A stretch of DNA of 64,000 nt from positions 434,001-498,000 of the forward strand of contig NZ_JAHXBG010000001.1 in the NCBI RefSeq assembly GCF_020103725.1, given 5' to 3'. The notes beneath the pieces were generated by a model. That model saw nothing but the letters and a program-made list of their open reading frames with translations, was not told the DNA's origin and did no database searches. The stretch is from Hyalangium gracile. Its GTDB lineage: Bacteria; Myxococcota; Myxococcia; Myxococcales; Myxococcaceae. A program made the translations under genes and the position numbers. How positions within the stretch are numbered: the stretch's first letter is position 1; the number at the start of each line of letters is the position of its first letter. This document shows positions 1-64,000 of the stretch, piece after piece.

Positions 1-650
1 TGCAGGACACGGGCTCGGGTATTCCGCGCGAGGCGCTCAGCCGCATCTTCGATCCGTTCTTCACCACCAAGCCGGTGGGCGTGGGCACGGGCCTGGGCCT
101 GTCCATCTGCCACAGCACCATCACCAGCATGGGCGGAGAAATCTCCGTCGAGAGCGAGCTGGGCAAGGGCACCACCTTCAAGGTGGTGCTGCCGTCGCTG
201 GAGCCGCGCACCCGCTCGCGGCCCACCAGCCAGCCGACGCCGGTGCACCTCACGCAGCGCCGCGGGCGCGTGCTGGTGGTGGACGACGAGCCCGGCGTGG
301 GCAAGGTGCTGCGGCGCATCCTCAAGGACCACGAGGTGGAGGTGGCCGCCGGTGGCCGTCAGGCCCTGGAGCGGCTGCAGCGCGAGCCGGACCACTTCGA
401 CGCGGTGCTGTGCGACGTGATGATGCCGGACCTGGGAGGCAAGGACCTCTACGAGGCGGTGCGGCGCACGCACTCCGGGCTGGAGCGGCGCTTCATCTTC
501 GTGTCGGGCGGTGCCTTCACCGCCAACGCTCGCGAGTTCCTCGAGGCCATCCCCAACCCGAAGCTGGAGAAGCCGTTCAACGAGCCTGCCCTGCGGCAGA
601 TCGTCCAGGAGCTGGTGAGCCGAGGCCCCTCCTCCACCGGCGGCAGGTGA
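1..650 (+). CDS. Hybrid histidine kinase, C-terminal part (HATPase + receiver), 5' truncated
   Basis: The window opens inside this gene; the reading frame runs from base 3. The first residues are the ATP-binding end of a histidine kinase: the G1 box DTGSGIP, the F box IFDPFFTTK and the G2 box GTGLGLSI. A linker is followed by a full receiver domain that begins RVLVVDDEP, has its phosphoacceptor Asp in CDVMMPD (codon 414-416), and ends with the conserved Lys of LEKPF. The protein therefore passes phosphate from an unseen upstream HisKA domain to its own receiver, or receives it there from another kinase. Hybrid kinases with a C-terminal receiver and no output domain are common in myxobacteria. 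The sensor input cannot be judged because the N-terminus lies outside the window. Confidence 0.93.
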   Translation, partial: QDTGSGIPREALSRIFDPFFTTKPVGVGTGLGLSICHSTITSMGGEISVESELGKGTTFKVVLPSLEPRTRSRPTSQPTPVHLTQRRGRVLVVDDEPGVGKVLRRILKDHEVEVAAGGRQALERLQREPDHFDAVLCDVMMPDLGGKDLYEAVRRTHSGLERRFIFVSGGAFTANAREFLEAIPNPKLEKPFNEPALRQIVQELVSRGPSSTGGR

Positions 651-666
651 GGCGCTGAGGGCGGGG

Positions 667-748
667 GCCCTCCTCCCGATGACCGATGCGGCAAGGTGGG
701 AGGAACCCGTGCCCTCCTCCCGCTGTCCGATGCGGCGGGGAGGGAAAC
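667..748. repeat. Imperfect tandem repeat, two copies of about 40 bp
   Basis: Two near-copies lie between the kinase stop and the VWA gene: 667-706 and 711-748. Both start GCCCTCCTCCCG and share CCGATGCGGC in the middle and GGGAGG near the end. Within each copy the CCTCCC and GGGAGG arms could pair, so each unit may form a hairpin. A double terminator for the kinase gene is one reading; a short duplicated intergenic repeat is another. Confidence 0.55.
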
Positions 749-791
749 TCCCTAACCTGCGCCCCATCTCCGCCATCCGAGGTGTGTCCTC

Positions 792-2201
792 ATGAACCGC
801 ACCACCCTGCTGCTCACCGCCGCTGGACTGCTCGCGCTCGTCGCGCTGGCGCTGGGGCTGCCCAAGCCCCCTCCCACCACCGACACGACGCACACGATGG
901 CGCAGCCGGGCGAGCAGGAGCCCACGCTGACGCTGCCGCTGGTCACCTCGGGCGATGGAGCGCTTACGCTGGAGGGCAAGCTCTCCGGAGGCTACGTGCA
1001 GTCCGGGCCCAGCGAGGCCTTCGCGGTGCTGGAGGTGAAGGCGCACGCTCCGAAGGAGCAGCACCGGGTGCCGGTGAACATGGCGCTGGTGATTGATCGC
1101 TCCGGCTCCATGCGCGGGCAGAAGCTGGATGACGCCAAGCGCGCCGCGCGTGAGTTCGTCCAGCGGCTGACGGAGGTGGATCGGCTGGCGCTGGTGCACT
1201 ACGGCACGAGCGTCACCAGCTTCCCGAGCACGCTGGTGACGCAGGAGGCCCGGGAGCGGATGCTGGCCTTCGTGGACGCCATCGAGGATGACGGCTCCAC
1301 CAACATCAGCGGCGGCCTGGAGGCGGCGGTCCAGGAGCTGCGCCCGTACGTGAGCCAGTTCCGAGTGAGCCGCGCCATCCTCATGAGCGACGGGCAGCCC
1401 ACCGCCGGCCTGGTGCGCGAGGAGGAGCTGACGGCGCTGGCGCGCCAGCTGCGCGCCGAGGGCGTGGCCGTGAGCGCCCTGGGCGTGGGTGGGGACTTCA
1501 ACGAGAACCTGATGCAGGGCATCGCGGACCAGGGCGGTGGCTTCTCGGGCTTCCTCAACTCCCACCAGCTGGCCGAGGTGTTCAGCCGGGAGCTGGAGCA
1601 GGCCACCAGCACGGTGGCTCGCGCGGTGGAGCTGCGCCTGGAGCTGCCCTCGCAGGTGGTGAGCGCGGAGGTGATGGGCACCCAGGCCATCCGCGAGGGC
1701 CGCACGGTGCGCGTGCCGCTGTACGACATGGCGGGTGGCCAGTCCGCGCGCATGGTGGTGAAGCTGATGCTCGACACCCCGGCGTCCGAGCAGCCGCTCG
1801 AGCTGCTGTCCGCCCGGCTGACCTATATGGATGTGGAGAAGGACCGGCCGGCCGAGGCGCGGGTGGCGCTGAGCGCGCGCTCCACCGGGGATGCCCTGGT
1901 GGTGCGCAACAACCTGGACAAGGACGTGCGGGTGCACGCGGTGCGGGCGCTGGGCACGCAGCACCTGCGCGCGGCGGCCGAGGAGATGAAGAAGGGCAAC
2001 AAGCAGTCGGCGCTGGGGCTGCTGGACAACGCTCGCACGATGTTTGGCAGTTCGGCCTCGGCGCTCTCGGGGGAGCTTGCGGATGTGGACCAGACCCGTG
2101 CAGCCTATGAGCGTGCCCAGGACGAGGAGAGCCAGCGCAACGAGGCGCGGCAGCTCCAGAAGAAGGCGATGAAGAGCTTCGGGTACAACAACTCGTACTG
2201 A
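792..2201 (+). CDS. VWA-domain protein with N-terminal membrane anchor or signal
   Basis: 469 residues. The N-terminus (residues 4-23) is one hydrophobic stretch without a clear lipobox, so the protein is either anchored or secreted. A von Willebrand A domain starts near residue 95 with a complete MIDAS: D102-x-S104-x-S106 in DRSGSM, T170 in DDGSTN and D200 in MSDG. It should bind a divalent metal and a protein partner. The C-terminal third holds a beta-rich region and then charged helices (about 385-460). The overall layout resembles bacterial VWA proteins of the YfbK / inter-alpha-trypsin-inhibitor type. The next gene begins 8 bp downstream on the same strand, so the two are probably co-transcribed. 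Partner and process are unknown. Confidence 0.85.
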   Translation: MNRTTLLLTAAGLLALVALALGLPKPPPTTDTTHTMAQPGEQEPTLTLPLVTSGDGALTLEGKLSGGYVQSGPSEAFAVLEVKAHAPKEQHRVPVNMALVIDRSGSMRGQKLDDAKRAAREFVQRLTEVDRLALVHYGTSVTSFPSTLVTQEARERMLAFVDAIEDDGSTNISGGLEAAVQELRPYVSQFRVSRAILMSDGQPTAGLVREEELTALARQLRAEGVAVSALGVGGDFNENLMQGIADQGGGFSGFLNSHQLAEVFSRELEQATSTVARAVELRLELPSQVVSAEVMGTQAIREGRTVRVPLYDMAGGQSARMVVKLMLDTPASEQPLELLSARLTYMDVEKDRPAEARVALSARSTGDALVVRNNLDKDVRVHAVRALGTQHLRAAAEEMKKGNKQSALGLLDNARTMFGSSASALSGELADVDQTRAAYERAQDEESQRNEARQLQKKAMKSFGYNNSY

Positions 2202-2209
2202 CGTAGGAC

Positions 2210-3319
2210 GTGAACGCCATGGCCTTCTCCCTGCAACTGCTCCACCGAGAGGACTTCGAGGGGCGCACGCTGCGTGCGCTGGCGGGAGGAGGGGCCGTGG
2301 GCGTGCTGGCGGCCCTGGCCCGGCGCTTCCACATCGACGTGGACCCCGGCTTCGCGGTGGTGGCGGCGGCGCTGGCCGGGGCCATGCCGGTGGCGGGGTA
2401 CACGGTGGCGCTGCGGCTGGCGCTGGCGGTGCTGCCCGCGCTGCCCTACTTCTACGAGGCCGTGACGCCGGTGCCCCAGGCGTTCTCGGCCGCCATCGCG
2501 GCGGCGCTGGTGGCGTGGGTGGGCCAGGGTGGCGAGCGGTTCGGCAAGCCCTCGGAGATCGCCGCCGGAGCGGTGGCGGCTGGAGGGCTGGTGCCGCTGG
2601 GCATGTACGTGCAGCAGGTGCTGGATGCCCGGTTCTTCCCCCAGGGCGGGCTGCTGGGGGCGCTGGTGGGCTTCACCGCCGTGGCGCTCTTCTGGAGCGT
2701 GGGCACGCTGGCCTCTCACGTGGCGCTGCACATGGATCCGGTGGAGTCTCGCGGCGGGACGCTGGCGGACACGCTGACTGGGGAGGCGAAGGACCTGGTG
2801 GGGCGCACGCTGACGCTGTACCGGCAGTGCCGCGCGGTGGCGATGAAGATGGCGGCGGGCCCCGGGCGCTCGGAGCTGGTGGAGGTGCTGCGGAAGATGG
2901 CTCGCGAGGCCTTCAACCTGGCTGAGTCCCACGGGGGCCTGGAGGCGCAGCTGCAGTCCGTGGCGCAGGGGGATGTGGACGCGCAGGTGAAGGATCTGCG
3001 GGCGCGCGCGGCGGCCACCGAGGATGCGGTGGCGCGGCGGCAGCTGGAGCTGGCGGCCTCGTCGCTGGGCGAGGAGCTGAACCGGCTGGACACGCTGTCG
3101 CGCAAGCGGGAGCGGCTGCTGGCTCAACTTCATGCGCAGGTGGCGCTCCTGGAGCGCGCGCGCGTGTCGCTGGTGGGCGCGGCGGGCACGGAGGCCAGCG
3201 CGAAGGGTGCGCAGGCGGCCCAGCTGGCCAAGAGGCTTGCGGCACTGGGGGAGGAGACTCCTCCCTCGCCCGAGACGGAGCAGGCGGCTCCGCAGGCGGC
3301 CTCGCGCGTCTCGAGCTGA
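2210..3319 (+). CDS. Integral membrane protein with C-terminal coiled coil
   Basis: About 369 residues. I do not recognise the family. The first half (about residues 22-190) has several hydrophobic Ala/Gly/Val-rich segments with short loops. The second half (about 210-350) is charged and helical with heptad-like Leu spacing and many Arg, Glu and Gln residues, a likely cytoplasmic coiled coil. The start is taken as GTG at 2210; an in-frame ATG at 2219 is equally possible, and neither has a strong ribosome site. The gene follows the VWA gene by 8 bp, which suggests that they work together at the membrane. It ends 15 bp before the end of the convergent immunity gene. Confidence 0.75.
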   Translation: MNAMAFSLQLLHREDFEGRTLRALAGGGAVGVLAALARRFHIDVDPGFAVVAAALAGAMPVAGYTVALRLALAVLPALPYFYEAVTPVPQAFSAAIAAALVAWVGQGGERFGKPSEIAAGAVAAGGLVPLGMYVQQVLDARFFPQGGLLGALVGFTAVALFWSVGTLASHVALHMDPVESRGGTLADTLTGEAKDLVGRTLTLYRQCRAVAMKMAAGPGRSELVEVLRKMAREAFNLAESHGGLEAQLQSVAQGDVDAQVKDLRARAAATEDAVARRQLELAASSLGEELNRLDTLSRKRERLLAQLHAQVALLERARVSLVGAAGTEASAKGAQAAQLAKRLAALGEETPPSPETEQAAPQAASRVSS

Positions 3320-3334
3320 GCCGCGCCTGGTGGG

Positions 3335-3898
3335 CTAGACTTCCTCGAACTTCGTGCCGGTGGCGCCCATGCGGTCCAGGGCGTCCTTGATGGTCTCCGA
3401 GACGATGAGGGTAACTTCCCACCCTTGCGGCCGGAAAACCTGAGCGTTGCCCACGCTCGCCTTGTCGATACGCAGGCCTCGGATATCCCGGTACTGGCCC
3501 ACCTTCTCGGGCAACCCATCCTCCTGCGTCCAGAGACGGATGCGAGAGGCCTTCTCATCGATGCAGCGAATCAGACGCGTCACCACGAGGACGAGGTACT
3601 GATCCGGGTAGCCATCGATCTCCGCGGGGAGGAGCTGCACGTCGTTGGCAGCCCGCTCCGCCAGCATGGACGCCACCCGGACGTGGACGACCGGAATCAT
3701 GATTCCCGCCTCCGAGAAGTCCAGGGGTCTACCCGCGCTCTCGATGGGGATCCTCAAGCGCCCCGTGATGTCCACCCGTGTGCCTCGCTTGAAGTCCCAG
3801 TCGTGCACCTCGTGGCCGTGACTGTCGATGGGCGTATTCAAGTGCCAGCGACGAGGGACGTAGACATCGTCGTAGAGCTTGAAGAACCGCTCGGGCAT
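3335..3898 (-). CDS. Imm11-type immunity protein for the upstream AHH toxin
   Basis: 187 residues, no signal peptide, cytoplasmic. The sequence pattern (aromatic-rich N-terminus with FKLYDDVYVPRRW, a beta-rich middle, then YLVLVVTRLIRCIDEKAS) matches the Imm11 family (PF07791, named after the M. xanthus protein MXAN_0049), known in myxobacteria as immunity proteins for polymorphic toxins. It starts 10 bp after the stop of the toxin gene at 3909-5255 with AGAGGGG upstream of the ATG. This is the usual toxin-then-immunity order. The inferred job is to bind and block the AHH nuclease tip of its own toxin. The family match is from memory of the motif pattern; a profile search would settle it. Confidence 0.75.
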   Translation of the reverse strand: MPERFFKLYDDVYVPRRWHLNTPIDSHGHEVHDWDFKRGTRVDITGRLRIPIESAGRPLDFSEAGIMIPVVHVRVASMLAERAANDVQLLPAEIDGYPDQYLVLVVTRLIRCIDEKASRIRLWTQEDGLPEKVGQYRDIRGLRIDKASVGNAQVFRPQGWEVTLIVSETIKDALDRMGATGTKFEEV

Positions 3899-3908
3899 AC
3901 GGGCCCCT

Positions 3909-5255
3909 CTATCGTGGTTTGCCCTGGGTGACGAGGTGGTTCAGCTCCGTGCCTGGCGTGGCTATCTCCGTGGCGAGATCAGCGAGCTCTCTCGTCAGCA
4001 CCGCCTTGCACTCCGCTGCAGTCCTGCAGTCTCCCATCGCCTTGCTCAAGCGTTCGTAGATGGCTCGATGGTACTGCTCGGGGTGCGGTCCCTTGTGCCC
4101 CTCGATGGGAACGATGTTCTCGGGATCCTTCAACCGCATTCCTGCCTTGGCGTAGAGCTTCCTGAGCCGCGGTGTCCATGGTCCCCCTCGCAGCGCGGAC
4201 TTCTCGTTCGCGATGGTGCCGATGTGATGCTTCTCGATGCGATGTCCGCGCCCGTCCCGCGCCGCCATCGCCACCGCGCCCCGAGGCACCACCACGAGGA
4301 AGCCCTCAGCCGTGACAGCGGCTTCCTCCACCGCGCCCACCTCGGACAGCATGAGGCCTTCCTGGGTTGCGGCCCGCATCGACACCTGGGCCGAACCGGG
4401 CAATGTCGCCACTTCCGCCGCGAAACCCTGCGCCGAGTGCGTGAGCACCGCCATCGCGATCATCGCGAATGCCCTGGCCGCTTCACGGGAGAACAGCTTG
4501 CCAAACCTCTCGCCCGCCTCACGGAGCTGCTCGAAGGTGGTGGCGACCTTCACCTCCTCCATCAACTGGAACCAGCCCGTGATGAGGTTGTAGAGCGTGG
4601 AGGCGCCTATCCAAAGAACCAGCGCGACGGTCGCCCAAGCAGCCAGGAGCTTCGTCACCGGCTCGGGCAGCGCGAGCAAGAACAGCAGCGTGCCCACCGT
4701 CCACAGCGCGGCTTGCACCACGGCCTGCATGCTCACCATCTCCCCCAGCGCCGTCTCGAACTCGCTCAGCACGGGGCTTCTGCTCAGGGCCAGCGCCCAC
4801 ATGTAGCGGCCTTGCTGATCCAGGTACTTCCCGGCAACCAGTGCGCCCCCCAGACAGTCACCCGCGACGCCGTGTGCACTCCGGCACCAGAGCTTGTAGC
4901 GGCTCGCCAGCGCCTCCTCCGCCTCGGACAGTCCTCCTGCCAGGGGAGTGCCCGACTCCAGCGAGACGAGCCTCCGCTCCCGAAGCAGGTACAGGTAGTC
5001 GCCATAGAGCGCGTCGAGCTGGAACAATCGCTCCACCGTCTCGCGAGGTGAGCCAGAGAGGCGCACCTTCCGCGCCGCTCTCCGGATGGCTTCGGTGGCG
5101 TCCTCCTGTGTCACCTTCACGGGTTCCGCCGAAGCAGCCCGGGGGATGAAGAGGATGGTTTCCCCAGCCGCGCCAGTGTCCATCCTGACCACTTGCGGCG
5201 TACCACTGCACCCGACCATCAACGCCATCAACAGCGCGGCCGTTCTTGGAAGCAT
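3909..5255 (-). CDS. SitA-like polymorphic lipoprotein toxin with C-terminal AHH nuclease domain
   Basis: 448 residues. The N-terminus is a type II signal peptide with the lipidated Cys at 16 (LMVGC). A middle body carries a WC-x8-GDCLG motif (Cys124, Cys134), a hydrophobic hairpin around LPEPVTK (about 180-226), then GWFQLMEE and the ATTFEQLREAGER block (about 228-250). The C-terminal 115 residues are an AHH-type HNH/Endo VII nuclease: KHHIG (His343-His344), GGPWTPR, then GHKGPHPEQYH (His387, His391, His396). The middle body is shared with the second toxin at 41906-43387, while the tips differ, which defines a polymorphic toxin. Myxobacterial SitA toxins are lipoproteins moved between cells by outer-membrane exchange (TraA/TraB), so the same route is inferred here. 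The predicted action is cleavage of nucleic acid in non-immune siblings. Confidence 0.85.
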   Translation of the reverse strand: MLPRTAALLMALMVGCSGTPQVVRMDTGAAGETILFIPRAASAEPVKVTQEDATEAIRRAARKVRLSGSPRETVERLFQLDALYGDYLYLLRERRLVSLESGTPLAGGLSEAEEALASRYKLWCRSAHGVAGDCLGGALVAGKYLDQQGRYMWALALSRSPVLSEFETALGEMVSMQAVVQAALWTVGTLLFLLALPEPVTKLLAAWATVALVLWIGASTLYNLITGWFQLMEEVKVATTFEQLREAGERFGKLFSREAARAFAMIAMAVLTHSAQGFAAEVATLPGSAQVSMRAATQEGLMLSEVGAVEEAAVTAEGFLVVVPRGAVAMAARDGRGHRIEKHHIGTIANEKSALRGGPWTPRLRKLYAKAGMRLKDPENIVPIEGHKGPHPEQYHRAIYERLSKAMGDCRTAAECKAVLTRELADLATEIATPGTELNHLVTQGKPR

Positions 5256-5267
5256 CGTGTTGCTTCC

Positions 5268-6569
5268 TCAGTCCACCGAAGCCTGGTCCACGAAGAAGAC
5301 CACCCGGCCCCCCGTGGCGGGGTTGGTGATGCCGTTGACGCCCTCGGTGACTGTCCAGAGGTTGGTGCCGGAGGCCGTGGCATGCATGCCCTCGGGCATC
5401 AGCGCCCACTTTGCGTCCGTGGCTCGGTACGCCGTGCGCGAGCTGGTGGTGGACACCTTGTAGAGCGCCCCGCTGGAGCGCGTCGAGCTCAGCCAGTAGG
5501 AGGTGGTCGACGTCGTCGTCATGATCGGCGCCACGCCCTGCACGTTCGGCTCGTTCATGACGTAGGCCTTCTCCGGCTTCACCACGCCTCCTACCGCCTT
5601 GAGGCGGCTCGTCGTGGAATCCAGGGGCCAGCGGTAGAGCCGTCCTCCCAGCCCCGGCGTGGTGCCGTCGTAGGGACAGGGCGTGCTCCCGTTGTTGCAG
5701 TACTCGCCCGAGAGGATGACGTCCACAGAGCCCCTCGTGTCCTTGCCCAGGAAGGAGAACGTGGGCCGGCACGGACTGGTGATGCTCAAGGGCACCACGT
5801 AGGCGCTCACCTGCGGCAGCACGTACTTGTAGCCGTACGCGCACCACACCGTTCCGGACGCCGTCGCCGTCTTCCCGATCGTCGCCTCGCACGCAGCGCT
5901 CGTGTCCACCTCGCGGATCTGCGTGAGGTCGAACACGCGGATGCCGTCACCCGTGTCCGCCATGAAGAGGTAGTCGCCGAACCACGTCAGCCCGCCGCCG
6001 TGCTCGGGGACCGTGGTGAAGTTGCCCGACGCCGTGGGGCGCACCAGGAGCAGGTGGCGGTAGTTGACCGCCGTGCCGGACATGTCCGTGACGTCCGCCA
6101 CCGAGACGCGCACACCCTTGTCCGGACTGAGCCCGTAGTGCCACGAGACCATGACGACGTTCTTGCCGCCGGAGACCCCCGCCGTCATTCCCTGGGGAAT
6201 CCACTCCGTGGTGGCCATGTCGCCGTCATTCCAGCGAAACCCGCCCTTGTAGCCGGTGGCCGGGGGGTGGTTGAGGCTCGTGAGCACCGGTCCCGCTCGG
6301 TTCAGGTCGAGCAGCACGTCCGAGAGGCTCCGCGCGTTGGGCACTGCCGTCAGATAGGAGGCGTAGGTGCTCCAGGTGTTCTGGTCCACGAGCTGGAGAC
6401 AGCTCGCGTCATGGACGCTCAGCGGCGCGCCCTCCGTCAGCGCCTGGGCTTCTCGGGAGACGTGCTCTTCCTCATGCTCGCTGGCCCCATCCGTTGGCCC
6501 ACAGCTCGCCAGACAGACAAGGCCCGCCACGGCGAATCGCCGCAGCTCACTCTGGAAGACTCCAGACAT
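5268..6569 (-). CDS. Lipoprotein of unknown function, first gene of the toxin operon
   Basis: 433 residues with a lipoprotein signal peptide ending LASC (Cys23). The mature part is rich in Gly, Thr, Tyr and Trp and reads like a beta-propeller or similar all-beta fold, with repeated short strands such as GLTWFGDYLFMADTGDG and NLWTVTEGVNG. Related secreted proteins occur in actinobacteria, but I cannot name a function. It ends 12 bp before the toxin start and is on the same strand, so lipoprotein, toxin and immunity gene look like one operon. In M. xanthus sitBAI loci a lipoprotein gene (sitB) precedes sitA and aids transfer; this gene sits in that position, but I have no sequence proof that it is a SitB. 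Confidence 0.8.
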   Translation of the reverse strand: MSGVFQSELRRFAVAGLVCLASCGPTDGASEHEEEHVSREAQALTEGAPLSVHDASCLQLVDQNTWSTYASYLTAVPNARSLSDVLLDLNRAGPVLTSLNHPPATGYKGGFRWNDGDMATTEWIPQGMTAGVSGGKNVVMVSWHYGLSPDKGVRVSVADVTDMSGTAVNYRHLLLVRPTASGNFTTVPEHGGGLTWFGDYLFMADTGDGIRVFDLTQIREVDTSAACEATIGKTATASGTVWCAYGYKYVLPQVSAYVVPLSITSPCRPTFSFLGKDTRGSVDVILSGEYCNNGSTPCPYDGTTPGLGGRLYRWPLDSTTSRLKAVGGVVKPEKAYVMNEPNVQGVAPIMTTTSTTSYWLSSTRSSGALYKVSTTSSRTAYRATDAKWALMPEGMHATASGTNLWTVTEGVNGITNPATGGRVVFFVDQASVD

Positions 6570-6825
6570 GTTCTTCTCCCCTCGGGACGCACTCGGCGTC
6601 AGCGGCTCGTCGGACCGGCCGCTCGGAACATGCCAAGAATTCTCCGTATCGAGGAGTTCATTGTCACGTGGGTGGACTCACGGCCCGACCCGAGCCAGCT
6701 CCTCGCGGCACCTCCGGAGGCGCTACCCGCACCGCCCTGGAAGCACAGGTGCGGAACCCCGAGGAACCGCAGCCCTATACGAGGTGGCGCACGGTGTGCC
6801 ACGGCACCTCGCACTCGCGCCCGGC

Positions 6826-7116
6826 TCAGGACTTCGCGCGACGACGACGCCCGCCCTTGGCCGCCGCCCCTGCCTTGGGCGCGGGCCGGTTGTGCCACTG
6901 CGTCTCGATGCGCGCCTCGATCTCCTCGCGGATGCGACGCCCATCGGCCAGCGCTGTGTCGATCTCCTCGCGGACCCGAGCCGCCTGCTCCTGCGCCGCC
7001 GCCCGGTACGCCGCGGTGTCCCGCCGCACCTGGATGCGGCCCGTGCTCCGCTTCGCGCGCCCCGACTCGCGCTTTCCCGCCGTCTGCCCCTTGTCCGTCT
7101 TGGAAGTCTCCGCCAT
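6826..7116 (-). CDS. Small basic helical protein
   Basis: 96 residues, rich in Arg, Lys, Ala and Glu. The central part (about 30-75) is a single predicted helix with many charged residues; the tail is strongly basic (KGGRRRRAKS). There is no signal peptide. GGAGG stands 6 bases before the ATG, a good ribosome site that supports the gene being real. It is divergent from the BlaI gene, with the BlaI promoter in the shared intergenic region. The composition would suit a nucleic-acid-associated protein, but no family is recognised. Confidence 0.6.
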   Translation of the reverse strand: MAETSKTDKGQTAGKRESGRAKRSTGRIQVRRDTAAYRAAAQEQAARVREEIDTALADGRRIREEIEARIETQWHNRPAPKAGAAAKGGRRRRAKS

Positions 7117-7271
7117 CGACGCCTCCAGAGTCTGCTGCTCTCCGGAAGGTGGAGCACCCCTCCCTCCCCGGGAACCCCCGACTCCAGGGCCAGGCGCCTC
7201 GTGCCTGGTGGACAGCCAGGCTCACACGCCCGCCCCGCACACCGCTGGACTGCCGGCCCCTTCCCTTCATC

Positions 7272-7320
7272 TACGAAGACCTTCGTTGACATCTACGAAT
7301 GGCTTCGTATATTCATCTCC
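7272..7320 (+). promoter_or_regulatory. Promoter of the blaI-blaR1 unit with two BlaI-type operators
   Basis: A near-consensus sigma-70 promoter is visible: TTGACA at 7286-7291, a 16-base spacer, TATATT at 7308-7313. Two inverted repeats overlay it: TACGAA-N4-TTCGTT (7272-7287), covering the first bases of the -35 box, and TACGAA-N4-TTCGTA (7294-7309), filling the spacer and touching the -10 box. Their centres are 22 bp apart, about two helical turns, so two repressor dimers could bind one face of the DNA. BlaI/MecI repressors bind short dyads of this kind in their own promoters; self-repression by the BlaI protein encoded 24 bases downstream is inferred. Confidence 0.8.
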
Positions 7321-7344
7321 GTAACGCTGGACGTCGAGGGAGCC

Positions 7345-7731
7345 ATGAGCGAGTCGAAGCTGCCGAGACCCACTGACGCCGAGCTGGCCATCCTCCGCGT
7401 CCTGTGGGGGCGAGGCCCCAGCACGGTGCGTGAGGTGCACGAGGCCCTCCAGGATGGAAGCGGCTACACCACCGTCCTCAAGCTGATGCAGATCATGACC
7501 GAGAAGGGGCTCGTGGTGCGCGACGAGTCCCAGCGAGCGCACGTGTACAGCTCGCGGGTGACGCAGCAGAAGACGCAGCACCAGCTCGTGGTGGACCTGG
7601 TGGACCGCGCCTTCGGTGGCTCGCCAGCCCAGCTCGCCATGCAGGCGCTGTCCGCGAAGAAGACTTCTCCCGAGGAGCTCGCCGAGCTGCGCCGGCTCCT
7701 CGATTCCCTGGAGCAGGAGGTGGAGCCGTGA
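7345..7731 (+). CDS. blaI: BlaI/MecI-family transcriptional repressor
   Basis: 128 residues. The N-terminal winged helix has the family pattern PTDAELAILRVLW, then STVREVHEAL (recognition region) and GYTTVLKLMQIMTEKGLV. The C-terminal helices (about 85-125) form the dimerisation arm. BlaI repressors are cut, or released from DNA, when a partner M56 metalloprotease receives a signal. The ATG is preceded by GAGGGAG. Its last codons overlap the BlaR1 start (GTGA overlap at 7728-7731), so the two are translationally coupled. The operators in the promoter just upstream suggest autoregulation. No beta-lactamase lies nearby, so the stimulus and targets need not concern antibiotics. Confidence 0.93.
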   Translation: MSESKLPRPTDAELAILRVLWGRGPSTVREVHEALQDGSGYTTVLKLMQIMTEKGLVVRDESQRAHVYSSRVTQQKTQHQLVVDLVDRAFGGSPAQLAMQALSAKKTSPEELAELRRLLDSLEQEVEP

Positions 7732-9713
7732 ACGGTCTCGTCCTGGAGTCCCTGGGTTGGGCGCTGCTGCACCTGCTGTGGCAGGGAGCGCTCGTGGCGG
7801 TGGTGCTGGCACTCGCCCTGCGCGTGCTCGGTCGTCGCGCCGCCAACGCGCGCTATGCCCTGGCCTGTGGCGCGCTGGTGATGATGCTCGCGCTCCCCCT
7901 GGCCACCGGCTGGCGTCACTATCAGATGGCGTCACCCGAACGCGCGGAGCGCTCCGCCCCGGCTCCCTCGATGCTCGCGCCAGCTCCGGCCACCCTCGGA
8001 GGACCGAACCTCGTGGCGCCCCGAGGCTTCCCCGTGGCCGCCGCTCCCGTGGTGCCCTCCGTGAAGGAGTCCGCGCCCACCTCCGAGCCGCTGCTGGCAC
8101 GTGCTCGCGCGCTCGTGGGGCAGCACCTGCCCTGGCTCGTGCTCGCCTGGGGCCTGGGTGTGGCCACGGGCTCTCTGCGCCTGCTGACGGGTTGGTTGCG
8201 TCTGCGCCGGCAGGTGCTCGCGGCGACTCCCGCCCCCGTGGAGTGGCAGGAGCGCCTCGACGGGCTCGCCCGCCGCCTCGGGCTGAAGCGCGCGGTGCGC
8301 CTGCTCCAGTCCGCCGCGCTGGAGGTGCCCTCGGCCGTGGGCTGGCTGCGCCCCGTGGTGCTGCTGCCCGCCTCCGCGCTCACCGGCCTGTCCGCCCGGC
8401 AGCTCGAGATGATCCTCGCCCACGAGCTGGCCCACATCCGCCGCTACGACTTCGCCATGAACCTGGCGCAGACGCTGGTGGAGACGCTGTTCTTCTACCA
8501 CCCGGCCGTCTGGTGGGTGTCCCGCGTCATCCGCGTGGAGCGCGAGAACTGCTGCGACGACATCGCCGCCGGTACCAGCGGCAGCTCCATCTCCTACGCC
8601 CGGGCGCTCACCGCGCTCGAGGAGCTGCGCGTGCTGCCCACGCTCGCGTCCACCCCCGCCCTGTCCGCGCTGGGCGGCTCGCTGCCGGAGCGTGTGCGCC
8701 GCCTGGTGGCCTCCCCGGCCTCGCGCTGCTCCTCGCGCTGGGTGGCGGGCGCCTCCGTGCTCACGCTGATGAGCAGCCTCGCGGTGGCCGCTCCCGTCAC
8801 CGCCCTCATGCTCCCGGCCGAGAACTCCCGCGTCGTGCTCGCCGCGAGCCCGGCCTCCTCCATCACCGACGAGCAGGCCGAGCTCCCCATCGTTGCCCCG
8901 GTGCCCGCGCCCACCCCGCCGTCCGCGCCTGTGCCCGCTCCTGTTCCCGCTCCCGCGCTCGCGCCGCTCCCGGTCCCCGGCCCCAGGCTGGCCGCGGCCC
9001 CCAGGCCCGGCCCGAACCCGAACCCAACCCCGAATCCCCAGCCGCTCCGGGACAGGGACCATGACGATGACGACGAGGTGGATGAGCGCACGATCGTGGG
9101 CCAGGGCCCGCTCTCAGTGAACCAGCTCGTCGCGCTGAAGATCGCCGGCGTCTCCCCGGAGCTGGTCGAGTCGGTGAAGGGCCTGGGCTACGAGCCCACC
9201 GTGGGCAACCTGGTGCAGTTCGGCCACGCGGGCATCACCCCCGAGTACGTGAAGGAGATGAACGCCCGCTTCGGCCAGAAGCTGTCCGCCGACGACCTGA
9301 CGTCGATGAAGCACCTGGGCATCACCATCGCCTGGCTGGATGCAATGAAGGCCCAGGGCTTCACGAAGGCCACTCCGGACGATCTGGTCTCCGCCAAGGC
9401 GGTGGGCGTGGACGAGAAGTACCTGAGCGAGCTCAAGGCCGCCGGCTACTCGGGCCTGAGCCTGGAGGACGTCACCGAGATGCGCGCCGTGGGCGTGAAG
9501 CCGGAGACCATCGCCGAGCTGTCCAAGGCTGGCTTCACGAAGCTGGACGCGGACACGCTGGTGGAGCTGCGCGCCGTGGGCGTGGACGCGGACTTCATCC
9601 GGCAGATGCGCGAGGCTGGCCTGGAGACGCTCGACGTGGAGCAGCTGATCCGCCTGCGCACCAGCGGCATCGACGCGGACTTCATCCGCCGCATGAAGCA
9701 GCCGAAGAAGTAG
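7728..9713 (+). CDS. BlaR1/MecR1-type M56 metalloprotease sensor fused to 29-residue repeats
   Basis: 661 residues. The N-terminal part has the M56 layout: several membrane segments (about 5-30, 45-65, 130-150) and a zinc site H232-E-L-A-H236 in HELAHIRRYD, with a third ligand probably E273 in ENCCDD. A further membrane segment lies near residues 340-365. A Pro/Ala-rich linker (about 390-440) and an acidic DHDDDDEVDE patch lead to seven copies of a roughly 29-residue helical repeat from residue 462 to the end, with pattern GY-x-x-L-x-x-D-x-L-x-x-L/M-R-x-x-G-V. Ordinary BlaR1 ends in a penicillin-binding domain; here the repeats replace it. The same repeats occur in the secreted protein encoded next, which suggests that sensor and partner interact. 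Confidence 0.9.
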   Translation: MNGLVLESLGWALLHLLWQGALVAVVLALALRVLGRRAANARYALACGALVMMLALPLATGWRHYQMASPERAERSAPAPSMLAPAPATLGGPNLVAPRGFPVAAAPVVPSVKESAPTSEPLLARARALVGQHLPWLVLAWGLGVATGSLRLLTGWLRLRRQVLAATPAPVEWQERLDGLARRLGLKRAVRLLQSAALEVPSAVGWLRPVVLLPASALTGLSARQLEMILAHELAHIRRYDFAMNLAQTLVETLFFYHPAVWWVSRVIRVERENCCDDIAAGTSGSSISYARALTALEELRVLPTLASTPALSALGGSLPERVRRLVASPASRCSSRWVAGASVLTLMSSLAVAAPVTALMLPAENSRVVLAASPASSITDEQAELPIVAPVPAPTPPSAPVPAPVPAPALAPLPVPGPRLAAAPRPGPNPNPTPNPQPLRDRDHDDDDEVDERTIVGQGPLSVNQLVALKIAGVSPELVESVKGLGYEPTVGNLVQFGHAGITPEYVKEMNARFGQKLSADDLTSMKHLGITIAWLDAMKAQGFTKATPDDLVSAKAVGVDEKYLSELKAAGYSGLSLEDVTEMRAVGVKPETIAELSKAGFTKLDADTLVELRAVGVDADFIRQMREAGLETLDVEQLIRLRTSGIDADFIRRMKQPKK

Positions 9714-9809
9714 TCCCTCCTCGCCCTTCCCACCCACAGCGAGCCCACGGCCGCGCTCCTCTCGAGCGCGCGCCCAAGGGCCGCGCCTTGCCCGAAGGAG
9801 CCCGAAGCC

Positions 9810-10619
9810 ATGAATCCGAAGCCGCCTCTCTCCCTGCTCGTCGCGCTGCTCCTGGTGGCCGCGCCCGTGCTCGCCGCTCCCACGCACACCGGCACGTGGT
9901 CGGCCAGCGTGAAGGACTCCCAGCTCCAGCTCTCCTTGCGGGCCAAGGACAAGCCCGGCAGCCAGATGGGCTTCCCGGTGCCGCTCACCGCCTTCCAGGG
10001 GCTGTCCACCGCCAACGGCGGCACCGCCCCCTTCCAGCTCATCCGAGAGGCGGGCACCTTCCAGTTCGAGGGCAGCTTCTCCGACGGCGAGGGCGCGGGC
10101 CACTACCGCTTCGAGCCCAACGAGGCCTACGCCCGCTCCATGGCCTCCCTGGGCTACCCGAAGCTCACCCCGGACGAGCACTACCAGCTGGCCCTCTTCG
10201 ACGTCACCCCCTCGCGGGTGAAGGAGCTGGCGGCGCTCGGCTACAAGGACATCCCCCTCTCACAGCTGGTCGAGGTGGGCATCTTCCAGGTGACGCCCGA
10301 GTACATCCGCACGCTCGCTTCGCTCGGCTACTCGAAGCTGTCGCTCGAGCAGCTCATCCAGAGCCGCATCCACGGCGTGACGCCGGAGCGCATCCGCGCG
10401 CTGGCCGCCGAGGGCTACAAGAACCTGGACATGGACTCGCTCATGGCCATGAGCATCCACGGCGTGTCGCCGGAGTTCATCCGCGAGATGCGCGGCATGG
10501 GTTACCCGAATGTGACACCGGAGGACCTCGTCAAGCTGCGCATCCACGGCATCGACCCGGAGTTCATGCGCTCCATGTCCGGCGGCAAGGCGGGAGGTGA
10601 CACGCGCAAGAAACCGTGA
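9810..10619 (+). CDS. Secreted protein with 29-residue repeats matching the BlaR1 sensor tail
   Basis: 269 residues with a Sec signal peptide (cleavage after LAA or VLA, residues 22-23). Residues 25-100 are a beta-rich domain with GTW and FEGSFSDGEGAGHY motifs. From about residue 105 to 255 there are five helical repeats of 29 residues; successive units start GYPKL, GYKDI, GYSKL, GYKNL and GYPNV and end in patterns such as HGVTPERIRAL or HGVSPEFIREM. The same repeat makes up the tail of the protease encoded 96 bp upstream. Transcription from the blaI promoter is likely. It may be the ligand, or a co-sensor, of the BlaR1-like protease. No enzymatic motif is seen. Confidence 0.85.
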   Translation: MNPKPPLSLLVALLLVAAPVLAAPTHTGTWSASVKDSQLQLSLRAKDKPGSQMGFPVPLTAFQGLSTANGGTAPFQLIREAGTFQFEGSFSDGEGAGHYRFEPNEAYARSMASLGYPKLTPDEHYQLALFDVTPSRVKELAALGYKDIPLSQLVEVGIFQVTPEYIRTLASLGYSKLSLEQLIQSRIHGVTPERIRALAAEGYKNLDMDSLMAMSIHGVSPEFIREMRGMGYPNVTPEDLVKLRIHGIDPEFMRSMSGGKAGGDTRKKP

Positions 10620-10713
10620 AATGGATTCCGCGCTCGCGTGTTCAGCGGGCCGCACCGGGAGAACCCCGCGCTGCGTCGCAGGGGAGCACGTCGTGAGAAC
10701 AGGGGGGGCTGAG

Positions 10714-13281
10714 ATGCTGCGTCGGGGGCTGGGGCTGGGGCTGCTGCTGTGCGCCATGACGGCGGAGGCAGCCGTGGAAGGCCCCGGCCGCAACCAGTTC
10801 ATCCAGGCAGCGCCCGCCCACGGAAAAGTCCACATCGACGGCAAGCTGAACGAGGAGGCCTGGTTCCAGGCTCCCGTCTTCGACGCCTTCGTGCAGCGCT
10901 TCCCCACCGCCGGAGCCATCCCCAGCGAGCGCACCGAGCTGCGCGTCCTCTACGACTCGGACTTCGTCTACTTCGGCATCGTCTCTCGGGACTCGAAGCC
11001 GGAGCTCATCGACCGGCGCCTGGGCCGCCGGGACACCTCGCTCACCACGGACATGGTGCAGCTCATCATCGACTCCACGCACGACCACCGCACCGCGTAC
11101 TCCTTCTCCCTGAGCGCGGGCGGCGTGCACGGCGATGGGCTCTTCTACGACGACCGCAACTACACCGTGGACTGGGACGGGGTGTGGGACGGCGCCACGA
11201 GCAGCCTGCCGGACGGGTGGGTGGCGGAGTTCGCCATCCCCCTGTCCGTGCTGCGCTTCCCCGCGTCGGAGGTGCAGACGTGGGGCTTCTCCGTGCGCCG
11301 GCAGATCGCCCGGCTCAACGAGGAGATTGAATCCGTGGACAACCCGCGCACCAGCAACGCGAACGTGTCACGGCTGGGCCACCTCACGGGCCTGAAGGGG
11401 CTCAAGCCCCAGCGCGCGGTGGAGCTGGTGCCATACCTGGCCACGCGCGGCATCCTCCGGCCGCAGTTCTCGGACGAGTCCGTGCCCCGCCCGCGCCTCG
11501 TCGATCCGACGTTGGATGTGGGGCTGGACATGAGGGCGGCGCTCACCAGCGAGCTGGCGCTCACCGCCACCTTCAACCCGGACTTCGGCCAGGTGGAGGC
11601 GGACCAGCTCATCCTCAACCTGTCCACCTTCGAGGCCTTCTTCCCGGAGAAGCGCCCCTTCTTCACCCAGGGCCTGGAGCTGTTCCAGGCGGTGGGCAGC
11701 TCGACGGGACAGGTGCCGCAGTCGCTCTTCTACTCGCGGCGCATCGGCCTGGAGACGCCCATCCTCGGCGCGGCGAAGCTGACGGGCACGGTGGCCAAGG
11801 GCGTGGAGGTGGGGCTGCTGGATGCGCTCGTCACCGGGCCGTGGCTGGAGCAGGACGAGGAGCACCCGGACCGGCACTGGCGGATGTACTCCTCCCGGCC
11901 GCTGCACGTGGGCCCCAACAGCTCGCTGCCCACCAACCCGCAGCCTCCCACCAACTTCCTGGCCGCGGTGGCGCGAGGCTCGGTGGGGGAGAACTCGCGC
12001 ATCGGCGCCACCTTCACCTCGGCCACGCCCCTGGCGCGCAGGTGCACGCCAGAGGAGGCCGCGCTGGACGAGGACGATCAGCCCGCGGAGTGTCTGGCCC
12101 GCGGAGGCCTGGCGGCGGCGGCGGACTTCGACCTGGCCACCTCCAACGGCGAGTACGGCGTGCTGGGGCAGGTGGACGGCAGCCGCACCGTGGGAGGGCT
12201 CCCGGAGCGCCTCCTCCCGGACGGGACGGTGCTGCGCCCGGGCACCACCGGCTATGGCGGCTACCTGCGCGCGGGGAAGTTCGGCGGCGAGGGCTTCCGC
12301 TGGGACGTGGCCTACGACTTCTCCTCTCCCACGCTGGATTTGAACGCCACCGGCTACCAGCGCACGCAGAACGAGCACTCGGCGCAAGGCTGGCTGGGCT
12401 ACCAGCGCCCCAACGGCATCGGCCCGCTCCGGGGGCTCTCCGTCAACCTCGGGGGCGGCTCGAGCCTGACGTCGGACGGACGAGGCATCAACCGGGGAAG
12501 CTGGATGAACTTCAACTCCACCCTGACGCTCCCCAGCTTCGACTCGGTCGGCCTGGAGGCTGGCACGAACGTGGGCGGCTACGACATCCGCGAGCTGGAC
12601 GACACCGGCGTGCCGCTGCAGCGCGAGGTGTCCACCTTCGCCGCGCTCTTCTGGGAGACGAATGGCAACCGGACGCTCTCCCTCAAAGGCTTCCTCGCCC
12701 TGGGCCACCACGACCGGGGCCCGGCACCGGGCGCCTGGGGCTGGGGTGGGAACCTGGCCCTCTCGCTGCGGCCCCACCCCGCGCTGGAGACGCGGCTGGA
12801 GGTGACGACGGACCGCACCGAGTTCGCCCCGCGCTTCGTGGATCGGCTGGGGGACTTCCGCTTCCTGCTGGGCAACCTGCAGTCCAACTACCTCTCCTTC
12901 ACCCTGCGCCAGCAGTGGGTGCTGCGCCCGCACCTCACGCTGCAGGGCTATGCCCAGCTCTTCACCGACTACGGCGTCTACGGCCCCTTCTTCGAGGCCG
13001 AGTCCGACGCGGCGCGCAGCCCCATCCGCTTCTCCGCGATGCGGCCCACCGAGGGCGGCCCGGGGGACAACTTCTACGACGTGGCGCTCAACCTCAACGT
13101 GGTGCTGCGCTGGGAGTACCGGCTGGGCTCCACCCTCTTCTTCGTCTACACGCGCTCGCAGCAGGGCCTGCCCACCCCGGAGGACGTGACGGCGCCGGCC
13201 ACGCTGCTGCCTCGGCGCATGTTCTCCGGCCCCGCCACGGACGCCGTACTCCTCAAGTGGAGCTACTACTGGACGGCCTGA
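10714..13281 (+). CDS. DUF5916-type secreted / outer-membrane protein with CBM9-like N-terminal domain
   Basis: 855 residues from ATG 10714. A signal peptide ends near TAEA (residue 19). Residues about 30-220 resemble the CBM9-like carbohydrate-binding fold found in DUF5916 proteins (IDGKLNEEAW, then FVYFGIVSRDS, then AEFAIPLSVLRFP). The remainder is long and rich in alternating aromatic strands, with FNPDFGQVEADQ and FFPEKRPFF motifs typical of this family, and ends in an aromatic strand (KWSYYWTA) as outer-membrane beta-barrels do. It probably sits in the outer membrane; its substrate is unknown. An upstream in-frame start is open but would bury the signal peptide, so 10714 was chosen. Confidence 0.85.
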   Translation: MLRRGLGLGLLLCAMTAEAAVEGPGRNQFIQAAPAHGKVHIDGKLNEEAWFQAPVFDAFVQRFPTAGAIPSERTELRVLYDSDFVYFGIVSRDSKPELIDRRLGRRDTSLTTDMVQLIIDSTHDHRTAYSFSLSAGGVHGDGLFYDDRNYTVDWDGVWDGATSSLPDGWVAEFAIPLSVLRFPASEVQTWGFSVRRQIARLNEEIESVDNPRTSNANVSRLGHLTGLKGLKPQRAVELVPYLATRGILRPQFSDESVPRPRLVDPTLDVGLDMRAALTSELALTATFNPDFGQVEADQLILNLSTFEAFFPEKRPFFTQGLELFQAVGSSTGQVPQSLFYSRRIGLETPILGAAKLTGTVAKGVEVGLLDALVTGPWLEQDEEHPDRHWRMYSSRPLHVGPNSSLPTNPQPPTNFLAAVARGSVGENSRIGATFTSATPLARRCTPEEAALDEDDQPAECLARGGLAAAADFDLATSNGEYGVLGQVDGSRTVGGLPERLLPDGTVLRPGTTGYGGYLRAGKFGGEGFRWDVAYDFSSPTLDLNATGYQRTQNEHSAQGWLGYQRPNGIGPLRGLSVNLGGGSSLTSDGRGINRGSWMNFNSTLTLPSFDSVGLEAGTNVGGYDIRELDDTGVPLQREVSTFAALFWETNGNRTLSLKGFLALGHHDRGPAPGAWGWGGNLALSLRPHPALETRLEVTTDRTEFAPRFVDRLGDFRFLLGNLQSNYLSFTLRQQWVLRPHLTLQGYAQLFTDYGVYGPFFEAESDAARSPIRFSAMRPTEGGPGDNFYDVALNLNVVLRWEYRLGSTLFFVYTRSQQGLPTPEDVTAPATLLPRRMFSGPATDAVLLKWSYYWTA

Positions 13282-13294
13282 GCGGCGGGCCGGC

Positions 13295-13783
13295 TCAGAA
13301 GCCGTTGCAGGCGCTCTGCACCTGGGCTCGCAGCGGGTTGAGGGCGGCCGCGTGGTCCAGCACGCCGCGGCTCAGCGCCGAGTGCACCCGCTGGGCCTCC
13401 TCCGGGGGCAGTTCCTGGCTGTTGCGGTACGCGGCGGCCAGCCGCTCATAGGCCTCGGCCAGACGCTCCACCTCCAGCCGGTAGGCCTCCACCGACGGGC
13501 GGAGCGAGCCATCCCGCGCCTCCAGGGCGCGCAGCTCCTTCGCCAGCTCGCGCAGCCGCAGCGCCCTCCACTCACACGACCAGGGGTCCAGGACATAGCG
13601 CGCCGTCCAGTCCGAGGTGCGCAGCTCCTCCAGGACGCGCGCATGGATGGTGGTGCAGAGCTCCGTCCGCACGCTGCCGCACGCCGCCAGCGAGGCGGCG
13701 CTCAGCAGGCCCCACGTGGCGCGGAGCCAGCCAGCGGCCACACATGTGCAGCCCCGGTCGCGAGAACTCCCCAGGTGCATGGT
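13295..13783 (-). CDS. Small lipoprotein, helical
   Basis: About 162 residues from ATG 13783, which has GGGGGA 7 bases upstream; a GTG at 13741 would give a shorter signal peptide. The lipobox is SLAAC. The mature part is helical and charged (RALRLRELAKELRAL and LEVERLAEAYERLAAAYRN), with a few Cys residues and a C-terminal CNGF. No family is recognised. It is convergent with the DUF5916-type gene, only 13 bp from its stop, and divergent from the next lipoprotein gene. Confidence 0.6.
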   Translation of the reverse strand, partial: TMHLGSSRDRGCTCVAAGWLRATWGLLSAASLAACGSVRTELCTTIHARVLEELRTSDWTARYVLDPWSCEWRALRLRELAKELRALEARDGSLRPSVEAYRLEVERLAEAYERLAAAYRNSQELPPEEAQRVHSALSRGVLDHAAALNPLRAQVQSACNGF

Positions 13784-13971
13784 CCGGTCCCCCGTGTGGC
13801 CGGATGAGCCGTGGCACTCCCAGACAGCGCCCCCGACGGCGCCATCCAGGTGGGACATTCCATGGATCCGCTTCGCGTACACAGGGACGCGGTGTGAAAC
13901 GTTGGATACCGGGGGTTCTGCCCGCGAGGCACCTGTGCCAGCGTTGAGGGGTGCTCTCCGGGAGGACCTCC

Positions 13972-14433
13972 TTGCCACTTGTCCGCCTCGCTGCTGTTGG
14001 ATTGCTCGTGCTGACGGCCTGCGGCTCCACGCCCAAGGCCCCGCCGCGAGCACGCGCCGCGCATTCCCAGGGGTGGCAGCCCGACTGGCGCGAGACGGAG
14101 AGCTACGGCCTGTCTCCCGAGAACCCCATCCAGGTGGGAGGCGGCCCCGAGGGTCAGGAAGCCTTCCTCGAGTCGCTGCGCGGCCCCGAGGGTCAGCCCC
14201 TGGCCTGGCGTCGGCTGGGCAGCTGCTGCCAGTTCGAGACGCCCAACGGCGTCCTGGGCATCGGGTTGCTGGACATGTACGAGGTGATTCACGAGGGCCA
14301 GGAGCACTCGGTCATCCTCTACCTGGACATGTATGACTCGGGGCCGCTGGCGGCGCCCGCGGGCTTCACGCTCCTCGAGGAGAAGCCGGCGCCCCAGGAG
14401 CGCCCCAGCTCGCCCAAGGTCATCGAGCTCTGA
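13972..14433 (+). CDS. Small lipoprotein of unknown function
   Basis: 153 residues if started at TTG 13972, which has GGGAGG six bases upstream; an in-frame GTG at 13951 lacks such a site. The signal peptide ends with the lipobox LTAC, followed by GSTPKAPP. The mature domain is compact, with a CC pair (GSCCQFETPNG) and a Tyr/Asp-rich strand VILYLDMYDSGP. The C-terminus is Pro- and Glu-rich. The family is not recognised. It stands alone between a divergent lipoprotein gene and the AsmA gene 210 bp downstream. Confidence 0.65.
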   Translation: MPLVRLAAVGLLVLTACGSTPKAPPRARAAHSQGWQPDWRETESYGLSPENPIQVGGGPEGQEAFLESLRGPEGQPLAWRRLGSCCQFETPNGVLGIGLLDMYEVIHEGQEHSVILYLDMYDSGPLAAPAGFTLLEEKPAPQERPSSPKVIEL

Positions 14434-14643
14434 CCGAGGCGCGGACTCTCATGCGCCGGCTCCACAGGCCGCTCGGCAGGCATCCCTGCTACCCCCCATT
14501 ACCCCGGGAACCGTGAAGTCTTTCGCGTCCCGCCACGTCAGGGGCTGTAGGAGTTACCAAAGGTGGTTAGGTTCCGCCCCCGACAGGCCAGCCCGGGCCG
14601 CGCCGGAGGCTCCGGGACTGGTTGCAGGAGGAGGTAGCAAGCG

Positions 14644-17343
14644 ATGGAGGCTCAAAAGAAGAGGCGCTGGCCCTATGTGCTCGGGGGCATCGTCGTCCTG
14701 CTGGTGGCCATCGTGGCCATCGTGCTGTGGCGGCTGGATGCCATCCTGCTGACGCAGGCGAGAGCCCAGGCCGCGACGCTCTCGCAGCAGCTCGGGCGCC
14801 CGGTGGAGATTGGCGACATCTCCACCAAGCTGTTCCCGCACGTGGGCGTGGACGTGGACGCCGTCACCGTGGGCCCCGCCGAGGGCGAGGAGCTGCCGCT
14901 GACGCAGCTGAAGAACCTGGACGTGCGCGTGGCGGCCATGCCGCTGCTGCGCTCGCGCGGCAAGGACATCCAGGTGCTCAACGCCGAGGTGACGGGGCTC
15001 ACCGTCAACGTCATCCGCCTGCCGGACGGCACCACCAACGTGCAGCGGCTGATGGACAAGCTGGCGCAGCAGCAGAAGCCGGAGCAGCCGCCCGAGGAGG
15101 AGAAGCCGCCCGCGGACCTGTCCGGCGTGCGCGTGGAGCGCGCCGCGCTCACCGACGGCACCATCCGCTTCGTGGACCGCTCGGGGGGCAAGGCGCAGGA
15201 GCTGGCCATCTCGGACCTGGACATCGAGGTGAAGGACTTGCGCGTGGGCCAGCCGCTGGAGGTGAAGCTGGCCGCGGCGGTGCTGGCGCAGAAGCAGAAC
15301 CTGTTCGCCACGCTGGCGGCCGCGCCGCTGCCGCCCACGCTGGTGCCCACGCCGGAGCGCCTCACGCTGAAGGCCGAGACCATCGACCTGGCGCCGCTGG
15401 GCCCGTACCTGCCGCCGAGCGTCGGCTTCCAGGCGGGCACGCTGACGGCGGACTGGAAGGCGGAGCTGGGCGGGGTGGTGCCCGGGGGCAAGGGGCCCAC
15501 GCGGCTGGAGGGCGTCATCAAGGCGCTGGGCCTGCGCTTCGCGGGCGCCGCGGGCGGCAAGGCGCTGGACGTGGTGCTGGACACCGACGTGAAGGCGGAC
15601 CTGGATGCGGGCGACCTGGCACTGGACCGCTTCAAGCTGGACTTCGGGCCGGCGGGCATCAGCGGCAAGGGCCGGGTGAAGGGGATGATGGGGAGCTCGC
15701 CCGCGGTGGAGGGCTTCGAGCTGACCAGCCATGACCTGGACCCTGCCGTGCTGGCCGAGTACTACCCGCCGCTCGAGAAGCAGCTCAACGGGATGATCGC
15801 CGGCCCGGTGGGGCTGTCGGTGAAGGGCAGCGGCACCCAGGAGGCGCAGGCGCTGAACCTGGAGGTGGACCTCACGCCAGTGCGCCTGCGCGTGCCCGAG
15901 CAGCTCTCCAAGGAGGCGGGCACGCCGATGCGGCTCACCGCGAGCGTCAGCGGAGCGGCGGCCAGCGGCGGGGCCCTGCGCTTCAACGCGAAGGCGGACC
16001 TGGACGGCGCGGATCTGCGGCCGGGCCTGCTGCTGAACAAGGGGCCGGGGCAGCGGCTCGGCGTGGCGGCGGCGGGCACCTACCAGCCCACGAAGGACGG
16101 GATGAAGGTGGACGTCGGCCAGCTCACGGCGAACGTGCTGGAGGACACGGTGAGCGGCACGGCCTCGTTCGCGCTGGCCGGCAAGGGCAAGAAGCAGACG
16201 ACCACGTTCGCCCTGGACATGAAGAGCCAGCGGCTGAACGCGGACGCGCTGCTGATGAAGGAGGAGGAGGTGCTCGCGCGCACCAACGGCGTGCCGCCCC
16301 CCGTGCCGGATGACCCGACGCGCTTCAACGGGATGCGCGGGGACATGAAGTTCCAGGTGGCCTCGGTGCGCTACAGCGAGATGGACCTGTCCAACCTGGT
16401 GGCCCACATCACCATGGTGGATGACCTCATCAAGATCGAGAAGCTCTCCTCGGTGGCCTACGGCGGCACGGTGGTGGCCGACGGCACGCAGGTGAACCTG
16501 GGGCCGTTGCCGGAGAAGCGGCCGTTCGTGGCCAAGGTGACGATGCAGCAGGTGGACGTGGCCCAGGTGCTGGAGTCGCGCACGCCCAAGAAGGTGATGA
16601 CGGGCAGGTTCAACGGGAACATCGACCTGCAGGGCGTGGGCTACACGCCGGACAAGCTGAAGGAGACGCTGCTGGGCGCCATCAACGGCAGCCTGCAGGA
16701 CAGCACCTTCATGGGCGTGGACGTGCTCTCCAAGGTCTCCGAGCCGCTGGCCAAGGCGCTGCCCTTCGCGGCCAAGGCGCTCAAGAGCGAGGACCTCACC
16801 TCGCTGGGCGAGAACCTGCCGTTCGGCGTGGAGATCAAGAACGGCGTGGCGCAGCTGGAGAAGCCCATCACCTGGACGCGCCCCGAGGCGGCCATGCGCT
16901 TCGAGGGCGGCATCCGGCTGGACGGCGTGCTCGACTTGAACGGCACGGTGAACCTCACGCCGCAGACCATCAACAAGCTCACGCTGGGCAAGGTGACGCC
17001 CGGCGAGGACATCCCCGTGACGCTGAAGGTGACGGGGCCGGCGTGGAGCCCGGACGTGACGGGGCTGGACGTGAAGCCGGCGGTGACGGCCATCGCGAAG
17101 CAGGCGGCGGCGGGGCTGGCCGGACAGCTGCTCGGCGACAAGGCCAAACAGGCGCAGCAGCTCATCACCGGCGGCGAGCAGGCCGCGCGCGAGGAGGCCG
17201 AGCGCCGGAAGAAGGAGCTGGAGGCGAAGGCCGCCGAGGAGAAGGCGAAGCTGGAGGAGGCGGCCCGGGCCGAGCAGGAGCGGGCGAAGAAGAAGGCCGA
17301 GGAAGAGGCCAAGAAGCGCCTGCGCGGCCTCTTCGGCAAGTAG
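14644..17343 (+). CDS. AsmA-family protein (envelope lipid-transfer-like)
   Basis: 899 residues. One N-terminal membrane anchor (about residues 9-30) is followed by the AsmA start pattern (QLGRPVEIGDISTKLFP) and a very long series of beta strands, ending with a conserved C-terminal AsmA segment in which NGSLQDSTFMGVDVL and RFEGGIRLDGVLDLNGTVNL are recognisable. Residues about 850-895 are a highly charged Glu/Lys/Ala coiled coil. AsmA-like proteins form long hydrophobic-groove bridges for phospholipid movement toward the outer membrane; that role is inferred from the family. The ATG has GGAGGAGG upstream. The gene ends at a strong hairpin (17342-17414). Confidence 0.88.
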   Translation: MEAQKKRRWPYVLGGIVVLLVAIVAIVLWRLDAILLTQARAQAATLSQQLGRPVEIGDISTKLFPHVGVDVDAVTVGPAEGEELPLTQLKNLDVRVAAMPLLRSRGKDIQVLNAEVTGLTVNVIRLPDGTTNVQRLMDKLAQQQKPEQPPEEEKPPADLSGVRVERAALTDGTIRFVDRSGGKAQELAISDLDIEVKDLRVGQPLEVKLAAAVLAQKQNLFATLAAAPLPPTLVPTPERLTLKAETIDLAPLGPYLPPSVGFQAGTLTADWKAELGGVVPGGKGPTRLEGVIKALGLRFAGAAGGKALDVVLDTDVKADLDAGDLALDRFKLDFGPAGISGKGRVKGMMGSSPAVEGFELTSHDLDPAVLAEYYPPLEKQLNGMIAGPVGLSVKGSGTQEAQALNLEVDLTPVRLRVPEQLSKEAGTPMRLTASVSGAAASGGALRFNAKADLDGADLRPGLLLNKGPGQRLGVAAAGTYQPTKDGMKVDVGQLTANVLEDTVSGTASFALAGKGKKQTTTFALDMKSQRLNADALLMKEEEVLARTNGVPPPVPDDPTRFNGMRGDMKFQVASVRYSEMDLSNLVAHITMVDDLIKIEKLSSVAYGGTVVADGTQVNLGPLPEKRPFVAKVTMQQVDVAQVLESRTPKKVMTGRFNGNIDLQGVGYTPDKLKETLLGAINGSLQDSTFMGVDVLSKVSEPLAKALPFAAKALKSEDLTSLGENLPFGVEIKNGVAQLEKPITWTRPEAAMRFEGGIRLDGVLDLNGTVNLTPQTINKLTLGKVTPGEDIPVTLKVTGPAWSPDVTGLDVKPAVTAIAKQAAAGLAGQLLGDKAKQAQQLITGGEQAAREEAERRKKELEAKAAEEKAKLEEAARAEQERAKKKAEEEAKKRLRGLFGK

Positions 17344-17414
17344 TGAGCCGCCCTGGCCCGAGGCCCCCTGCGCTCGATGCGGCGCGGGGGTCCGGGACCG
17401 GGGGGTGGCTCACT
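17342..17414 (+). terminator. Hairpin downstream of the asmA-like gene
   Basis: AGTGAGCCGCCC (17342-17353) pairs with GGGTGGCTCACT (17403-17414) at 11 of 12 positions, and the interior contains further C-rich and G-rich arms. The stem begins at the stop codon of the AsmA-like gene. There is no T-run, so it is at most a factor-assisted terminator. It abuts the second palindrome at 17411-17469. Confidence 0.5.
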
Positions 17415-17469
17415 GTTCGGAAACGTCGGGGGTTTTGAGCCGTAAAAGTCCCGACGTTTCCGCACAGTG
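17411..17469. repeat. 20-bp inverted repeat with 19-bp loop
   Basis: Left arm 17411-17430 (CACTGTTCGGAAACGTCGGG) and right arm 17450-17469 are reverse complements at 19 of 20 positions. The loop contains TTTT and AAAA that can extend the pairing. It lies between convergent genes (AsmA-like on plus, ATP-grasp on minus), where a two-way terminator would be expected. The arms are longer and less GC-biased than usual for that role, so a small palindromic mobile unit is an alternative. No second copy was noticed in the window. Confidence 0.75.
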
Positions 17470-17509
17470 ACGAGCAGGACTGCTCCCAGCCGGGGGCCCT
17501 ACCGCACCG

Positions 17510-18331
17510 TCAGCGCAGGCGACGCTTCAAGCAGTCCGCCAGGGCGGCGCGGACCTCCTCCGGGAAGCCCGAGTACCCTGGCGTGTCGTTGCTCTCCAGC
17601 ACGACGAACTGCCCGCCCTCCTGCTCGAGGAAGTCGAGCGCCAGCGTGTCCGCGCGCAGGTGGTTCATCGCCGCGCGCGTCTGCTCGACGAGCACCTCGG
17701 GAGGCTCGATGAGGCGATACTTCCGGGTGTCCACGTTCGCCTTCCAGCCGCGGCCCTCGCGCTCCATCGCCCAGAACCGGTCGCCCACCGCCAGGCAGCG
17801 CACGTCGCGCCGGTAGTCGATGAAGGGCTCGACGGTGACGTACTCCTCGACGGCGAAGAGCAGGTCCGCCACGTCGCCCCAGGCCTCGCTGTCGCGAACC
17901 AGGACCTTGCCGTAGCCTCCATGGTGGTTGCCGGCCTTGACCACCAGCGGGAACGTCCTCCCCAGCCGGCGCGCCATGTCGTCTCCCTGGGCGACATCGA
18001 ACGGGATGACCCGCAGCCCGGCCGCACGCAGCTCCGCGAGCATCGAGAGCCGCTCGAAGCCACGCAGCAGCACGTCCGCCGGGTTCACGCACGGCACGCC
18101 GCTGAGACGGATGACCTCCAGCGCCGTCCGGTAGCGCTCACTCGGACGGATGGCGCCCACCCGCCAGAGCACTCCATCCAGCCGGGTCGCATTCTCCCGA
18201 TCGATGCACCACAGCTCCCCGTCGCGGAGCACCCACGCGCAGTCCTGGATGCGGCGATAGACGACCTCATCCCCAGGGAAGTAGGAGTGCCAGTACTGCT
18301 CGCCGTTGATGACCGCGATGGTGCGTCCCAT
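17510..18331 (-). CDS. ATP-grasp enzyme, RimK / synapsin-like
   Basis: 273 residues from ATG 18331. The fold pattern is that of ATP-grasp ligases: LVVKAGNHHGGYGKVLV (ATP-binding Lys and Gly-rich loop), then VEEYVTVEPFIDYRRDVRCLAVG, and at the end LALDFLEQEGGQFVVLESNDTPGY with the metal-binding Glu and Asn. It should join a carboxylate to an amine or similar group using ATP, but the substrate is unknown. The N-terminal pre-ATP-grasp part contains a Trp/Tyr-rich start. It is alone on its strand, convergent with asmA and 78 bp upstream of the chemoreceptor stop in the minus direction. Confidence 0.82.
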   Translation of the reverse strand: MGRTIAVINGEQYWHSYFPGDEVVYRRIQDCAWVLRDGELWCIDRENATRLDGVLWRVGAIRPSERYRTALEVIRLSGVPCVNPADVLLRGFERLSMLAELRAAGLRVIPFDVAQGDDMARRLGRTFPLVVKAGNHHGGYGKVLVRDSEAWGDVADLLFAVEEYVTVEPFIDYRRDVRCLAVGDRFWAMEREGRGWKANVDTRKYRLIEPPEVLVEQTRAAMNHLRADTLALDFLEQEGGQFVVLESNDTPGYSGFPEEVRAALADCLKRRLR

Positions 18332-18409
18332 GACCGGAAGGTAGCAACACACACCACCCGCCGAGGAATGCTGACTCTCCGCCCCCTTCGTCCGACAGGG
18401 AGCGAGCGG

Positions 18410-20005
18410 CTACACCCGGAACTCGGAGACGATCTTCCGCAGCTGGGACACCGTGGCGTTGATCTGCCCCACCGCCTCCTCCGCCGTGGAGGTGGCCTGC
18501 ACCACGTCGCCCATCATGCCCGACAGCTGCGTCATCACGTCCGTCATCTGCGAGATGCCCGCGTTCTGCTGCGTCACCGAGGCGACGATCTGCCGAGCCG
18601 CGTTGCTGCTCTGCTGCATGACGTTGGTGATCTCCTTGAGCTTGTTGGCCGAGGAGAGCACCTGCTCGATGCCCTCCTCCATCTGCTTGCTGTCGCCCTC
18701 GGCCGCCGTCACCGCCTGACGGATGGCCGTGTTGATGTCGAGGAGGATCTTCCCGATGCGCTCGGTGCTCTTGAGCGACTCGCCGCTCAAGGAGCGCATC
18801 TCGCGCGCCACCACCGCGAAGCCTCGGCCGCCCTCGCCGGCGCGCGAGGCCTCGATGGCGGCGTTGAGCGCCAGCACGTTGCTCTGGTCCGCCAGGTCCT
18901 TCACGCTGCCGATGATTTCGCGCGCGTGCACGGCCTGCTCGGACAGCTGGCCGATGCTGCCCACCATCGCGCTCACGCGCTGGCGGATCTGCTCCAACCC
19001 CTGCGCGCTCTGCTCGATGGTCTGCTGGCTGGCCGCGGTGAAGCTGTCGGCCTGCTCGGCCACGTTGAGCACCATCTCCGCGCGGCTGGAGGCCATGCTG
19101 GACGTCTGGGCGATCTCCGCCATCGTCGTGCCGGCCTCGGACAGGCTGCGCGCCTGCTCGGTGAGGAAGTTGATCTGCTCCTGGCTCACCTTCGTCAGCC
19201 GCTCGGAGGCCGTGGTCAGCTCACCCACCAGCCCCTGGAGCGCCACCGGCACCGAGCGCAGCCGGTTCACCAGCGCCTCCAGGCTCGTGGCCAGGCTGCC
19301 CACCTCGTCCTTGGCGGTCACGTCGATGGTGAGCGTCAGGTCCCCTTCCACCGCGATGCGCTGGGCCGTCTCCGCCAGGCGCACCAGCGGCTCGGCCACC
19401 TCGCGCACCGTCCACCACGTGAAGCCGGCCAGCGACAGGATGCACAGCGCCACCAGCACCGCGATCAGCACCCGGCCCCGAGAGCCCGAGAGGCTCGCCC
19501 GGTAGAAGGCGTCCGCCAGCCCTCGCTGGTGCTCCTCCACCATGAGCTGGAGCGCCCGGTGCAGGGACTCGAAGCGCGTGTTCACCCGGACGAGCGCCGC
19601 GGAGGCCTGCGCGTCGTCGCGGGCGTGCAGCTCCACCGCCTTCTCCATCTCCTGCGTGTACAGGCTGAAGTCCTGCTGGAGCACCGAGAGGTGCTGCGAG
19701 CTGAGCACCGGGTTGCGGTGCGCCGTCTCCAGGCTCGAGGCCAGCTTGCGCGCCAGGGCCCGCATGGGCTCCAGCCGGCGCGTGTCCTTCGCTGTCACCG
19801 CGTCCTGCAGCTCGTGGTGGAGCGTCTGCAGCTCCGTCATCAGCTCCTGGCTCCGGGCGAGCGCCGGCGCGTAGCCCTGCTCGATGCGGGCATGCGCGTT
19901 GGCCGCCCGGACGCCGATCACGATCGAGATGGCCAGAATGGCCAGCAGGAACACCGCCGCCAGCACCGGCAGCAGCATCATCTTCTGCTTGAACGTCAGC
20001 GTCAT
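18410..20005 (-). CDS. Methyl-accepting chemotaxis protein
   Basis: 531 residues. Membrane segments at about 10-32 and 174-197 flank a four-helix-bundle periplasmic sensor. A HAMP domain follows (about 198-250; EPLVRLAETAQRIAVEGDLT). The signalling domain has the hairpin tip LNAAIEASRAGEGGRGFAVVAREMR with Gly395 at GFAVVA. The protein signals through CheA/CheW; no che genes are adjacent, so it must serve a pathway encoded elsewhere. The ribosome site is AGGTGAGAGGCG before the ATG. The upstream region holds a 7-bp dyad, GCGCTTC / GAAGCGC (20029-20047). Confidence 0.95.
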   Translation of the reverse strand: MTLTFKQKMMLLPVLAAVFLLAILAISIVIGVRAANAHARIEQGYAPALARSQELMTELQTLHHELQDAVTAKDTRRLEPMRALARKLASSLETAHRNPVLSSQHLSVLQQDFSLYTQEMEKAVELHARDDAQASAALVRVNTRFESLHRALQLMVEEHQRGLADAFYRASLSGSRGRVLIAVLVALCILSLAGFTWWTVREVAEPLVRLAETAQRIAVEGDLTLTIDVTAKDEVGSLATSLEALVNRLRSVPVALQGLVGELTTASERLTKVSQEQINFLTEQARSLSEAGTTMAEIAQTSSMASSRAEMVLNVAEQADSFTAASQQTIEQSAQGLEQIRQRVSAMVGSIGQLSEQAVHAREIIGSVKDLADQSNVLALNAAIEASRAGEGGRGFAVVAREMRSLSGESLKSTERIGKILLDINTAIRQAVTAAEGDSKQMEEGIEQVLSSANKLKEITNVMQQSSNAARQIVASVTQQNAGISQMTDVMTQLSGMMGDVVQATSTAEEAVGQINATVSQLRKIVSEFRV

Positions 20006-20306
20006 CGCCTCTCACCTGGCACGAGGGAGCGCTTCGCAGGGAAGCGCGCCCCCACTCGAGGCCTGCTGCGCCAGACCATGTCTCGTTTCCTTCCAGGGCT
20101 GCCGGCGCCCGTGGCTCCGACAGCGCAGGACCATCCTACCCCGCAGGATAGCCGTCTGATCCCCCCACCACTCAAGGACTCCCCAGCGCGCGTGCCGGGC
20201 ATCCAACCCTCGACAACACATCTCCTTACAGCCTTTGAGGGAGGGGGCAGGCAAGCCCAACCCCTCGGGTCGCCTGGACGCCGGGCAGGCAGCCAGGCCC
20301 CGCTCC
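20006..20306. other. Intergenic region upstream of the chemoreceptor
   Basis: About 300 bp between the chemoreceptor start and the end of the reductase gene, both on the minus strand. It holds the dyad GCGCTTC-N5-GAAGCGC (20029-20035 and 20041-20047), which would lie in the chemoreceptor leader, and otherwise no gene or clear promoter that I can support. Confidence 0.4.
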
Positions 20307-21386
20307 TCAAGCCAGGGCGTCCAGCCGCCGACACCCATCAATGGAGAGCACGAAGTCCGCCCCGAAGGCGCCCGCCGGGGTGAGCGAGCCCTGCGGCTTG
20401 CGCGCCAGCACCTCCTCCACGGCGCGCGCCGCGGCCACGGCGGTGAAGGCGTAGGCCTCGGGCAGCTCCAGCCAGGCCTGGGCGCGCCGGCCATCCGCCG
20501 CGCGGGCCTCGGCCCAGATGTGGGTGCGGCTCTCGCTGCGAGCCGTCTCCCCGGGCCCGTGGACGCGGGACTCGATGAGGCGCTCGGCCCCGTGGCGGAC
20601 GGCGTCCACCGAGAGCACCCGCTTGAGCAGCGGGTAGGTGAAGCGGATGAACCGGGCCGCGGCGCGCGGCAGCGTCATATAGGTGGTGATGTTGGGGATG
20701 CCCGTGGTGTGCCAGGCCGTCACCAGGTCTCCCCAGGGGATGGGGGCCACGGTGTGCTCGGCGTCGGAGAAGCGCACGCGGCGCAGCCCCTTGCCCATGG
20801 GCCACGGCTGGAGCGCTCCGCCGCGCCGCACGCGCCCGCCCTGGGGCAGCTGCTCCAGCATGGACTTGGCGGTGCCGGGGCTCGCCACCCGCTCGGTGAT
20901 GGAGAGGGCCAGGTCCAGCTCGTGCGCGCCGGGCACCTTCTCGGCCACGTGGCGCGCCAGGCAGTCGGTGGGCACCACGTCGAAGCCCACGCCGGACATG
21001 AGGGTGAGGCCGCGCGAGCGGGCCTCCGCGTCGTGCTGGAAGATGCTCTCGAAGACGGGAATCTCCCCGGTGATGTCCAGGTAGTGCGAGCCCGCGGCCA
21101 GGCACGCCTGCACCATGGGCTGGCTGGTGCGGACGAAGGGGCCGGCGGCGTGGAGCACCAGGGGCAGGCCCTCCAGCGTGGACACCAGGGTGCGCACGTC
21201 CTCCAGCCCCACCACGGCCAGCTCGAGGCCCAGCCGCTCGGCCAGGGGGGCCAGCTTCTCGTGGGAGCGGCCGGCGAGCACGGGCCTGTGCCCGCGACGC
21301 ACGGCCTCCTCGGCGATGAGCCGGCCGGTGTAGCCGGAGGCGCCATACAGCAGCCAGCGAGGCGAGGAGGACGGAGGAGCGCTCAC
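20307..21386 (-). CDS. Saccharopine-dehydrogenase-like NAD(P) oxidoreductase (trans-acting enoyl reductase type)
   Basis: 359 residues from GTG 21386. The N-terminal Rossmann motif WLLYGASGYTGRLIAEEA is followed by VLAGRSHEKL and HAAGPFVRTSQPMVQACL, then YLDITGE, the standard order in saccharopine-dehydrogenase-like proteins and in the trans-acting enoyl reductases of actinobacteria. The protein binds NAD(P) and probably reduces a lipid- or polyketide-linked substrate, but no polyketide genes are nearby. A longer in-frame opening upstream is GC-driven and carries no domain, so the start was placed directly before the nucleotide-binding fold. Confidence 0.85.
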   Translation of the reverse strand: MSAPPSSSPRWLLYGASGYTGRLIAEEAVRRGHRPVLAGRSHEKLAPLAERLGLELAVVGLEDVRTLVSTLEGLPLVLHAAGPFVRTSQPMVQACLAAGSHYLDITGEIPVFESIFQHDAEARSRGLTLMSGVGFDVVPTDCLARHVAEKVPGAHELDLALSITERVASPGTAKSMLEQLPQGGRVRRGGALQPWPMGKGLRRVRFSDAEHTVAPIPWGDLVTAWHTTGIPNITTYMTLPRAAARFIRFTYPLLKRVLSVDAVRHGAERLIESRVHGPGETARSESRTHIWAEARAADGRRAQAWLELPEAYAFTAVAAARAVEEVLARKPQGSLTPAGAFGADFVLSIDGCRRLDALA

Positions 21387-21451
21387 GTCGGGCAACCCTA
21401 CCAAAGCTGGCGCCAGCGGAAGGTGCCCTCGGGAACACCCTCTCGGGGTGC

Positions 21452-21814
21452 TCAGGGCGTGGTGGGCTGGAGCGAGGGAGCCAGCTCCGCGCGGCAGGCC
21501 TCGTCGCACTGGGGGAAGTTCAGGAGGAACTCGGCCCGCTGCCGGCAGCGGCTCGGCGTCTCCTGCGGGCCCTCGCCGCCGAGACAGTGCGCGCGCTGAT
21601 CCGCCCACGCCTCCTTATAGAGGGCCGCGCGCTGGGCCGGAGACATGGCCCGGACGGCGCCCTCCGTCGAGCGGTTCACCCACACCCACACGATGAGGGA
21701 CATCACGGCGATGCCGCCGATCAACGCGAAGCGGGGCCACCTGGGCGCGCGCGACGGCGGGGCCAGGTCCCTCGAGAACAGTCCTCCACCCGACGGGTCC
21801 GTGTCTTCCGTCAT
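21452..21814 (-). CDS. Small single-pass membrane protein
   Basis: 120 residues from ATG 21814. One membrane segment (about residues 30-46, LIGGIAVMSLIVWVWV) separates a short cytoplasmic N-terminus from a C-terminal domain with four Cys residues (HCLGG, SRCRQR, PQCDEACRAE), probably two disulfides outside the cytoplasm. The family is not recognised. It lies 65 bp upstream of the reductase start on the same strand and is divergent from the NtrC-type regulator. Confidence 0.6.
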   Translation of the reverse strand: MTEDTDPSGGGLFSRDLAPPSRAPRWPRFALIGGIAVMSLIVWVWVNRSTEGAVRAMSPAQRAALYKEAWADQRAHCLGGEGPQETPSRCRQRAEFLLNFPQCDEACRAELAPSLQPTTP

Positions 21815-21933
21815 CGCACGCTCCAGCGCATGCCTCCTCATGCCGCAGGGAGCGGGCGGTTTCCAGCGCTCTGAAGTCCGGCTGTACGGGAGATGGCAGC
21901 CAGGGCGGACCCGGCGCACGGGGGGTGAATAAG

Positions 21934-23328
<1,395 letters not shown>

Positions 23329-23353
23329 TCCGGCGCGGAGTGCTTCCGCTTCG

Positions 23354-23731
23354 CTACTCGTCGAGTCGTTCCAACTGGCCTTCAGCGATATCCCGATAGT
23401 GTGGCACGACTTCCACGGCGAGCACGTCCCGCATCTGTTGGCGCGCCCCTTCGAGGTCTCCCGCATCCCGCAGGCGGTACATCCGGTTCAGGGCCGCGCT
23501 GAGTCTCCGTGAACCATCGTGGACACGTGTATCGATTCTCTGGATCAGCGCAGAGGCGCTCTCCGCGCTGTTGAGGGCCGTTTCTATCTCGGCACTGCTG
23601 AGGGCTACCGTTGGGCCGGTGCGCCGCAGCAGCTCGCGCACCTCTTCGGTGAGCACCAGCGCCTCACCCCGCTGAATCCGCTGGTTCAGCTCCCAGACTT
23701 CATTCCAGTCCGCGTCGAGCCCCTCCATCAT
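23354..23731 (-). CDS. DUSAM-like domain protein, paralog 1
   Basis: 125 residues from ATG 23731, with GAGGTGAG next to it. The sequence is helical and cytoplasmic; the C-terminal half carries EGARQQMRDVLAVEVVPHYR and AEGQLERLDE, which recur nearly unchanged in the paralog at 27356-27748. I recognise this as the DUSAM-type domain known from Stigmatella and Myxococcus (name from memory; function unknown). It begins 1 bp after the stop of the Cys-rich lipoprotein gene, so the two are one transcription unit. By analogy with toxin-immunity gene order the small protein could be the antidote; this is inference only. Confidence 0.75.
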   Translation of the reverse strand: MMEGLDADWNEVWELNQRIQRGEALVLTEEVRELLRRTGPTVALSSAEIETALNSAESASALIQRIDTRVHDGSRRLSAALNRMYRLRDAGDLEGARQQMRDVLAVEVVPHYRDIAEGQLERLDE

Positions 23732-23732
23732 C

Positions 23733-24251
23733 TCACCTCTTCTTGCTCGAGCGTGGCGAACACGTGGCGAACGGCCACCGCTGCTGCCCCTCGCATCGTC
23801 GGAGGCAGTCATAACAAGGGCCAGTCCAGTCTGATTCGCTCTTGCAGGCTACGTAGTTGCTGATGCATTCCTGCTTCCACTCTGGAAGGTGAGCGTTATT
23901 GGCGAAGTCATCCTCTTTGTCCTTCGCCGCGCCATCGTCTGAAACACCCTCCGCAGTGGTCTGCGTGGCTTCGTTGAGACCCCTGATGCCATTGAGGACT
24001 TCAGCGGCTTCTGCCGCTGTGGCACCGCAGCTCTCCACAGGGGTGAGGGGGAACTTCTTGATGCAGCAGACCATCGAGGAGTCCCCAGGCCGACAGTCAT
24101 CCACTGCCGATTGCGCCAGATAAGTAGGAGGGGATTCCGACAGTTCAGTTGGCGGGACAGCTGCCGGACGCCCCACCAAGGCGCAGCTCGAGGCGATCAT
24201 TCCCACAAGGGTGGCAAGACCGAGCAAGAGGGCGCGACACCAAGTCTCCAT
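23733..24251 (-). CDS. Cys-rich lipoprotein paired with a DUSAM-like protein
   Basis: 172 residues from ATG 24251. The type II signal peptide ends ASSC (IASSCALVG). The mature part has a CCIKKFPLTPVESCGA motif, an acidic middle (DDGAAKDKEDD) and a tail with regularly spaced Cys: WKQECISNYVACK, then PCYDCLRRCEG and TCSP. Short Cys-rich tails of this type occur at the end of some myxobacterial polymorphic toxins, as far as I recall, so it may be a diverged toxin, with the gene 1 bp downstream as its partner. No nuclease motif is seen. It is convergent with nothing and lies upstream of its partner in a clear two-gene operon. Confidence 0.7.
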   Translation of the reverse strand: METWCRALLLGLATLVGMIASSCALVGRPAAVPPTELSESPPTYLAQSAVDDCRPGDSSMVCCIKKFPLTPVESCGATAAEAAEVLNGIRGLNEATQTTAEGVSDDGAAKDKEDDFANNAHLPEWKQECISNYVACKSESDWTGPCYDCLRRCEGQQRWPFATCSPRSSKKR

Positions 24252-24479
24252 GTGAACCACGATAGCCCATGGGCCCTCCTGCGGTGCGCCTGTGAGCCGC
24301 GACACAGCTTCGCAGTGAACCGGCTCACAGCGTCCATTCGGTGGAAGGGCCAGGATTCGCGGTGCCTGGGCGATCCGCGCCAGGCGAATCCAGACGTGTT
24401 GCCCTCTTCCGAGGACCGCACGCCTCCACGAAAGGCCCCCCCCGTGTCCACCTCAGACGAGTCTCCCTGCGTTCCCCTC

Positions 24480-25715
24480 ATGCTCCGACTGTCTCGGTCG
24501 CGCCGCCTTCTCACGGCCCTGCTCGTCACCGGCCTGGCACCGGTCGCGGTCGCCGAGCAGCCCTCGAGCACGCCAAACTACGCCGGCTATACCGCCGCGC
24601 GGTTCATTCCCTACGCGAACGCCGAGACCAACGTCCCCGCCTTCACCCACGCGCTGGAGTTCAACCTCTCGGTCGAGGGCAAGCCCGCGTGTGGAGCGGC
24701 TCCCTCGGGAGCCACGAAGGACCCCGCGAAGCCCTGCCTGGTGACGATGGACACGGGGACCACCGGCATCATGGTCTCGGCGGCGGACCTCGCGGGCTAC
24801 TCGGCCAAGGCGGCGGAGAAGTACCCGCTGGGCCGGGAGTTCCTGTCGAGCAGCAAGCTGCTCTGGGTCGGCCGGTGGATCCCCAAGAACGTGACCTTCC
24901 ACGATGCCAAGGGCGCGCCACTGGCCACCGCGACCGTGCCGGTGCTGGTCGTCGAGAAAGAGGCCACCTGCCCTCAGTACAACGAGCAGACGGACAAGGA
25001 GACCTGCCCGGGCACTCCGCTCAAGCCCGCGAAGCCCGGCATCTTCTACATGGGCGTGGGCTTCGGCCGCGAGCACGATGGCCAGCCGCAGGGCACGCCG
25101 GACAAGAACCCGTTCCTCCACATCACCCAGATCAACGGCGCGCCAGTAGCGAAGGGCACGATGCGGAGCGGCTACATCATCACCGAGAAGGGCGTGCACG
25201 TCGGTCTCACCTCCGAGAACGCGGGTGGCTTCGCCTTCACCCAGCTGACTGGCCCGAAGTATTCGAAAGACCCGCAGGACTGGCCGGAGGCATCCATCTG
25301 CGTGGCCGTGGACCAGTCGCCCTGCATCCCCGCCAAGGTCCTGATCGACACGGGGATTCCGCAGATGTACCTGACCGTCACCTCCGAGGTGCCCGTCCAG
25401 ACGGTCCTCGCGCCTGACCTGAGCAGCCCGAAGAGGCAGGTCCCCGTGCTGAAGGACGGCAGCCAGGTCACCGTCCGATTCCCGGGCAACGACCACCCCA
25501 TGGCGTTCTACACCTTCAAGGTCGGGGATAAGGGCAGCGACATGCAGCCCGCGCAGGTCATCACGACGAAGAACGGCAAGAACGCGTTCGTCAACACCGG
25601 CCGCCACTTCCTGCGCAACTTCAATGTCCTCTACGACGCCGAGGGAGGCCTGTTCGGCCTGAGGTGGGTCGGACCTGCCAACTCGCCCTATGGCGGGCTG
25701 ACGCCGACGCGCTGA
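24480..25715 (+). CDS. Secreted pepsin-like (A1-type) aspartic protease homolog
   Basis: 411 residues from ATG 24480. A signal peptide ends near VAVAEQ (residue 26). Two DTG motifs stand 199 residues apart: D91-T-G in MDTGTTGIMVS and D290-T-G in IDTGIPQMYL. Pepsin-like enzymes have two such lobes with a catalytic Asp in each, spaced by about 180 residues, and a hydrophobic strand after each, as seen here. Cys residues (about 74, 86, 163, 174, and near 276 and 284) suggest disulfides in the periplasm or outside. A1 peptidases are uncommon in bacteria. An earlier GTG in the same frame would place a long leader before the signal peptide. Activity is inferred from motifs only. Confidence 0.65.
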   Translation: MLRLSRSRRLLTALLVTGLAPVAVAEQPSSTPNYAGYTAARFIPYANAETNVPAFTHALEFNLSVEGKPACGAAPSGATKDPAKPCLVTMDTGTTGIMVSAADLAGYSAKAAEKYPLGREFLSSSKLLWVGRWIPKNVTFHDAKGAPLATATVPVLVVEKEATCPQYNEQTDKETCPGTPLKPAKPGIFYMGVGFGREHDGQPQGTPDKNPFLHITQINGAPVAKGTMRSGYIITEKGVHVGLTSENAGGFAFTQLTGPKYSKDPQDWPEASICVAVDQSPCIPAKVLIDTGIPQMYLTVTSEVPVQTVLAPDLSSPKRQVPVLKDGSQVTVRFPGNDHPMAFYTFKVGDKGSDMQPAQVITTKNGKNAFVNTGRHFLRNFNVLYDAEGGLFGLRWVGPANSPYGGLTPTR

Positions 25716-25757
25716 ACCCGCGTCCGGTCCGCCCTCCCTGCCGGGCGCAATCTGTGC

Positions 25758-25784
25758 GAACTGGTCTGCTTGTCATACCAGTTC
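25758..25784. terminator. Dyad between convergent genes
   Basis: GAACTGGT (25758-25765) and ACCAGTTC (25777-25784) are perfect reverse complements separated by 11 bases. They lie between the convergent ends of the pepsin-like gene and the kinase gene. Without a T-run a terminator role is uncertain; an operator-like site is also possible. Confidence 0.35.
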
Positions 25785-25834
25785 AGTACCGGTCCGCGGA
25801 CAGGGCACCTCCCTGGCCAGAGGGAACCTGGTGC

Positions 25835-27235
25835 TCACGGTTCCTCCGTGGGACCAGAGGTGGAGGGACGCTTCTTCCCGGGAAGGAGGACGGGCAGGTA
25901 ACAGGTGCCCTTCACCATCTCGCCACCGAACTCCTGGCACTTTTCAGCGTCCCATGTGGTCTCGACCCAGCACCCACCATTGAGGGTGAGCATCCCCTTG
26001 CCAGGGCAAAGCCCCTTCCTATCGGGCCGTATCTGTCCTGGCTGGGGTTCTGGAATGTCCGCGACCGGGTCCTGCTGGGTGGAGTCGGCAGGTTCCTTCT
26101 CCAGGGCTGCGGGGGTTGCGGTGTCCCCGAGCCCTGCAGGCCCTGCGTCCACTGAGTCCGCGACCGGGGGCTCTGCTCGCGTGACAGCGCCCTCCTGAGG
26201 GGGCGTGCTTGAGAGCACCCGCCATGTCCCGATGACCAGGGCCAGGCTCGCTGCGGCCAGTGCCCACCAACGCCATCCGAACCGGGTGCGTGCTCGAGTC
26301 CTCACGGTTGCCGAGGGAGCCGTGGAGCTGTGGCGCCGAAATGGCGTGAGGGTCTGCTCCAATTCCTGAGCCAGTTGAGCCGCGGTCCCCCGCTGCTCGG
26401 GCTTCACCGAGAGCAGTCGAAGGGTGATGGCACGCAAGGCGGGATCCACATGGGGATGCCGCAGGAGCGCACGCGGAAGAAGCACACTGTCCAGGTGCAA
26501 GGTGCCGCGCTCGTCCCGAGAGGGCACAGCGGGCTCCGGGTACTCACCGGTGAGCAGCCGGCAGGCGGTGACACCCAGGGCGTACAGGTCATCGGCGGCG
26601 GAGGGACGGTAGCGGGCCGTGGACGATCTGTAGAACTGCATCTCGAAGAGCCAGGCCTCTGGCGAGCGGTAGATCGGAGTGCCCGGGAAGCCCATGGCCG
26701 GAGTCAGGGGAGCGGCACCCGGGTAGAGGCCGGTGCCGAAGTCCATGAGCATGGCTCTGCCGTCGGAGCGGCGCACCAGGACGTTGTCGCCCTTGATGTC
26801 GCGATGGACAGCGCCCTGGGCATGGAGTGTCGCCACAGCCTGAGACAGCTGGAGCAGCCAGCGCCGCAGCTCCGGCGGAGAGGTCGGGTGGAGGCGGTGC
26901 TGATCATATAGAGGAACGCCATCCACCCACTGGAGGACCAGGAAGGGGTGGACGGTGCCAGCGGGAGACTGCCAGGAGCCCCGATCGAGCAGGCGAGGGA
27001 TGCTGGGGTGGAGGCACCGGGAGAGCAGCTCCGCCTCCCGAGCGAAGCGAGGATTCGACGGGTGAAGCGCGAGCTTGAGCGCGACGGGAGAGGCAAGCTC
27101 ATCGAGAGCGGAGACGGCGCGGTAGACGGCGCCGTGGACGCCGCATCCGGCCCAGGCCACCACGCGCCAGCCCTCGAGCACCGTGTTCAGGGGAAGCAGG
27201 GCAGGAGGAGGCGTGAGGGAGGAGGAGCTGTCCAT
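25835..27235 (-). CDS. Membrane Ser/Thr protein kinase with Cys-rich external tail
   Basis: 466 residues. The kinase domain (about 18-295) is complete: Gly-rich loop AGCGVHGAVYRA, ATP Lys54 (VALKLAL), catalytic HRDIKGDN (Asp146, Asn151), DFG at 165-167, and the APE-region variant SPEAW. A single membrane segment (321-340) leads to an external domain of about 125 residues that is Pro/Ala-rich and ends in a compact Cys-containing module (GLCPGKG, GGCWVET, EKCQEF, GTCYLPV). Myxobacterial Hanks-type kinases often carry such external tails. It is on the same strand as, and 120 bp downstream of, the second DUSAM gene, so the two may be co-transcribed. Substrates are unknown. Confidence 0.93.
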   Translation of the reverse strand: MDSSSSLTPPPALLPLNTVLEGWRVVAWAGCGVHGAVYRAVSALDELASPVALKLALHPSNPRFAREAELLSRCLHPSIPRLLDRGSWQSPAGTVHPFLVLQWVDGVPLYDQHRLHPTSPPELRRWLLQLSQAVATLHAQGAVHRDIKGDNVLVRRSDGRAMLMDFGTGLYPGAAPLTPAMGFPGTPIYRSPEAWLFEMQFYRSSTARYRPSAADDLYALGVTACRLLTGEYPEPAVPSRDERGTLHLDSVLLPRALLRHPHVDPALRAITLRLLSVKPEQRGTAAQLAQELEQTLTPFRRHSSTAPSATVRTRARTRFGWRWWALAAASLALVIGTWRVLSSTPPQEGAVTRAEPPVADSVDAGPAGLGDTATPAALEKEPADSTQQDPVADIPEPQPGQIRPDRKGLCPGKGMLTLNGGCWVETTWDAEKCQEFGGEMVKGTCYLPVLLPGKKRPSTSGPTEEP

Positions 27236-27355
27236 ACGTGCCTGGAAGTGAAAGAGGGGGCGGTGGTCTCCCGTCCACAGCCTACCTCACACGTAGGTGC
27301 GCGTCGGTCCTCAAAGGGCACTGTGCCCACGGCCATCGGCCCCTGTGTCCAGCAG

Positions 27356-27748
27356 CTATGGCAGGTCGTCCAGTTCCGCCAACTGACCTTCCGCAATCTT
27401 CCGATAGTGAGGCACGCTCTCCACGGCGAGCACGTCTCTCATCTGTTGGCGCGCACCCTCCCTGTCCCCTTTCTTTCGAAGCTGGCCCGTACGGTAGAGC
27501 GCATCCATGATCCGGTTCGAGCCGTCGCGCATGCGCTCCCGGATCTTCAGGAGCAACCGGGTAGCGTTCTCCACGTTGTCGAGAGCCGCGCGCGCTTCAG
27601 CCTCGCTGATAGCCACCGTAGGGGCGGCCCGTAAGAGGAGATCACGCATGTTGTCGGTGAGTACCAGACCCTCGCCTTGATTGATCCGGTGTTCGATTCC
27701 CCAGAGCTGGTTCCAGAGGGCATCCAACTCCGCATCCAAGTACTCCAT
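27356..27748 (-). CDS. DUSAM-like domain protein, paralog 2
   Basis: 130 residues from ATG 27748. It aligns along its whole length with the protein at 23354-23731, most strongly in QGEGLVLTDNMRDLLLR and EGARQQMRDVLAVESVPHYR. Unlike paralog 1, it has no lipoprotein gene directly upstream: the IS4 element ends about 92 bp upstream of the start codon. It may therefore have lost its own promoter or partner, or now depend on read-through from the element. The Ser/Thr kinase gene follows downstream. Function is unknown. Confidence 0.75.
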   Translation of the reverse strand: MEYLDAELDALWNQLWGIEHRINQGEGLVLTDNMRDLLLRAAPTVAISEAEARAALDNVENATRLLLKIRERMRDGSNRIMDALYRTGQLRKKGDREGARQQMRDVLAVESVPHYRKIAEGQLAELDDLP

Positions 27749-27839
27749 CGGATCATTTCCCTGGTGAGCGATTACCTCAACTCTTGAATCACCCGCTGGA
27801 CCCGTAGACTTGACACAGCGGGGGGAGACCAACGGTGCT

Positions 27840-27848
27840 CTTCGAGTC
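27840..27848. repeat. Target-site duplication, left copy
   Basis: CTTCGAGTC abuts the left inverted repeat of the IS element. The same nine bases abut the right end at 29106-29114, so this is the direct repeat made on insertion. Confidence 0.93.
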
Positions 27849-29105
27849 CTGAGGCATCCCCTCATAAAAGTCCGAAACTCTCGCGGAAGATGGGCTGCTC
27901 GCAGACGAGTTGGGCGAAGCGCTCCACCAGTGGGCGCAGGCGGTGCTCGGGCATGTTGGGGATGGCTTGGTAGTACATGCAGCCCTGGCGAAAGAGCGAG
28001 TAGGTGCGGCGCTTGACGGTGTTGGCCTTGAGGTAACGCTCCATGCCCAAGCTTTCGCCTGCGGCGCCCAGCAGTGTCAGCAGGGCACAGGCCAAGGCAC
28101 TGAGCAGTAGCAACCTGTCGCGGCGCTCCGCGTCGGCAATCCGCACAGAGGACAGGCCCATGCCAAACCTCAGGTCCTTGATGTCGCGGAAGCTCTCCTC
28201 GATAGAGAAGCGGCGGCTGTAGAGCGCCACCACTTCAGCCCCCGAGGCGTGCTCCAGGCTGGTGGCCAGACACCACGGCTCCTTCATTCCTTTCTTCTTC
28301 ACGCACACCACCGCGCCTACCTGGCACTCGTCGGCGGTCACCCGCGATTGAGGTAGGCAGCGCAGACGGCCCGCCTTGGGCACCCAGTCGGCTGCCGTGC
28401 GGCGCTCGCCCTGGTGGCTGGTCACGGCAATGCACTGACGGAAGCGAATCACGTAGTCAAAGCCCACCTGGTGCAGCAGCGCGTAGAGCTTCTGGTCGGC
28501 AAAGCCCCGGTCGGCCAGCACGGTCACCTTCACCTCGGCGGGGATGAGCTCGCGCAGCCGCAGCACCACCGCATCCTCCACCTCGTTGCGCAGGCCTTGG
28601 AGCGCTGACTTCTGCACCGTCAGCCATACCAAGGGGGTGGGCCGTCCATGTGTCGTGATGAGCGAGGCCACCAAGGTGGTCTGGTCGTCCGGCTCGAAGT
28701 CGGTCCAGTCCAGCGCCACCAAGGCTTCGGTGCGTTGGCCCAAAACGTACGGCACCCACAAGGCCAACAGCTTCCATACGGCAATGCCCGGGTTGGACAG
28801 CAGTCGGTCCACTTGCTTCACCCCATGCTTGCCCTGAGTCCCCCGCGCCAGCGCTACCGCCTGGCCGATGGCGTACACCGACAAGCTGGCTGCGTGGAGC
28901 ACTCCCAACGTGGCCAAGGCCAACGACAGCACGCGCTTGGCGTGGAGATCCTGCCCGAAGAGGCCTTCGAGGAAGGTATGGACCTGCGCTTCGTGGAGGG
29001 GGGAGGAACTCACCGGCCACGTAGTATGCACGCCACCCTACCTGTCGCATCAAGCGTTCCACTCACCGCTTGCCTGCCTGCCCGCAAGATGAGGGGATCC
29101 CTCAG
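27849..29105 (-). mobile_element. IS4-family insertion sequence, complete, 1257 bp
   Basis: The ends are 17-bp inverted repeats, 27849-27865 (CTGAGGCATCCCCTCAT) and 29089-29105, matching at 16 of 17 positions. A 9-bp direct repeat, CTTCGAGTC, flanks the element exactly. One transposase gene fills it, and its stop codon lies inside the left repeat. The perfect flanking duplication and intact transposase point to a recent, possibly active, insertion. The element separates the DUSAM paralog 2 and kinase genes from the AbiTii-like genes. Confidence 0.95.
27862..29031 (-). CDS. IS4-family transposase
   Basis: 389 residues. The DDE catalytic residues are visible: Asp108 or Asp111 in LDWTDFE, Asp174 in VLADRGF, and Glu278 in the family signature Y271-x2-R274-x3-E278-x6-K285 (YSRRFSIEESFRDIK). 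That Y(2)R(3)E(6)K spacing is diagnostic of the IS4 family. The N-terminal region would bind the element's ends. The frame is uninterrupted from start to the stop that overlaps the left inverted repeat, so the enzyme is probably functional. Confidence 0.95.
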   Translation of the reverse strand: MHTTWPVSSSPLHEAQVHTFLEGLFGQDLHAKRVLSLALATLGVLHAASLSVYAIGQAVALARGTQGKHGVKQVDRLLSNPGIAVWKLLALWVPYVLGQRTEALVALDWTDFEPDDQTTLVASLITTHGRPTPLVWLTVQKSALQGLRNEVEDAVVLRLRELIPAEVKVTVLADRGFADQKLYALLHQVGFDYVIRFRQCIAVTSHQGERRTAADWVPKAGRLRCLPQSRVTADECQVGAVVCVKKKGMKEPWCLATSLEHASGAEVVALYSRRFSIEESFRDIKDLRFGMGLSSVRIADAERRDRLLLLSALACALLTLLGAAGESLGMERYLKANTVKRRTYSLFRQGCMYYQAIPNMPEHRLRPLVERFAQLVCEQPIFRESFGLL

Positions 29106-29114
29106 CTTCGAGTC
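29106..29114. repeat. Target-site duplication, right copy
   Basis: CTTCGAGTC directly follows the right inverted repeat of the IS element and is identical to 27840-27848. Confidence 0.93.
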
Positions 29115-29134
29115 CCCTTATAGTCTAAGCCATG

Positions 29135-30118
29135 CTATCCAAGGCCCACTCTGAGAACGGCACAGATAGTCGGCTCGAATGTAGACCAGACGTGTAGGAC
29201 GTCAACGCTTAAGCCAAGTGTCCCACGTAACGTCTCAAGCACCGGTGTTAGGATACTCGGTAAGTGCCTTTGCTCTGGAGGGAGCGCACACTGCTCAGCA
29301 ATAAACGCCAACTGCTCCGTAGCTTCGTCTTTCTTCGCAGGTGACAGTTGCTGGCTCGCCTGAACAGCCGCCATTATTCGCTGGAGGGCAGTCTCCCAGT
29401 CTCTATTGCGCTGCGTATCTGTAAGAGCAACGTCAACTCGTTGTTGCACACTGGCTCTACTTTTCGCTGTAGTAACGGTCGCTCCAGGTGAACTATCTGC
29501 CATGGCGACACTCGCATGGCTCCCCTGGATGAGCGCTCCATAATTGAGGATAGTGACACCGGCAGCCGCCTGCGTTTCCTCCTTGGAGAATGTCATTCCT
29601 GCGCCCAAGATGCCTTGTCTCTCCAATTGCAGCGCCCAGTCCAGAATCTTGTTTCGCACTGAATTCAAGACGTTTGCCACCCCGCTTCTGCTCACGTGCC
29701 GTGAGACGGGGATGATCCTGAAATCATCGCTGACCTTAAGAAGTGCCGCCATCTCACTGGGGCTAACCAGGACCGTTATTTCACCTCCCGCCGCAAGCAT
29801 GTGCGCAAGTTCCCCAACCGACTGCCGTGCATTGATTGAGGCGAAATGTTCCGCTAGTTCTCGCAGGCCCTCCCCCCACCGCACGGCTTGCGTCCCGAAG
29901 ATGGTCTTTTCCATCACCAAGTGCGTTGCGATCTTTCGGTATTTTGGAACTTCGATACCTTCATGGTACCCGTTCATTTCGTGCTCAATCCAAGCTTCGA
30001 CCTCCCCAAGTCGCAATTTCGCCGCCACAACCTTCGCACGCCGCAACAACTCGGCTAGGTCTGTGGCATTTTCTTGTGCCAAGCTCTGCAGCTCTAGCAC
30101 CAGGGACTTGTCAGACAT
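29135..30118 (-). CDS. AbiTii-like protein, copy A (candidate abortive-infection protein)
   Basis: 327 residues, no signal peptide. The N-terminal 190 residues have the AbiTii pattern: LVLELQSLAQENATDLAELL, AKVVAAKLRLGEVEAWIEHEMNGY, then PKYRKIATHLV. A central segment reads VTILNYGALIQGSHASVAMADSSPGA, a strand-rich linker. The C-terminal 100 residues are helical. It is a full-length paralog of the divergent gene at 30484-31473. AbiTii (PF18864) is predicted from context to act in phage abortive infection; no mechanism is known to me. AAGGAG sits 7 bases before the ATG. Codon use and base composition are visibly more A/T-rich than in the neighbours, which suggests horizontal transfer. It starts just beyond the IS4 element. 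Confidence 0.75.
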   Translation of the reverse strand: MSDKSLVLELQSLAQENATDLAELLRRAKVVAAKLRLGEVEAWIEHEMNGYHEGIEVPKYRKIATHLVMEKTIFGTQAVRWGEGLRELAEHFASINARQSVGELAHMLAAGGEITVLVSPSEMAALLKVSDDFRIIPVSRHVSRSGVANVLNSVRNKILDWALQLERQGILGAGMTFSKEETQAAAGVTILNYGALIQGSHASVAMADSSPGATVTTAKSRASVQQRVDVALTDTQRNRDWETALQRIMAAVQASQQLSPAKKDEATEQLAFIAEQCALPPEQRHLPSILTPVLETLRGTLGLSVDVLHVWSTFEPTICAVLRVGLG

Positions 30119-30483
30119 TAGTGCTCCTTTTCCCGCCTAATTCCCTCGCACCCAAGTCATCCGAGCGTAGTTGGCCAAACCGGGTGATACCAGAGGTCTC
30201 CCCAATGCGCTCCATGTCTGGGCTCTAGTTTGCCCGCGTTAGCCAGGAACTTGTCGGAGTACCACCGAAAATCGGTTCCTGCATACGGCCCAGGGGAGCG
30301 CCAAAATCGTACCCGTCCATCATGTAACATGTAATGGGTTGTCGAGGCTCTCGGGCACTTAAGGACTCCATCGTACCAGTATTGCAAAATCGTTTGACGC
30401 CGTGGTGAAAATCAGCGAGGAGGCACTTTGGACCGAAGCAGGGTGGAATATCTCAAACCTTGTATTCAGGGAGGATGGAGAGG
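30119..30483. promoter_or_regulatory. Divergent intergenic region between the two AbiTii-like genes
   Basis: 365 bp, A/T-richer than the window. It must hold both outward promoters. A tandem pair of CATGTAA heptamers (30321-30334) contains the palindrome ACATGT at 30327-30332 and could be an operator. A TTGACG hexamer lies near 30393, about 90 bases upstream of the plus-strand gene. No open frame here is convincing. Confidence 0.4.
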
Positions 30484-31473
30484 ATGCCCCAAACGTCCTT
30501 GGTTATCGAATTGCAGGCACTGGCGCAGGAGAGTGCGACGGATGTAGTAGAATTGGTGCGGAGAGCCAAGGTCGTTGCTGTGAAGTTGCAACAACCAGAG
30601 TTCGCGGCTTGGCTCGAATACGAGCTGAATGGCTATCCCTCAGATGACAAGATCCCGGACTACCGCAAGATCCCTACAGCTCTCGTGGTGAAGAACCCCT
30701 TCCACGGTCCGCAGCCAGTTGTTTGGAGCGATAGCAGTTGGATTGCCGAGCACTTCTCTTCCTACATGGTCAATTCGCCTGTAGGTCAACTTGCTTCGTT
30801 AGTGGCCCGTGGGGATGGGCCGTTCGAGCTTTCCATTTCCCCTCCAGAAATGGAGTTACTGCTCAAGCTCAATCGTACCTTCGGTCGGTTGCCTACCGCG
30901 CGCCGCTTGGACAAGAGTGCTGTAGTTGGCATCTTAGATGCGGTGCGAAACAAGATTCTCAACTGGTCGTTGGAACTCGAGGCCCATGGGGTTCTGGGGG
31001 ATGGAATGACGTTCAGCAATAAAGAAAAGGAAGCCGCCTCAACAATCACCATCCACAACTATGGGTCGTTCGTACAGGGTGATAACGCAAGTGTGGCCAC
31101 CGCTCACAACTCACAGGGGGCAAACGTAACTTCTGCAAGCGGGAGGGCTGATGTGCGACAGCGGCTCACCACGGCTGTCACGCAAGTCAATTTGAACGAT
31201 GCTGAGGTGGCGAACGCGCTTCAGAAGATCCTGACTGCTGTTGAGGCCAGCCCGCAGCTCACTCCAGAACGGAAGAGCGAGGCGACGGAGCAATTGGCCT
31301 TCGTGGCTGAGCAGTGCGTTTTGCCAGCAAAGGACCGGCAACCACCGACAGTCCTCAAGTCGGTGTTGGTCGGGTTGCGTGATACGCTAGGGCTCTCGGC
31401 GGACGTGCTCCAAGTCTGGGGCTCCTTCGGCCCTATCATCTGTGCCAAACTGGCTGTCCTCGGCCTCTTTTAA
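30484..31473 (+). CDS. AbiTii-like protein, copy B (candidate abortive-infection protein)
   Basis: 329 residues from ATG 30484, which has GGGAGG nine bases upstream; ATG 30475 is possible. It matches copy A throughout: LVIELQALAQESATDVVELV, LEYELNGYPSDDKIPDYRKI, the central ITIHNYGSFVQGDNASVATA and the helical tail ATEQLAFVAEQCVLP. The central NYG-x-x-x-QG motif is the best-conserved short block between the two copies apart from the N-terminal domain. The protein is cytoplasmic. Divergent paired genes with one shared control region suggest either co-regulation or a duplicated defence gene with different triggers. Partial enzymatic motifs were looked for and not found. Confidence 0.75.
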   Translation: MPQTSLVIELQALAQESATDVVELVRRAKVVAVKLQQPEFAAWLEYELNGYPSDDKIPDYRKIPTALVVKNPFHGPQPVVWSDSSWIAEHFSSYMVNSPVGQLASLVARGDGPFELSISPPEMELLLKLNRTFGRLPTARRLDKSAVVGILDAVRNKILNWSLELEAHGVLGDGMTFSNKEKEAASTITIHNYGSFVQGDNASVATAHNSQGANVTSASGRADVRQRLTTAVTQVNLNDAEVANALQKILTAVEASPQLTPERKSEATEQLAFVAEQCVLPAKDRQPPTVLKSVLVGLRDTLGLSADVLQVWGSFGPIICAKLAVLGLF

Positions 31474-32011
31474 GAGCGACATCATCGACTATCTCTAAAC
31501 TGGCAGGCCTGCCACAATAGCAAGGCCCCTTTGGGGTACCGTGAAGGTACTCAGGCCCGCAGGCGTCGCACAGTGGCCTGGGAGGCTCTAGGAGCCACGG
31601 CAGCCCACACACGGGACTTGGGGGCCGGAACATTCCGACGCTTGGCGGGCCCTTTCCGGCCACCTGGAGGGCATCCGCGACCCTGTACGGAACTCAAGGA
31701 GCCCGAGTTTTTGCTGGCGATTTCTCAGGGCCTATCGTGACTCTCTCGGACCGCAGTTTCCCCCAGTGCTCCCAAGAGTCCGCCTCCCGTTTCCACGGCC
31801 CCTGGCGTGAGGTGAAAGCCGGGGAGACACCGGGGACTGTCTGAGAGGGAACGCGGCGCAGCTCACGCCCCACAATGCGAGAGGAATCAGGGTCCTTTGC
31901 GAGACCTCTTTTTTTGTTATTTAGGTCCCCACGGCATGTGCTTGTTCAAGGTCGGGCCGCCAAAATCTGGACCTATCCTGGCGTGACAGGTCCGGCAGGT
32001 CACTAACCGGC
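31474..32011. other. Intergenic region between AbiTii copy B and the kdp kinase gene
   Basis: About 540 bp with no gene that I can support. Short open frames on both strands lack ribosome sites. It marks the return from A/T-richer to normal GC-rich sequence and so the right edge of the putative insert. A terminator-like hairpin lies at 31890-31915. Confidence 0.45.
31890..31915 (+). terminator. Candidate rho-independent terminator
   Basis: GGGTC (31890-31894) can pair with GACCT (31903-31907) across an 8-base loop, followed by a run of seven T at 31909-31915. The stem is short. It lies 416 bp after the AbiTii copy B stop and faces the plus strand. Confidence 0.4.
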
Positions 32012-33838
32012 TCAAGCTGACTGCGGCAGGGTGAACCAGAACGTGCTGCCCTGACCCGGTGCGCTCGTCACGCCTATCTCTCCCCCGTGCGCCTGGACGA
32101 TGTCTCTCGCGATGGACAGGCCCAGTCCGGCTCCGCCGGCCGGTGCTCCCGGCGCTCGGTAGAACTTCTCGAAGATGCGCGCCTGCTCCTCGGGCGGAAT
32201 CCCCTCGCCCGTGTCCTTCACCTCGAAGCGCACCCGGCCTTCCTCTCGCACCACCCGCACCGTCACCTCTCCCTCCGAGGGCGTGTGCCGTACGCCGTTC
32301 GCCACCAGGTTCGACAGCACCAACTGCACCCGGTCGGCATCCACCTCCACCTCCTCCACCTCGGGCGCTATCTCCTGGGTCAGCCGCACATTCCGGTCCT
32401 CCGCCGCGACCCGATGCGCGCCCAGCGCGTGCTCCACCAGCATCCCCGTGGAGATCCGCTGGAGGTTCAGCAGCAGTCTCCCCGCCTGGATGCGCGAGAG
32501 GTCCAGCAAGTCATCCACGATGCCTTGCAGCCTCTCGCAGTCCTCTCGCGCGGCGAACAGCAGGTCCGCCTGCTTCTCCGTCACCGGCCCCACCACGCCC
32601 TCCAGGCACAGGTGGATGGCCATGCGCAGCGACGTCAGCGGCGTGCGGAACTCATGCGCCACCGTCGCCACGAGGTCATTCTTCAGCTCGTCGAACCTTC
32701 GCAGGCGCGTCACGTCCTGGAGGATGACCGTGGCGCCCGCCACGTCACCGCTCTCGCCGTACACGGGGCTGCCTCGCGGCAGCAGCCACCGCTGCCCCTC
32801 TGGCACTGCCACCGACACTGCCTCCTCGTAGCCGCGCGGCTGGTAGGCTCCCTTCCCTCCCAGCACGTGGGTCCGCACCCGCTCGAGCACCTCGCGTACC
32901 TCCGGTGCGGTGCGCCCCAGCGCGTCCCCTCCGGACTCCAACGAGAGCCTCAGCACGTCCTCCGCGGCGCGGTTGACGTTGAGCAGCGCGCCTCCCGCTC
33001 CGAACACCATCACCGGATCCGGCAAGCTGTCGATCGCGGCCTGGGAGGCGGCCTGCGCCTGGAGCAGCTCGCCCAGGCTGCTGCGCTGGTACTGCTCGAG
33101 CCGCTCCGCCATGGTGTTGAAGTCCCGGCTGAGCGAGGCGATCTCGTCCCGCCCCTCCACCACCGCTCGCGCCGCCATGTCCCCCTGCCCCACCCTCCGC
33201 ACCGCCTGCGAGAGCACGGACACCGGCCGCAGCGCCCGGTGCGTCAGCGTCGCGGAGGCGAACAGGCCCACGACGAACGCGGCCAGCACCGCCGTCACCA
33301 TCAGCGTGTTCACGCGCTGGCTCTGCCTGCGCAGGGAGTCGCTCTTGCGCGCCATGGCGTCCTGGTTCAGCTCCATGATGGCGGCTGCCGCGGCCTTGGC
33401 CTCCTGGAAGGCCGCCGCCAGGGACGAGAAGTAGCGCTCTCGCGTGGGCTCCGTTCCGTCCAACGCGAGGAACTCATCGTAGTCGGCCTGGTAGCGCGTC
33501 CAGGCCTCGCGCAGGCGCTGGGTGGCTTCCACCTCGCCGGGCTCGGTGATGTTCTGCTCCTGGACGCGCAGCTCCGTCTCCAGCAACTGGCGCTGCACAG
33601 CCTGCTGCTCTCGTCCGCGCTGGCGCTCGCCCACGACGATGAAGAGGGCGGCCCGGTCCATGCGCTCGAGCTCCTCCGTCATCCGCTGCATGGCCAGCAC
33701 GCTGCGGTAGTTGTCCTGGAGGATCTCCTGTCCGGAGCGCCCCACTCGCCCCAACGTCACCACGGCCACCACGCCCACCAGCACCAGCGCGAGCGCCAGC
33801 GGAGCCTGGGCCAGCAACAGACGGCCACGCAGCGTCAT
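32012..33838 (-). CDS. Sensor histidine kinase (4-helix sensor, HAMP, PAS, HisKA, HATPase) of the kdp locus
   Basis: 608 residues. Membrane segments at about 8-30 and 178-200 enclose a helical periplasmic sensor. HAMP follows (RALRPVSVLSQAVRRVGQGD), then a PAS domain (about 270-380), the phosphoacceptor His395 in VAHEFRTPL, the N box LSNLVANGVRHTP, and G boxes DTGEGIP and GGAGLGLSIA. The ATG overlaps the stop of the KdpD/Usp gene by four bases (ATGA, 33835-33838). In E. coli KdpD is one protein with N-terminal KdpD and Usp domains, four membrane helices and the kinase core. Here the kinase core is a separate protein with a different sensor. No response-regulator gene follows. Confidence 0.92.
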   Translation of the reverse strand: MTLRGRLLLAQAPLALALVLVGVVAVVTLGRVGRSGQEILQDNYRSVLAMQRMTEELERMDRAALFIVVGERQRGREQQAVQRQLLETELRVQEQNITEPGEVEATQRLREAWTRYQADYDEFLALDGTEPTRERYFSSLAAAFQEAKAAAAAIMELNQDAMARKSDSLRRQSQRVNTLMVTAVLAAFVVGLFASATLTHRALRPVSVLSQAVRRVGQGDMAARAVVEGRDEIASLSRDFNTMAERLEQYQRSSLGELLQAQAASQAAIDSLPDPVMVFGAGGALLNVNRAAEDVLRLSLESGGDALGRTAPEVREVLERVRTHVLGGKGAYQPRGYEEAVSVAVPEGQRWLLPRGSPVYGESGDVAGATVILQDVTRLRRFDELKNDLVATVAHEFRTPLTSLRMAIHLCLEGVVGPVTEKQADLLFAAREDCERLQGIVDDLLDLSRIQAGRLLLNLQRISTGMLVEHALGAHRVAAEDRNVRLTQEIAPEVEEVEVDADRVQLVLSNLVANGVRHTPSEGEVTVRVVREEGRVRFEVKDTGEGIPPEEQARIFEKFYRAPGAPAGGAGLGLSIARDIVQAHGGEIGVTSAPGQGSTFWFTLPQSA

Positions 33839-34998
33839 GGGCGGCGCTCCTCGGGCGGCGCGTCGAAGGAGACGACGTGGATGTCGAACCCCGTGCCCTC
33901 TCGCAGCAGGCGCACGTCCGCGCCCAGTCCCAGCCGCTGCCTCCACCACGACTGATGCGAGCGCCCCACGATGATGAGCCCCACTCCATGCGAGCGCGCG
34001 AAGTCCAGCAGGGCCTCCACCGGATCCTTCCCTCGCAGGCGCACCACCTCCGCGCCCAGCTCCCGCGCCCGCTCGATGTTCGCCAGCAGGTGTCGCTGCG
34101 CCTCCGCGTCGATGAGGTGCGGCGCCTCCCGAGGCGTCTCCACGTAGACGACGAACCAGTCCGTGTTCAGCCGGCCCGCCATGCGAGAGCCCCGCCGCAG
34201 CAGCGTCGCCGCGCGCGGCGGGTAGCTGGAGAGCGCCACCAGCACCCGCCCCCACCCTCCCGCCTTGGCCGAGGCCTCTTCGCCTCCTCGCGCTTGCTGG
34301 CCGGTGGCGCGGTCCAGGCTCTCGGCGACCTCGCGCAGGGCCAGCTCTCGCAGCGTGGAGAGGTTCTCCTGCTTGAAGAAGCTCTCCAGCGCGTGCGCCA
34401 CCTTCTCCGGCGCGTAGATCTTCCCCGCCTTGAGGCGCTCGTGGAGATCCTCCACGGCGAGATCCAGGTTCACCACCTGGTCCGCGCTCTTGAGGAAGCT
34501 GTCGGGGATCGTCTCTCGGACGATGACGCCGGTGGCTCGCTCCACCAGGTCGTTGAGGCTCTCCAGGTGCTGCACGTTGAAGGCCCCAATGACGTTGATG
34601 CCCGCCGACAGCAGCTCCTGCACGTCCTGGTAGCGCCGGGTGTTGCGGCACAGCGGGACGTTGGTGTGGGCCAGCTCGTCCACGATGGCCACCTGGGGCT
34701 TGCGAGCCAGCACCGCGTCCAGGTCCATCTCCTCGATGGTGACGTCGCGGTAGGTGAAGGCCTTTCGCGGCACCGCCTCCAGGCCTGCCACCAGCGCCTC
34801 GGTCTCCGAGCGGCCGTGCGTCTCGATGAAGCCGAGCACCACGTCCACCCCGCGCTTCTTCAGGGCGTGGGCCTCCTCCAGCATGCGGTACGTCTTGCCC
34901 ACGCCGGCGGCGAAGCCGATGTAGAGCTTGAGCCGACCGCGCCGGCTCCGCTCCACCAGCTCCAGGAAGTCCTCCGCGCGTGCGCGCCGCGTCCTCAC
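33835..34998 (-). CDS. kdpD: KdpD N-terminal domain plus Usp domain, as a stand-alone protein
   Basis: 387 residues from GTG 34998 (GGAGAGGGT upstream); a GTG at 35022 is also open. The KdpD domain has Walker A GFAAGVGKT, then FIETHGR, Walker B VAIVDELAHTN, and GAFNVQHLESLNDLV, all standard KdpD motifs. A universal-stress-protein-like domain (about 235-365) includes VLVALSSYPP and ends GVGLIIVGRSH. In KdpD this part senses cytoplasmic potassium and c-di-AMP in various bacteria. Here it stops before the membrane helices and kinase core, and the kinase is made from the overlapping next gene. It lies 107 bp after kdpC. Confidence 0.92.
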   Translation of the reverse strand: MRTRRARAEDFLELVERSRRGRLKLYIGFAAGVGKTYRMLEEAHALKKRGVDVVLGFIETHGRSETEALVAGLEAVPRKAFTYRDVTIEEMDLDAVLARKPQVAIVDELAHTNVPLCRNTRRYQDVQELLSAGINVIGAFNVQHLESLNDLVERATGVIVRETIPDSFLKSADQVVNLDLAVEDLHERLKAGKIYAPEKVAHALESFFKQENLSTLRELALREVAESLDRATGQQARGGEEASAKAGGWGRVLVALSSYPPRAATLLRRGSRMAGRLNTDWFVVYVETPREAPHLIDAEAQRHLLANIERARELGAEVVRLRGKDPVEALLDFARSHGVGLIIVGRSHQSWWRQRLGLGADVRLLREGTGFDIHVVSFDAPPEERRP

Positions 34999-35104
34999 GC
35001 CGGTACCCTCTCCTCGCCTCACTCCCCAACCCGTGTGTGGAGAGAGGTCTTCACCCGTGTGTAGCGCCTCTGCGGCACCGAGGCCATGCTCGCGTGACGG
35101 GCCC

Positions 35105-35719
35105 TCACGGTGACGCTCCCACCGAAGGCCCCGGAAGCACGGGCCGGCCGAACTGCCGGTCCAGCGCGAGGTTCAAGGCCAGCACGTTCACCCGAGGCTC
35201 TCCCAGCACGCCCAGGGTGCGGCCCTCCGTCTCGGTCTCCACCCAGGAGAGGATCCGCTCGGGGGCTACACCACGCGCCCGGGCAACCCGCGCCACCTGC
35301 CAGCGCACCGCCTCGGGAGACAGGTGTGGATCCAACCCCGAGCCGGACGTGGTGACGAGCTCCGCGGGAACGGGGCCCGGAGCCTCGGGATTCTCGCGGC
35401 GCAAACGCTCCGTGTCGGCCAGGACGCGGTCGCGAAGCTTGCTCGAGGTAGGCCCCAGGTTGCTGCCGGAGGACGCGGCGGCATCGTAGCCACTGCCCGC
35501 GGCGGAGGGACGCGGCTGGAAGTACGCGGGGTGGGTGAAGCCCTGAGCGATGAGGGCACTGCCCACCACCTGGCCCTGCTCATCCATGACGAGCGAGCCA
35601 TTCGCCTCATGGCGGAAGAGGAGCTGGGCTCCCCCCGTGACGACCAGCGGGTACAGCCCCCCGGTAAGCACCAGGGTGACGACACAGACACGCAGCGCGG
35701 TGACGAGTACGGACAGCAT
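35105..35719 (-). CDS. kdpC: KdpC, subunit of the high-affinity potassium pump
   Basis: 204 residues from ATG 35719, with GGAAAGGA upstream. One membrane segment (about 5-27) is followed by the typical KdpC periplasmic domain: GSALIAQGFTHPAYFQPRPSA, then GYDAAASSGSNLGPTS, and the C-terminal LGEPRVNVLALNLAL. The usual family length is about 190. It stabilises the KdpB-KdpA complex and helps ATP-driven uptake. It follows kdpB by 44 bp. Confidence 0.97.
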   Translation of the reverse strand: MLSVLVTALRVCVVTLVLTGGLYPLVVTGGAQLLFRHEANGSLVMDEQGQVVGSALIAQGFTHPAYFQPRPSAAGSGYDAAASSGSNLGPTSSKLRDRVLADTERLRRENPEAPGPVPAELVTTSGSGLDPHLSPEAVRWQVARVARARGVAPERILSWVETETEGRTLGVLGEPRVNVLALNLALDRQFGRPVLPGPSVGASP

Positions 35720-35763
35720 GACGGAATCCTTTCCGGGACGGGCGGCCTGTGCCGATCCATCCC

Positions 35764-37824
35764 TCAAGCCAGCCCCACGGCGGTCAGCAGGACATCGAGG
35801 AGCTTGATGCCGACGAAGGGGACGATGACGCCGCCCACGCCATAGAGGAGCAGGCTGCGCCGCAGCAGCGCCGCCGCGCCCAGCGGCCGGTAGCGCACGC
35901 CCCGGAGCGCCAGCGGAATCAGGGCGATGATGATGAGCGCGTTGAAGATGACCGCCGCGAGGATGGCGCTGTAGGGCGACGTCAGCCCCATCACGTTCAG
36001 CGGAGCGATCTCCGGGAACACCCCCATGAAGAGCGCGGGGAGGATGGCGAAGTACTTCGCCACATCATTGGCGATGGAGAACGTGGTGAGCGTGCCCCGC
36101 GTCATCAGGAGCTGCTTACCCACCTCCACCACCTCCAGCAGCTTGGTGGGGTTGGAGTCCAGGTCCACCATGTTGCCGGCCTCCTTCGCGGCCTGGGTGC
36201 CGGTGTTCATCGCCACGCCCACGTCCGCCTGCGCCAGCGCCGGCGCATCGTTGGTGCCATCGCCGGTCATCGCCACCAGCTTGCCTCGGGCCTGTTCGGC
36301 GCGAATGAGCGCCAGCTTGGCCTCCGGCGTGGCCTCCGCCAGGAAGTCATCCACGCCCGCCTCCCGGGCAATGGCCGCCGCGGTGCGCGGATTGTCTCCA
36401 GTGATCATCACCGTGCGGATGCCCATGGCGCGGAAGCGCTCGAAGCGCTCGCGAATGCCACCCTTCACCACGTCCTTGAGGTGGACGATGCCCAGCACCC
36501 GCGCCCCGTCCGACACCGCGAGCGGCGTGCCTCCCGCGTCGCCGATCCGCCCGGCGGCCTGGGCCATCTCGGCGGGAACGGTGCCACCCTGGCTCTGCAC
36601 GTGCTTGACGATGGCGTCCACCGCGCCCTTGCGGATGCTGCGCGGTGCAGGGTCCACGAGATCACAGCCGCTCATGCGCGTCTGCGCGGTGAAGGGTACG
36701 AAGGTGGCGTGGTGCGCCTGCAGCTCCCGAGGGCGCATCTTGTATGCGTCCTTCACCAGGGTGACGATGGAGCGGCCCTCGGGCGTCTCGTCCGCGAGGC
36801 TCGCGAGCTGCGCGGCCTCCGCCAGCTCCTCCATGCGCACGCCCGGCATGGGCAGCAGCTCCGTGGCCATGCGGTTGCCCAGGGTGATGGTGCCCGTCTT
36901 GTCCAGCAGCAGCGTGTCCACGTCCCCCGCCGCCTCCACCGCTCGGCCGCTCATGGCGAGCACGTTCTTGCGCAGCAGCCGGTCCATGCCCGCGATGCCG
37001 ATGGCGCTCAGCAGGCCGCCGATCGTCGTGGGGATGAGGCACACCAGCAGCGCCACCACCGCTGTGCCCGACAGCTTCACCCCCGAGTAGAGCGCCAGCG
37101 GCACCAGCGACACGCACGCCATCAGGAAGACGAGGGTCAGCCCCACCAGGAGGATGTGGAGGGCGATCTCGTTCGGTGTCTTCTGCCGCGCCGCGCCCTC
37201 CACCAGGCCGATCATCCGGTCCAGGAAGGACTCTCCCGGGTTGGCGGAGATGCGCACGACGATGCGGTCCGAGAGCACCTTCGTGCCGCCCGTCACCGCC
37301 GAGCGGTCTCCGCCAGACTCACGGATGACGGGGGCGGACTCGCCAGTGATGGCGGACTCGTCCACGCTGGCGATGCCCTCCACCACCTCGCCATCACCGG
37401 GGATGACGTCCCCCGCCTCGCACACCACGAGGTCCCCCTTGCGCAGCTGGGGCGCGGGCACCCGCTCCTCGCGCCCGTCCACCTGCCGGCGGGCGGTGGT
37501 GTCCTTGCGCATCTTCCGCAGCGCGCCGGCCTGGGCCTTGCCTCGGCCCTCCGCGACAGCCTCCGCGAAGTTGGCGAACAGCACGGTGAACCACAGCCAC
37601 AGCGTCACCGAGACGGTGAACCACGCCGGCGCGGCCGTGGGCCCGGACCCGAGGAGATCCTTCACCACCAGCACCGTGGTGAGCAGGCTGGCCGCCCACA
37701 CCACGAACATGACGGGGTTGCGAGCCACGTCTCGCGGGTGGAGCTTGCGCAGGCCGTCCACGGCGGCCTGCCGGAGGAGCGTCGGCTCGAAGAGCGACGT
37801 CGGCTTCGAGGAAGAGGAGGCCAT
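35764..37824 (-). CDS. kdpB: KdpB, P-type ATPase subunit of the potassium pump
   Basis: 686 residues. It has the P-type phosphorylation motif DKTGTIT with Asp308 (Asp307 in E. coli KdpB), TGES in the actuator domain, KGA in the nucleotide domain and the hinge [10 protein letters not shown]. Hydrophobic segments lie at both ends and near 220-290. The ATG is 1 bp after the kdpA stop, which suggests translational coupling. It hydrolyses ATP to drive potassium uptake through KdpA at low external potassium. Confidence 0.98.
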
Positions 37825-37825
37825 G

Positions 37826-39544
37826 TCAGAACACCTTTCCGGCCCCGGCGAGGTAGTGCTCGACGATGGGGCCCAGGGAGAGGGCAGGGAAGAACGTGAG
37901 CGCTCCGACGACGAGGATGACGCTCACCAGCAGCCCGGTGAACAGCGCGCCGTGGGTGGGGAAGGTGCCGGGGCCTGGCGGCACGTCCTTCTTGCCCACC
38001 ATGGAGCCGGCGATGGCCAGCACCGGCAGCATCATCAGGAAGCGGCCCATCAGCATGGCCACCCCCAGGGTGAGGTTCCAGAAGGGCGTGTTGGCGTTCA
38101 GGCCCGCGAAGGCGCTGCCGTTGTTTCCCGCGGCGCTGGTGTACGCGTAGAGGATCTCCGACAGGCCGTGCGGCCCCGCGTTGGCGAGCGAGGAGGTGCC
38201 CTGGGGCAGCACGGCGGCCACCGCGCTCAGCCCGAGGATGACCAGCGGGAAGACGAGCACGTACAGCATGGCGAGCTTCATCTCTCGCGCTTCGATCTTC
38301 TTGCCGAGGTACTCGGGCGTGCGGCCCACCATCAGCCCGGCGATGAAGACGGCGAGCACCGCCATCACCAGGATGCCGTAGAGGCCCGCGCCCACGCCGC
38401 CGAAGATGACCTCGCCGAGCTGGATGTTCACCAGGGGCACCAGCCCGCCCAGCGCGGTGAAGCTGTCATGCATGGAGTTCACCGCGCCGCACGAGGCGTC
38501 CGTGGTGACGGTGGCGAAGAGCGCCGAGCCGGCGATGCCGAAGCGCGCCTCCTTGCCCTCCATGTTGCCGGCCTGGGCCACCTGCGCCGAGGCCACGGCC
38601 GGGTTGCCGGAGGACTCGGCGGCGTAGAGGCCGGCCACGCCCACGAAGAACAGCAGGCTCATGGCGGCGAAGAGGGCCCAGCCCTGGCGCGTGTCCCCCG
38701 CCATCTTCCCGTACGTGTACGTGAGGGCCGCGGGCAGGGCGAAGATGGAGACCAGCTGCACCAGGTTGGTGAGCGGCGTGGGGTTCTCGAAGGGGTGGGC
38801 GCTGTTGGCGTTGAAGAAGCCGCCCCCGTTGGTGCCCAGCATCTTGATGGCCTCCTGCGAGGCCACCGGGCCCATGGCGAGCGTCTGCTTCACTCCCTCC
38901 AGCGTGGTCAGCTCGCGGTAGGGCGCGAAGTTCTGCGGCACGCCCTGGGACACGAGGAAGAGCGCGTAGACGACGCACAGGGGCAAAAGCACGTAGAGCA
39001 GGCACCGGATGAGGTCCACCCAGAAGCTGCCCAGCGTCTTGCGTCCCTCGAGGCCCGGGCGCCGGGTGAAGCCGCGAGCGAGCGCCAGCGCCACGCCGAG
39101 CCCCGCCGCCGCGGACGTGAAGTTGTGCCACGTCAGCCCCACCATCTGGGAGAGGTAGCTCAGCGTCGACTCGCCCGCGTAGGACTGCCAGTTGGTGTTG
39201 GTGGTGAAGCTGGCGGCGGTGTTGAAGGCCAGCGCCGAGCCCACCGCCGGGAGCCCCTGCGGGTTGAGCGGCAGCACGTGCTGGAGCCGGAGGATGAGAT
39301 AGGTGATGAGCAGGCCGCCGAGGCTGAAGGCCAGCAGCGCCAGCGTGTACTGGCTCCAGGTCTGCTCGTGCTTCGGGTCGACTCCACACAGCCGCAGCAG
39401 CAGGCGCTCCACCGGCCCGAGCACCCGTGGCAGGGGCTGCCGCTCGCCCTCGAAGACGCGGAACAGGTATCCCCCCAGCGGCTTCGTCAGCGCGAGCACC
39501 AGCGCGAAGAACAGGAGGATCTGCAACCAGCCGATGACGGTCAT
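37826..39544 (-). CDS. kdpA: KdpA, potassium-binding channel-like subunit
   Basis: 572 residues, close to the E. coli 557. It has about ten membrane segments and the pore-lining motifs of the family, with [11 protein letters not shown] near residue 110, [15 protein letters not shown] near 235 and NNGSAFAG near 470. It selects and passes potassium. It lies between kdpF and kdpB. Confidence 0.98.
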
Positions 39545-39553
39545 GGCAGCCTC

Positions 39554-39643
39554 CTAGAAACGCTCGGGCTGAAGGAGGGCGTAGACGAGGTAGCCGGTGA
39601 GCAGCACCGAGAGCACGACACCGGCTGCGTATTCGAAGGTCAT
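39554..39643 (-). CDS. kdpF: KdpF, small stabilising subunit
   Basis: 29 residues starting MTFEYAAGVVLS and ending LLQPERF. It is a single membrane helix with the length and C-terminal pattern of KdpF (LVYALLQPERF). It lies 9 bp upstream of kdpA and is the first gene of the kdp operon. It stabilises the Kdp complex in the membrane. Confidence 0.9.
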   Translation of the reverse strand: MTFEYAAGVVLSVLLTGYLVYALLQPERF

Positions 39644-39822
39644 GGCGTTGAGGTCCTTTCCCAGACCTCAAAGCACCCGCCGTACCGAGGACCTCACCCT
39701 GGACTGCTCAAGGATTCCAAGGGGTTACGCGGCTCCCTGCCCCGCTGCCATTGCAATCTGCACGAACGGGCGCCCGCGGCCCGTGCGCGGTGAAATGAGC
39801 CCAGCGCTCGCCTGGCGGGCGC

Positions 39823-40554
39823 TCAGGCCTCGAGTGCCGGATCCCAGCCGTAGAAGCGCTTCAGCTCCTCGTACAGCTCCGGCGTCTTCTCGCGCATCTG
39901 CCGGGGCTTCTCGAAGAAGGACTCGGTGGCCACGGCGAAGAACTCGGCCTCGTTCTGCGAGCCGTAGTCGTCCAGCACCTTGCGCTCGTGAGGCCGGCCC
40001 TTGCGCAGGGCGTGGTAGTGCTCGTCCATCACGGCGGCCCAGGCCTGGTAGTGCGAGTACTGCCGCAGCCTGGGCGTCCCATCGAAGGCCCCGTCCGCGC
40101 GGTCCAGCACATGGGCGAACTCGTGCGCCGCGGTGTCGTGCCCGTCCCGCGGGTTGTGGAGCCCGGCCAGTACGGCCTGCCACGAGAGGATGACCTGGCC
40201 CCAGTGCTTCGCCTCGCCGAGCACGATGCCCGTGCGCTCCGGCAGCTTGAAGGCGCCCGGGTAGACGATGACTTCTCGCAGCCTGTCGTAGTGCCCGAGG
40301 CCCAGGTGCAGCACGAGCTGCACGGCCGTGGCCGCCACCACCACGCGGACCTCATCGGTGATGACGAAGCCGTTGGCGCCGATGAACTCCTTCTCCCAGG
40401 CGAACACCTTGAGCTGGTCGAGGCAGCGCTGGCGCAGCTCCGGGGACAGCTTGCGGAAGAAGGGCACCCGCGCCTCGAGGTAACCGAGCCACTCGGGAGG
40501 AAACGGGCGACGCATCAGCCGGCGGCGCCGGAGCCAACGGAAGGGTGCAACCAT
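39823..40554 (-). CDS. mtfA: MtfA-type M90 zinc peptidase
   Basis: 243 residues from ATG 40554. The zinc motif is H144-E-F-A-H148 and a downstream Glu in NEAEFFAVATESFF provides the third ligand, as in E. coli MtfA (HEFAH and a later Glu). The N-terminus has the FPPEWLGYLEARVPFFRKL pattern of the family. In E. coli MtfA is an aminopeptidase that binds Mlc and affects glucose transport; Mlc is not expected in a myxobacterium, so its role here is open. It lies upstream of kdpF in the minus direction, with 179 bp between. Confidence 0.92.
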   Translation of the reverse strand: MVAPFRWLRRRRLMRRPFPPEWLGYLEARVPFFRKLSPELRQRCLDQLKVFAWEKEFIGANGFVITDEVRVVVAATAVQLVLHLGLGHYDRLREVIVYPGAFKLPERTGIVLGEAKHWGQVILSWQAVLAGLHNPRDGHDTAAHEFAHVLDRADGAFDGTPRLRQYSHYQAWAAVMDEHYHALRKGRPHERKVLDDYGSQNEAEFFAVATESFFEKPRQMREKTPELYEELKRFYGWDPALEA

Positions 40555-40602
40555 CGTCCCGGTAGCTTGCCACCCCGCGCGGGACGTCACCACCGCGCCG
40601 CA

Positions 40603-41130
40603 TCAGGGCGACACGACGCGGAGCGACGGCGACGACTCCGGGAGCCGACGCACCAGCGCCGCGTCGAGCGCCTCCACCACCCGGGCGAAGCGCTGGTGGT
40701 CCCGCGTGTGGAACACCTCGCGGTCCCCCTCGGCCGTGCGAAGGATGAGCCCGTACCTCTCGCAGGCCACCACGGCATGGAGCAGCGAGGCGAACACCAG
40801 GCCCGTGATGCCCGTGAGCGCCGCGTACACGGGGCCCGAGTCCGGCTGAGCGAGGAGCAGGGGCACCGCCAGCGTGACGCAAACTCCGGCCAGCAGCAGC
40901 GGCAGGGACAGGCGTGGGGACTCGCGGCGCGTCCGGAAGCCACGGAGCTCCGCCAGCCGGTACGTCTGGCCGCCGACTTCGAGGCACTCACGCGTCAGCC
41001 GCAAGCCCCACGTCTCGATGAGGACACGCTCCACGGGAGGCGCGGGAGGTTCGGGAGGAAGAGGAGGCACCAGCCGCAGGACGACGCGAGGACGCTGCGG
41101 CGCGAAGGTCGAGGGCTCCTGGTCGCTCAT
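40603..41130 (-). CDS. Membrane protein with PH-like fold (DUF6232-like)
   Basis: 175 residues. A Pro-rich N-terminus (about 15-35) is followed by a strand region RLTRECLEVGGQTYRLAEL, two membrane segments (about 75-95 and 103-122), and a soluble tail with FHTRDHQRFARVVEAL. The strand-TM-TM-tail order resembles DUF6232 proteins, which have a small beta domain before two helices. The match is by pattern only. It is co-oriented with mtfA, 48 bp upstream. Confidence 0.6.
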   Translation of the reverse strand: MSDQEPSTFAPQRPRVVLRLVPPLPPEPPAPPVERVLIETWGLRLTRECLEVGGQTYRLAELRGFRTRRESPRLSLPLLLAGVCVTLAVPLLLAQPDSGPVYAALTGITGLVFASLLHAVVACERYGLILRTAEGDREVFHTRDHQRFARVVEALDAALVRRLPESSPSLRVVSP

Positions 41131-41285
41131 CCTGCCTCCCTCGTAACGTTGTAGGAGGCGAGTCTGACATGGGTGCGGAGCGCCGCGAGAGCCCCCCGCC
41201 AGCCGCCGCCGTCACGATGCGCCGAGGACTCGACGGTCCAGATGCCGAGCTGTCCAGCAGGTGACGGGACGCGGCCGTCCGAACC

Positions 41286-41882
41286 TCAGTAGATCACCCC
41301 GCCCAGCTTCTCCACCGTGGCCCGGATGTCCTGCTCGCTGGCATCGTATTTCTCCGCCAACGCCGTGGCCGAGTACGTCACGGCCGACAATGACTCTGGA
41401 TTGCGCGCCAGGACCTTGATCAGGGTCTGGACCTGCCCGGGCCAATGCAGTGCATTCAACTCGTGTAGCCGCCGAACCGGGTTCAAGAGGGTAAAGCACG
41501 GCCAGGAAGGAAACCGGAGTGTCGTCGTGTCACAATCGATGAATCTGCACCCATGCAGCTGCGCTGCCGTGAAGTCACACTCCTCGATTGCACCTTCTTC
41601 GGCCTCATCGGGCCAGCTCCCGAAGTCGTTGCCTGAAAGGTGCCCCGTGAAGCGACAACCTCTCAAGAGGGCTGAGCTCCAATGGAAGTTCTTGAGCTCC
41701 TGCTTGACCTCGATGACGCAGCCAATGAGCCGGGCCTTGGTGATGACCAGAGCCTTCGCTGGCACTTTCAGGACGAGGATGCAGTCCCGCAGGGTCAGGT
41801 CATGGCCGAGGTAGTAGAGCTCGGTCTTGCTGTCCAACACGAGCCGTTCGTTCGTGAGTTCCCGGTCCCTGAACTGAATCAT
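41286..41882 (-). CDS. Pentapeptide-like immunity protein for the second SitA-like toxin
   Basis: 198 residues from ATG 41882 (GGGAG five bases upstream); a TTG at 41900 is the alternative. The first 130 residues have loose pentapeptide-like repetition (LTLRDCILVL, ARLIGCVIEV, ALLRGCRFTG, AIEECDFTAAQLHGCRFIDCD), with a small residue and a Cys or Leu at regular steps, which folds as a right-handed helix. The C-terminal 70 residues are helical. There is no signal peptide. The gene starts 23 bp after the toxin stop, the toxin-then-immunity order. It is unrelated to the Imm11-type gene of the first cassette, as expected if immunity tracks the toxin tip. Confidence 0.65.
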   Translation of the reverse strand: MIQFRDRELTNERLVLDSKTELYYLGHDLTLRDCILVLKVPAKALVITKARLIGCVIEVKQELKNFHWSSALLRGCRFTGHLSGNDFGSWPDEAEEGAIEECDFTAAQLHGCRFIDCDTTTLRFPSWPCFTLLNPVRRLHELNALHWPGQVQTLIKVLARNPESLSAVTYSATALAEKYDASEQDIRATVEKLGGVIY

Positions 41883-41905
41883 GATGCTCCCGGGCTCCAA
41901 GCCGA

Positions 41906-43387
41906 TCAGAACGTGATCATCCGGAAGAGTGTGTCCCTCATCCGTCTTCCGTGGTCGGCCATGTTGGACTGCGTCCCCGAGAGAATCTCGTATCGACAGC
42001 CTGTTGCCGGGTCAAGCGCGTCGACACCTGTCCGGCTCCATCGCAGGTGACCGAACTGCTTTCTCAATGCCTCCTCCACGAACTTCCCGCGTGCGGCACG
42101 TTCCCAGAGCTTCGCCTTCCAGTACTCTCCTCGAGAGACGGCTCGCTCAATGGCCGCCGCCTCGTCTTCGGAAAGATGGCGAGGGTTCCATCGCCGGGCA
42201 GCTTCGGTCGCGGCAGCCTGGAGCTGATCGCCCACGGGATCGGTCGCTGGCACCTCCTTGATCGATCTTCCTGCGGGAACGTGCCACCGCTGCCCGTTCA
42301 GGGTGACCTGTCGATTGCCCTCGCGATGGCGCATGATGGTCGTGGCAGGAGCCCCCTGGCTGGCAGTCCCCCTCTTGCCACGCACGCTGCGCGCCGCGAT
42401 GGAGAACGCTCCCTCGGGAGAGGCTGCCACGGACTCCACCAGTCCCGCCTCCGCCAACTGGATGCCCGCTTGCGCCTCGATCTGCACCGCCGCGCGCGAG
42501 AACCCTGGCAGCTGCGGGAGCCTCTTGGTGAAGGTCGCCGCCGTTCCGCCGAGGGCCACTGTGATCAGCATCACCAGCACACGCGCCGCGTTCTGCCCCA
42601 GCACTCGGCTGTACTTCTCTCCCGCCATGCGCAGCTGAGCGAACGTGGTGGCTCGATGGGTCTCCTCCACCAGTTGCACCCAACCACTCATCAGGCTCCA
42701 CACCGTATCCACACCCAGCCAGGCCAACATCGACACGGTCAGCAGCGCGGCAAGCCCTTTGGACAAGGGCTCGGGTAGCACCCACAGCATGAGGTACATG
42801 GAGGCTGTCCACACCACCATGGCCAACAAGGCCTGGGGTGACACCATCTCCTTCAGAGCGTGCTTCGTCTCCTCGAGCACCGGTCCGAAGGCCAGCGCCA
42901 GCGTCAAGGTGCGCAGGTCATCTCGACGCAGCGTGGCTCCATCCACCAGCAGACCGAGACAGTCTCCACGCTCGCCCTGCTTCGCGCACCACCCGAGATA
43001 CTCGCGCGTCACCGCCGCCGCGGTGGGTGCCAGCAGAGGCGTATTCTCTTCCAGCGGTGTCATCCGGACGACGCGTCCGTGCTCCACCTCCGCCAGCAGG
43101 TCGGCTTCCAGCCCCATTTCGAAAGCCAGCCGGGCTGTCTCGTCGGGCCGCCCAGAAGTGGGGACGCTCACGGCCCACTTCCTCACGGCCCGCTGGAAGT
43201 CCTCCGCGTCCATGGGCACCGGCTCGACTTCCACCGTGCCTGGAATGAGCAGCCTCAGCTCGTACCGGACCGCTTCCAGCTCCGCCTCGTGCGGGTCCGG
43301 GTATGCCACCACTGTGTGCTGCGAGCCTGAGCACGCGGTCAGCAACGCCAGCAGCAGGGCACTCGCGCGGCGGGAAACCATGGTCAT
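41906..43387 (-). CDS. SitA-like polymorphic lipoprotein toxin with a restriction-endonuclease-like tip
   Basis: 493 residues from ATG 43387, with GAGGGAGG before it. The lipobox is LLTAC (Cys19). The body matches the first toxin: LGWCAKQGERGDCLG (Cys134, Cys143), a hydrophobic hairpin around LPEPLSK, then SGWVQLVEET and ATTFAQLRMAGEKYS (247-260). The tip (about 340-493) is wholly different: a Trp-rich region, GEYWKAKLWERAARG, and the end GVDALDPATGCRYEIL, with acidic residues Asp456, Asp459 and Glu467 arranged as in restriction-endonuclease-like folds. Nuclease activity is inferred. The upstream gene on the same strand is also a lipoprotein gene. Delivery by outer-membrane exchange is inferred from the SitA model. 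Confidence 0.78.
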   Translation of the reverse strand: MTMVSRRASALLLALLTACSGSQHTVVAYPDPHEAELEAVRYELRLLIPGTVEVEPVPMDAEDFQRAVRKWAVSVPTSGRPDETARLAFEMGLEADLLAEVEHGRVVRMTPLEENTPLLAPTAAAVTREYLGWCAKQGERGDCLGLLVDGATLRRDDLRTLTLALAFGPVLEETKHALKEMVSPQALLAMVVWTASMYLMLWVLPEPLSKGLAALLTVSMLAWLGVDTVWSLMSGWVQLVEETHRATTFAQLRMAGEKYSRVLGQNAARVLVMLITVALGGTAATFTKRLPQLPGFSRAAVQIEAQAGIQLAEAGLVESVAASPEGAFSIAARSVRGKRGTASQGAPATTIMRHREGNRQVTLNGQRWHVPAGRSIKEVPATDPVGDQLQAAATEAARRWNPRHLSEDEAAAIERAVSRGEYWKAKLWERAARGKFVEEALRKQFGHLRWSRTGVDALDPATGCRYEILSGTQSNMADHGRRMRDTLFRMITF

Positions 43388-43486
43388 CCTCCCTCGCGGG
43401 AAGGGCTCCAGGATAGAGGAGCGTTCGACGAGCGAGGATGATGCCCTGGGTTGCCTCCACGTCACCCATCCCTTGGGTGGCAGGGC

Positions 43487-46105
43487 TCAGGGCGTTGTGA
43501 CGGTCTGGTCCTGTGAGCCGCTCACACTCCCTCTCGAGACCGTGAGCGTCACCGTGCCGGGCTGGGTCGCCTTGAAGTAGAAGCTCGCGGTCGCCTCGGC
43601 CGTGGACAGCTGCACCGTGGTGATTGCCGGGCCCGCGCACGTGGCGTCCGCGTGGAAGGTCAGCCCCTGGGCCGCCGCTCCGCTCGCCGTCAGCTCGAAG
43701 GTGGCGGGCGTGGACTTCGACAGGTTGCCCTTCACGTCCTGGCTCTGCACCAGCACCCGCTCGGAGCAGGCTCCCGTGTCCACCCTCCTCGGGGGTGTGA
43801 GGAACGCCACCTGGGATGCCGGCCCCGCCACCACGTCCACATCGAAGGTGACACCCGGCTGCGTGGCGGAGTCATACCCCGCTCCCGTGAGCGTATTGGA
43901 GTGGATGGTGTTCCCACCTCCGAGATCCGCGATGCCCGCCTGGTACGGATACCCGTTCGTCACCGCGTTGTTCCGCAGCGTGTTGTCCGTCACCTGGATG
44001 CGCGTCGACGTCGCGGGAGCACTCCCGTCCGCCTCCGCCTGATCGAGATAGATGCCGACGTCATTGCCCGTCAGCGTGTTTCCCCGAATCACCGCATCCC
44101 GCACCCACGCGATGCCGAAGTACGGCCCTCCCGCCACCAGCAGCCCCGACGCCACGTCACTGCTCCCGGTGTATGCGTGGCCGGAGAGCTGGTTCTCCAT
44201 CACCTGCCCCGTCACACCGTCACTGAGCTGCACGCCATTCTGCGCGATGTGCCCCACCGGCCCCGCCCCCGTCACCGTGTTCTGCGAGACGATGGCGCCC
44301 ACGTGCCCCGCCACCAGGATGCCTCCCTTCTGGTAGCCGCTGACGAGGTTGCGCCGCAGGTCCACCTCCCGCCGCACGGAGGCATCGCGGTTGCGCACCT
44401 CGATGGCGTGCCCCTCCTGACAGCCTCGCGGCGTGCCCTCCGGATTGTTGGGGGCCGGCTGGTTCCGGCGGATGTTCAGCACCTCGCTGTCCAGCACGGA
44501 CCCGGATGCCCCCTGCAACAGGATGCCGCGCAGCCGCCCCTCTTCCCCATCACAGGGCCCGTCCTTCAAGAGCCCCTGCGCCCGCACCTTCAGGTTGCGC
44601 ACGTGCATCGACGTGCCGCGGTTGCGCACGATGGCCCCGAGGAAGTGGCCTCCCACGGGGTCCACCACCGTGAGCGTATGCCCCGTCCCATTCAGGGCGA
44701 GCCCATCCGGGATGAACACCGGCGTGCTCGTGGTGCAGTCGGCCTGCAGGGTGAGCAGCTCCCGCTCCAGCCGCGCGACACACGGAGGATGGCCGCACAC
44801 CGGCCCGTTCCAGCTCACCGTGTGGCGAACCCGGATGCTGAGCCCCTCCGAGTTGGTGACCGTCACCTCGATCGTGGGCGTCACCCCCGCCGGCACGCAG
44901 GACAGCGCGGTCCACGGCACCTCGTTCGTGTCCCCCGTCTGCACGGGCGTGCCCAGGATGCCGGTGTTCGCCTTCCAGCTGAACGTCAGCGGCCCGCCAT
45001 CGGGATCCTCGGCCGAGACGCTCAGTGGCACCAGCTCCCCGGGCACGGCACTCACGGCCTGGGGCGCGGGGCTCCGCAGCGCCGGAGGCGGCTTGTTCTT
45101 CACGCAGAGCCCCAGGCTGTAGCTCGTGCTGCCGCCCCGCGCATCCTCCACACGCGCGGTCACCTGGCAGTTGTCGCAAGCCGAAGTCTCGGCGGGGATG
45201 CTCGGCGTGAAGCGGAACCTCGCTCCCGAGCTCTCACTCCGGCTCCCCTCGCACGTCGCCGTCCATATATAGGTGAGCGCGTCCGAGTCCACGTCCTCCG
45301 CTCCCTGGAGCTCCACCTCCACCTCCTGCCCCAGCCCCACCGTCCGCGGACTCAGGGCCTCCAGGCCCGATGCCGTCGGCCATCGGTTGTGCACCACCGG
45401 CTCCTCATGGCTCAGCGTCCCGACTCCCGTGACGTCCAGCGTGAAGGTCAGGGAGGTGGCACTCCCCTGGGTGTCCCTCACCACGAGCGTCACCTTCCGC
45501 GGGCCGCCCGAGCCCGGAGCCTTCCACGTGGCCGCCGCCGCCTGGACGTCCTCGAACGTCCCCTCCTCCGCCTGCCACGTGTACGAGAGCCCCTCTTCCT
45601 CCTCCGCATCGCGCGCCAGCGCCCGCAGCCGGAGGGTGCCTCCCGGCTCCGCCGCGGCCCGCGAGCCCACCACCGCCTGGATGGACGGAGCCGTGTTGCC
45701 CGAGGATGACGCCGCTGCCTCCTGCCCCACGAGGATGATCAACCCCGGCCGGTACGGCTCGAGCCGCTCGCTGTCCGTCTCCAGCTCGAAGCGCCGCGTC
45801 CCACCCGCATCGAAGGCCTCCACGCGGAACCGGTACGGCTGCGCCTCTGGCAGCGAGCGCAGCCACCCACGCCACTGCGCCCCCGCTCCCTCCAGGTCCG
45901 TGGACACCGACGCACCGCTCCCGGACGCGCTGGCCGTCACCCGAGCCACCGCGCCCTCCGGTAGCGTCCGTGGCAGCACGAACACCACCCGTGCCGAGCC
46001 CGCCGGCCCCAGCGCCACGGGCGGAACCTCCTCCGTACAGCCTGCCCCCAAAAGCACCCACAACCCCACCAGCCACGTCAGGCGCCTCGCGTCTACCTGG
46101 ATCAT
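43487..46105 (-). CDS. Large lipoprotein with Ig/PKD-like domains and a parallel beta-helix
   Basis: 872 residues from ATG 46105. The lipobox is LGAGC (Cys23). Residues about 35-330 look like successive beta-sandwich domains with Cys pairs and the pattern LTYIWTATCEG and LTFSWKANTG, as in PKD or cadherin-like domains. Residues about 400-700 have NosD-type beta-helix repeats: rows such as RNLKVRAQG, GGILVAGHVGAIVSQNTVTG and IQVTDNTLRNNAV. The end (about 720-870) is again strand-rich with TVTLTVSRGSVSG. It is probably a surface lipoprotein that binds or cleaves polysaccharide. It precedes the toxin by 99 bp on the same strand. Confidence 0.85.
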   Translation of the reverse strand: MIQVDARRLTWLVGLWVLLGAGCTEEVPPVALGPAGSARVVFVLPRTLPEGAVARVTASASGSGASVSTDLEGAGAQWRGWLRSLPEAQPYRFRVEAFDAGGTRRFELETDSERLEPYRPGLIILVGQEAAASSSGNTAPSIQAVVGSRAAAEPGGTLRLRALARDAEEEEGLSYTWQAEEGTFEDVQAAAATWKAPGSGGPRKVTLVVRDTQGSATSLTFTLDVTGVGTLSHEEPVVHNRWPTASGLEALSPRTVGLGQEVEVELQGAEDVDSDALTYIWTATCEGSRSESSGARFRFTPSIPAETSACDNCQVTARVEDARGGSTSYSLGLCVKNKPPPALRSPAPQAVSAVPGELVPLSVSAEDPDGGPLTFSWKANTGILGTPVQTGDTNEVPWTALSCVPAGVTPTIEVTVTNSEGLSIRVRHTVSWNGPVCGHPPCVARLERELLTLQADCTTSTPVFIPDGLALNGTGHTLTVVDPVGGHFLGAIVRNRGTSMHVRNLKVRAQGLLKDGPCDGEEGRLRGILLQGASGSVLDSEVLNIRRNQPAPNNPEGTPRGCQEGHAIEVRNRDASVRREVDLRRNLVSGYQKGGILVAGHVGAIVSQNTVTGAGPVGHIAQNGVQLSDGVTGQVMENQLSGHAYTGSSDVASGLLVAGGPYFGIAWVRDAVIRGNTLTGNDVGIYLDQAEADGSAPATSTRIQVTDNTLRNNAVTNGYPYQAGIADLGGGNTIHSNTLTGAGYDSATQPGVTFDVDVVAGPASQVAFLTPPRRVDTGACSERVLVQSQDVKGNLSKSTPATFELTASGAAAQGLTFHADATCAGPAITTVQLSTAEATASFYFKATQPGTVTLTVSRGSVSGSQDQTVTTP

Positions 46106-46238
46106 CTCTCGTGCCCTCCGGATCAGCGCTCCGGGATGGAGCCAGGGTATCGGCTCGATGCTATGCGTCGAAAAGCGCCTCCTTCCACCGTTGTCGCGGG
46201 TTTGACTTCCCACCGGCCCGGTGCCAGAGCATCCACCC

Positions 46239-46497
46239 ATGCGAGTCCTCGTCACCGGCAGCTCGGGGCAGCTGGGCGCGGAGGTATGCCGGCCTCGCCG
46301 CACGCTCCCTACCGGGACCAGCTCCCCAGGACGCGCTTCGTCGACGTGAACGTCCAGGGCGCGCTCCACCTGCTCGAGGCCGCCGTGGCGCACCGCTGCC
46401 TTCACGCCTGGACAGGGTCTACGTCATCGCTCGGGCGGAAGCGGAGCTGGGCTACCACCCCCGCTTCAACGCGCTCGAGTTCCTTCAGGGCGAGTGA
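46239..46497 (+). pseudogene. Remnant of an NAD-dependent epimerase / dehydratase gene
   Basis: Three fragments of one short-chain epimerase are readable in three different frames. MRVLVTGSSGQLGAEV (nucleotide-binding start, from 46239) stops making sense at about 46290; RTRFVDVNVQGALHLLEAAVAHR continues in another frame near 46330-46400; and VYVIARAEAELGYHPRFNALEF ends in a third frame, with stop at 46497. A working gene of this family is about 900 bp, so large internal parts are gone. The Rossmann start GSSGQLG is intact. This is a decayed gene, not an expressed protein. Confidence 0.8.
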
Positions 46498-46511
46498 GTG
46501 CCTGCGCCCGC

Positions 46512-46949
46512 TCAGCGCACCGCCGCGAGCTGGTGGCTGCTGCTGGGGCGCGGCGAGAAGTTCCGGCGCCGCGAGTCGCGATCGGCCATCATCGCCATCA
46601 TCGCCTGCATCCGCGTCTCGAACTGGTTCACGGGGTAGCCGTGCAGCACGCCGCTGGTGCTGAGGAACATCCGCGTCATGTCGTCGCCGCCGTAGCTGTA
46701 GGCGCGCTGCGCGTAGCGCTCCAGCACCTCGCGCCGGGCCTGGCCGAACAGCCGCCCCGCGGTGAACGTCACCTCCAGCCCGTCCAGGTCGATCAGCAGA
46801 TCCACCCTGCGGCCGAACGGCGCCAGCTTCTCCTCCATATCCGCCTTCCACACCTGCACATCCGCGGCGCTCACCAGCAGGTAGCGCGTGAAGCGCGCGT
46901 GCACCACGTCGTTGTGCGGGTCGTACTCGAAGGCCATCCTCCCGGACAT
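46512..46949 (-). CDS. Small soluble protein, STAS/SpoIIAA-like fold possible
   Basis: 145 residues, GGAGGAGAAGCA before the ATG. The order of strands and helices (FTRYLLVSAADVQVWKADMEEKLAPFGRRVDLLIDLDGLEV) fits a SpoIIAA-like or STAS-like domain: beta strand, helix, strand with acidic residues. The C-terminus is basic and Met-rich. It has no signal peptide and stands alone beside the epimerase remnant. The family assignment is by pattern only. Confidence 0.65.
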   Translation of the reverse strand: MSGRMAFEYDPHNDVVHARFTRYLLVSAADVQVWKADMEEKLAPFGRRVDLLIDLDGLEVTFTAGRLFGQARREVLERYAQRAYSYGGDDMTRMFLSTSGVLHGYPVNQFETRMQAMMAMMADRDSRRRNFSPRPSSSHQLAAVR

Positions 46950-47147
46950 TGCTTCTCCTCCTCGGAGTCTTCAGGGCCAGAGAGGGTTGCGCCCATCGAC
47001 TTCTCTAAGACCGGTTTGCACCGGAGACCCTGATATACAGCGACTAACAGAAATTCCTGATTCCAGTGTTTAACTCGTTTTGGCGGTTGGATCAACCACC
47101 ACCCGCGGGAGCACCCACTGAGCAGATCGGGGCATAGTGTGTGCCTC

Positions 47148-49907
47148 ATGTCCCCCCGCTGGGTGCTGCTCCTGCTGCCAGGCCTCTTCGGCTGCGCGGC
47201 GCTGACGCTGCCTCCGAATGAGCCCGTGGCCCGCTCGGTGCGCTTCCGCGGCGCTTATGAGGAGTTCCCCAGCGGCCTGCGGCTGGTGGTGCATGAGAAT
47301 CCACGGGCTTCGCGGGTGACGATGGTCGTCTCCTACCGTGTAGGCGCGACGGATGAACCGGCGGGGAAGGAAGGACTGGCGCACCTCGTCGAGCACCTCA
47401 CCTTCCTGGCTCGGCCAGCAGAGGCGCGGGCGCCCCGGCGCTCCAGCCGGCTGCTGGCCTCGGGCGCCGAGTCCAACGCCTCCACCTCTCATGATGGGAC
47501 GGACTACTTCCTCACCGTGCCGCCCGAGCAGTGGGCTCCGCTGGTGGCGCTGGAGGCCGGGCGGCTGAGGGCGCCCCTGGAGAACGTCACCGAGGAGGAC
47601 TTCCGGGTGGCGCGCGACGTGGTGGTGGCGGAGCTGCGCCAGCGCTACGAGGCGGGCCCGGAGGGCATGCAGCAGCGGTGGCTGCACGAGGCGCTGCTTC
47701 CGGGCAGCGCGTACGGGCGCCCGGCGGGGGGCACTCCCGAGTCCGTGCAGCACCTCACCCTGGAGGACGCGCGCGCCTTCGTGAGGGCGCACTACACGCC
47801 GGCGCACGCGGTGGTGGTGGTGTCCGGCCCGCTGTCCTCGGAGCGGGTGCGCGGCACCGTGCGCGCCGGCTTCGCGGAGCTGACGGAGTCGCGGCAGGCC
47901 ATGCCCACGCCCCCCGTGCGCCGCGTGCCGCCCCCCTTCCCTCCCGAGGCGCCCGGCAATGCGCCCCTGGTGGTGAAGCAGGGCCCGGTGGAGTACCCCC
48001 GGCTGTGGCTGACGTGGACGCTGCCCGGGCTGTACTCGGGCCAGACGCCCCAGGCGCTCGCCGCCCAGGGGCTGCTGGAGGGCCGGCTCGTCTCCCAGCT
48101 CGCCCGCGAGGAGCGCGTCCACAACCTCTCCGTGTCCCTGGAAGTCATGGATGGCGTCGCGCTGCTCATCGCCCGCATCGACTTGATGAAGGAGGAGGAC
48201 GCCGGGAAGGTGGCGGAGCGCGCGTTGGATCAGCTGATCGACCTGCTGATGAACCGGGGCATCGGCGGACTCACCGCGAGCGCGCGCGCCATGCTGCTCA
48301 CCCAGGCCTTCGCGGAGCTGGAGCAGTTCCCCGTGAGGGAGGCGGCCCGCTTCCTGCGCGCCACCGGCCAGGCGGACTACGTGAGCGGCTGGCCGAGGCA
48401 GATCCGCGAGGAGCTCTCCAAGGACGTCGGCCCCTACCTCTACCAATACGTGCGGCGCGAGCGCGTGCGCAAGCTGCTGGTGGTGCCGGAGCCGAGCGGC
48501 CCGGGACGCACCGTCGTCGGCGAGCGCTTCGCGCCCCTGGCCGGCCTGGAGGACTTCGCAGACGAGGAGCTCCTCCTGCCGCCGGGTGCGCCGGACGTGC
48601 GCCAGGTGGCGAGAGCCCCCGGCCTCGACGAGGCCGAGCGCTTCACCCTCGGCAACGGCCTGCGCGTGGTGGCGCTGCGGCGCGGCCTCATGCCGCTGGT
48701 GGAGGCCCGCCTGTGGGTGCGCACGCAGCCTCCGGGCACCGAGGGCAACACCCTGGCGCTGTCCCGCCTGGCGCTCCATGGCTCGTACCTGTCGGCCAGC
48801 CGGCGGTGGCGCCATGGCGAGAAGGTGGGCGCGCGCACCTCGCTCCAGCTGCGCGACGAGGGCCAGCCGGTGCTGGCCGTGGCGGCGCCCTCGGGCAACC
48901 TGCTCCACGTGCTGGAGGACATGCAGCAGTGGATGAGGGACAGGGAGGTGGAGCCGCGGCCCTTCGAGTATGTCCACGCCTGGCAGCTGCGGCAGCTGGA
49001 GCGCGAGGCGGCCCTCTCGGACACGCGCGCGGAGCGGGTGCTCATGGCCCGGCTGTTCCCGGGCCACCCCTACGGCGCGGCGCCGAGCGTGGAGGAGGCC
49101 CGGGCGCTCGACGCCTCGAAGGCCAACGCCTGGGTGGATGCGGAGCTGAACCCGGACCGGGCCACGCTCTTCCTGGTGGGAGACCTGCCACCGGCGCCCA
49201 GGCTGCGCGCCCAGGTGGAGCAGATGCTGGGGGGCTGGCGTGGCAGGAGCAAGCCCGTGCAGCCTCCGCCCGCTCCGCCGCCGCCGAGCCGCCGCGCGGT
49301 GGTGGTGGTGGACCGCCCCGGCGCCTCCCAGGCGGAGCTGCAGCTGGGGCTGCGCTGGCCGGAGCTGTCGGCGCGGGAGGAGGCCACGGCGAGCGCGCTG
49401 GCGTGGCTGCTGGAGCACCGGCTGGGCCACCAGCTCCGCGAGCGCCTGGGCATCACCTACGGCGTGCGCGTGTCGCACGAGGCTCGCCCGCGCGCCTCCA
49501 CGCTGAGGCTGCGCGTGGCGGTGGAGCGGAGCGCGGCGGCGGGCGCGGTGGAGCAGCTGCTGGCCGAGCTGGGCACGCTCGAGGCGGAGGCCCTCCCGCG
49601 CGAGGTGGTGGAGCGGGCGCGCTGGCAGGTGGCGCGCGGCTATGACTTGCGCTTCCAGACGACGGCCCAGGTGGCGGAGCGGCTGCTGGAGCTGGAGCGC
49701 CTGGACCGACCGCCAGACGCCTGGGAGCGCTACCCGGAGGCCATCGCGGCGGTGACGCCGCAGGCCCTGCAGGCGCTGGTGAAGCGGCTGAGCCTGGGCG
49801 CGGAGGTGGTGGTCATCCTCGGGGACGCGGCGGCGCTGCGGCCCCAGTTGCAGGAGGCGGGCTTCCCGGTGGAAGTGCTGGAGCGGCCCACGCAGGACAA
49901 CCGCTGA
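47148..49907 (+). CDS. M16-family zinc peptidase lipoprotein (two-domain, insulinase-like)
   Basis: 919 residues from ATG 47148. The signal peptide has the lipobox LFGC (Cys16). The first M16 domain has the inverted zinc motif H79-L-V-E-H83 (GLAHLVEHLTF), with the later Glu in VVVAELRQRYEA as third ligand. The second M16 half starts near residue 495 (ERFTLGNGLRVVALRRG) and lacks the zinc motif, as is usual for the inactive partner half. These peptidases degrade small proteins or peptides at the cell envelope. The next gene follows by 22 bp on the same strand. Confidence 0.93.
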   Translation: MSPRWVLLLLPGLFGCAALTLPPNEPVARSVRFRGAYEEFPSGLRLVVHENPRASRVTMVVSYRVGATDEPAGKEGLAHLVEHLTFLARPAEARAPRRSSRLLASGAESNASTSHDGTDYFLTVPPEQWAPLVALEAGRLRAPLENVTEEDFRVARDVVVAELRQRYEAGPEGMQQRWLHEALLPGSAYGRPAGGTPESVQHLTLEDARAFVRAHYTPAHAVVVVSGPLSSERVRGTVRAGFAELTESRQAMPTPPVRRVPPPFPPEAPGNAPLVVKQGPVEYPRLWLTWTLPGLYSGQTPQALAAQGLLEGRLVSQLAREERVHNLSVSLEVMDGVALLIARIDLMKEEDAGKVAERALDQLIDLLMNRGIGGLTASARAMLLTQAFAELEQFPVREAARFLRATGQADYVSGWPRQIREELSKDVGPYLYQYVRRERVRKLLVVPEPSGPGRTVVGERFAPLAGLEDFADEELLLPPGAPDVRQVARAPGLDEAERFTLGNGLRVVALRRGLMPLVEARLWVRTQPPGTEGNTLALSRLALHGSYLSASRRWRHGEKVGARTSLQLRDEGQPVLAVAAPSGNLLHVLEDMQQWMRDREVEPRPFEYVHAWQLRQLEREAALSDTRAERVLMARLFPGHPYGAAPSVEEARALDASKANAWVDAELNPDRATLFLVGDLPPAPRLRAQVEQMLGGWRGRSKPVQPPPAPPPPSRRAVVVVDRPGASQAELQLGLRWPELSAREEATASALAWLLEHRLGHQLRERLGITYGVRVSHEARPRASTLRLRVAVERSAAAGAVEQLLAELGTLEAEALPREVVERARWQVARGYDLRFQTTAQVAERLLELERLDRPPDAWERYPEAIAAVTPQALQALVKRLSLGAEVVVILGDAAALRPQLQEAGFPVEVLERPTQDNR

Positions 49908-49929
49908 GACCCAGCGGGCGGGAGGACAC

Positions 49930-50670
49930 GTGGAGCAGCAGGGCATGGGTGGTGGAGCGCGGCGGCCTGGGGGCCAGCGGACGGTGGAGTGCGCCGACGC
50001 GCTGGCGTGGCTGACGGCCCGAGAGTCGCTGGCGGGGTGCTCCGTCATCACCTCGCTGCCGGACGTGTCCGAGTTCCCCGCGCTCTCGCTGGCCGAGTGG
50101 AAGCAGTGGTTCATCCGCGCGGCCGCGCTCGTCATGTCCAGGGTGCCGGCCGAGGGCGTGGCCATCTTCTACCAGACCGACGTGAAGAAGGCCGGGGCCT
50201 GGGTGGACAAGGGCTACCTGATCAGCAGGGCCGCGGAGCAGGCCGGCCTCGAGACGCTCTGGCACAAGGTGGTGTGCCGCACGGCCCCCGGGACGGTGAC
50301 GTTCGGCCGGCCCGCGTACTCGCACCTGCTGTGCTTCTCGCGAGCCGTCCGCGTGGAGCTGGGCCGGGCCACTCCGGACGTGCTGCCCGAGGCGGGCGAG
50401 GTGACGTGGACGCGCGGCATGGGCGTGCAGGCCTGCCTGGCGGCGTGTCGCTTCATCCTCGGCCACACGCCCACGCGCACGGTGGTGGATCCGTTCTGCG
50501 GCCACGGCACGGTGCTCGCCGTCGCCAACGCGCTGGGGCTGGACGCGGTGGGCGTGGAGCTCAGCCGCAAGCGCGCGAAGAAGGCGAAGGCCCTGCGCGT
50601 GGCCCTGTCTCAGGGCGCGCTCACGCTCGTGCCCCCGACGACAGAGCCGGACCCGGCAGACGAGTCTTGA
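49930..50670 (+). CDS. Methyltransferase with N6/N4-methylase-like motif order
   Basis: 246 residues from GTG 49930 with GGGAGG upstream. The C-terminal part has a typical S-adenosylmethionine-binding motif VVDPFCGHGTVLAVANALG and VGVELSRKRAKKAKAL. The N-terminal part begins VECADALAWL and CSVITSLPDVSEF, where DNA methylases have a (D/N/S)PP(Y/F) motif; here it reads SLPD. The order motif IV before motif I is that of beta-type methylases. Target (DNA, RNA or other) cannot be told. It follows the M16 gene by 22 bp. Confidence 0.7.
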   Translation: MEQQGMGGGARRPGGQRTVECADALAWLTARESLAGCSVITSLPDVSEFPALSLAEWKQWFIRAAALVMSRVPAEGVAIFYQTDVKKAGAWVDKGYLISRAAEQAGLETLWHKVVCRTAPGTVTFGRPAYSHLLCFSRAVRVELGRATPDVLPEAGEVTWTRGMGVQACLAACRFILGHTPTRTVVDPFCGHGTVLAVANALGLDAVGVELSRKRAKKAKALRVALSQGALTLVPPTTEPDPADES

Positions 50671-51005
50671 GGCAAACGAGCCACCTGTCTCTCCTCCCCG
50701 AGGGAGGGGCAGTGGTGACCCGGCCGACGCTCGTACCGGACGGCTGCCCCCTGGCCAACACTTCCACCCAGGGGGTGGTTTGACGCCCCCGTCGTAGCTC
50801 ATGTCTCATCCCGGTGTCGGGGAGGCTCCGCGGCGCGGAGCGGGGAAGAACGTGTGGCGCAACAGCTGGGCCCGGGGGGGAACCAGCATGAGACCTCGAG
50901 ACATCAACATCCTTCGACTCGGGCTCCTCCGTTTGGATGCGGGGGCGGCTGACGCTCGTGGTGCGCGCGGAGAGTCCTCCCCGATTCACCACAAGGGAGT
51001 AAGGA
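50671..51005. other. Intergenic region before the kinase / isoprenoid-enzyme operon
   Basis: 335 bp without a supported gene. It holds the hairpin at 50747-50775 and a second dyad GCTCCGC-GGC-GCGGAGC (50825-50841). The first gene of the next operon has GGGAGTAAGG before its ATG. The promoter of that operon should be here, but no consensus boxes stand out. Confidence 0.45.
50747..50775 (+). terminator. Hairpin after the methyltransferase gene
   Basis: CCCCCTGG (50747-50754) and CCAGGGGG (50768-50775) are perfect reverse complements with a 13-base loop, followed by TGGTTT. This is a plausible terminator with a weak T tract. Confidence 0.45.
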
Positions 51006-51317
51006 ATGAACAACGGCAGCGAGCAGTCCGGCGTCGTCCAGGTCCCCTTCTCCTCCGCCCTGGCGGAGTACCTCGAGCGGATTCGAGCGTTGGGAGCCAT
51101 GGAGGGCGTCGACGGTGCCGTCGCGCTCAGTCCCACGCTCAAGCCCGTCCTCGAGGCGATGCACCACGTCCTGGCTGGAGGCGAGGTGGAGGTGCGCATC
51201 CTGCGCGATGGACAGCAGGACATCTTCCAGGAGCTGCAGCAGCGCGCCGACCAGGCCACCGAGGCCACCAACGCGCTCAATCAGGGACAGGGAAGGATGG
51301 TCGTCACCGCCGTATGA
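51006..51317 (+). CDS. Small soluble protein, first gene of a four-gene operon
   Basis: 103 residues, GGGAGTAAGG before the ATG. It is acidic and helical (LAEYLERIRAL, PTLKPVLEAMHHVLAGGEVE), with EVRILRDGQQDIFQELQQRADQATEATNAL at the end. No signal peptide and no recognised family. Its stop overlaps the start of the kinase gene by four bases (ATGA, 51314-51317), so it is coupled to it. Confidence 0.75.
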   Translation: MNNGSEQSGVVQVPFSSALAEYLERIRALGAMEGVDGAVALSPTLKPVLEAMHHVLAGGEVEVRILRDGQQDIFQELQQRADQATEATNALNQGQGRMVVTAV

Positions 51318-52669
51318 GCCGGCTCTCCTCCATGGGCTGCGCCACCCGGACGGCCTTCCAGCGCTGGGTCAACGCCCAGAACGTCCCCGAGGTGCTGGCG
51401 GCCAGCAGCGTCAGCTCGTGGCTGGCGCTCGTCGCGCTGGTGCTGCTGCTGCTGGCGGCCGCCTCGTGGGCGCCGCGCGCCGAGCAGCTCTTCGCCCTGC
51501 CCGTGGGCACCGCGCTGCTCTGCTTCATTCCCGCGCTGGTGGACTTCGCCTTCGCCCTGCTGCACCGCAAGCGCCAGCACGTGGAGACGTGGGGCTGGCT
51601 GCTGTCGCTCGCCGGCACCACCGGCCTGCAGTTCTTCGTCGCCAGCCTCATGGCGCTCTCCGCGCCCCAGGGCGCCACCATCTTCGGCGGCTTCTTCCTC
51701 TTCACCGCCGCCTTCCACGGCCGGCTCTTCCGGGTGACGCCGCGCACGCCCTTCCTCGCGGTGGGCACGGCGCTGGCGCTGGCGCTGGCCGCCCTGCTCT
51801 TCGCCCGCCCGGAGCACACCGCCCTGTTCGCCGTCCTCGGCCCCGCGTCCCTCATGGCCGAGCTCTACCTGGGCACCTTCGCCATCCAGCATGACCGCAC
51901 CGCCGCGGAGGCCGAGCGGCTGCGCGCCGCCGTCCAGGCGCAGATGCTGGCCCAGCAGGAGCGCGACGTGGGCCGCATGTCCCAGGCCCTCACGGAGATC
52001 CTCGGCCACAGCGAGGAGATCCGCGAGACGCTGCTGACGGCCAGCACCACCGCGGATCTGCTCACCGGGCAGCTGGTGCGCAGCCAGAGCCTGGCCCGCG
52101 CCGAGCCGGAGCGGCTCATCCGCCAGCTCCACGAGAACCTGGCGCGCATCCGGGACAGGGTGGCGGAGATCCACCAGAAGGGCCGCCGCTACATCGGGAG
52201 CGATCCAGAGGCCGTGGACCTGGTGCCCGTGCTGGACTCCGTGCGTCAGAGCGTGGGCCTGCGCTTCCCGGACGTCTCCATCGCCGTTCAGGTGAACCGG
52301 GGTGAGCCCCTGCGCGCCTGGGTGCGCGGAGGTGTCACGACCCTGCGGCGAGTCGTCGAGAACCTCGTTACCAATGCCTGCGAGGGCGATGGCTTGCGCG
52401 CCGCCGGAAGCGTGCGCATCTCGGCTCGCACCGAGCCGCTGAGCGGGAGGCTGGAGATGATCATCGCCGACGATGGTCCTGGTTTCCCACCGGAGCGGCT
52501 GGCCGCGCCTATCGTGGGCCTCTCCACCACCAAGCCGCGGAGCACCGGGCTGGGGCTGTACACCTCCGAGTGCTTGATTCGTGCCAGCGGCGGCACGCTG
52601 GAGCGCCAGAACGCGCATGAGGGCGGAGCGGTCCTTCGCGTCCTGCTGCCCCGGGAGCTGCGAACATGA
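51314..52669 (+). CDS. Membrane histidine-kinase-like protein, atypical phosphoacceptor region
   Basis: 451 residues. Six hydrophobic segments (about 30-195) form a multi-pass sensor without a large external domain. The dimerisation helices (about 210-300) contain a candidate phosphoacceptor His in ILGHSEEIRETLL, but not the usual HE-x-RTPL. The ATP domain is clear: N box RRVVENLVTNACEG, G1 DDGPGFPPERL, G2 GLGLYTSECLIRASGG. It may be an unusual kinase or a kinase-like ATPase. The start overlaps the previous stop by four bases, and its own stop overlaps the next start by four bases. Confidence 0.85.
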   Translation: MSRLSSMGCATRTAFQRWVNAQNVPEVLAASSVSSWLALVALVLLLLAAASWAPRAEQLFALPVGTALLCFIPALVDFAFALLHRKRQHVETWGWLLSLAGTTGLQFFVASLMALSAPQGATIFGGFFLFTAAFHGRLFRVTPRTPFLAVGTALALALAALLFARPEHTALFAVLGPASLMAELYLGTFAIQHDRTAAEAERLRAAVQAQMLAQQERDVGRMSQALTEILGHSEEIRETLLTASTTADLLTGQLVRSQSLARAEPERLIRQLHENLARIRDRVAEIHQKGRRYIGSDPEAVDLVPVLDSVRQSVGLRFPDVSIAVQVNRGEPLRAWVRGGVTTLRRVVENLVTNACEGDGLRAAGSVRISARTEPLSGRLEMIIADDGPGFPPERLAAPIVGLSTTKPRSTGLGLYTSECLIRASGGTLERQNAHEGGAVLRVLLPRELRT

Positions 52670-53394
52670 GCGGGGGCGCCATCTACCAGGAAGCCCTGCG
52701 GGTGCTGCGGCGGCTGGGGCTGCCGGAGGCCGCCGAGCGGGACGTCGTCGCCGCGCTGGAGGCGGCGCAGCCCGGGCCCCTGGCACTTCTGTACGAGGCG
52801 GGCATGGAGGCAGGGCTGACGCGTGAGGCGCTGCTGACGCGCGGCTCGGGAATCTTCCTCAGCTTCGCCGCGGGCAACCTCGCGGACGATCTCACGGATG
52901 GCGAGTGCTCATATTACGCCCATCCATCACGGGTAGGACCCTACGTGCAGTTCCTCCTGCAGAACCTGGCCTGGGCCACGCTGGCCCGCGCGCAGGTGCC
53001 CGAGGAGGTGCTGGTGGAGGCGGCACGGGGGCTGGCGGAAGCGGCGGGGCCACAGGCCCTGGAGGTGCGGACGCGGGAGTGGACGGCGCCCGTCTTCCAG
53101 CGCGTGGCCGAAGGGCTGGCGGGGCAGCAGTGGGCGGTGTACCTGCGCCTGCTCTGGGCGGGCACACCGCTGGCGGAGTGCTCGGTGGCGGGGCGCGATC
53201 TGGGAATCGCGGCCCACGTGGCCGAGGACATCCGCTCGAGGGACCCACGGTTCTTCAGCATGCCGGAGGCGGACCAGCGCGAGGTGGTGCGCTGGGCACG
53301 GGCGGGGATGGATGGCGTGCGGCGTCAGAAGCTGCGTTGTCTGGACGCGGCGCTCAGGCGCATCGATCCGATTCTTCCGGAGGTAGTGCCATGA
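52666..53394 (+). CDS. Isoprenoid-synthase-like (all-helical, class 1) protein
   Basis: 242 residues, all-helical, no signal peptide. The key motif is D74-D75-L-T-D78 in AGNLADDLTDGECSYY, a DDxxD metal-binding motif in the position typical of class 1 isoprenyl diphosphate synthases and terpene synthases. Around it, LRRLGLPEAAERDVV and PSRVGPYVQFLLQNLAWATLA fit the helical bundle. A second clear Asp-rich or NSE/DTE motif is not seen (VAEDIRSRD is the nearest), and the protein is short, so it may be a degenerate or accessory member. ATGA overlaps link it to the kinase upstream and the methyltransferase downstream. Confidence 0.65.
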   Translation: MSGGAIYQEALRVLRRLGLPEAAERDVVAALEAAQPGPLALLYEAGMEAGLTREALLTRGSGIFLSFAAGNLADDLTDGECSYYAHPSRVGPYVQFLLQNLAWATLARAQVPEEVLVEAARGLAEAAGPQALEVRTREWTAPVFQRVAEGLAGQQWAVYLRLLWAGTPLAECSVAGRDLGIAAHVAEDIRSRDPRFFSMPEADQREVVRWARAGMDGVRRQKLRCLDAALRRIDPILPEVVP

Positions 53395-54257
53395 GGGTAG
53401 AGCCGCTGCGACAGGGAACCGCACGCGACGACGTTGCCGCGTACTACGACGCCAAGACGGAAGGCATCCTGCGCCGTTACGGCCCGGGGCCTCGCGTGCA
53501 CTACCACACCGGCCTGGTGGACGAGTCGCCGCCGCCGGGAATGTCCGCGGAAGCGCTCAAGGTGCTCATCCACGAGTCCCAGGAAGCCCTGCTGCGCGAG
53601 ATGGCGCTCGCGATGGGTGGGCCGAGCCGGGGCTGGGACGTGCTGGACGTGGGCTGCGGGCTGGGAGGCGGCTCGCTGTTCTGGGCCTCCGTCCATGGCG
53701 CGCGCGTCTCCGCCATCACCATCGCGCCGGAGCACCTGCCCTGGGTGGAGCGCTTCGCCGCCATGGCGGGCGTGGGCGATCGGGTGAAGCCCATGCTCTG
53801 CGATGCGCTCGAGGTGCCCGGCCAGGAGCGCTTCGATCTCGTGATGGCGGTGGAGAGCTCCTGCTACCTGCCGCGCCGCGAGTGGTTCCGCAAGGTGCAC
53901 TCGCTGCTGCGCCCCGGCGGCCTGGTGGCCATCGCGGACTGCTTCCTCGGTCGGCCGGAGCTGGCCATGCCGTTCGATCGGTACTGGCGCACGCACATCG
54001 GCTCGGTGGAGGAGTATTTCCGCGCGGCCACCGCGGAGGGCCTGGAGCTGGAGCTCCATCAGGACCTGTCCGGGCGGGCGGTGAACTTCTGGACGCTGAC
54101 GTTGGACTTGCTGGCGCGCGAGCGCGAGCTGTCGCTGCGCGGCGGCCAGGGAGGCATGGGCCGGACCGAGTCCCAGCGCGAGCACCTCCGGCTCCAGCAG
54201 GCGTTCCTGGATGGCGGCCTGCACTACGGGATGATGGTGCTGCGGCGCCCGCACTGA
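53391..54257 (+). CDS. Class I SAM-dependent methyltransferase, possibly acting on isoprenoid diphosphate or lipid
   Basis: 288 residues. The methyl-donor motif is VLDVGCGLGGGSLFWA; an acidic loop follows (PMLCDALEV, then VMAVESSCYL). The N-terminus with VAAYYDAKTEGILRRYGPGPRVHYHTGLVD resembles C-methyltransferases such as geranyl diphosphate methyltransferase and cyclopropane-type enzymes. The pairing with an isoprenoid-synthase-like gene makes methylation of an isoprenyl compound plausible, but this is inference. The ATG overlaps the previous stop by four bases. It is the last gene of the operon. Confidence 0.78.
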   Translation: MRVEPLRQGTARDDVAAYYDAKTEGILRRYGPGPRVHYHTGLVDESPPPGMSAEALKVLIHESQEALLREMALAMGGPSRGWDVLDVGCGLGGGSLFWASVHGARVSAITIAPEHLPWVERFAAMAGVGDRVKPMLCDALEVPGQERFDLVMAVESSCYLPRREWFRKVHSLLRPGGLVAIADCFLGRPELAMPFDRYWRTHIGSVEEYFRAATAEGLELELHQDLSGRAVNFWTLTLDLLARERELSLRGGQGGMGRTESQREHLRLQQAFLDGGLHYGMMVLRRPH

Positions 54258-54408
54258 GCGCTCAGCCCGTCAACCTCAGCGTCAGCAAGGCCAGCCCTCG
54301 TCTCCTCGGCTGGTCTCGGAGCGTGTAGGAGCCATGGAGCCCGTGTCCCATGCCGTCCGGTCGGAGCAGCCCAAGCCTTTGGGGGCAAATCCAACCACGG
54401 AGACGAAC

Positions 54409-54912
54409 ATGAGCTTCAAGCGAATGATGGTGGTGGGTGCCATGGCCTCGGCGCTGGCGTTCACGGGTTGCCAGGATCGCCGCGGTGACGACACGGCCCC
54501 CGGCGGCGCGGTGGAGCAGCCGGAGGGCACGGGCGGCTCGGGCAACGTGGACTCCACCATCCCGGGCAGCAGCGACACCCTGGGCGGCGTCCGCCAGGAT
54601 GATCGGCCCGGGGCGGACCTGGGAGGCACGGGCGGTAGCGGAGGAGAGGCGCTCGAGCCGAACCGCGACCTGGGGAACACGGGCGAGGTGAACGAGCAGG
54701 ACAGCGCCGGCTCGCTGGACCACGGCGGCACCGGGGGCTCCGGCTCCATCAACGAGCACGACACCTCGCTGGACCAGGGTGGCACCGGGGGCTCCGGCTC
54801 CATGAACGACCAGGGCTCCAGCGCCACGGACCCGAGCTGGACGGGCAGCACCGACTCGGTGGATGACCCCAACCGTGTCGACAGCAAGGACGACCAGCGG
54901 ATGGAGAAGTAG
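54409..54912 (+). CDS. Gly/Ser/Asp-rich repeat lipoprotein
   Basis: 167 residues from ATG 54409. The lipobox is FTGC (Cys21). The rest has low complexity: GGTGGSGS-type units repeat (for example HGGTGGSGSINEHD and QGGTGGSGSMNDQG), with matching repeats in the DNA near 54722-54810. No fold is expected in the mature protein; it may be a flexible surface spacer. Function is unknown. Confidence 0.75.
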   Translation: MSFKRMMVVGAMASALAFTGCQDRRGDDTAPGGAVEQPEGTGGSGNVDSTIPGSSDTLGGVRQDDRPGADLGGTGGSGGEALEPNRDLGNTGEVNEQDSAGSLDHGGTGGSGSINEHDTSLDQGGTGGSGSMNDQGSSATDPSWTGSTDSVDDPNRVDSKDDQRMEK

Positions 54913-55038
54913 TCGGCCCGAGAGCGTCCTCGGCAACGCGGCGCTGGAGCAGCCAGGCACTCCCCGCCGTGTTGTCGCGGAGTGTGGGCATGCGGAGCTT
55001 CTCCGCGTGAAGCACCTGGATCTCCTCCGGAGGAACGG

Positions 55039-56163
55039 ATGGCGCGGAAGCGGCGGACGAAGAAGGCGACACGGCAGGTGGGCTACGCGGTGGTGGGGCT
55101 GGGACACTTCGCGCAGGACGCGATCCTGCCGGCCTTCGAGCACGCGAAGGACAACTCGAAGCTGGTGGCGCTGGTGAGCGGAGACCCGGAGAAGGCGCGC
55201 GAGCTGGGCGAGCGCCACGGGGTGCCGGTGTTCGACTACGACAGACTCGAGGAGTGCCTGGCGCTGCCCGAGGTGGAGGCCGTCTACATCGCCGTGCCCA
55301 ACGCGCGGCACGCGGAGTTCGCGGTGCGCGCGGCGAAGGCGGGCGTGCACGTGCTGTGCGAGAAGCCGCTGGCCATCACCGTGGAGCAGTGCCGGGAGAT
55401 GATCCGCGCCTGCGAGGAGAGCGACGTCCGGCTGATGACGGCGTACCGGCTCCACTTCGAGCAGGCCAACCTCACGGCGGTGGAGGCGGTGCGCGAGGGG
55501 AAGATCGGCGATCCGCGCATGTTCACCTCGACGTTCACCTTCCAGATCAACGCACCCAACATCCGCCTGGAGCGGGACAAGGGCGGCGGGGTGCTGTGGG
55601 ACATCGGCGTGTACTGCGTGAACGCGGCGCGCTACCTCTTCCGCGCCGAGCCGGTGGAGGTGTTCGCCTTCTGCGACAAGGGGAAGGATGCGCGCTTCAC
55701 GGAGGTGGAGGAGGCCGCCTCGGTGGTGATGCGCTTCCCGGAGGGGAAGCTGGCGGCCTTCAACGTGAGCTTCGGCTCGGAGGCGGTGGCCACCTACCAG
55801 GTGGTGGGCACCGAGGGCACGCTGAAGCTGGACAACGCCTACGAGTACAAGGGTGACATCCGCTGGGAGCTGATGTCCGAGGGCAAGACGCGCAAGGGCA
55901 AGGTGCCGCCGCGCGATCAGATCGCTCCGGAGCTGCTCGCCTTCAGCGACTGCGTCATCGAGGGCCAGGAGCCCGAGCCGAACGGCTGGGAGGGGCTGGC
56001 GGACGTGCGCATCATCTCCGCGCTGTACGAGTCGGCGCGCACGGGCCAGCCGGTGCGGCTGGAGCCCTTCGAGAAGCCCCGGCGGCCGACGAAGGAGCAG
56101 GAGGAGCACCGCCCGGCGGGGGACACGCCGGAGCTCATCAACGTGGAGGCGCCCTCGCAGTAG
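55039..56163 (+). CDS. Gfo/Idh/MocA-family NAD(P)-dependent oxidoreductase
   Basis: 374 residues from ATG 55039, GGAGG six bases upstream. The N-terminal Rossmann fold reads VGYAVVGLGHFAQDAILPAF, then VYIAVPNARHAEF and the family signature CEKPLA. The C-terminal domain has GVLWDIGVYCVNAARYLF, the GG-x-x-D-x-G-x-H-like region with His replaced by Tyr-Cys. It oxidises or reduces a sugar or inositol-like substrate using NAD(P). It is alone on its strand. Confidence 0.93.
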   Translation: MARKRRTKKATRQVGYAVVGLGHFAQDAILPAFEHAKDNSKLVALVSGDPEKARELGERHGVPVFDYDRLEECLALPEVEAVYIAVPNARHAEFAVRAAKAGVHVLCEKPLAITVEQCREMIRACEESDVRLMTAYRLHFEQANLTAVEAVREGKIGDPRMFTSTFTFQINAPNIRLERDKGGGVLWDIGVYCVNAARYLFRAEPVEVFAFCDKGKDARFTEVEEAASVVMRFPEGKLAAFNVSFGSEAVATYQVVGTEGTLKLDNAYEYKGDIRWELMSEGKTRKGKVPPRDQIAPELLAFSDCVIEGQEPEPNGWEGLADVRIISALYESARTGQPVRLEPFEKPRRPTKEQEEHRPAGDTPELINVEAPSQ

Positions 56164-56178
56164 CCTGCGCGCGAGGGA

Positions 56179-56937
56179 CTACTCGGGGGCGGCGCACAGC
56201 GAGTGCTCCGTGCTGTACGCGCCCGACAGGGGCGTGAGGTCCTCACGCCCCTGGTACTCGTGCCACCAGCGCGCGGCCTGCCAGATGGCCTCGGGGCAGC
56301 TCGCGCTGCTGGCGATGCCCGGCGTCAGCTCGAAGCCGGCGGCGCCCAGCACCATCTCGGCCATGGCCGCCGAGGGCAGCCCGAAGCCGTCCAGCAGCGG
56401 GTTGGTGGCGCGCCCCGCTCCCCACACGTACGGCAGCCACCGCGTCACCAGGTCCACCGCGTCCATCGCCGAGCGCTGGCGCATGAAGGTGCGCAGCGCC
56501 TCGCTCACGGGCGCCTGCTCCACCGGCACGTGCAGCACGGCGATGTTGGGGTAGCGCTTCGCGTCGTCGTAGCGGCCCAGGTCCGCGCGCTGCACCCCGT
56601 TCGTGCTCGGCGGGTAGCCGAAGCCTCCGCCGGGGTCGAGGGAGATCTCCCAGGCGGTGGCGGCGGTCAGCTCGCCCTCGGGCGGCTCCACCAGCACCAC
56701 GTGGCTCCAGTAGCTGGGCGTCAGGTCATGCCGCGCCTGGGACTGCGCCACCCGGAGCCGGAAGGACACCGGATCCGTGCCGCCGAGCAGCACCAGCAGC
56801 GGCGAGCCGCTGGCCTTCTTGCCCCTGGCCTTCGCCGCGCGCTGGAGCCAGGCGAGGTTCGTCTGGTTGCGCGAGCGTGTCTGGCAGACGAACTGCGGGT
56901 TGGGGGCGGAGGCGGGAGAGGAGCGGATCTGAAGCAT
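56179..56937 (-). CDS. Soluble protein of unknown function downstream of the PhoD-like gene
   Basis: 252 residues. No signal peptide and no family that I recognise. Visible features are WSHVVLVEPPEGE, WEISLDPGGGFGYPP, a conserved-looking AVDLVTRWLPYVWG, and ASCPEAIWQAARWWHEY near the end; one Cys and several Trp residues could be catalytic. The gene starts 12 bp after the PhoD-like gene's stop on the same strand, so the two are an operon. Confidence 0.7.
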   Translation of the reverse strand: MLQIRSSPASAPNPQFVCQTRSRNQTNLAWLQRAAKARGKKASGSPLLVLLGGTDPVSFRLRVAQSQARHDLTPSYWSHVVLVEPPEGELTAATAWEISLDPGGGFGYPPSTNGVQRADLGRYDDAKRYPNIAVLHVPVEQAPVSEALRTFMRQRSAMDAVDLVTRWLPYVWGAGRATNPLLDGFGLPSAAMAEMVLGAAGFELTPGIASSASCPEAIWQAARWWHEYQGREDLTPLSGAYSTEHSLCAAPE

Positions 56938-56949
56938 GGTGGGGCCTCG

Positions 56950-58398
56950 CTAGCGGTGGCGGAGGACGAAGGGGGCGACGGCGGGCGGCGGACCGCCGGG
57001 CTCCAGCGGGAAGAAGCGCGGCGTCACCTCGAGGCTGTCGCCGTGGCGCCGGAACGACAGCAGGCACACGTTGTTGCCCCGCTGGCGGTAGAGGGTGTAC
57101 GCGAAGAAGGAGGAGCGACTGCCCTCGAGCTCCAGGGCGCCTCCGATGAGCGTGGCGTCCGAGTGCCGGGGCCAGCGCTCCTTCTTGCCCGAGAGGTTGG
57201 CCTTGAGGTCGGCCAGCTGGTCCACACCGGGCGTCGTCACCAGCGCGGTGGGCGAGCAGATGACCTCGATCATCTGCATGCCGGTGGCCAGCGCATCCTT
57301 GGGCATGAAGCGGGCGATGCGGCTCCAGTGCATGTCGCCGGTGATGAGCAGCACGTCCCCGGCCTGGCGCATCAGCCGATCCAGCTCCCCCATGAGGAAG
57401 CGGAAGTCGGCGTAGTTGCTCATCGTCGAGTCGCCGAAGCGGCGGTTCAGCCCACCCGCCCTGGGCATGGCCAGCGACTGGCCGGTGACGAAGACGCCCA
57501 GCTTGCGCTGCTGGATGCAGCGCGACACCCAGGCGGACAGCGCCTCCCGGGCCAGGGGCGTCATGGTGGTCTGGAAGTTCGCATCGCGCCAGGCGCGCGC
57601 ATCCAGGAGGAAGAAGGAGAGCGGCTCCACGTCGAACTGGACGGGCGTGCCCACGGGCGTGGGGTCCACGTGCTGGAAGTGGCCGTACAGCATGCGGGCC
57701 ACGTCCGCCCACGCCGCGCGCCCGGGGCCCGTCCAGGTGTTCTGGGACTGGACCGAGGGCATCGGGAAGTTGTTCCAGTAGTCGTGGTCGTCCGGCACGC
57801 ACGCGTACGGCGCGGCGTGCACCACCTTGGCGTAGGCGTGGTCGTCGAACCAGTTGCGGGCGTAGTCCTGCTCGAACTTGCGCGCGAGCGCCGGGCGCGC
57901 GTCCGGCAGGTTCTTCAGCGGAGGCAGGTCCAGGTACACCTGGTCGCCGGTGAGCAGCAGCAGGTCCGGCGTGTAGCCCCGGAGGATGGAGTCCATGGAC
58001 GCGCCCGCCACGCCGCTCTTGTCCTCCTCCCAGTAGAAGCAGGAGGCGAGCATCAGGTGGAAGGCGCGATCCAGGCCGGAGGGCACCGAGCGCGGGAGGG
58101 CGCGCAGGGAGGAGATGACGGGAGGCGCGCCGTCCAGGCTCACGCCCACGCGGAAGGCCTGGGGCGAGGTGGCGTGGACGGGGAACTCATACAGGCCGGC
58201 GAAGATGCGGGGCGTGTCCACCCCGAGGAACGGGCCGGCGCGCACGCTCTGGATGGGACGCAGGGTGGCCGGCTGCGCGGGAAGCCCATCCAGGGTCCAG
58301 CTCAGGGCGGGCGCGGTGGTGCGCTCGCGGACTCCGAGCCAGACGCGAAGGCGCCCACCGCCAGCGGCACACGCATGCAGGACGACGTTGGCGCTCAT
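56950..58398 (-). CDS. PhoD-like metallophosphatase
   Basis: 482 residues from ATG 58398 with GAGGGGG upstream. The metal-binding motifs are LLLTGDQVYLD, VPDDHDYWNNF and LLITGDMHWSR, the order and spacing seen in PhoD-type alkaline phosphatases/phosphodiesterases. An N-terminal beta-sandwich (about 1-120) precedes the catalytic part, also typical. No signal peptide is evident at the chosen start. It should cleave phosphomono- or diesters with Fe and Ca ions. It leads a two-gene operon. Confidence 0.88.
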   Translation of the reverse strand: MSANVVLHACAAGGGRLRVWLGVRERTTAPALSWTLDGLPAQPATLRPIQSVRAGPFLGVDTPRIFAGLYEFPVHATSPQAFRVGVSLDGAPPVISSLRALPRSVPSGLDRAFHLMLASCFYWEEDKSGVAGASMDSILRGYTPDLLLLTGDQVYLDLPPLKNLPDARPALARKFEQDYARNWFDDHAYAKVVHAAPYACVPDDHDYWNNFPMPSVQSQNTWTGPGRAAWADVARMLYGHFQHVDPTPVGTPVQFDVEPLSFFLLDARAWRDANFQTTMTPLAREALSAWVSRCIQQRKLGVFVTGQSLAMPRAGGLNRRFGDSTMSNYADFRFLMGELDRLMRQAGDVLLITGDMHWSRIARFMPKDALATGMQMIEVICSPTALVTTPGVDQLADLKANLSGKKERWPRHSDATLIGGALELEGSRSSFFAYTLYRQRGNNVCLLSFRRHGDSLEVTPRFFPLEPGGPPPAVAPFVLRHR

Positions 58399-58547
58399 GC
58401 CCCCTCGCGGTGCGGGACGTACGGACCACCTGCCCATGAATTAGCACGGGGCCCCCGCATGGCGGAACCCACGAATTCGCGGAATGTCCGGACCACGCGC
58501 TATCCTTCGCCTCGAAGTCTCATCGCATCGCCTCCGAGGAAACGTTC

Positions 58548-59654
58548 ATGGCCGTGAAGAAACGTGCAGCCGCCGCCAACAAGGTCTCGAAGAAGAACGA
58601 GGTAGCCAGCGCGCCCGCCTCCGCGAGCCTCGTCAACCACATCGCCTTCGTGGTGGACCGCAGCGGCTCGATGCGCCGCATCAAGGACCAGGTGGTGCGC
58701 GTCTTCAACAACCAGCTCGACACCGTCCAGCGCAACGCGAAGTCGGCCGGGCAGAAGACGTTCTTCAGCACCTTCATGTTCCACACCACCGTGGACAAGC
58801 CGCGCCACCTCGCCGCCCCCGTGGAGAAGGTCCGCAAGCTCAAGGCGTCCGACTACAAGCTGGGCGGCAGCACCGCCCTGCTGGACGCGGTGGGCACCTC
58901 CATCACCAGCCTCCAGAAGGCCAAGGGCGCCACGAACAAGGACACCAGCTTCCTGATCGTCGTCATCACCGACGGGCACGAGAACTGCTCGAGTCAGTAC
59001 AAGCGGAGCCTCAAGGGGCTCATCGCCAAGGTCCAGAAGACGGGCCGCTGGAGCCTGGCCTTCCTGGTGCCCCCTGGCAGCGAGAACACGCTCACCAAAT
59101 TCGGCATCCCCAAGGGCAACGTCACCCGCTGGGACGCCACCGCCAAGGGCACCAAGGTGCTGGACGAGAAGCTGGCCGCGGGCCTCAAGACGTTCTACGC
59201 GGCGCGCGCCAGCGGGCAGAAGTCGGTGACGGCGTTCTTCACCACCGACATGAGCAAGGTGGATGTGAAGAGCCTGTCGGCCCTGAAGGACCTGTCCAAG
59301 GGCTTCGCGCGGTGGACGGTGGACAAGGAGCGCTCCATCCGCGAGTTCGTCAACACGAAGCTCCAGACCAGCTCCACGCTGCGCAAGAAGCTGGGCAACG
59401 AGTACCAGCCCGGCCGCGGCTTCTATGAGCTGACCAAGCCGGAGACGGTGCAGCCGCGCAAGAACATCGCCATCCTGGACAAGAAGACGAAGGCCATCTT
59501 CGGCGGGGACCAGGCCCGCAAGGTGCTGGGCATGCCGAGCGGCGCCAACGTCAAGGTGAAGCCCGGCAACCACATGGAGTACTCCATCTTCGTGGAGAGC
59601 ACCTCCAACAACCGGAAGCTGGTGCGCGGCACCACCCTGCTCTACCAGCAGTAA
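58548..59654 (+). CDS. Cytoplasmic VWA-domain protein
   Basis: 368 residues, basic N-terminus without signal peptide. The MIDAS is complete: D37-x-S39-x-S41 in DRSGSM, T109 in GGSTALLD, D142 in ITDGHEN. The VWA domain ends near residue 230, followed by a basic region (about 250-368) with PGRGFYELTKPETVQP and YSIFVESTSNNRKL. Such single-domain VWA proteins often assist metal insertion or AAA+ machines, but no AAA+ gene is present here. It precedes a LamG gene and a HEAT-like gene on the same strand. Confidence 0.88.
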   Translation: MAVKKRAAAANKVSKKNEVASAPASASLVNHIAFVVDRSGSMRRIKDQVVRVFNNQLDTVQRNAKSAGQKTFFSTFMFHTTVDKPRHLAAPVEKVRKLKASDYKLGGSTALLDAVGTSITSLQKAKGATNKDTSFLIVVITDGHENCSSQYKRSLKGLIAKVQKTGRWSLAFLVPPGSENTLTKFGIPKGNVTRWDATAKGTKVLDEKLAAGLKTFYAARASGQKSVTAFFTTDMSKVDVKSLSALKDLSKGFARWTVDKERSIREFVNTKLQTSSTLRKKLGNEYQPGRGFYELTKPETVQPRKNIAILDKKTKAIFGGDQARKVLGMPSGANVKVKPGNHMEYSIFVESTSNNRKLVRGTTLLYQQ

Positions 59655-59780
59655 CGCTGAGCCCGGCTCGCGGCCGCGCGGCCGCCCGTCGCCCCGCCCA
59701 CCGAGGCTCGAGGCGCCGGGTGGCCTCCCGCGTCCGTCACATCGCCCCCCGGCCATGTCCATCGTTGCCGGGGGCCGACC

Positions 59781-60890
59781 ATGCCGCGCAGCTTCGCCAT
59801 CACCACCTCCTCTCCCTCGGTCCAGCCGGATGGCTCGGGCCAGGGAGAGTTCACCTTCACCGTCTCCAATGGCCTGGGGCGCCCGGCTCGTGTCCGGGCC
59901 GTGCTCGAGCCAGAGGGCCAGCTCCAGCGTGGCTGGCTGGCGCTCACGGGAGAGCCCGAGCGGGAGCTCGCTCCGGATGGCACGCAGAGCTATGGGGTGA
60001 GGGTGTCCACTCCGCCGGGGACTCCCGAGGGCACCTATGCGTTCCGGCTCATCGTGGTGAACGTCGCCAACCCCGATGAGGAGTTCGCCATCGGGCCCTC
60101 GGTGGCCCTCCAGGTCCAGCGCCCGACGATCGCGCCCCCCAGGAAGTTCCCGATGTGGCTCGTCCTCCTCGCGGCCGGGGTGCTGCTCATCTCCGCGGGC
60201 GCCGTCGGCGCGGGGCTGCTGCTGCGGGACGAGCCCGGCACCGGGGGCTCGGGCTCCGCGCCCACGGTGTCGCTGGGCTTCAATGGCCAGAGCAGCTTCG
60301 TCGATCTGGGCGAGCCCGCCGAGCTCGAGTTCACCGGCACCGTCACCGTGGAGGCGTGGATCCGCCCCAGGACTACCGGGGGCTTCCACAACATCCTGGC
60401 CCAGGGCTACACGGTGACGCCGCCGGGCGAGTTCTTCTTCCGCATCTTCGCCGGGCAGTACCAGGTCGGCTCGTGGGATGGGATGAACCACGCCGTCTCC
60501 TTCCCCATGCCTCGGGAGGACGCCGGGCAGTGGGTCCACCTGGCCGGCGTGTATGATGGCTCGCGGTGGATCCTCTACCGCAACGGGAACGAGGTGGCCT
60601 CCAACCCGGAGCGCGTGGGCGTCATCGACGTGAAGGCCCCGTGGGCCATCGGCGCTCGCGGAGGGGGCCAGGAGCGCTTCTTCGATGGCGACATCGGCGC
60701 GGTGCGGCTGTGGCGCGTCGCGCGTGGGCCGGAGCAGATCCGCGAGGACATGCGGGGTGAGCCCAAGCGGGACGCGGAGGGCCTCCTCGGCTCCTGGTCC
60801 CTGAGCGAGGGCCGGGGCACCATCGCCGGGGACCGGGGCCCGGGCCAGTCCCACGGCGTGCTCCGGGGCGCCACATGGAACACGCCATAG
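59781..60890 (+). CDS. LamG-domain protein with central membrane segment
   Basis: 369 residues. The first 110 residues form a beta-sandwich domain (GEFTFTVSNGLGRPARVRAVL). One membrane helix (about 126-149) follows. Residues about 165-365 are a LamG/concanavalin-like domain with VDLGEPAELEFTGTVTVEAW, GQWVHLAGVYDGSRW and DGDIGAVRLWRVAR, a sugar- or protein-binding fold. Topology suggests the first domain in the cytoplasm and LamG outside. It lies 126 bp after the VWA gene and 26 bp before the HEAT-like gene. Confidence 0.82.
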   Translation: MPRSFAITTSSPSVQPDGSGQGEFTFTVSNGLGRPARVRAVLEPEGQLQRGWLALTGEPERELAPDGTQSYGVRVSTPPGTPEGTYAFRLIVVNVANPDEEFAIGPSVALQVQRPTIAPPRKFPMWLVLLAAGVLLISAGAVGAGLLLRDEPGTGGSGSAPTVSLGFNGQSSFVDLGEPAELEFTGTVTVEAWIRPRTTGGFHNILAQGYTVTPPGEFFFRIFAGQYQVGSWDGMNHAVSFPMPREDAGQWVHLAGVYDGSRWILYRNGNEVASNPERVGVIDVKAPWAIGARGGGQERFFDGDIGAVRLWRVARGPEQIREDMRGEPKRDAEGLLGSWSLSEGRGTIAGDRGPGQSHGVLRGATWNTP

Positions 60891-60916
60891 GCGGCTTGTG
60901 CTAAACCCAGCGGCCT

Positions 60917-63643
60917 ATGGCTCCGAGCGAAGAGCTGAGCACCGCAGACCTCCAACGGCTGGCCCGCGCCGAGGCGCCGGAACTGCCGGAAGCCGTCATC
61001 GCCTTCCTGGTCCAGCCGGAGAAGCCCCCCGAGAAGCCTCTTCCGGAGGGCGCCATCGACTTCCAGGGCCTGAAGTCCCTGCTGTGGCAGGCCCAGCACC
61101 GCCGCGACGCCAAGGGCCGCCGGGCCGCCTCGCACGAGGCCTGGCAGCGCTTCCTGGCCCAGAAGGACGTGCCGCTGCCGCCGCGCTTCACCCTGGCGGA
61201 CCTGCTCGTCTCGCTCTACGAGCGCAACACCGACGCCAGCCGCGCCACCCTCTTCCAGCTGGTGCGCGGCGCGGACCTCCAGTTCGGCCTGTGGGGCGGG
61301 CTCAAGCGCATCTACAAGCTGGCCGAGCAGCGCCATGACGCGGAGATGTTCGGCGTGCTGGCCTGGCGCTTCGACGTGGAGAGCCAGACGCACACCACGC
61401 GCGAGGTGTCGCTCGGCACCATCACCTACCTGCGTCGCCGCGCGTGGCGCTACCTGCGGCAGCTGGGCGCCGCGGTGCCGGAGCTCTTCCCCCAGTTCGC
61501 CGTCGAGGTGCTGCGCCACTACACCCCGGAGACGCGGTGGCGGCAGACGTGGGTGGCGATGCACCTCTGGGCGCACGGCTCGGAGAAGTACAACGCGTAC
61601 TCCTTCACCATCGACGTGCCGGCGGACATGGTGAAGTACCGCGCCTTCCCGGACGCGTGGAAGCGCTCGCCGGACGCGCTCATGCGGTTGCTGGACACGT
61701 GCCAGTCGGACCCGGCGGCGCGCTTCGCCATCCAGAACCTGCGCAAGGACTTCCCCGAGGCGCTGCGCCAGGTGACGCCCACGTGGCTGGACAGGCTCGC
61801 CCGGAGGCCGCTGGCCAGCGCGCACGAGTTCCTCGTGGAGACGCTGCAGGGCTCGCCTGAGTTCCACCAGGGCAAGCTGCGCGGGCTCGGGCTGCACGAG
61901 GCGGTGCTGGCGCTGCTGGTGTCGCCCAGCCCCAAGGCGCGCACCTACGCCATCGAGTATGCGCGGGCGCACGCGGCGGACCTGCCCGCCGAGCGGCTGG
62001 CGGAGCTGCTGGGCTCGGGCCTGGCGGACACGATGATGTACGCCGCCGCGACGCTGGAGAAGCGCAACCCGCGCGAGCTGGGGGCGGACTTCCTGGGGCG
62101 GCTGCTGGCCTTCAAGGCCACCAACGGCTTCGCCGCGAAGGCGCTGGAGCAGGCGTTCGACAGGGCGGAGCTGTCCCACCGCTTCCTGATCGACATGTTC
62201 TACGGGAGCAACGAGCAGCTCTCGTGGGTGAAGGGCTACATCGACTCGAAGTACGCCGCCGCCGAGCTGCCCGCCTCCTTCTATAAGGAGCTGCTGGCGG
62301 ACGCGCGGCACAGCAAGTTCCCCACGTACTACGCCAGCCCGGTGGAGCAGTTCGCGCTCAAGGCGCTGGGGGCGTACTCGCCGGCGGCCATCGGCGCGGA
62401 CTGGCTCCTGGACAACGCCATCCACCCGCGCCTGGGCAGCACGGTGCAGAAGTGGCTGATGCGCGCCGAGGCGCTGCCGGGGCTGGACGTGGAGCGGGTG
62501 AAGGGGCTGGTGTTCAACGCGAAGTACCGCGAGGTGGCGCTGGCGCTGCTGGGCAACCGGAAGCTCTTCAGCGCGCGGCAGCTCACCGTGCCCTGGCTGC
62601 TGGCGCTGGCGCGGCGGGCGGACCCGGCGCTGCACGGGTTTGCCCACCGCTACCTGCTGGAGAACCTCTCGCCGGGGGACTTCAGCGAGTCCGAGGACGC
62701 CGCGGCGGGCCTGGAGCGCCTCTTCGAGCTGGCGCTGGGAGCGAAGCAGCCGGTGCCGGTGCGGCAGTTCGCGCAGACGTACCTGCGCGTGCACCACCCC
62801 GTCATCGGCCCCGAGCAGCCCGAGTCCAAGTCCTACCAGCTCAAGCCCAAGGCGCCGCGCAAGGCGTACACGGCCGAGCGGCTGTGGCCGGCGCTGTTCG
62901 ACGCGAGGGATGACGTGCGGCGCTTCGCGCTGGCCATCACCCGGGCGGAGCTGCGCGCGTGGGGCTACCACCCGCGCGTGTACGAGCTGGCCGAGGCGGA
63001 GGCCAAGGAGGTGCGCAACCTGGCCTACGACGCGCTGCTGCAGGCCGGCGAGGCGGGGGCGGACGAGCGCTGCACGCTCAAGCCCGAGGAGCTGGACGCG
63101 GTGAAGGTGTTCACCCTCACCGAGAGCACCAAGCGCAGCACGCGCGAGGTGGCGGTGGAGCTCATCCGCCGGCACTACGCGCGGCTGGGCGGGGCCGAGC
63201 GGCTGGCGTGGCTGATGGAGAGCGCGGACCGCGAGGTGGGCCTGTTCGCCGTGCGCCTGCTCTGGGAGAAGCACCGCCCCACGCACCTGCCGGCGGGGTG
63301 GAAGCCCGCCGGGGCGACGGAGGCTCCGGCCGTCAGCGGCATGGAGCGCTTCGCCAACGTGGACGCGCTGCGCACCTTCGTGCGGCGGATGCTCTTCGGC
63401 CTGCCGCCGGGGCGCTCGAAGGAGGGCCGCGAGGGGATGGTGCAGCGGCGGCTGTCGGCGAGCACCGCCAAGCGGCGCATCATCGAGCTGGTGAGGGACC
63501 TGGGGCTGGAGGACCAGGCCTTCGCGCGGGTGGTGGCGCCGGTGCTCAACGAGTTCACTGGCTCGCTGGCCAAGGGAGAGTGGCAGAGCTGCCTGGCCTC
63601 CCTGGTGCAGCTGCGGGCGGCACACCCGGGCGTCTCCCTGTGA
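60917..63643 (+). CDS. Large HEAT-like helical repeat protein
   Basis: 908 residues, all-helical, no signal peptide or membrane segment. Repeating pairs of amphipathic helices (for example AIEYARAHAADLPAERLAELLGSG and VEQFALKALGAYSP) run along the whole length, as in HEAT or ARM scaffolds. No catalytic motif is visible. It follows the LamG gene by 26 bp. Together with the VWA gene it may form a scaffold-and-clamp unit; the pathway is unknown. Confidence 0.82.
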   Translation: MAPSEELSTADLQRLARAEAPELPEAVIAFLVQPEKPPEKPLPEGAIDFQGLKSLLWQAQHRRDAKGRRAASHEAWQRFLAQKDVPLPPRFTLADLLVSLYERNTDASRATLFQLVRGADLQFGLWGGLKRIYKLAEQRHDAEMFGVLAWRFDVESQTHTTREVSLGTITYLRRRAWRYLRQLGAAVPELFPQFAVEVLRHYTPETRWRQTWVAMHLWAHGSEKYNAYSFTIDVPADMVKYRAFPDAWKRSPDALMRLLDTCQSDPAARFAIQNLRKDFPEALRQVTPTWLDRLARRPLASAHEFLVETLQGSPEFHQGKLRGLGLHEAVLALLVSPSPKARTYAIEYARAHAADLPAERLAELLGSGLADTMMYAAATLEKRNPRELGADFLGRLLAFKATNGFAAKALEQAFDRAELSHRFLIDMFYGSNEQLSWVKGYIDSKYAAAELPASFYKELLADARHSKFPTYYASPVEQFALKALGAYSPAAIGADWLLDNAIHPRLGSTVQKWLMRAEALPGLDVERVKGLVFNAKYREVALALLGNRKLFSARQLTVPWLLALARRADPALHGFAHRYLLENLSPGDFSESEDAAAGLERLFELALGAKQPVPVRQFAQTYLRVHHPVIGPEQPESKSYQLKPKAPRKAYTAERLWPALFDARDDVRRFALAITRAELRAWGYHPRVYELAEAEAKEVRNLAYDALLQAGEAGADERCTLKPEELDAVKVFTLTESTKRSTREVAVELIRRHYARLGGAERLAWLMESADREVGLFAVRLLWEKHRPTHLPAGWKPAGATEAPAVSGMERFANVDALRTFVRRMLFGLPPGRSKEGREGMVQRRLSASTAKRRIIELVRDLGLEDQAFARVVAPVLNEFTGSLAKGEWQSCLASLVQLRAAHPGVSL

Positions 63644-63668
63644 GGCGCCGTCTATACTCCGCACCTAC

Positions 63669-64000
63669 ATGAAGATTCCTCTGAAGGAGCAGCTCCGGCG
63701 CACGCTGCGGCGCGACCTGTGGATCGCGATCGCGCCCGCGACGGTGCTCATCAGCATCGCGTTCGCGGTGACGTTCTACTTCGTCAAGCCGGCGCCGCCG
63801 AAGAAGCTCGTCATCGCGATGGCGCCAGACGAGGGTGGGTTCCGGTACTTCGCGCGGAAGTACCAGGAGGCCCTGGCGCGCGACGGCATCACGCTGGAGC
63901 TGAAGCAGACGCAGGGCTCGGTGAGCAGCGTGAAGCTCCTCACCGAGGAGAGCGGGGCGGTGGACGTCGCGTTCGTGCAGAGCGGCACGGTGGGCGCGGA
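63669..64000 (+). CDS. TAXI-type TRAP transporter solute-binding protein, 3' truncated
   Basis: The window ends inside this gene. The start MKIPLKEQLRRTLRR is followed by one membrane segment (about 18-39) and then KLVIAMAPDEGGFRYFARKYQEAL and SSVKLLTEESGAVDVAFVQSG, the pattern of TAXI solute-binding proteins (GGxxY, and DVAFVQ). In this branch the protein remains membrane-anchored. The ligand and any permease lie beyond the window. Confidence 0.85.
   Translation, partial: MKIPLKEQLRRTLRRDLWIAIAPATVLISIAFAVTFYFVKPAPPKKLVIAMAPDEGGFRYFARKYQEALARDGITLELKQTQGSVSSVKLLTEESGAVDVAFVQSGTVGA

Follow-up and report, generated by a model that had tools for sequence, protein, structure and literature searches.

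The window analysed here, a stretch of 64,000 nucleotides from Hyalangium gracile, contains four open reading frames on the plus strand (51006-54257) that form a tightly packed operon. They encode a small protein of 103 residues (SP; 51006..51317), a membrane histidine-kinase-like protein of 451 residues recognised by PF02518 and hydropathy (HK; 51314..52669), a 242-residue protein with a predicted isoprenyl-synthase fold according to AF2, Foldseek and VIA Z (IDS; 52666..53394) and a SAM methyltransferase of 288 residues matching 9tb4 and BezA 7fbh (MT; 53391..54257); these and all further coordinates refer to the plus strand. Each gene overlaps the next by ATGA, at 51314..51317 (SP/HK), 52666..52669 (HK/IDS) and 53391..53394 (IDS/MT). 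In a survey of 50 loci, comprising the window and 49 relatives from one class, the junction was ATGA in 39 of 46 testable cases for SP and HK, in 43 of 46 for HK and synthase and in 37 of 39 for synthase and MT, the other two being fusions of synthase and MT into one open reading frame (L036 and L038, from two families). Because the four-gene arrangement and its overlaps are conserved across loci, we take them as real. The first-pass annotation had described four genes joined by three ATGA overlaps and had made its proposal depend on their linkage elsewhere; both points were confirmed, while its claim that the products are needed in fixed ratio does not follow from overlaps alone. Comparison of the window with L025 gives each of the four genes a dN/dS below 1 (0.29, 0.44, 0.13, 0.29). 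Rfam, sigma-70 and terminator scans gave no matches.

SP has no match in Pfam, including ComX, or in NCBIfam or PADLOC, and we accept it as a real gene because of its conserved junctions and profile matches in 46 loci. The AF2 model (pLDDT 78.1) has an ordered middle of helix, hairpin, helix and long helix, flanked by a disordered N-terminus and a disordered C-terminal tail that ends in VTAV. The motif H..[LM][AS]GG is invariant in 46/46 SPs, and V or L is the last residue in 42/46. The SP of the window contains neither Cys nor Trp, and within the last 22 residues of the family Cys occurs in 7/46 and Trp in 1/46 (L039). In 26 of 27 rows residues 17-60 are closer to those of the window than residues 61-95, a conservation pattern that looks leader/core-like. 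Cleavage of a double-glycine leader at G58-G59 was considered and rejected: the hydrophobic residue at -4 fits the motif of such leaders and positions -7/-8 do not. Pfam names no peptidase C39 among 21 genes of the window. A fold search gave scattered winged-helix rows, none significant (best E 0.57), and a PDB profile search placed designed helical bundles on top (E 0.03), a result on which we do not rely. Searches with three distant SPs and three distant synthases yielded only one chance match (E 0.063). The frame of HK is also open upstream, across the SP reading frame.

HK consists of about six transmembrane segments, its membrane part being predicted at residues 32-187 (51407..51874) from family-averaged hydropathy alone, followed by a degenerate DHp region and a HATPase_c domain (residues 342-448, 52337..52657; PF02518, E 5.9e-15) whose N, G1 and G2 boxes appear preserved in the window. 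In the family alignment, codon 234 (52013..52015) places Glu at the phosphoacceptor site, where 37 of 54 members have His; the His is lost in the other 17, the window among them, on at least four separate occasions. The phosphoacceptor helices are thus as unusual as had been remarked. With its phosphoacceptor lost, ordinary autophosphorylation at that site is impossible in the window protein, and the earlier idea that the unit senses a signal stays a conjecture. Of the hallmarks of a two-component histidine kinase, HATPase_c with N, G1 and G2 boxes is present and the phosphoacceptor His is missing. The operon is under purifying selection while this His has been lost. In L028/L029 even the N and G2 boxes of the kinase are changed, at a dN/dS of 0.31. 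Among the 21 genes between 35.7 and 63.6 kb, all scanned with Pfam, no response regulator was found. The phosphoacceptor His is likewise missing from the DivL-type pseudokinases of Caulobacter.

The AF2 model of IDS (pLDDT 94.8, pTM 0.92) reached a best Foldseek E of 2.1e-5 and VIA Z scores of 23.2 to 4wk5 and 22.8 to the FPP synthase 1rqj. The best 50 of 655 and the best 50 of 918 (Z ≥2) fold rows were prenyl or isoprenoid synthases; cyclases were not among them, which excludes nothing. Judged by the model, the protein has the trans-prenyl diphosphate synthase fold. This agrees with the isoprenoid-synthase fold anticipated before, of which the narrower wording, a terpene-synthase fold, does not stand, as the rows listed are prenyl diphosphate synthases and the motifs are ComQ-like. 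A squalene/phytoene-synthase assignment, prompted by an RFFSMP stretch, was dropped, no such row being among the best 50 of 918, although this excludes nothing. Sequence models miss the family: IDS carries no Pfam, NCBIfam or PADLOC name, has no Pfam terpene-synthase match and no PF00348 match at gathering score (L041 reaches E 0.16), and its best PDB profile match is a mitochondrial ribosomal protein (E 0.025). Against four polyprenyl synthases encoded in the same genome, profile comparison gives a weak match (probability 49, E 1.7e-4). A rice protein of a GGPP-synthase complex aligned with both Asp-motif regions, not significantly (E 1.8).

Conservation locates the first aspartate-rich motif of IDS, DDLTD, at residues 74-78 (52885..52899), and the DDxxD claimed for this protein is present as D74, D75 and D78, which are kept in 48/50 synthases. 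The two synthases without it (L037 and L102) belong to loci that also lack SP and kinase, and their dN/dS is 0.18. At the second motif conservation marks a pseudo-motif, EDIRSRDPR (residues 187-195, 53224..53250), in which just D188 and R195 are invariant (50/50 each); the preceding position 187 is E in 26, I in 3, S in 1 and Q in 1 of 31. Class I terpene synthases have NSE/DTE as their second motif; the pattern here, xDxx[S/T]xDxR, is neither NSE nor DDxxD. In IDS of the window, residues 25-52 contain no Lys, and there is neither an RR behind the first motif nor a KT motif; these are the positions of the usual IPP-binding site, which is therefore missing. Four of 30 aligned relatives (L036, L039, L041, L103) do have Lys within the 25-52 stretch. 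Compared with chain-elongating trans-prenyl diphosphate synthases (PF00348), the fold is shared and the second DDxxD and the basic residues for IPP are absent. By its motifs, IDS is probably a prenyl-transfer or cyclisation enzyme and not a chain elongase.

Among SAM methyltransferases of known structure, the closest matches of MT are 9tb4 (C6-FPP-MT, E 2.8e-55) and BezA 7fbh (C6-GPP-MT, E 4.8e-52), compared to 1.5e-15 for the next chain, and sequence comparison assigns it to the C6-GPP/FPP methyltransferase group. This strengthens the earlier proposal that the operon makes or modifies an isoprenoid. Codon 155 (53853..53855) aligns with the catalytic Glu165 of C6-FPP-MT, and E155, F233-W234 and Y30 match E165, F243-W244 and Y37 of the Streptomyces enzymes C6-FPP-MT (9TB4) and BezA (7FBH) (PMC12929941). 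The Glu and the Phe-Trp pair are kept in 39/39 MTs and Y30 in 36/39. In contrast, the tail pocket of C6-FPP-MT differs (H194 to C184, Y209 to W199, I205 to F195), with Cys184 replacing the FPP-specific His194 in 39/39 MTs, and M47 corresponds to a variable position 40 (S, V, T, A, C). MT may act on a different, perhaps shorter, substrate. An assignment to defence systems was discarded, PADLOC having returned nothing beyond one MT-domain match (mad2, E 2.4e-17).

The operon is common to many soil-dwelling myxobacteria. Strong SP matches come from 46 of 193 genomes, every one of which also carries the synthase, and the kinase-like gene is found in 47 of 50 loci. MT is an optional member of the set: ten loci have SP, kinase and synthase with no adjacent MT, two of them stopping at a contig edge. 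In genus g43 kinase and MT are retained without the synthase; no SP was seen in 7/7 such loci, drawn from 16 genomes of this genus with an MT match. A TPR-protein false positive (G150/L104) had been excluded from the counts beforehand. A plasmid search with the synthase gave a single insignificant match (E 0.7). As a scan of genome contigs gave only two close relatives, it provides no basis for claiming absence outside the phylum.

Our preferred reading, drawn by analogy and plausible though not yet probable, is that the operon works like ComQ-ComX-ComP or PalQ-PalX-PalP, with a methylated prenyl group on SP that is sensed by the kinase-like receptor. The operon would then be a self-contained signalling or modification module. 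From its homology, MT would use SAM to methylate a prenyl diphosphate (GPP or FPP) at C6. IDS, as its fold and motifs suggest, would ionise the allylic diphosphate at the intact first Asp motif without IPP addition and, going by gene co-occurrence and the ComQ/PalQ analogy, could place the (methyl)prenyl group on its near-constant partner SP. The modified SP or its processed tail might be bound by the six-TM receptor, in keeping with its position. Carried further, the operon would yield a ribosomal protein or peptide signal whose prenyl group, C11 or C16, is C-methylated. Such a system would resemble ComQXP while lying outside Firmicutes, would use a tailored prenyl donor and would be read by a receptor losing kinase chemistry by lineage; in this full form we consider the proposal unlikely. 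Prenyl transfer to SP is favoured by the IDS fold, the Asp motifs, the missing IPP site, the co-occurrence of SP and synthase, the lack of SP in the seven g43 loci without synthase, the likeness of the gene set to palP-palX-palQ and comQXP, the leader/core-like pattern of SP, MT homology with its catalytic residues and the IDS-MT fusions. Against it count the loss of the phosphoacceptor in 17/54, the lack of a response regulator among the 21 genes, the persistence of kinase and MT in g43 without synthase or SP, the scarcity of Cys and Trp in SP tails, the lack of N/GDxxx and of hypervariability, and the four of 30 relatives with Lys in the IPP-site stretch.

The main rival, which is possible but rather doubtful, is homoterpene biosynthesis, in which MT would make a C11/C16 prenyl diphosphate for IDS as a divergent terpene cyclase, and SP and kinase would act as regulators of this pathway or as sensors of what it makes. 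Known C6-FPP-MT genes adjoin terpene synthase genes (PMC12929941), a cyclase is expected to have an intact first Asp motif and to lack the usual IPP site as IDS does, and synthase and MT are fused in 2/39 loci. However, no cyclases are among the best 50 of either set of fold rows (which, as stated, excludes nothing), Pfam finds no terpene synthase, ten loci keep synthase, kinase and SP without an adjacent MT, and the strong SP matches solely alongside the synthase are left unexplained. It is improbable that kinase-like protein and synthase are instead non-catalytic ligand binders, forming an isoprenoid-diphosphate sensor that feeds a membrane pseudokinase. Repeated loss of the phosphoacceptor, the altered N and G2 boxes of L028/L029 at a dN/dS of 0.31, and the synthase of L037/L102, which lacks the Asp motif and still has a dN/dS of 0.18, would agree with this, whereas the Asp motif in 48/50 synthases and the Glu and Phe-Trp pair in all 39 MTs suggest active enzymes where the full set exists. 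Ordinary chain elongation supplying GPP/FPP to MT is very improbable, since despite the overall fold the IPP-binding K/R, RR and KT positions are unmatched (in a weak profile alignment, probability 49), the second Asp motif is degenerate and five further PF00348 loci of this genome score above the cut-off.

Myxobacteria are social bacteria, and in the literature searched we found no prenylated-peptide signalling in them. If prenyl transfer to SP is true, kinase-linked peptide prenylation would be no peculiarity of Firmicutes, and non-canonical (methylated) isoprenoids would serve as protein modifications or signals, beyond free terpenes. Even if the operon makes homoterpenes, it offers a natural series of kinase-like proteins in which the phosphoacceptor was lost at least four times under purifying selection on the operon. 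Either way, an IDS-fold enzyme family missed by sequence models is paired with a C6-type methyltransferase.

The ComQ-ComX-ComP(-ComA) locus of Bacillus likewise combines an IDS-fold protein, a small protein and a multi-TM histidine kinase (PMC4008528, PMC5331326). In our locus the predicted fold of IDS agrees with such a protein (AF2, Z 23), and the adjacent kinase-like protein has about six TM segments by hydropathy, in the window without a phosphoacceptor. ComQ is described as having an intact first Asp motif and a second one reduced to its second Asp (PMC5331326), and IDS shows the same pattern (first motif 48/50, second-motif Asp 50/50). However, ComQ requires N or G ahead of this Asp, as NDxxx or GDxxx (PMC5331326), whereas IDS has Glu in 26/31 and otherwise Ile, Ser or Gln; SP lacks the C-terminal Trp of ComX, and we did not file the operon as a ComX/ComQ member because of these two differences. 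The hypervariability of ComX and ComP is not evident in SP or in the membrane part of the kinase, no ComA-like regulator was found among the 21 window genes, and the methyltransferase is extra. The abstract of a ComQXPA census reports none outside Firmicutes. A further operon parallel is PalP-PalX-PalQ of Paenibacillus alvei, a kinase, a small leader-bearing precursor and a divergent prenyltransferase of the IDS superfamily (PMC10853753). PalX is of NHLP type and prenylated at its C-terminal Trp, and the pal cluster as described has three genes and no methyltransferase (PMC10853753); SP has neither an NHLP match nor a C-terminal Trp. The first-pass annotation knew of no described system with this make-up, and the four-gene set was indeed not found in the literature searched, but three of its parts have analogues in both ComQXPA and Pal.

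Four plus-strand genes of the window (51006-54257), which lies in an 11.7 Mb genome, encode a small protein (SP, 103 residues), a kinase-like membrane protein (HK, 451), a protein with isoprenyl-synthase fold (IDS, 242) and a methyltransferase (MT, 288), connected by three ATGA overlaps. Our best reading is that MT methylates a prenyl diphosphate, IDS places the (methyl)prenyl group on SP and HK serves as the receptor. A profile search matched the IDS gene in 51 of 195 genomes of the phylum; the match in genome G150 is a TPR false positive and was left out of the counts. The remaining 50 all fall in one class, where they account for 50 of the 147 genomes searched and represent 11 of the 48 genera. 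The IDS of Hyalangium versicolor H56D21 is 92% identical to that of the window. Beyond the phylum, the searches consisted of one pattern scan for close relatives and a search of plasmids. No description of the four-gene set was found in the literature searched, whose coverage mostly excluded subscription papers and preprints.

We profile-searched the window and the surroundings of all 49 relatives (50 loci). The order SP-HK-IDS-MT occurs in 35 loci, counting the window and relative L038, in which IDS and MT are fused; SP-HK-IDS is found without adjacent MT in ten, two of which (L039, L093) stop at a contig edge. The remaining loci are L036, with all four genes in rearranged order and again an IDS-MT fusion, L097, with HK-IDS-MT and an internally deleted SP, L037 and L102, with IDS-MT alone, and L040, a contig-end fragment. 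The junction is ATGA in 39 of 46 cases for SP>HK, in 43 of 46 for HK>IDS and in 37 of 39 for IDS>MT, the other two being the fused genes. dN/dS ranged from 0.05 to 0.64 across all genes compared in 12 close pairs.

SP accompanies functional-looking IDS and HK, whereas MT is an optional extra, as judged from the co-occurrence of SP with IDS and from HK-MT loci without SP in genus g43. A strong SP match (E 1.8e-15 or better) was obtained in 46 of 193 phylum genomes, all 46 of which carry IDS; matches in seven more genomes were weak throughout (E no better than 1.7e-3), and four of the IDS carriers yielded an additional weak match (best E 3.5e-4). The four IDS genomes lacking a strong SP match comprise two with a dead Asp motif, one SP deletion and one contig fragment. 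In the deletion case, the L097 ORF ending at 4183 has lost the SP middle in frame and retains the start and the C-terminal tail. In g43, class and phylum searches found no IDS and MT matched in 16 genomes; in the seven of these inspected, HK directly precedes MT (overlapping by 4 bases in 6/7 loci, as called) and SP was not seen. The motif H..[LM][AS]GG is present in all 46 SP sequences, the last residue is V or L in 42 and is preceded by Thr in 34, and the last 22 residues include Cys in seven and Trp in one. The AF2 model of SP has a structured middle and two disordered ends. The chief alternative, IDS being a terpene cyclase that works with MT and a sensor, predicts products formed independently of SP; we consider it somewhat less likely than our best reading.

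IDS matched no named family in Pfam or NCBIfam. Its AlphaFold2 model, built from a 31-row alignment (pLDDT 94.8, pTM 0.92), had geranyltranstransferase 2ftz as top Foldseek match (E 2.1e-5) among 73 matches with E 0.001 or better. VIA-align gave Z 23.2 to 4wk5 over 232 residues and Z 22.8 to FPP synthase 1rqj, with the top rows tied, and every name in the best 50 of 918 rows is a prenyl or isoprenoid synthase. The first motif, DDxxD (74-78), is unbroken in 48 of 50 sequences; in the second, only D188 and R195 are invariant (50/50 each). Lys is absent from residues 25-52 of the window IDS, a stretch that contains it in 4 of 30 aligned relatives. A weak profile alignment with four polyprenyl synthases encoded in the same genome shows no match at their RR and KT positions. 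At L037 and L102, which have neither kinase nor SP, IDS is without the Asp motif, yet its dN/dS is low (0.18).

The best solved relatives of MT are C6-FPP-MT (9TB4, E 2.8e-55) and the C6-GPP-MT BezA (E 4.8e-52), and the next solved chain follows at E 1.5e-15. According to PMC12929941, Glu165 is the catalytic residue of C6-FPP-MT, which also has a Phe243-Trp244 pair; E155 and F233-W234 of MT align with these and are each conserved in 39/39 sequences. The tail pocket differs: H194 of C6-FPP-MT is replaced by C184 (39/39), Y209 by W199 and I205 by F195 (37/39 each, the other two gapped). MT is likely to methylate C6 of a prenyl diphosphate, since its closest relatives are these two enzymes and the catalytic Glu and the Phe-Trp pair are kept. 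MT of L037 and L102 has an altered SAM motif and a shortened N-terminus, with dN/dS still low (0.11). A C6-MT-like gene at another locus (L115:5071-5847) apparently lacks the SAM-binding stretch and adjoins an 866-aa ORF.

Family-averaged hydropathy indicates about six membrane segments in HK, whose HATPase_c match is good. The phosphoacceptor His is kept in 37 of 54 family members; its place is taken by Glu in the window and L025, by Gln in L026-L031 and by either Gln or Asn in nine further members, a distribution that requires at least four changes by parsimony on a quick ML tree with unsure long-branch placement. In L028 and L029 the N and G2 boxes are altered too, yet HK dN/dS is 0.31. Of the 21 genes called between 35.7 and 63.6 kb of the window, none was recognised as a response regulator. 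Whichever main reading holds, the phosphoacceptor loss argues against an ordinary phosphorelay in the window's lineage. In two loci of genus g8, a stand-alone receiver-like ORF (L034:4528-4896, L035:5225-5593) sits between a peroxidase gene, which it overlaps, and SP; in L034, the one of the two scanned, it matches PF00072 weakly at E 5e-5, short of the cut-off, and by eye the usual phospho-Asp is absent.

DyP-type peroxidase genes (PF20628; among others L033:4040-4912, L034:3650-4531, L035:4350-5228 and L036:4066-4917) lie near the operon set in 13 of 50 loci, including all six g8 loci, and the enzyme might serve as an oxidative tailoring partner. The gene immediately before the operon (49984-50670) matches N6/N4 DNA methylases in its C-terminal part (PF01555, E 1.7e-6), and its cluster was found again in 12 of the first 17 loci. 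The downstream ORF at 54334-54912 has repeated GTGGSG units, a lipoprotein-like stretch and no Pfam match.

By analogy with ComX-ComQ-ComP of Bacillus and PalX-PalQ-PalP of Paenibacillus alvei, SP might be prenylated by IDS and read by HK, a reading we hold tentatively. MT would then tailor the prenyl donor used by IDS, and the IDS-MT fusions fit channelling between the two enzymes. We did not file the operon as a ComQXPA or Pal member because SP was tested for a C-terminal Trp and IDS for the ComQ motif, both with a negative result: ComQ requires N or G ahead of the second-motif Asp (PMC5331326), whereas this residue is mostly Glu in IDS. According to the same source, ComQ conserves the first Asp motif and has the second cut to its second Asp, a pattern close to that of IDS. 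With ComX-ComQ-ComP (PMC4008528, PMC5331326) the operon shares a small protein tied to an IDS-fold protein that probably uses a single prenyl substrate and to a putative membrane receptor, and PalX-PalQ-PalP (PMC10853753) follows the same logic of small protein, IDS-fold enzyme and membrane receptor.
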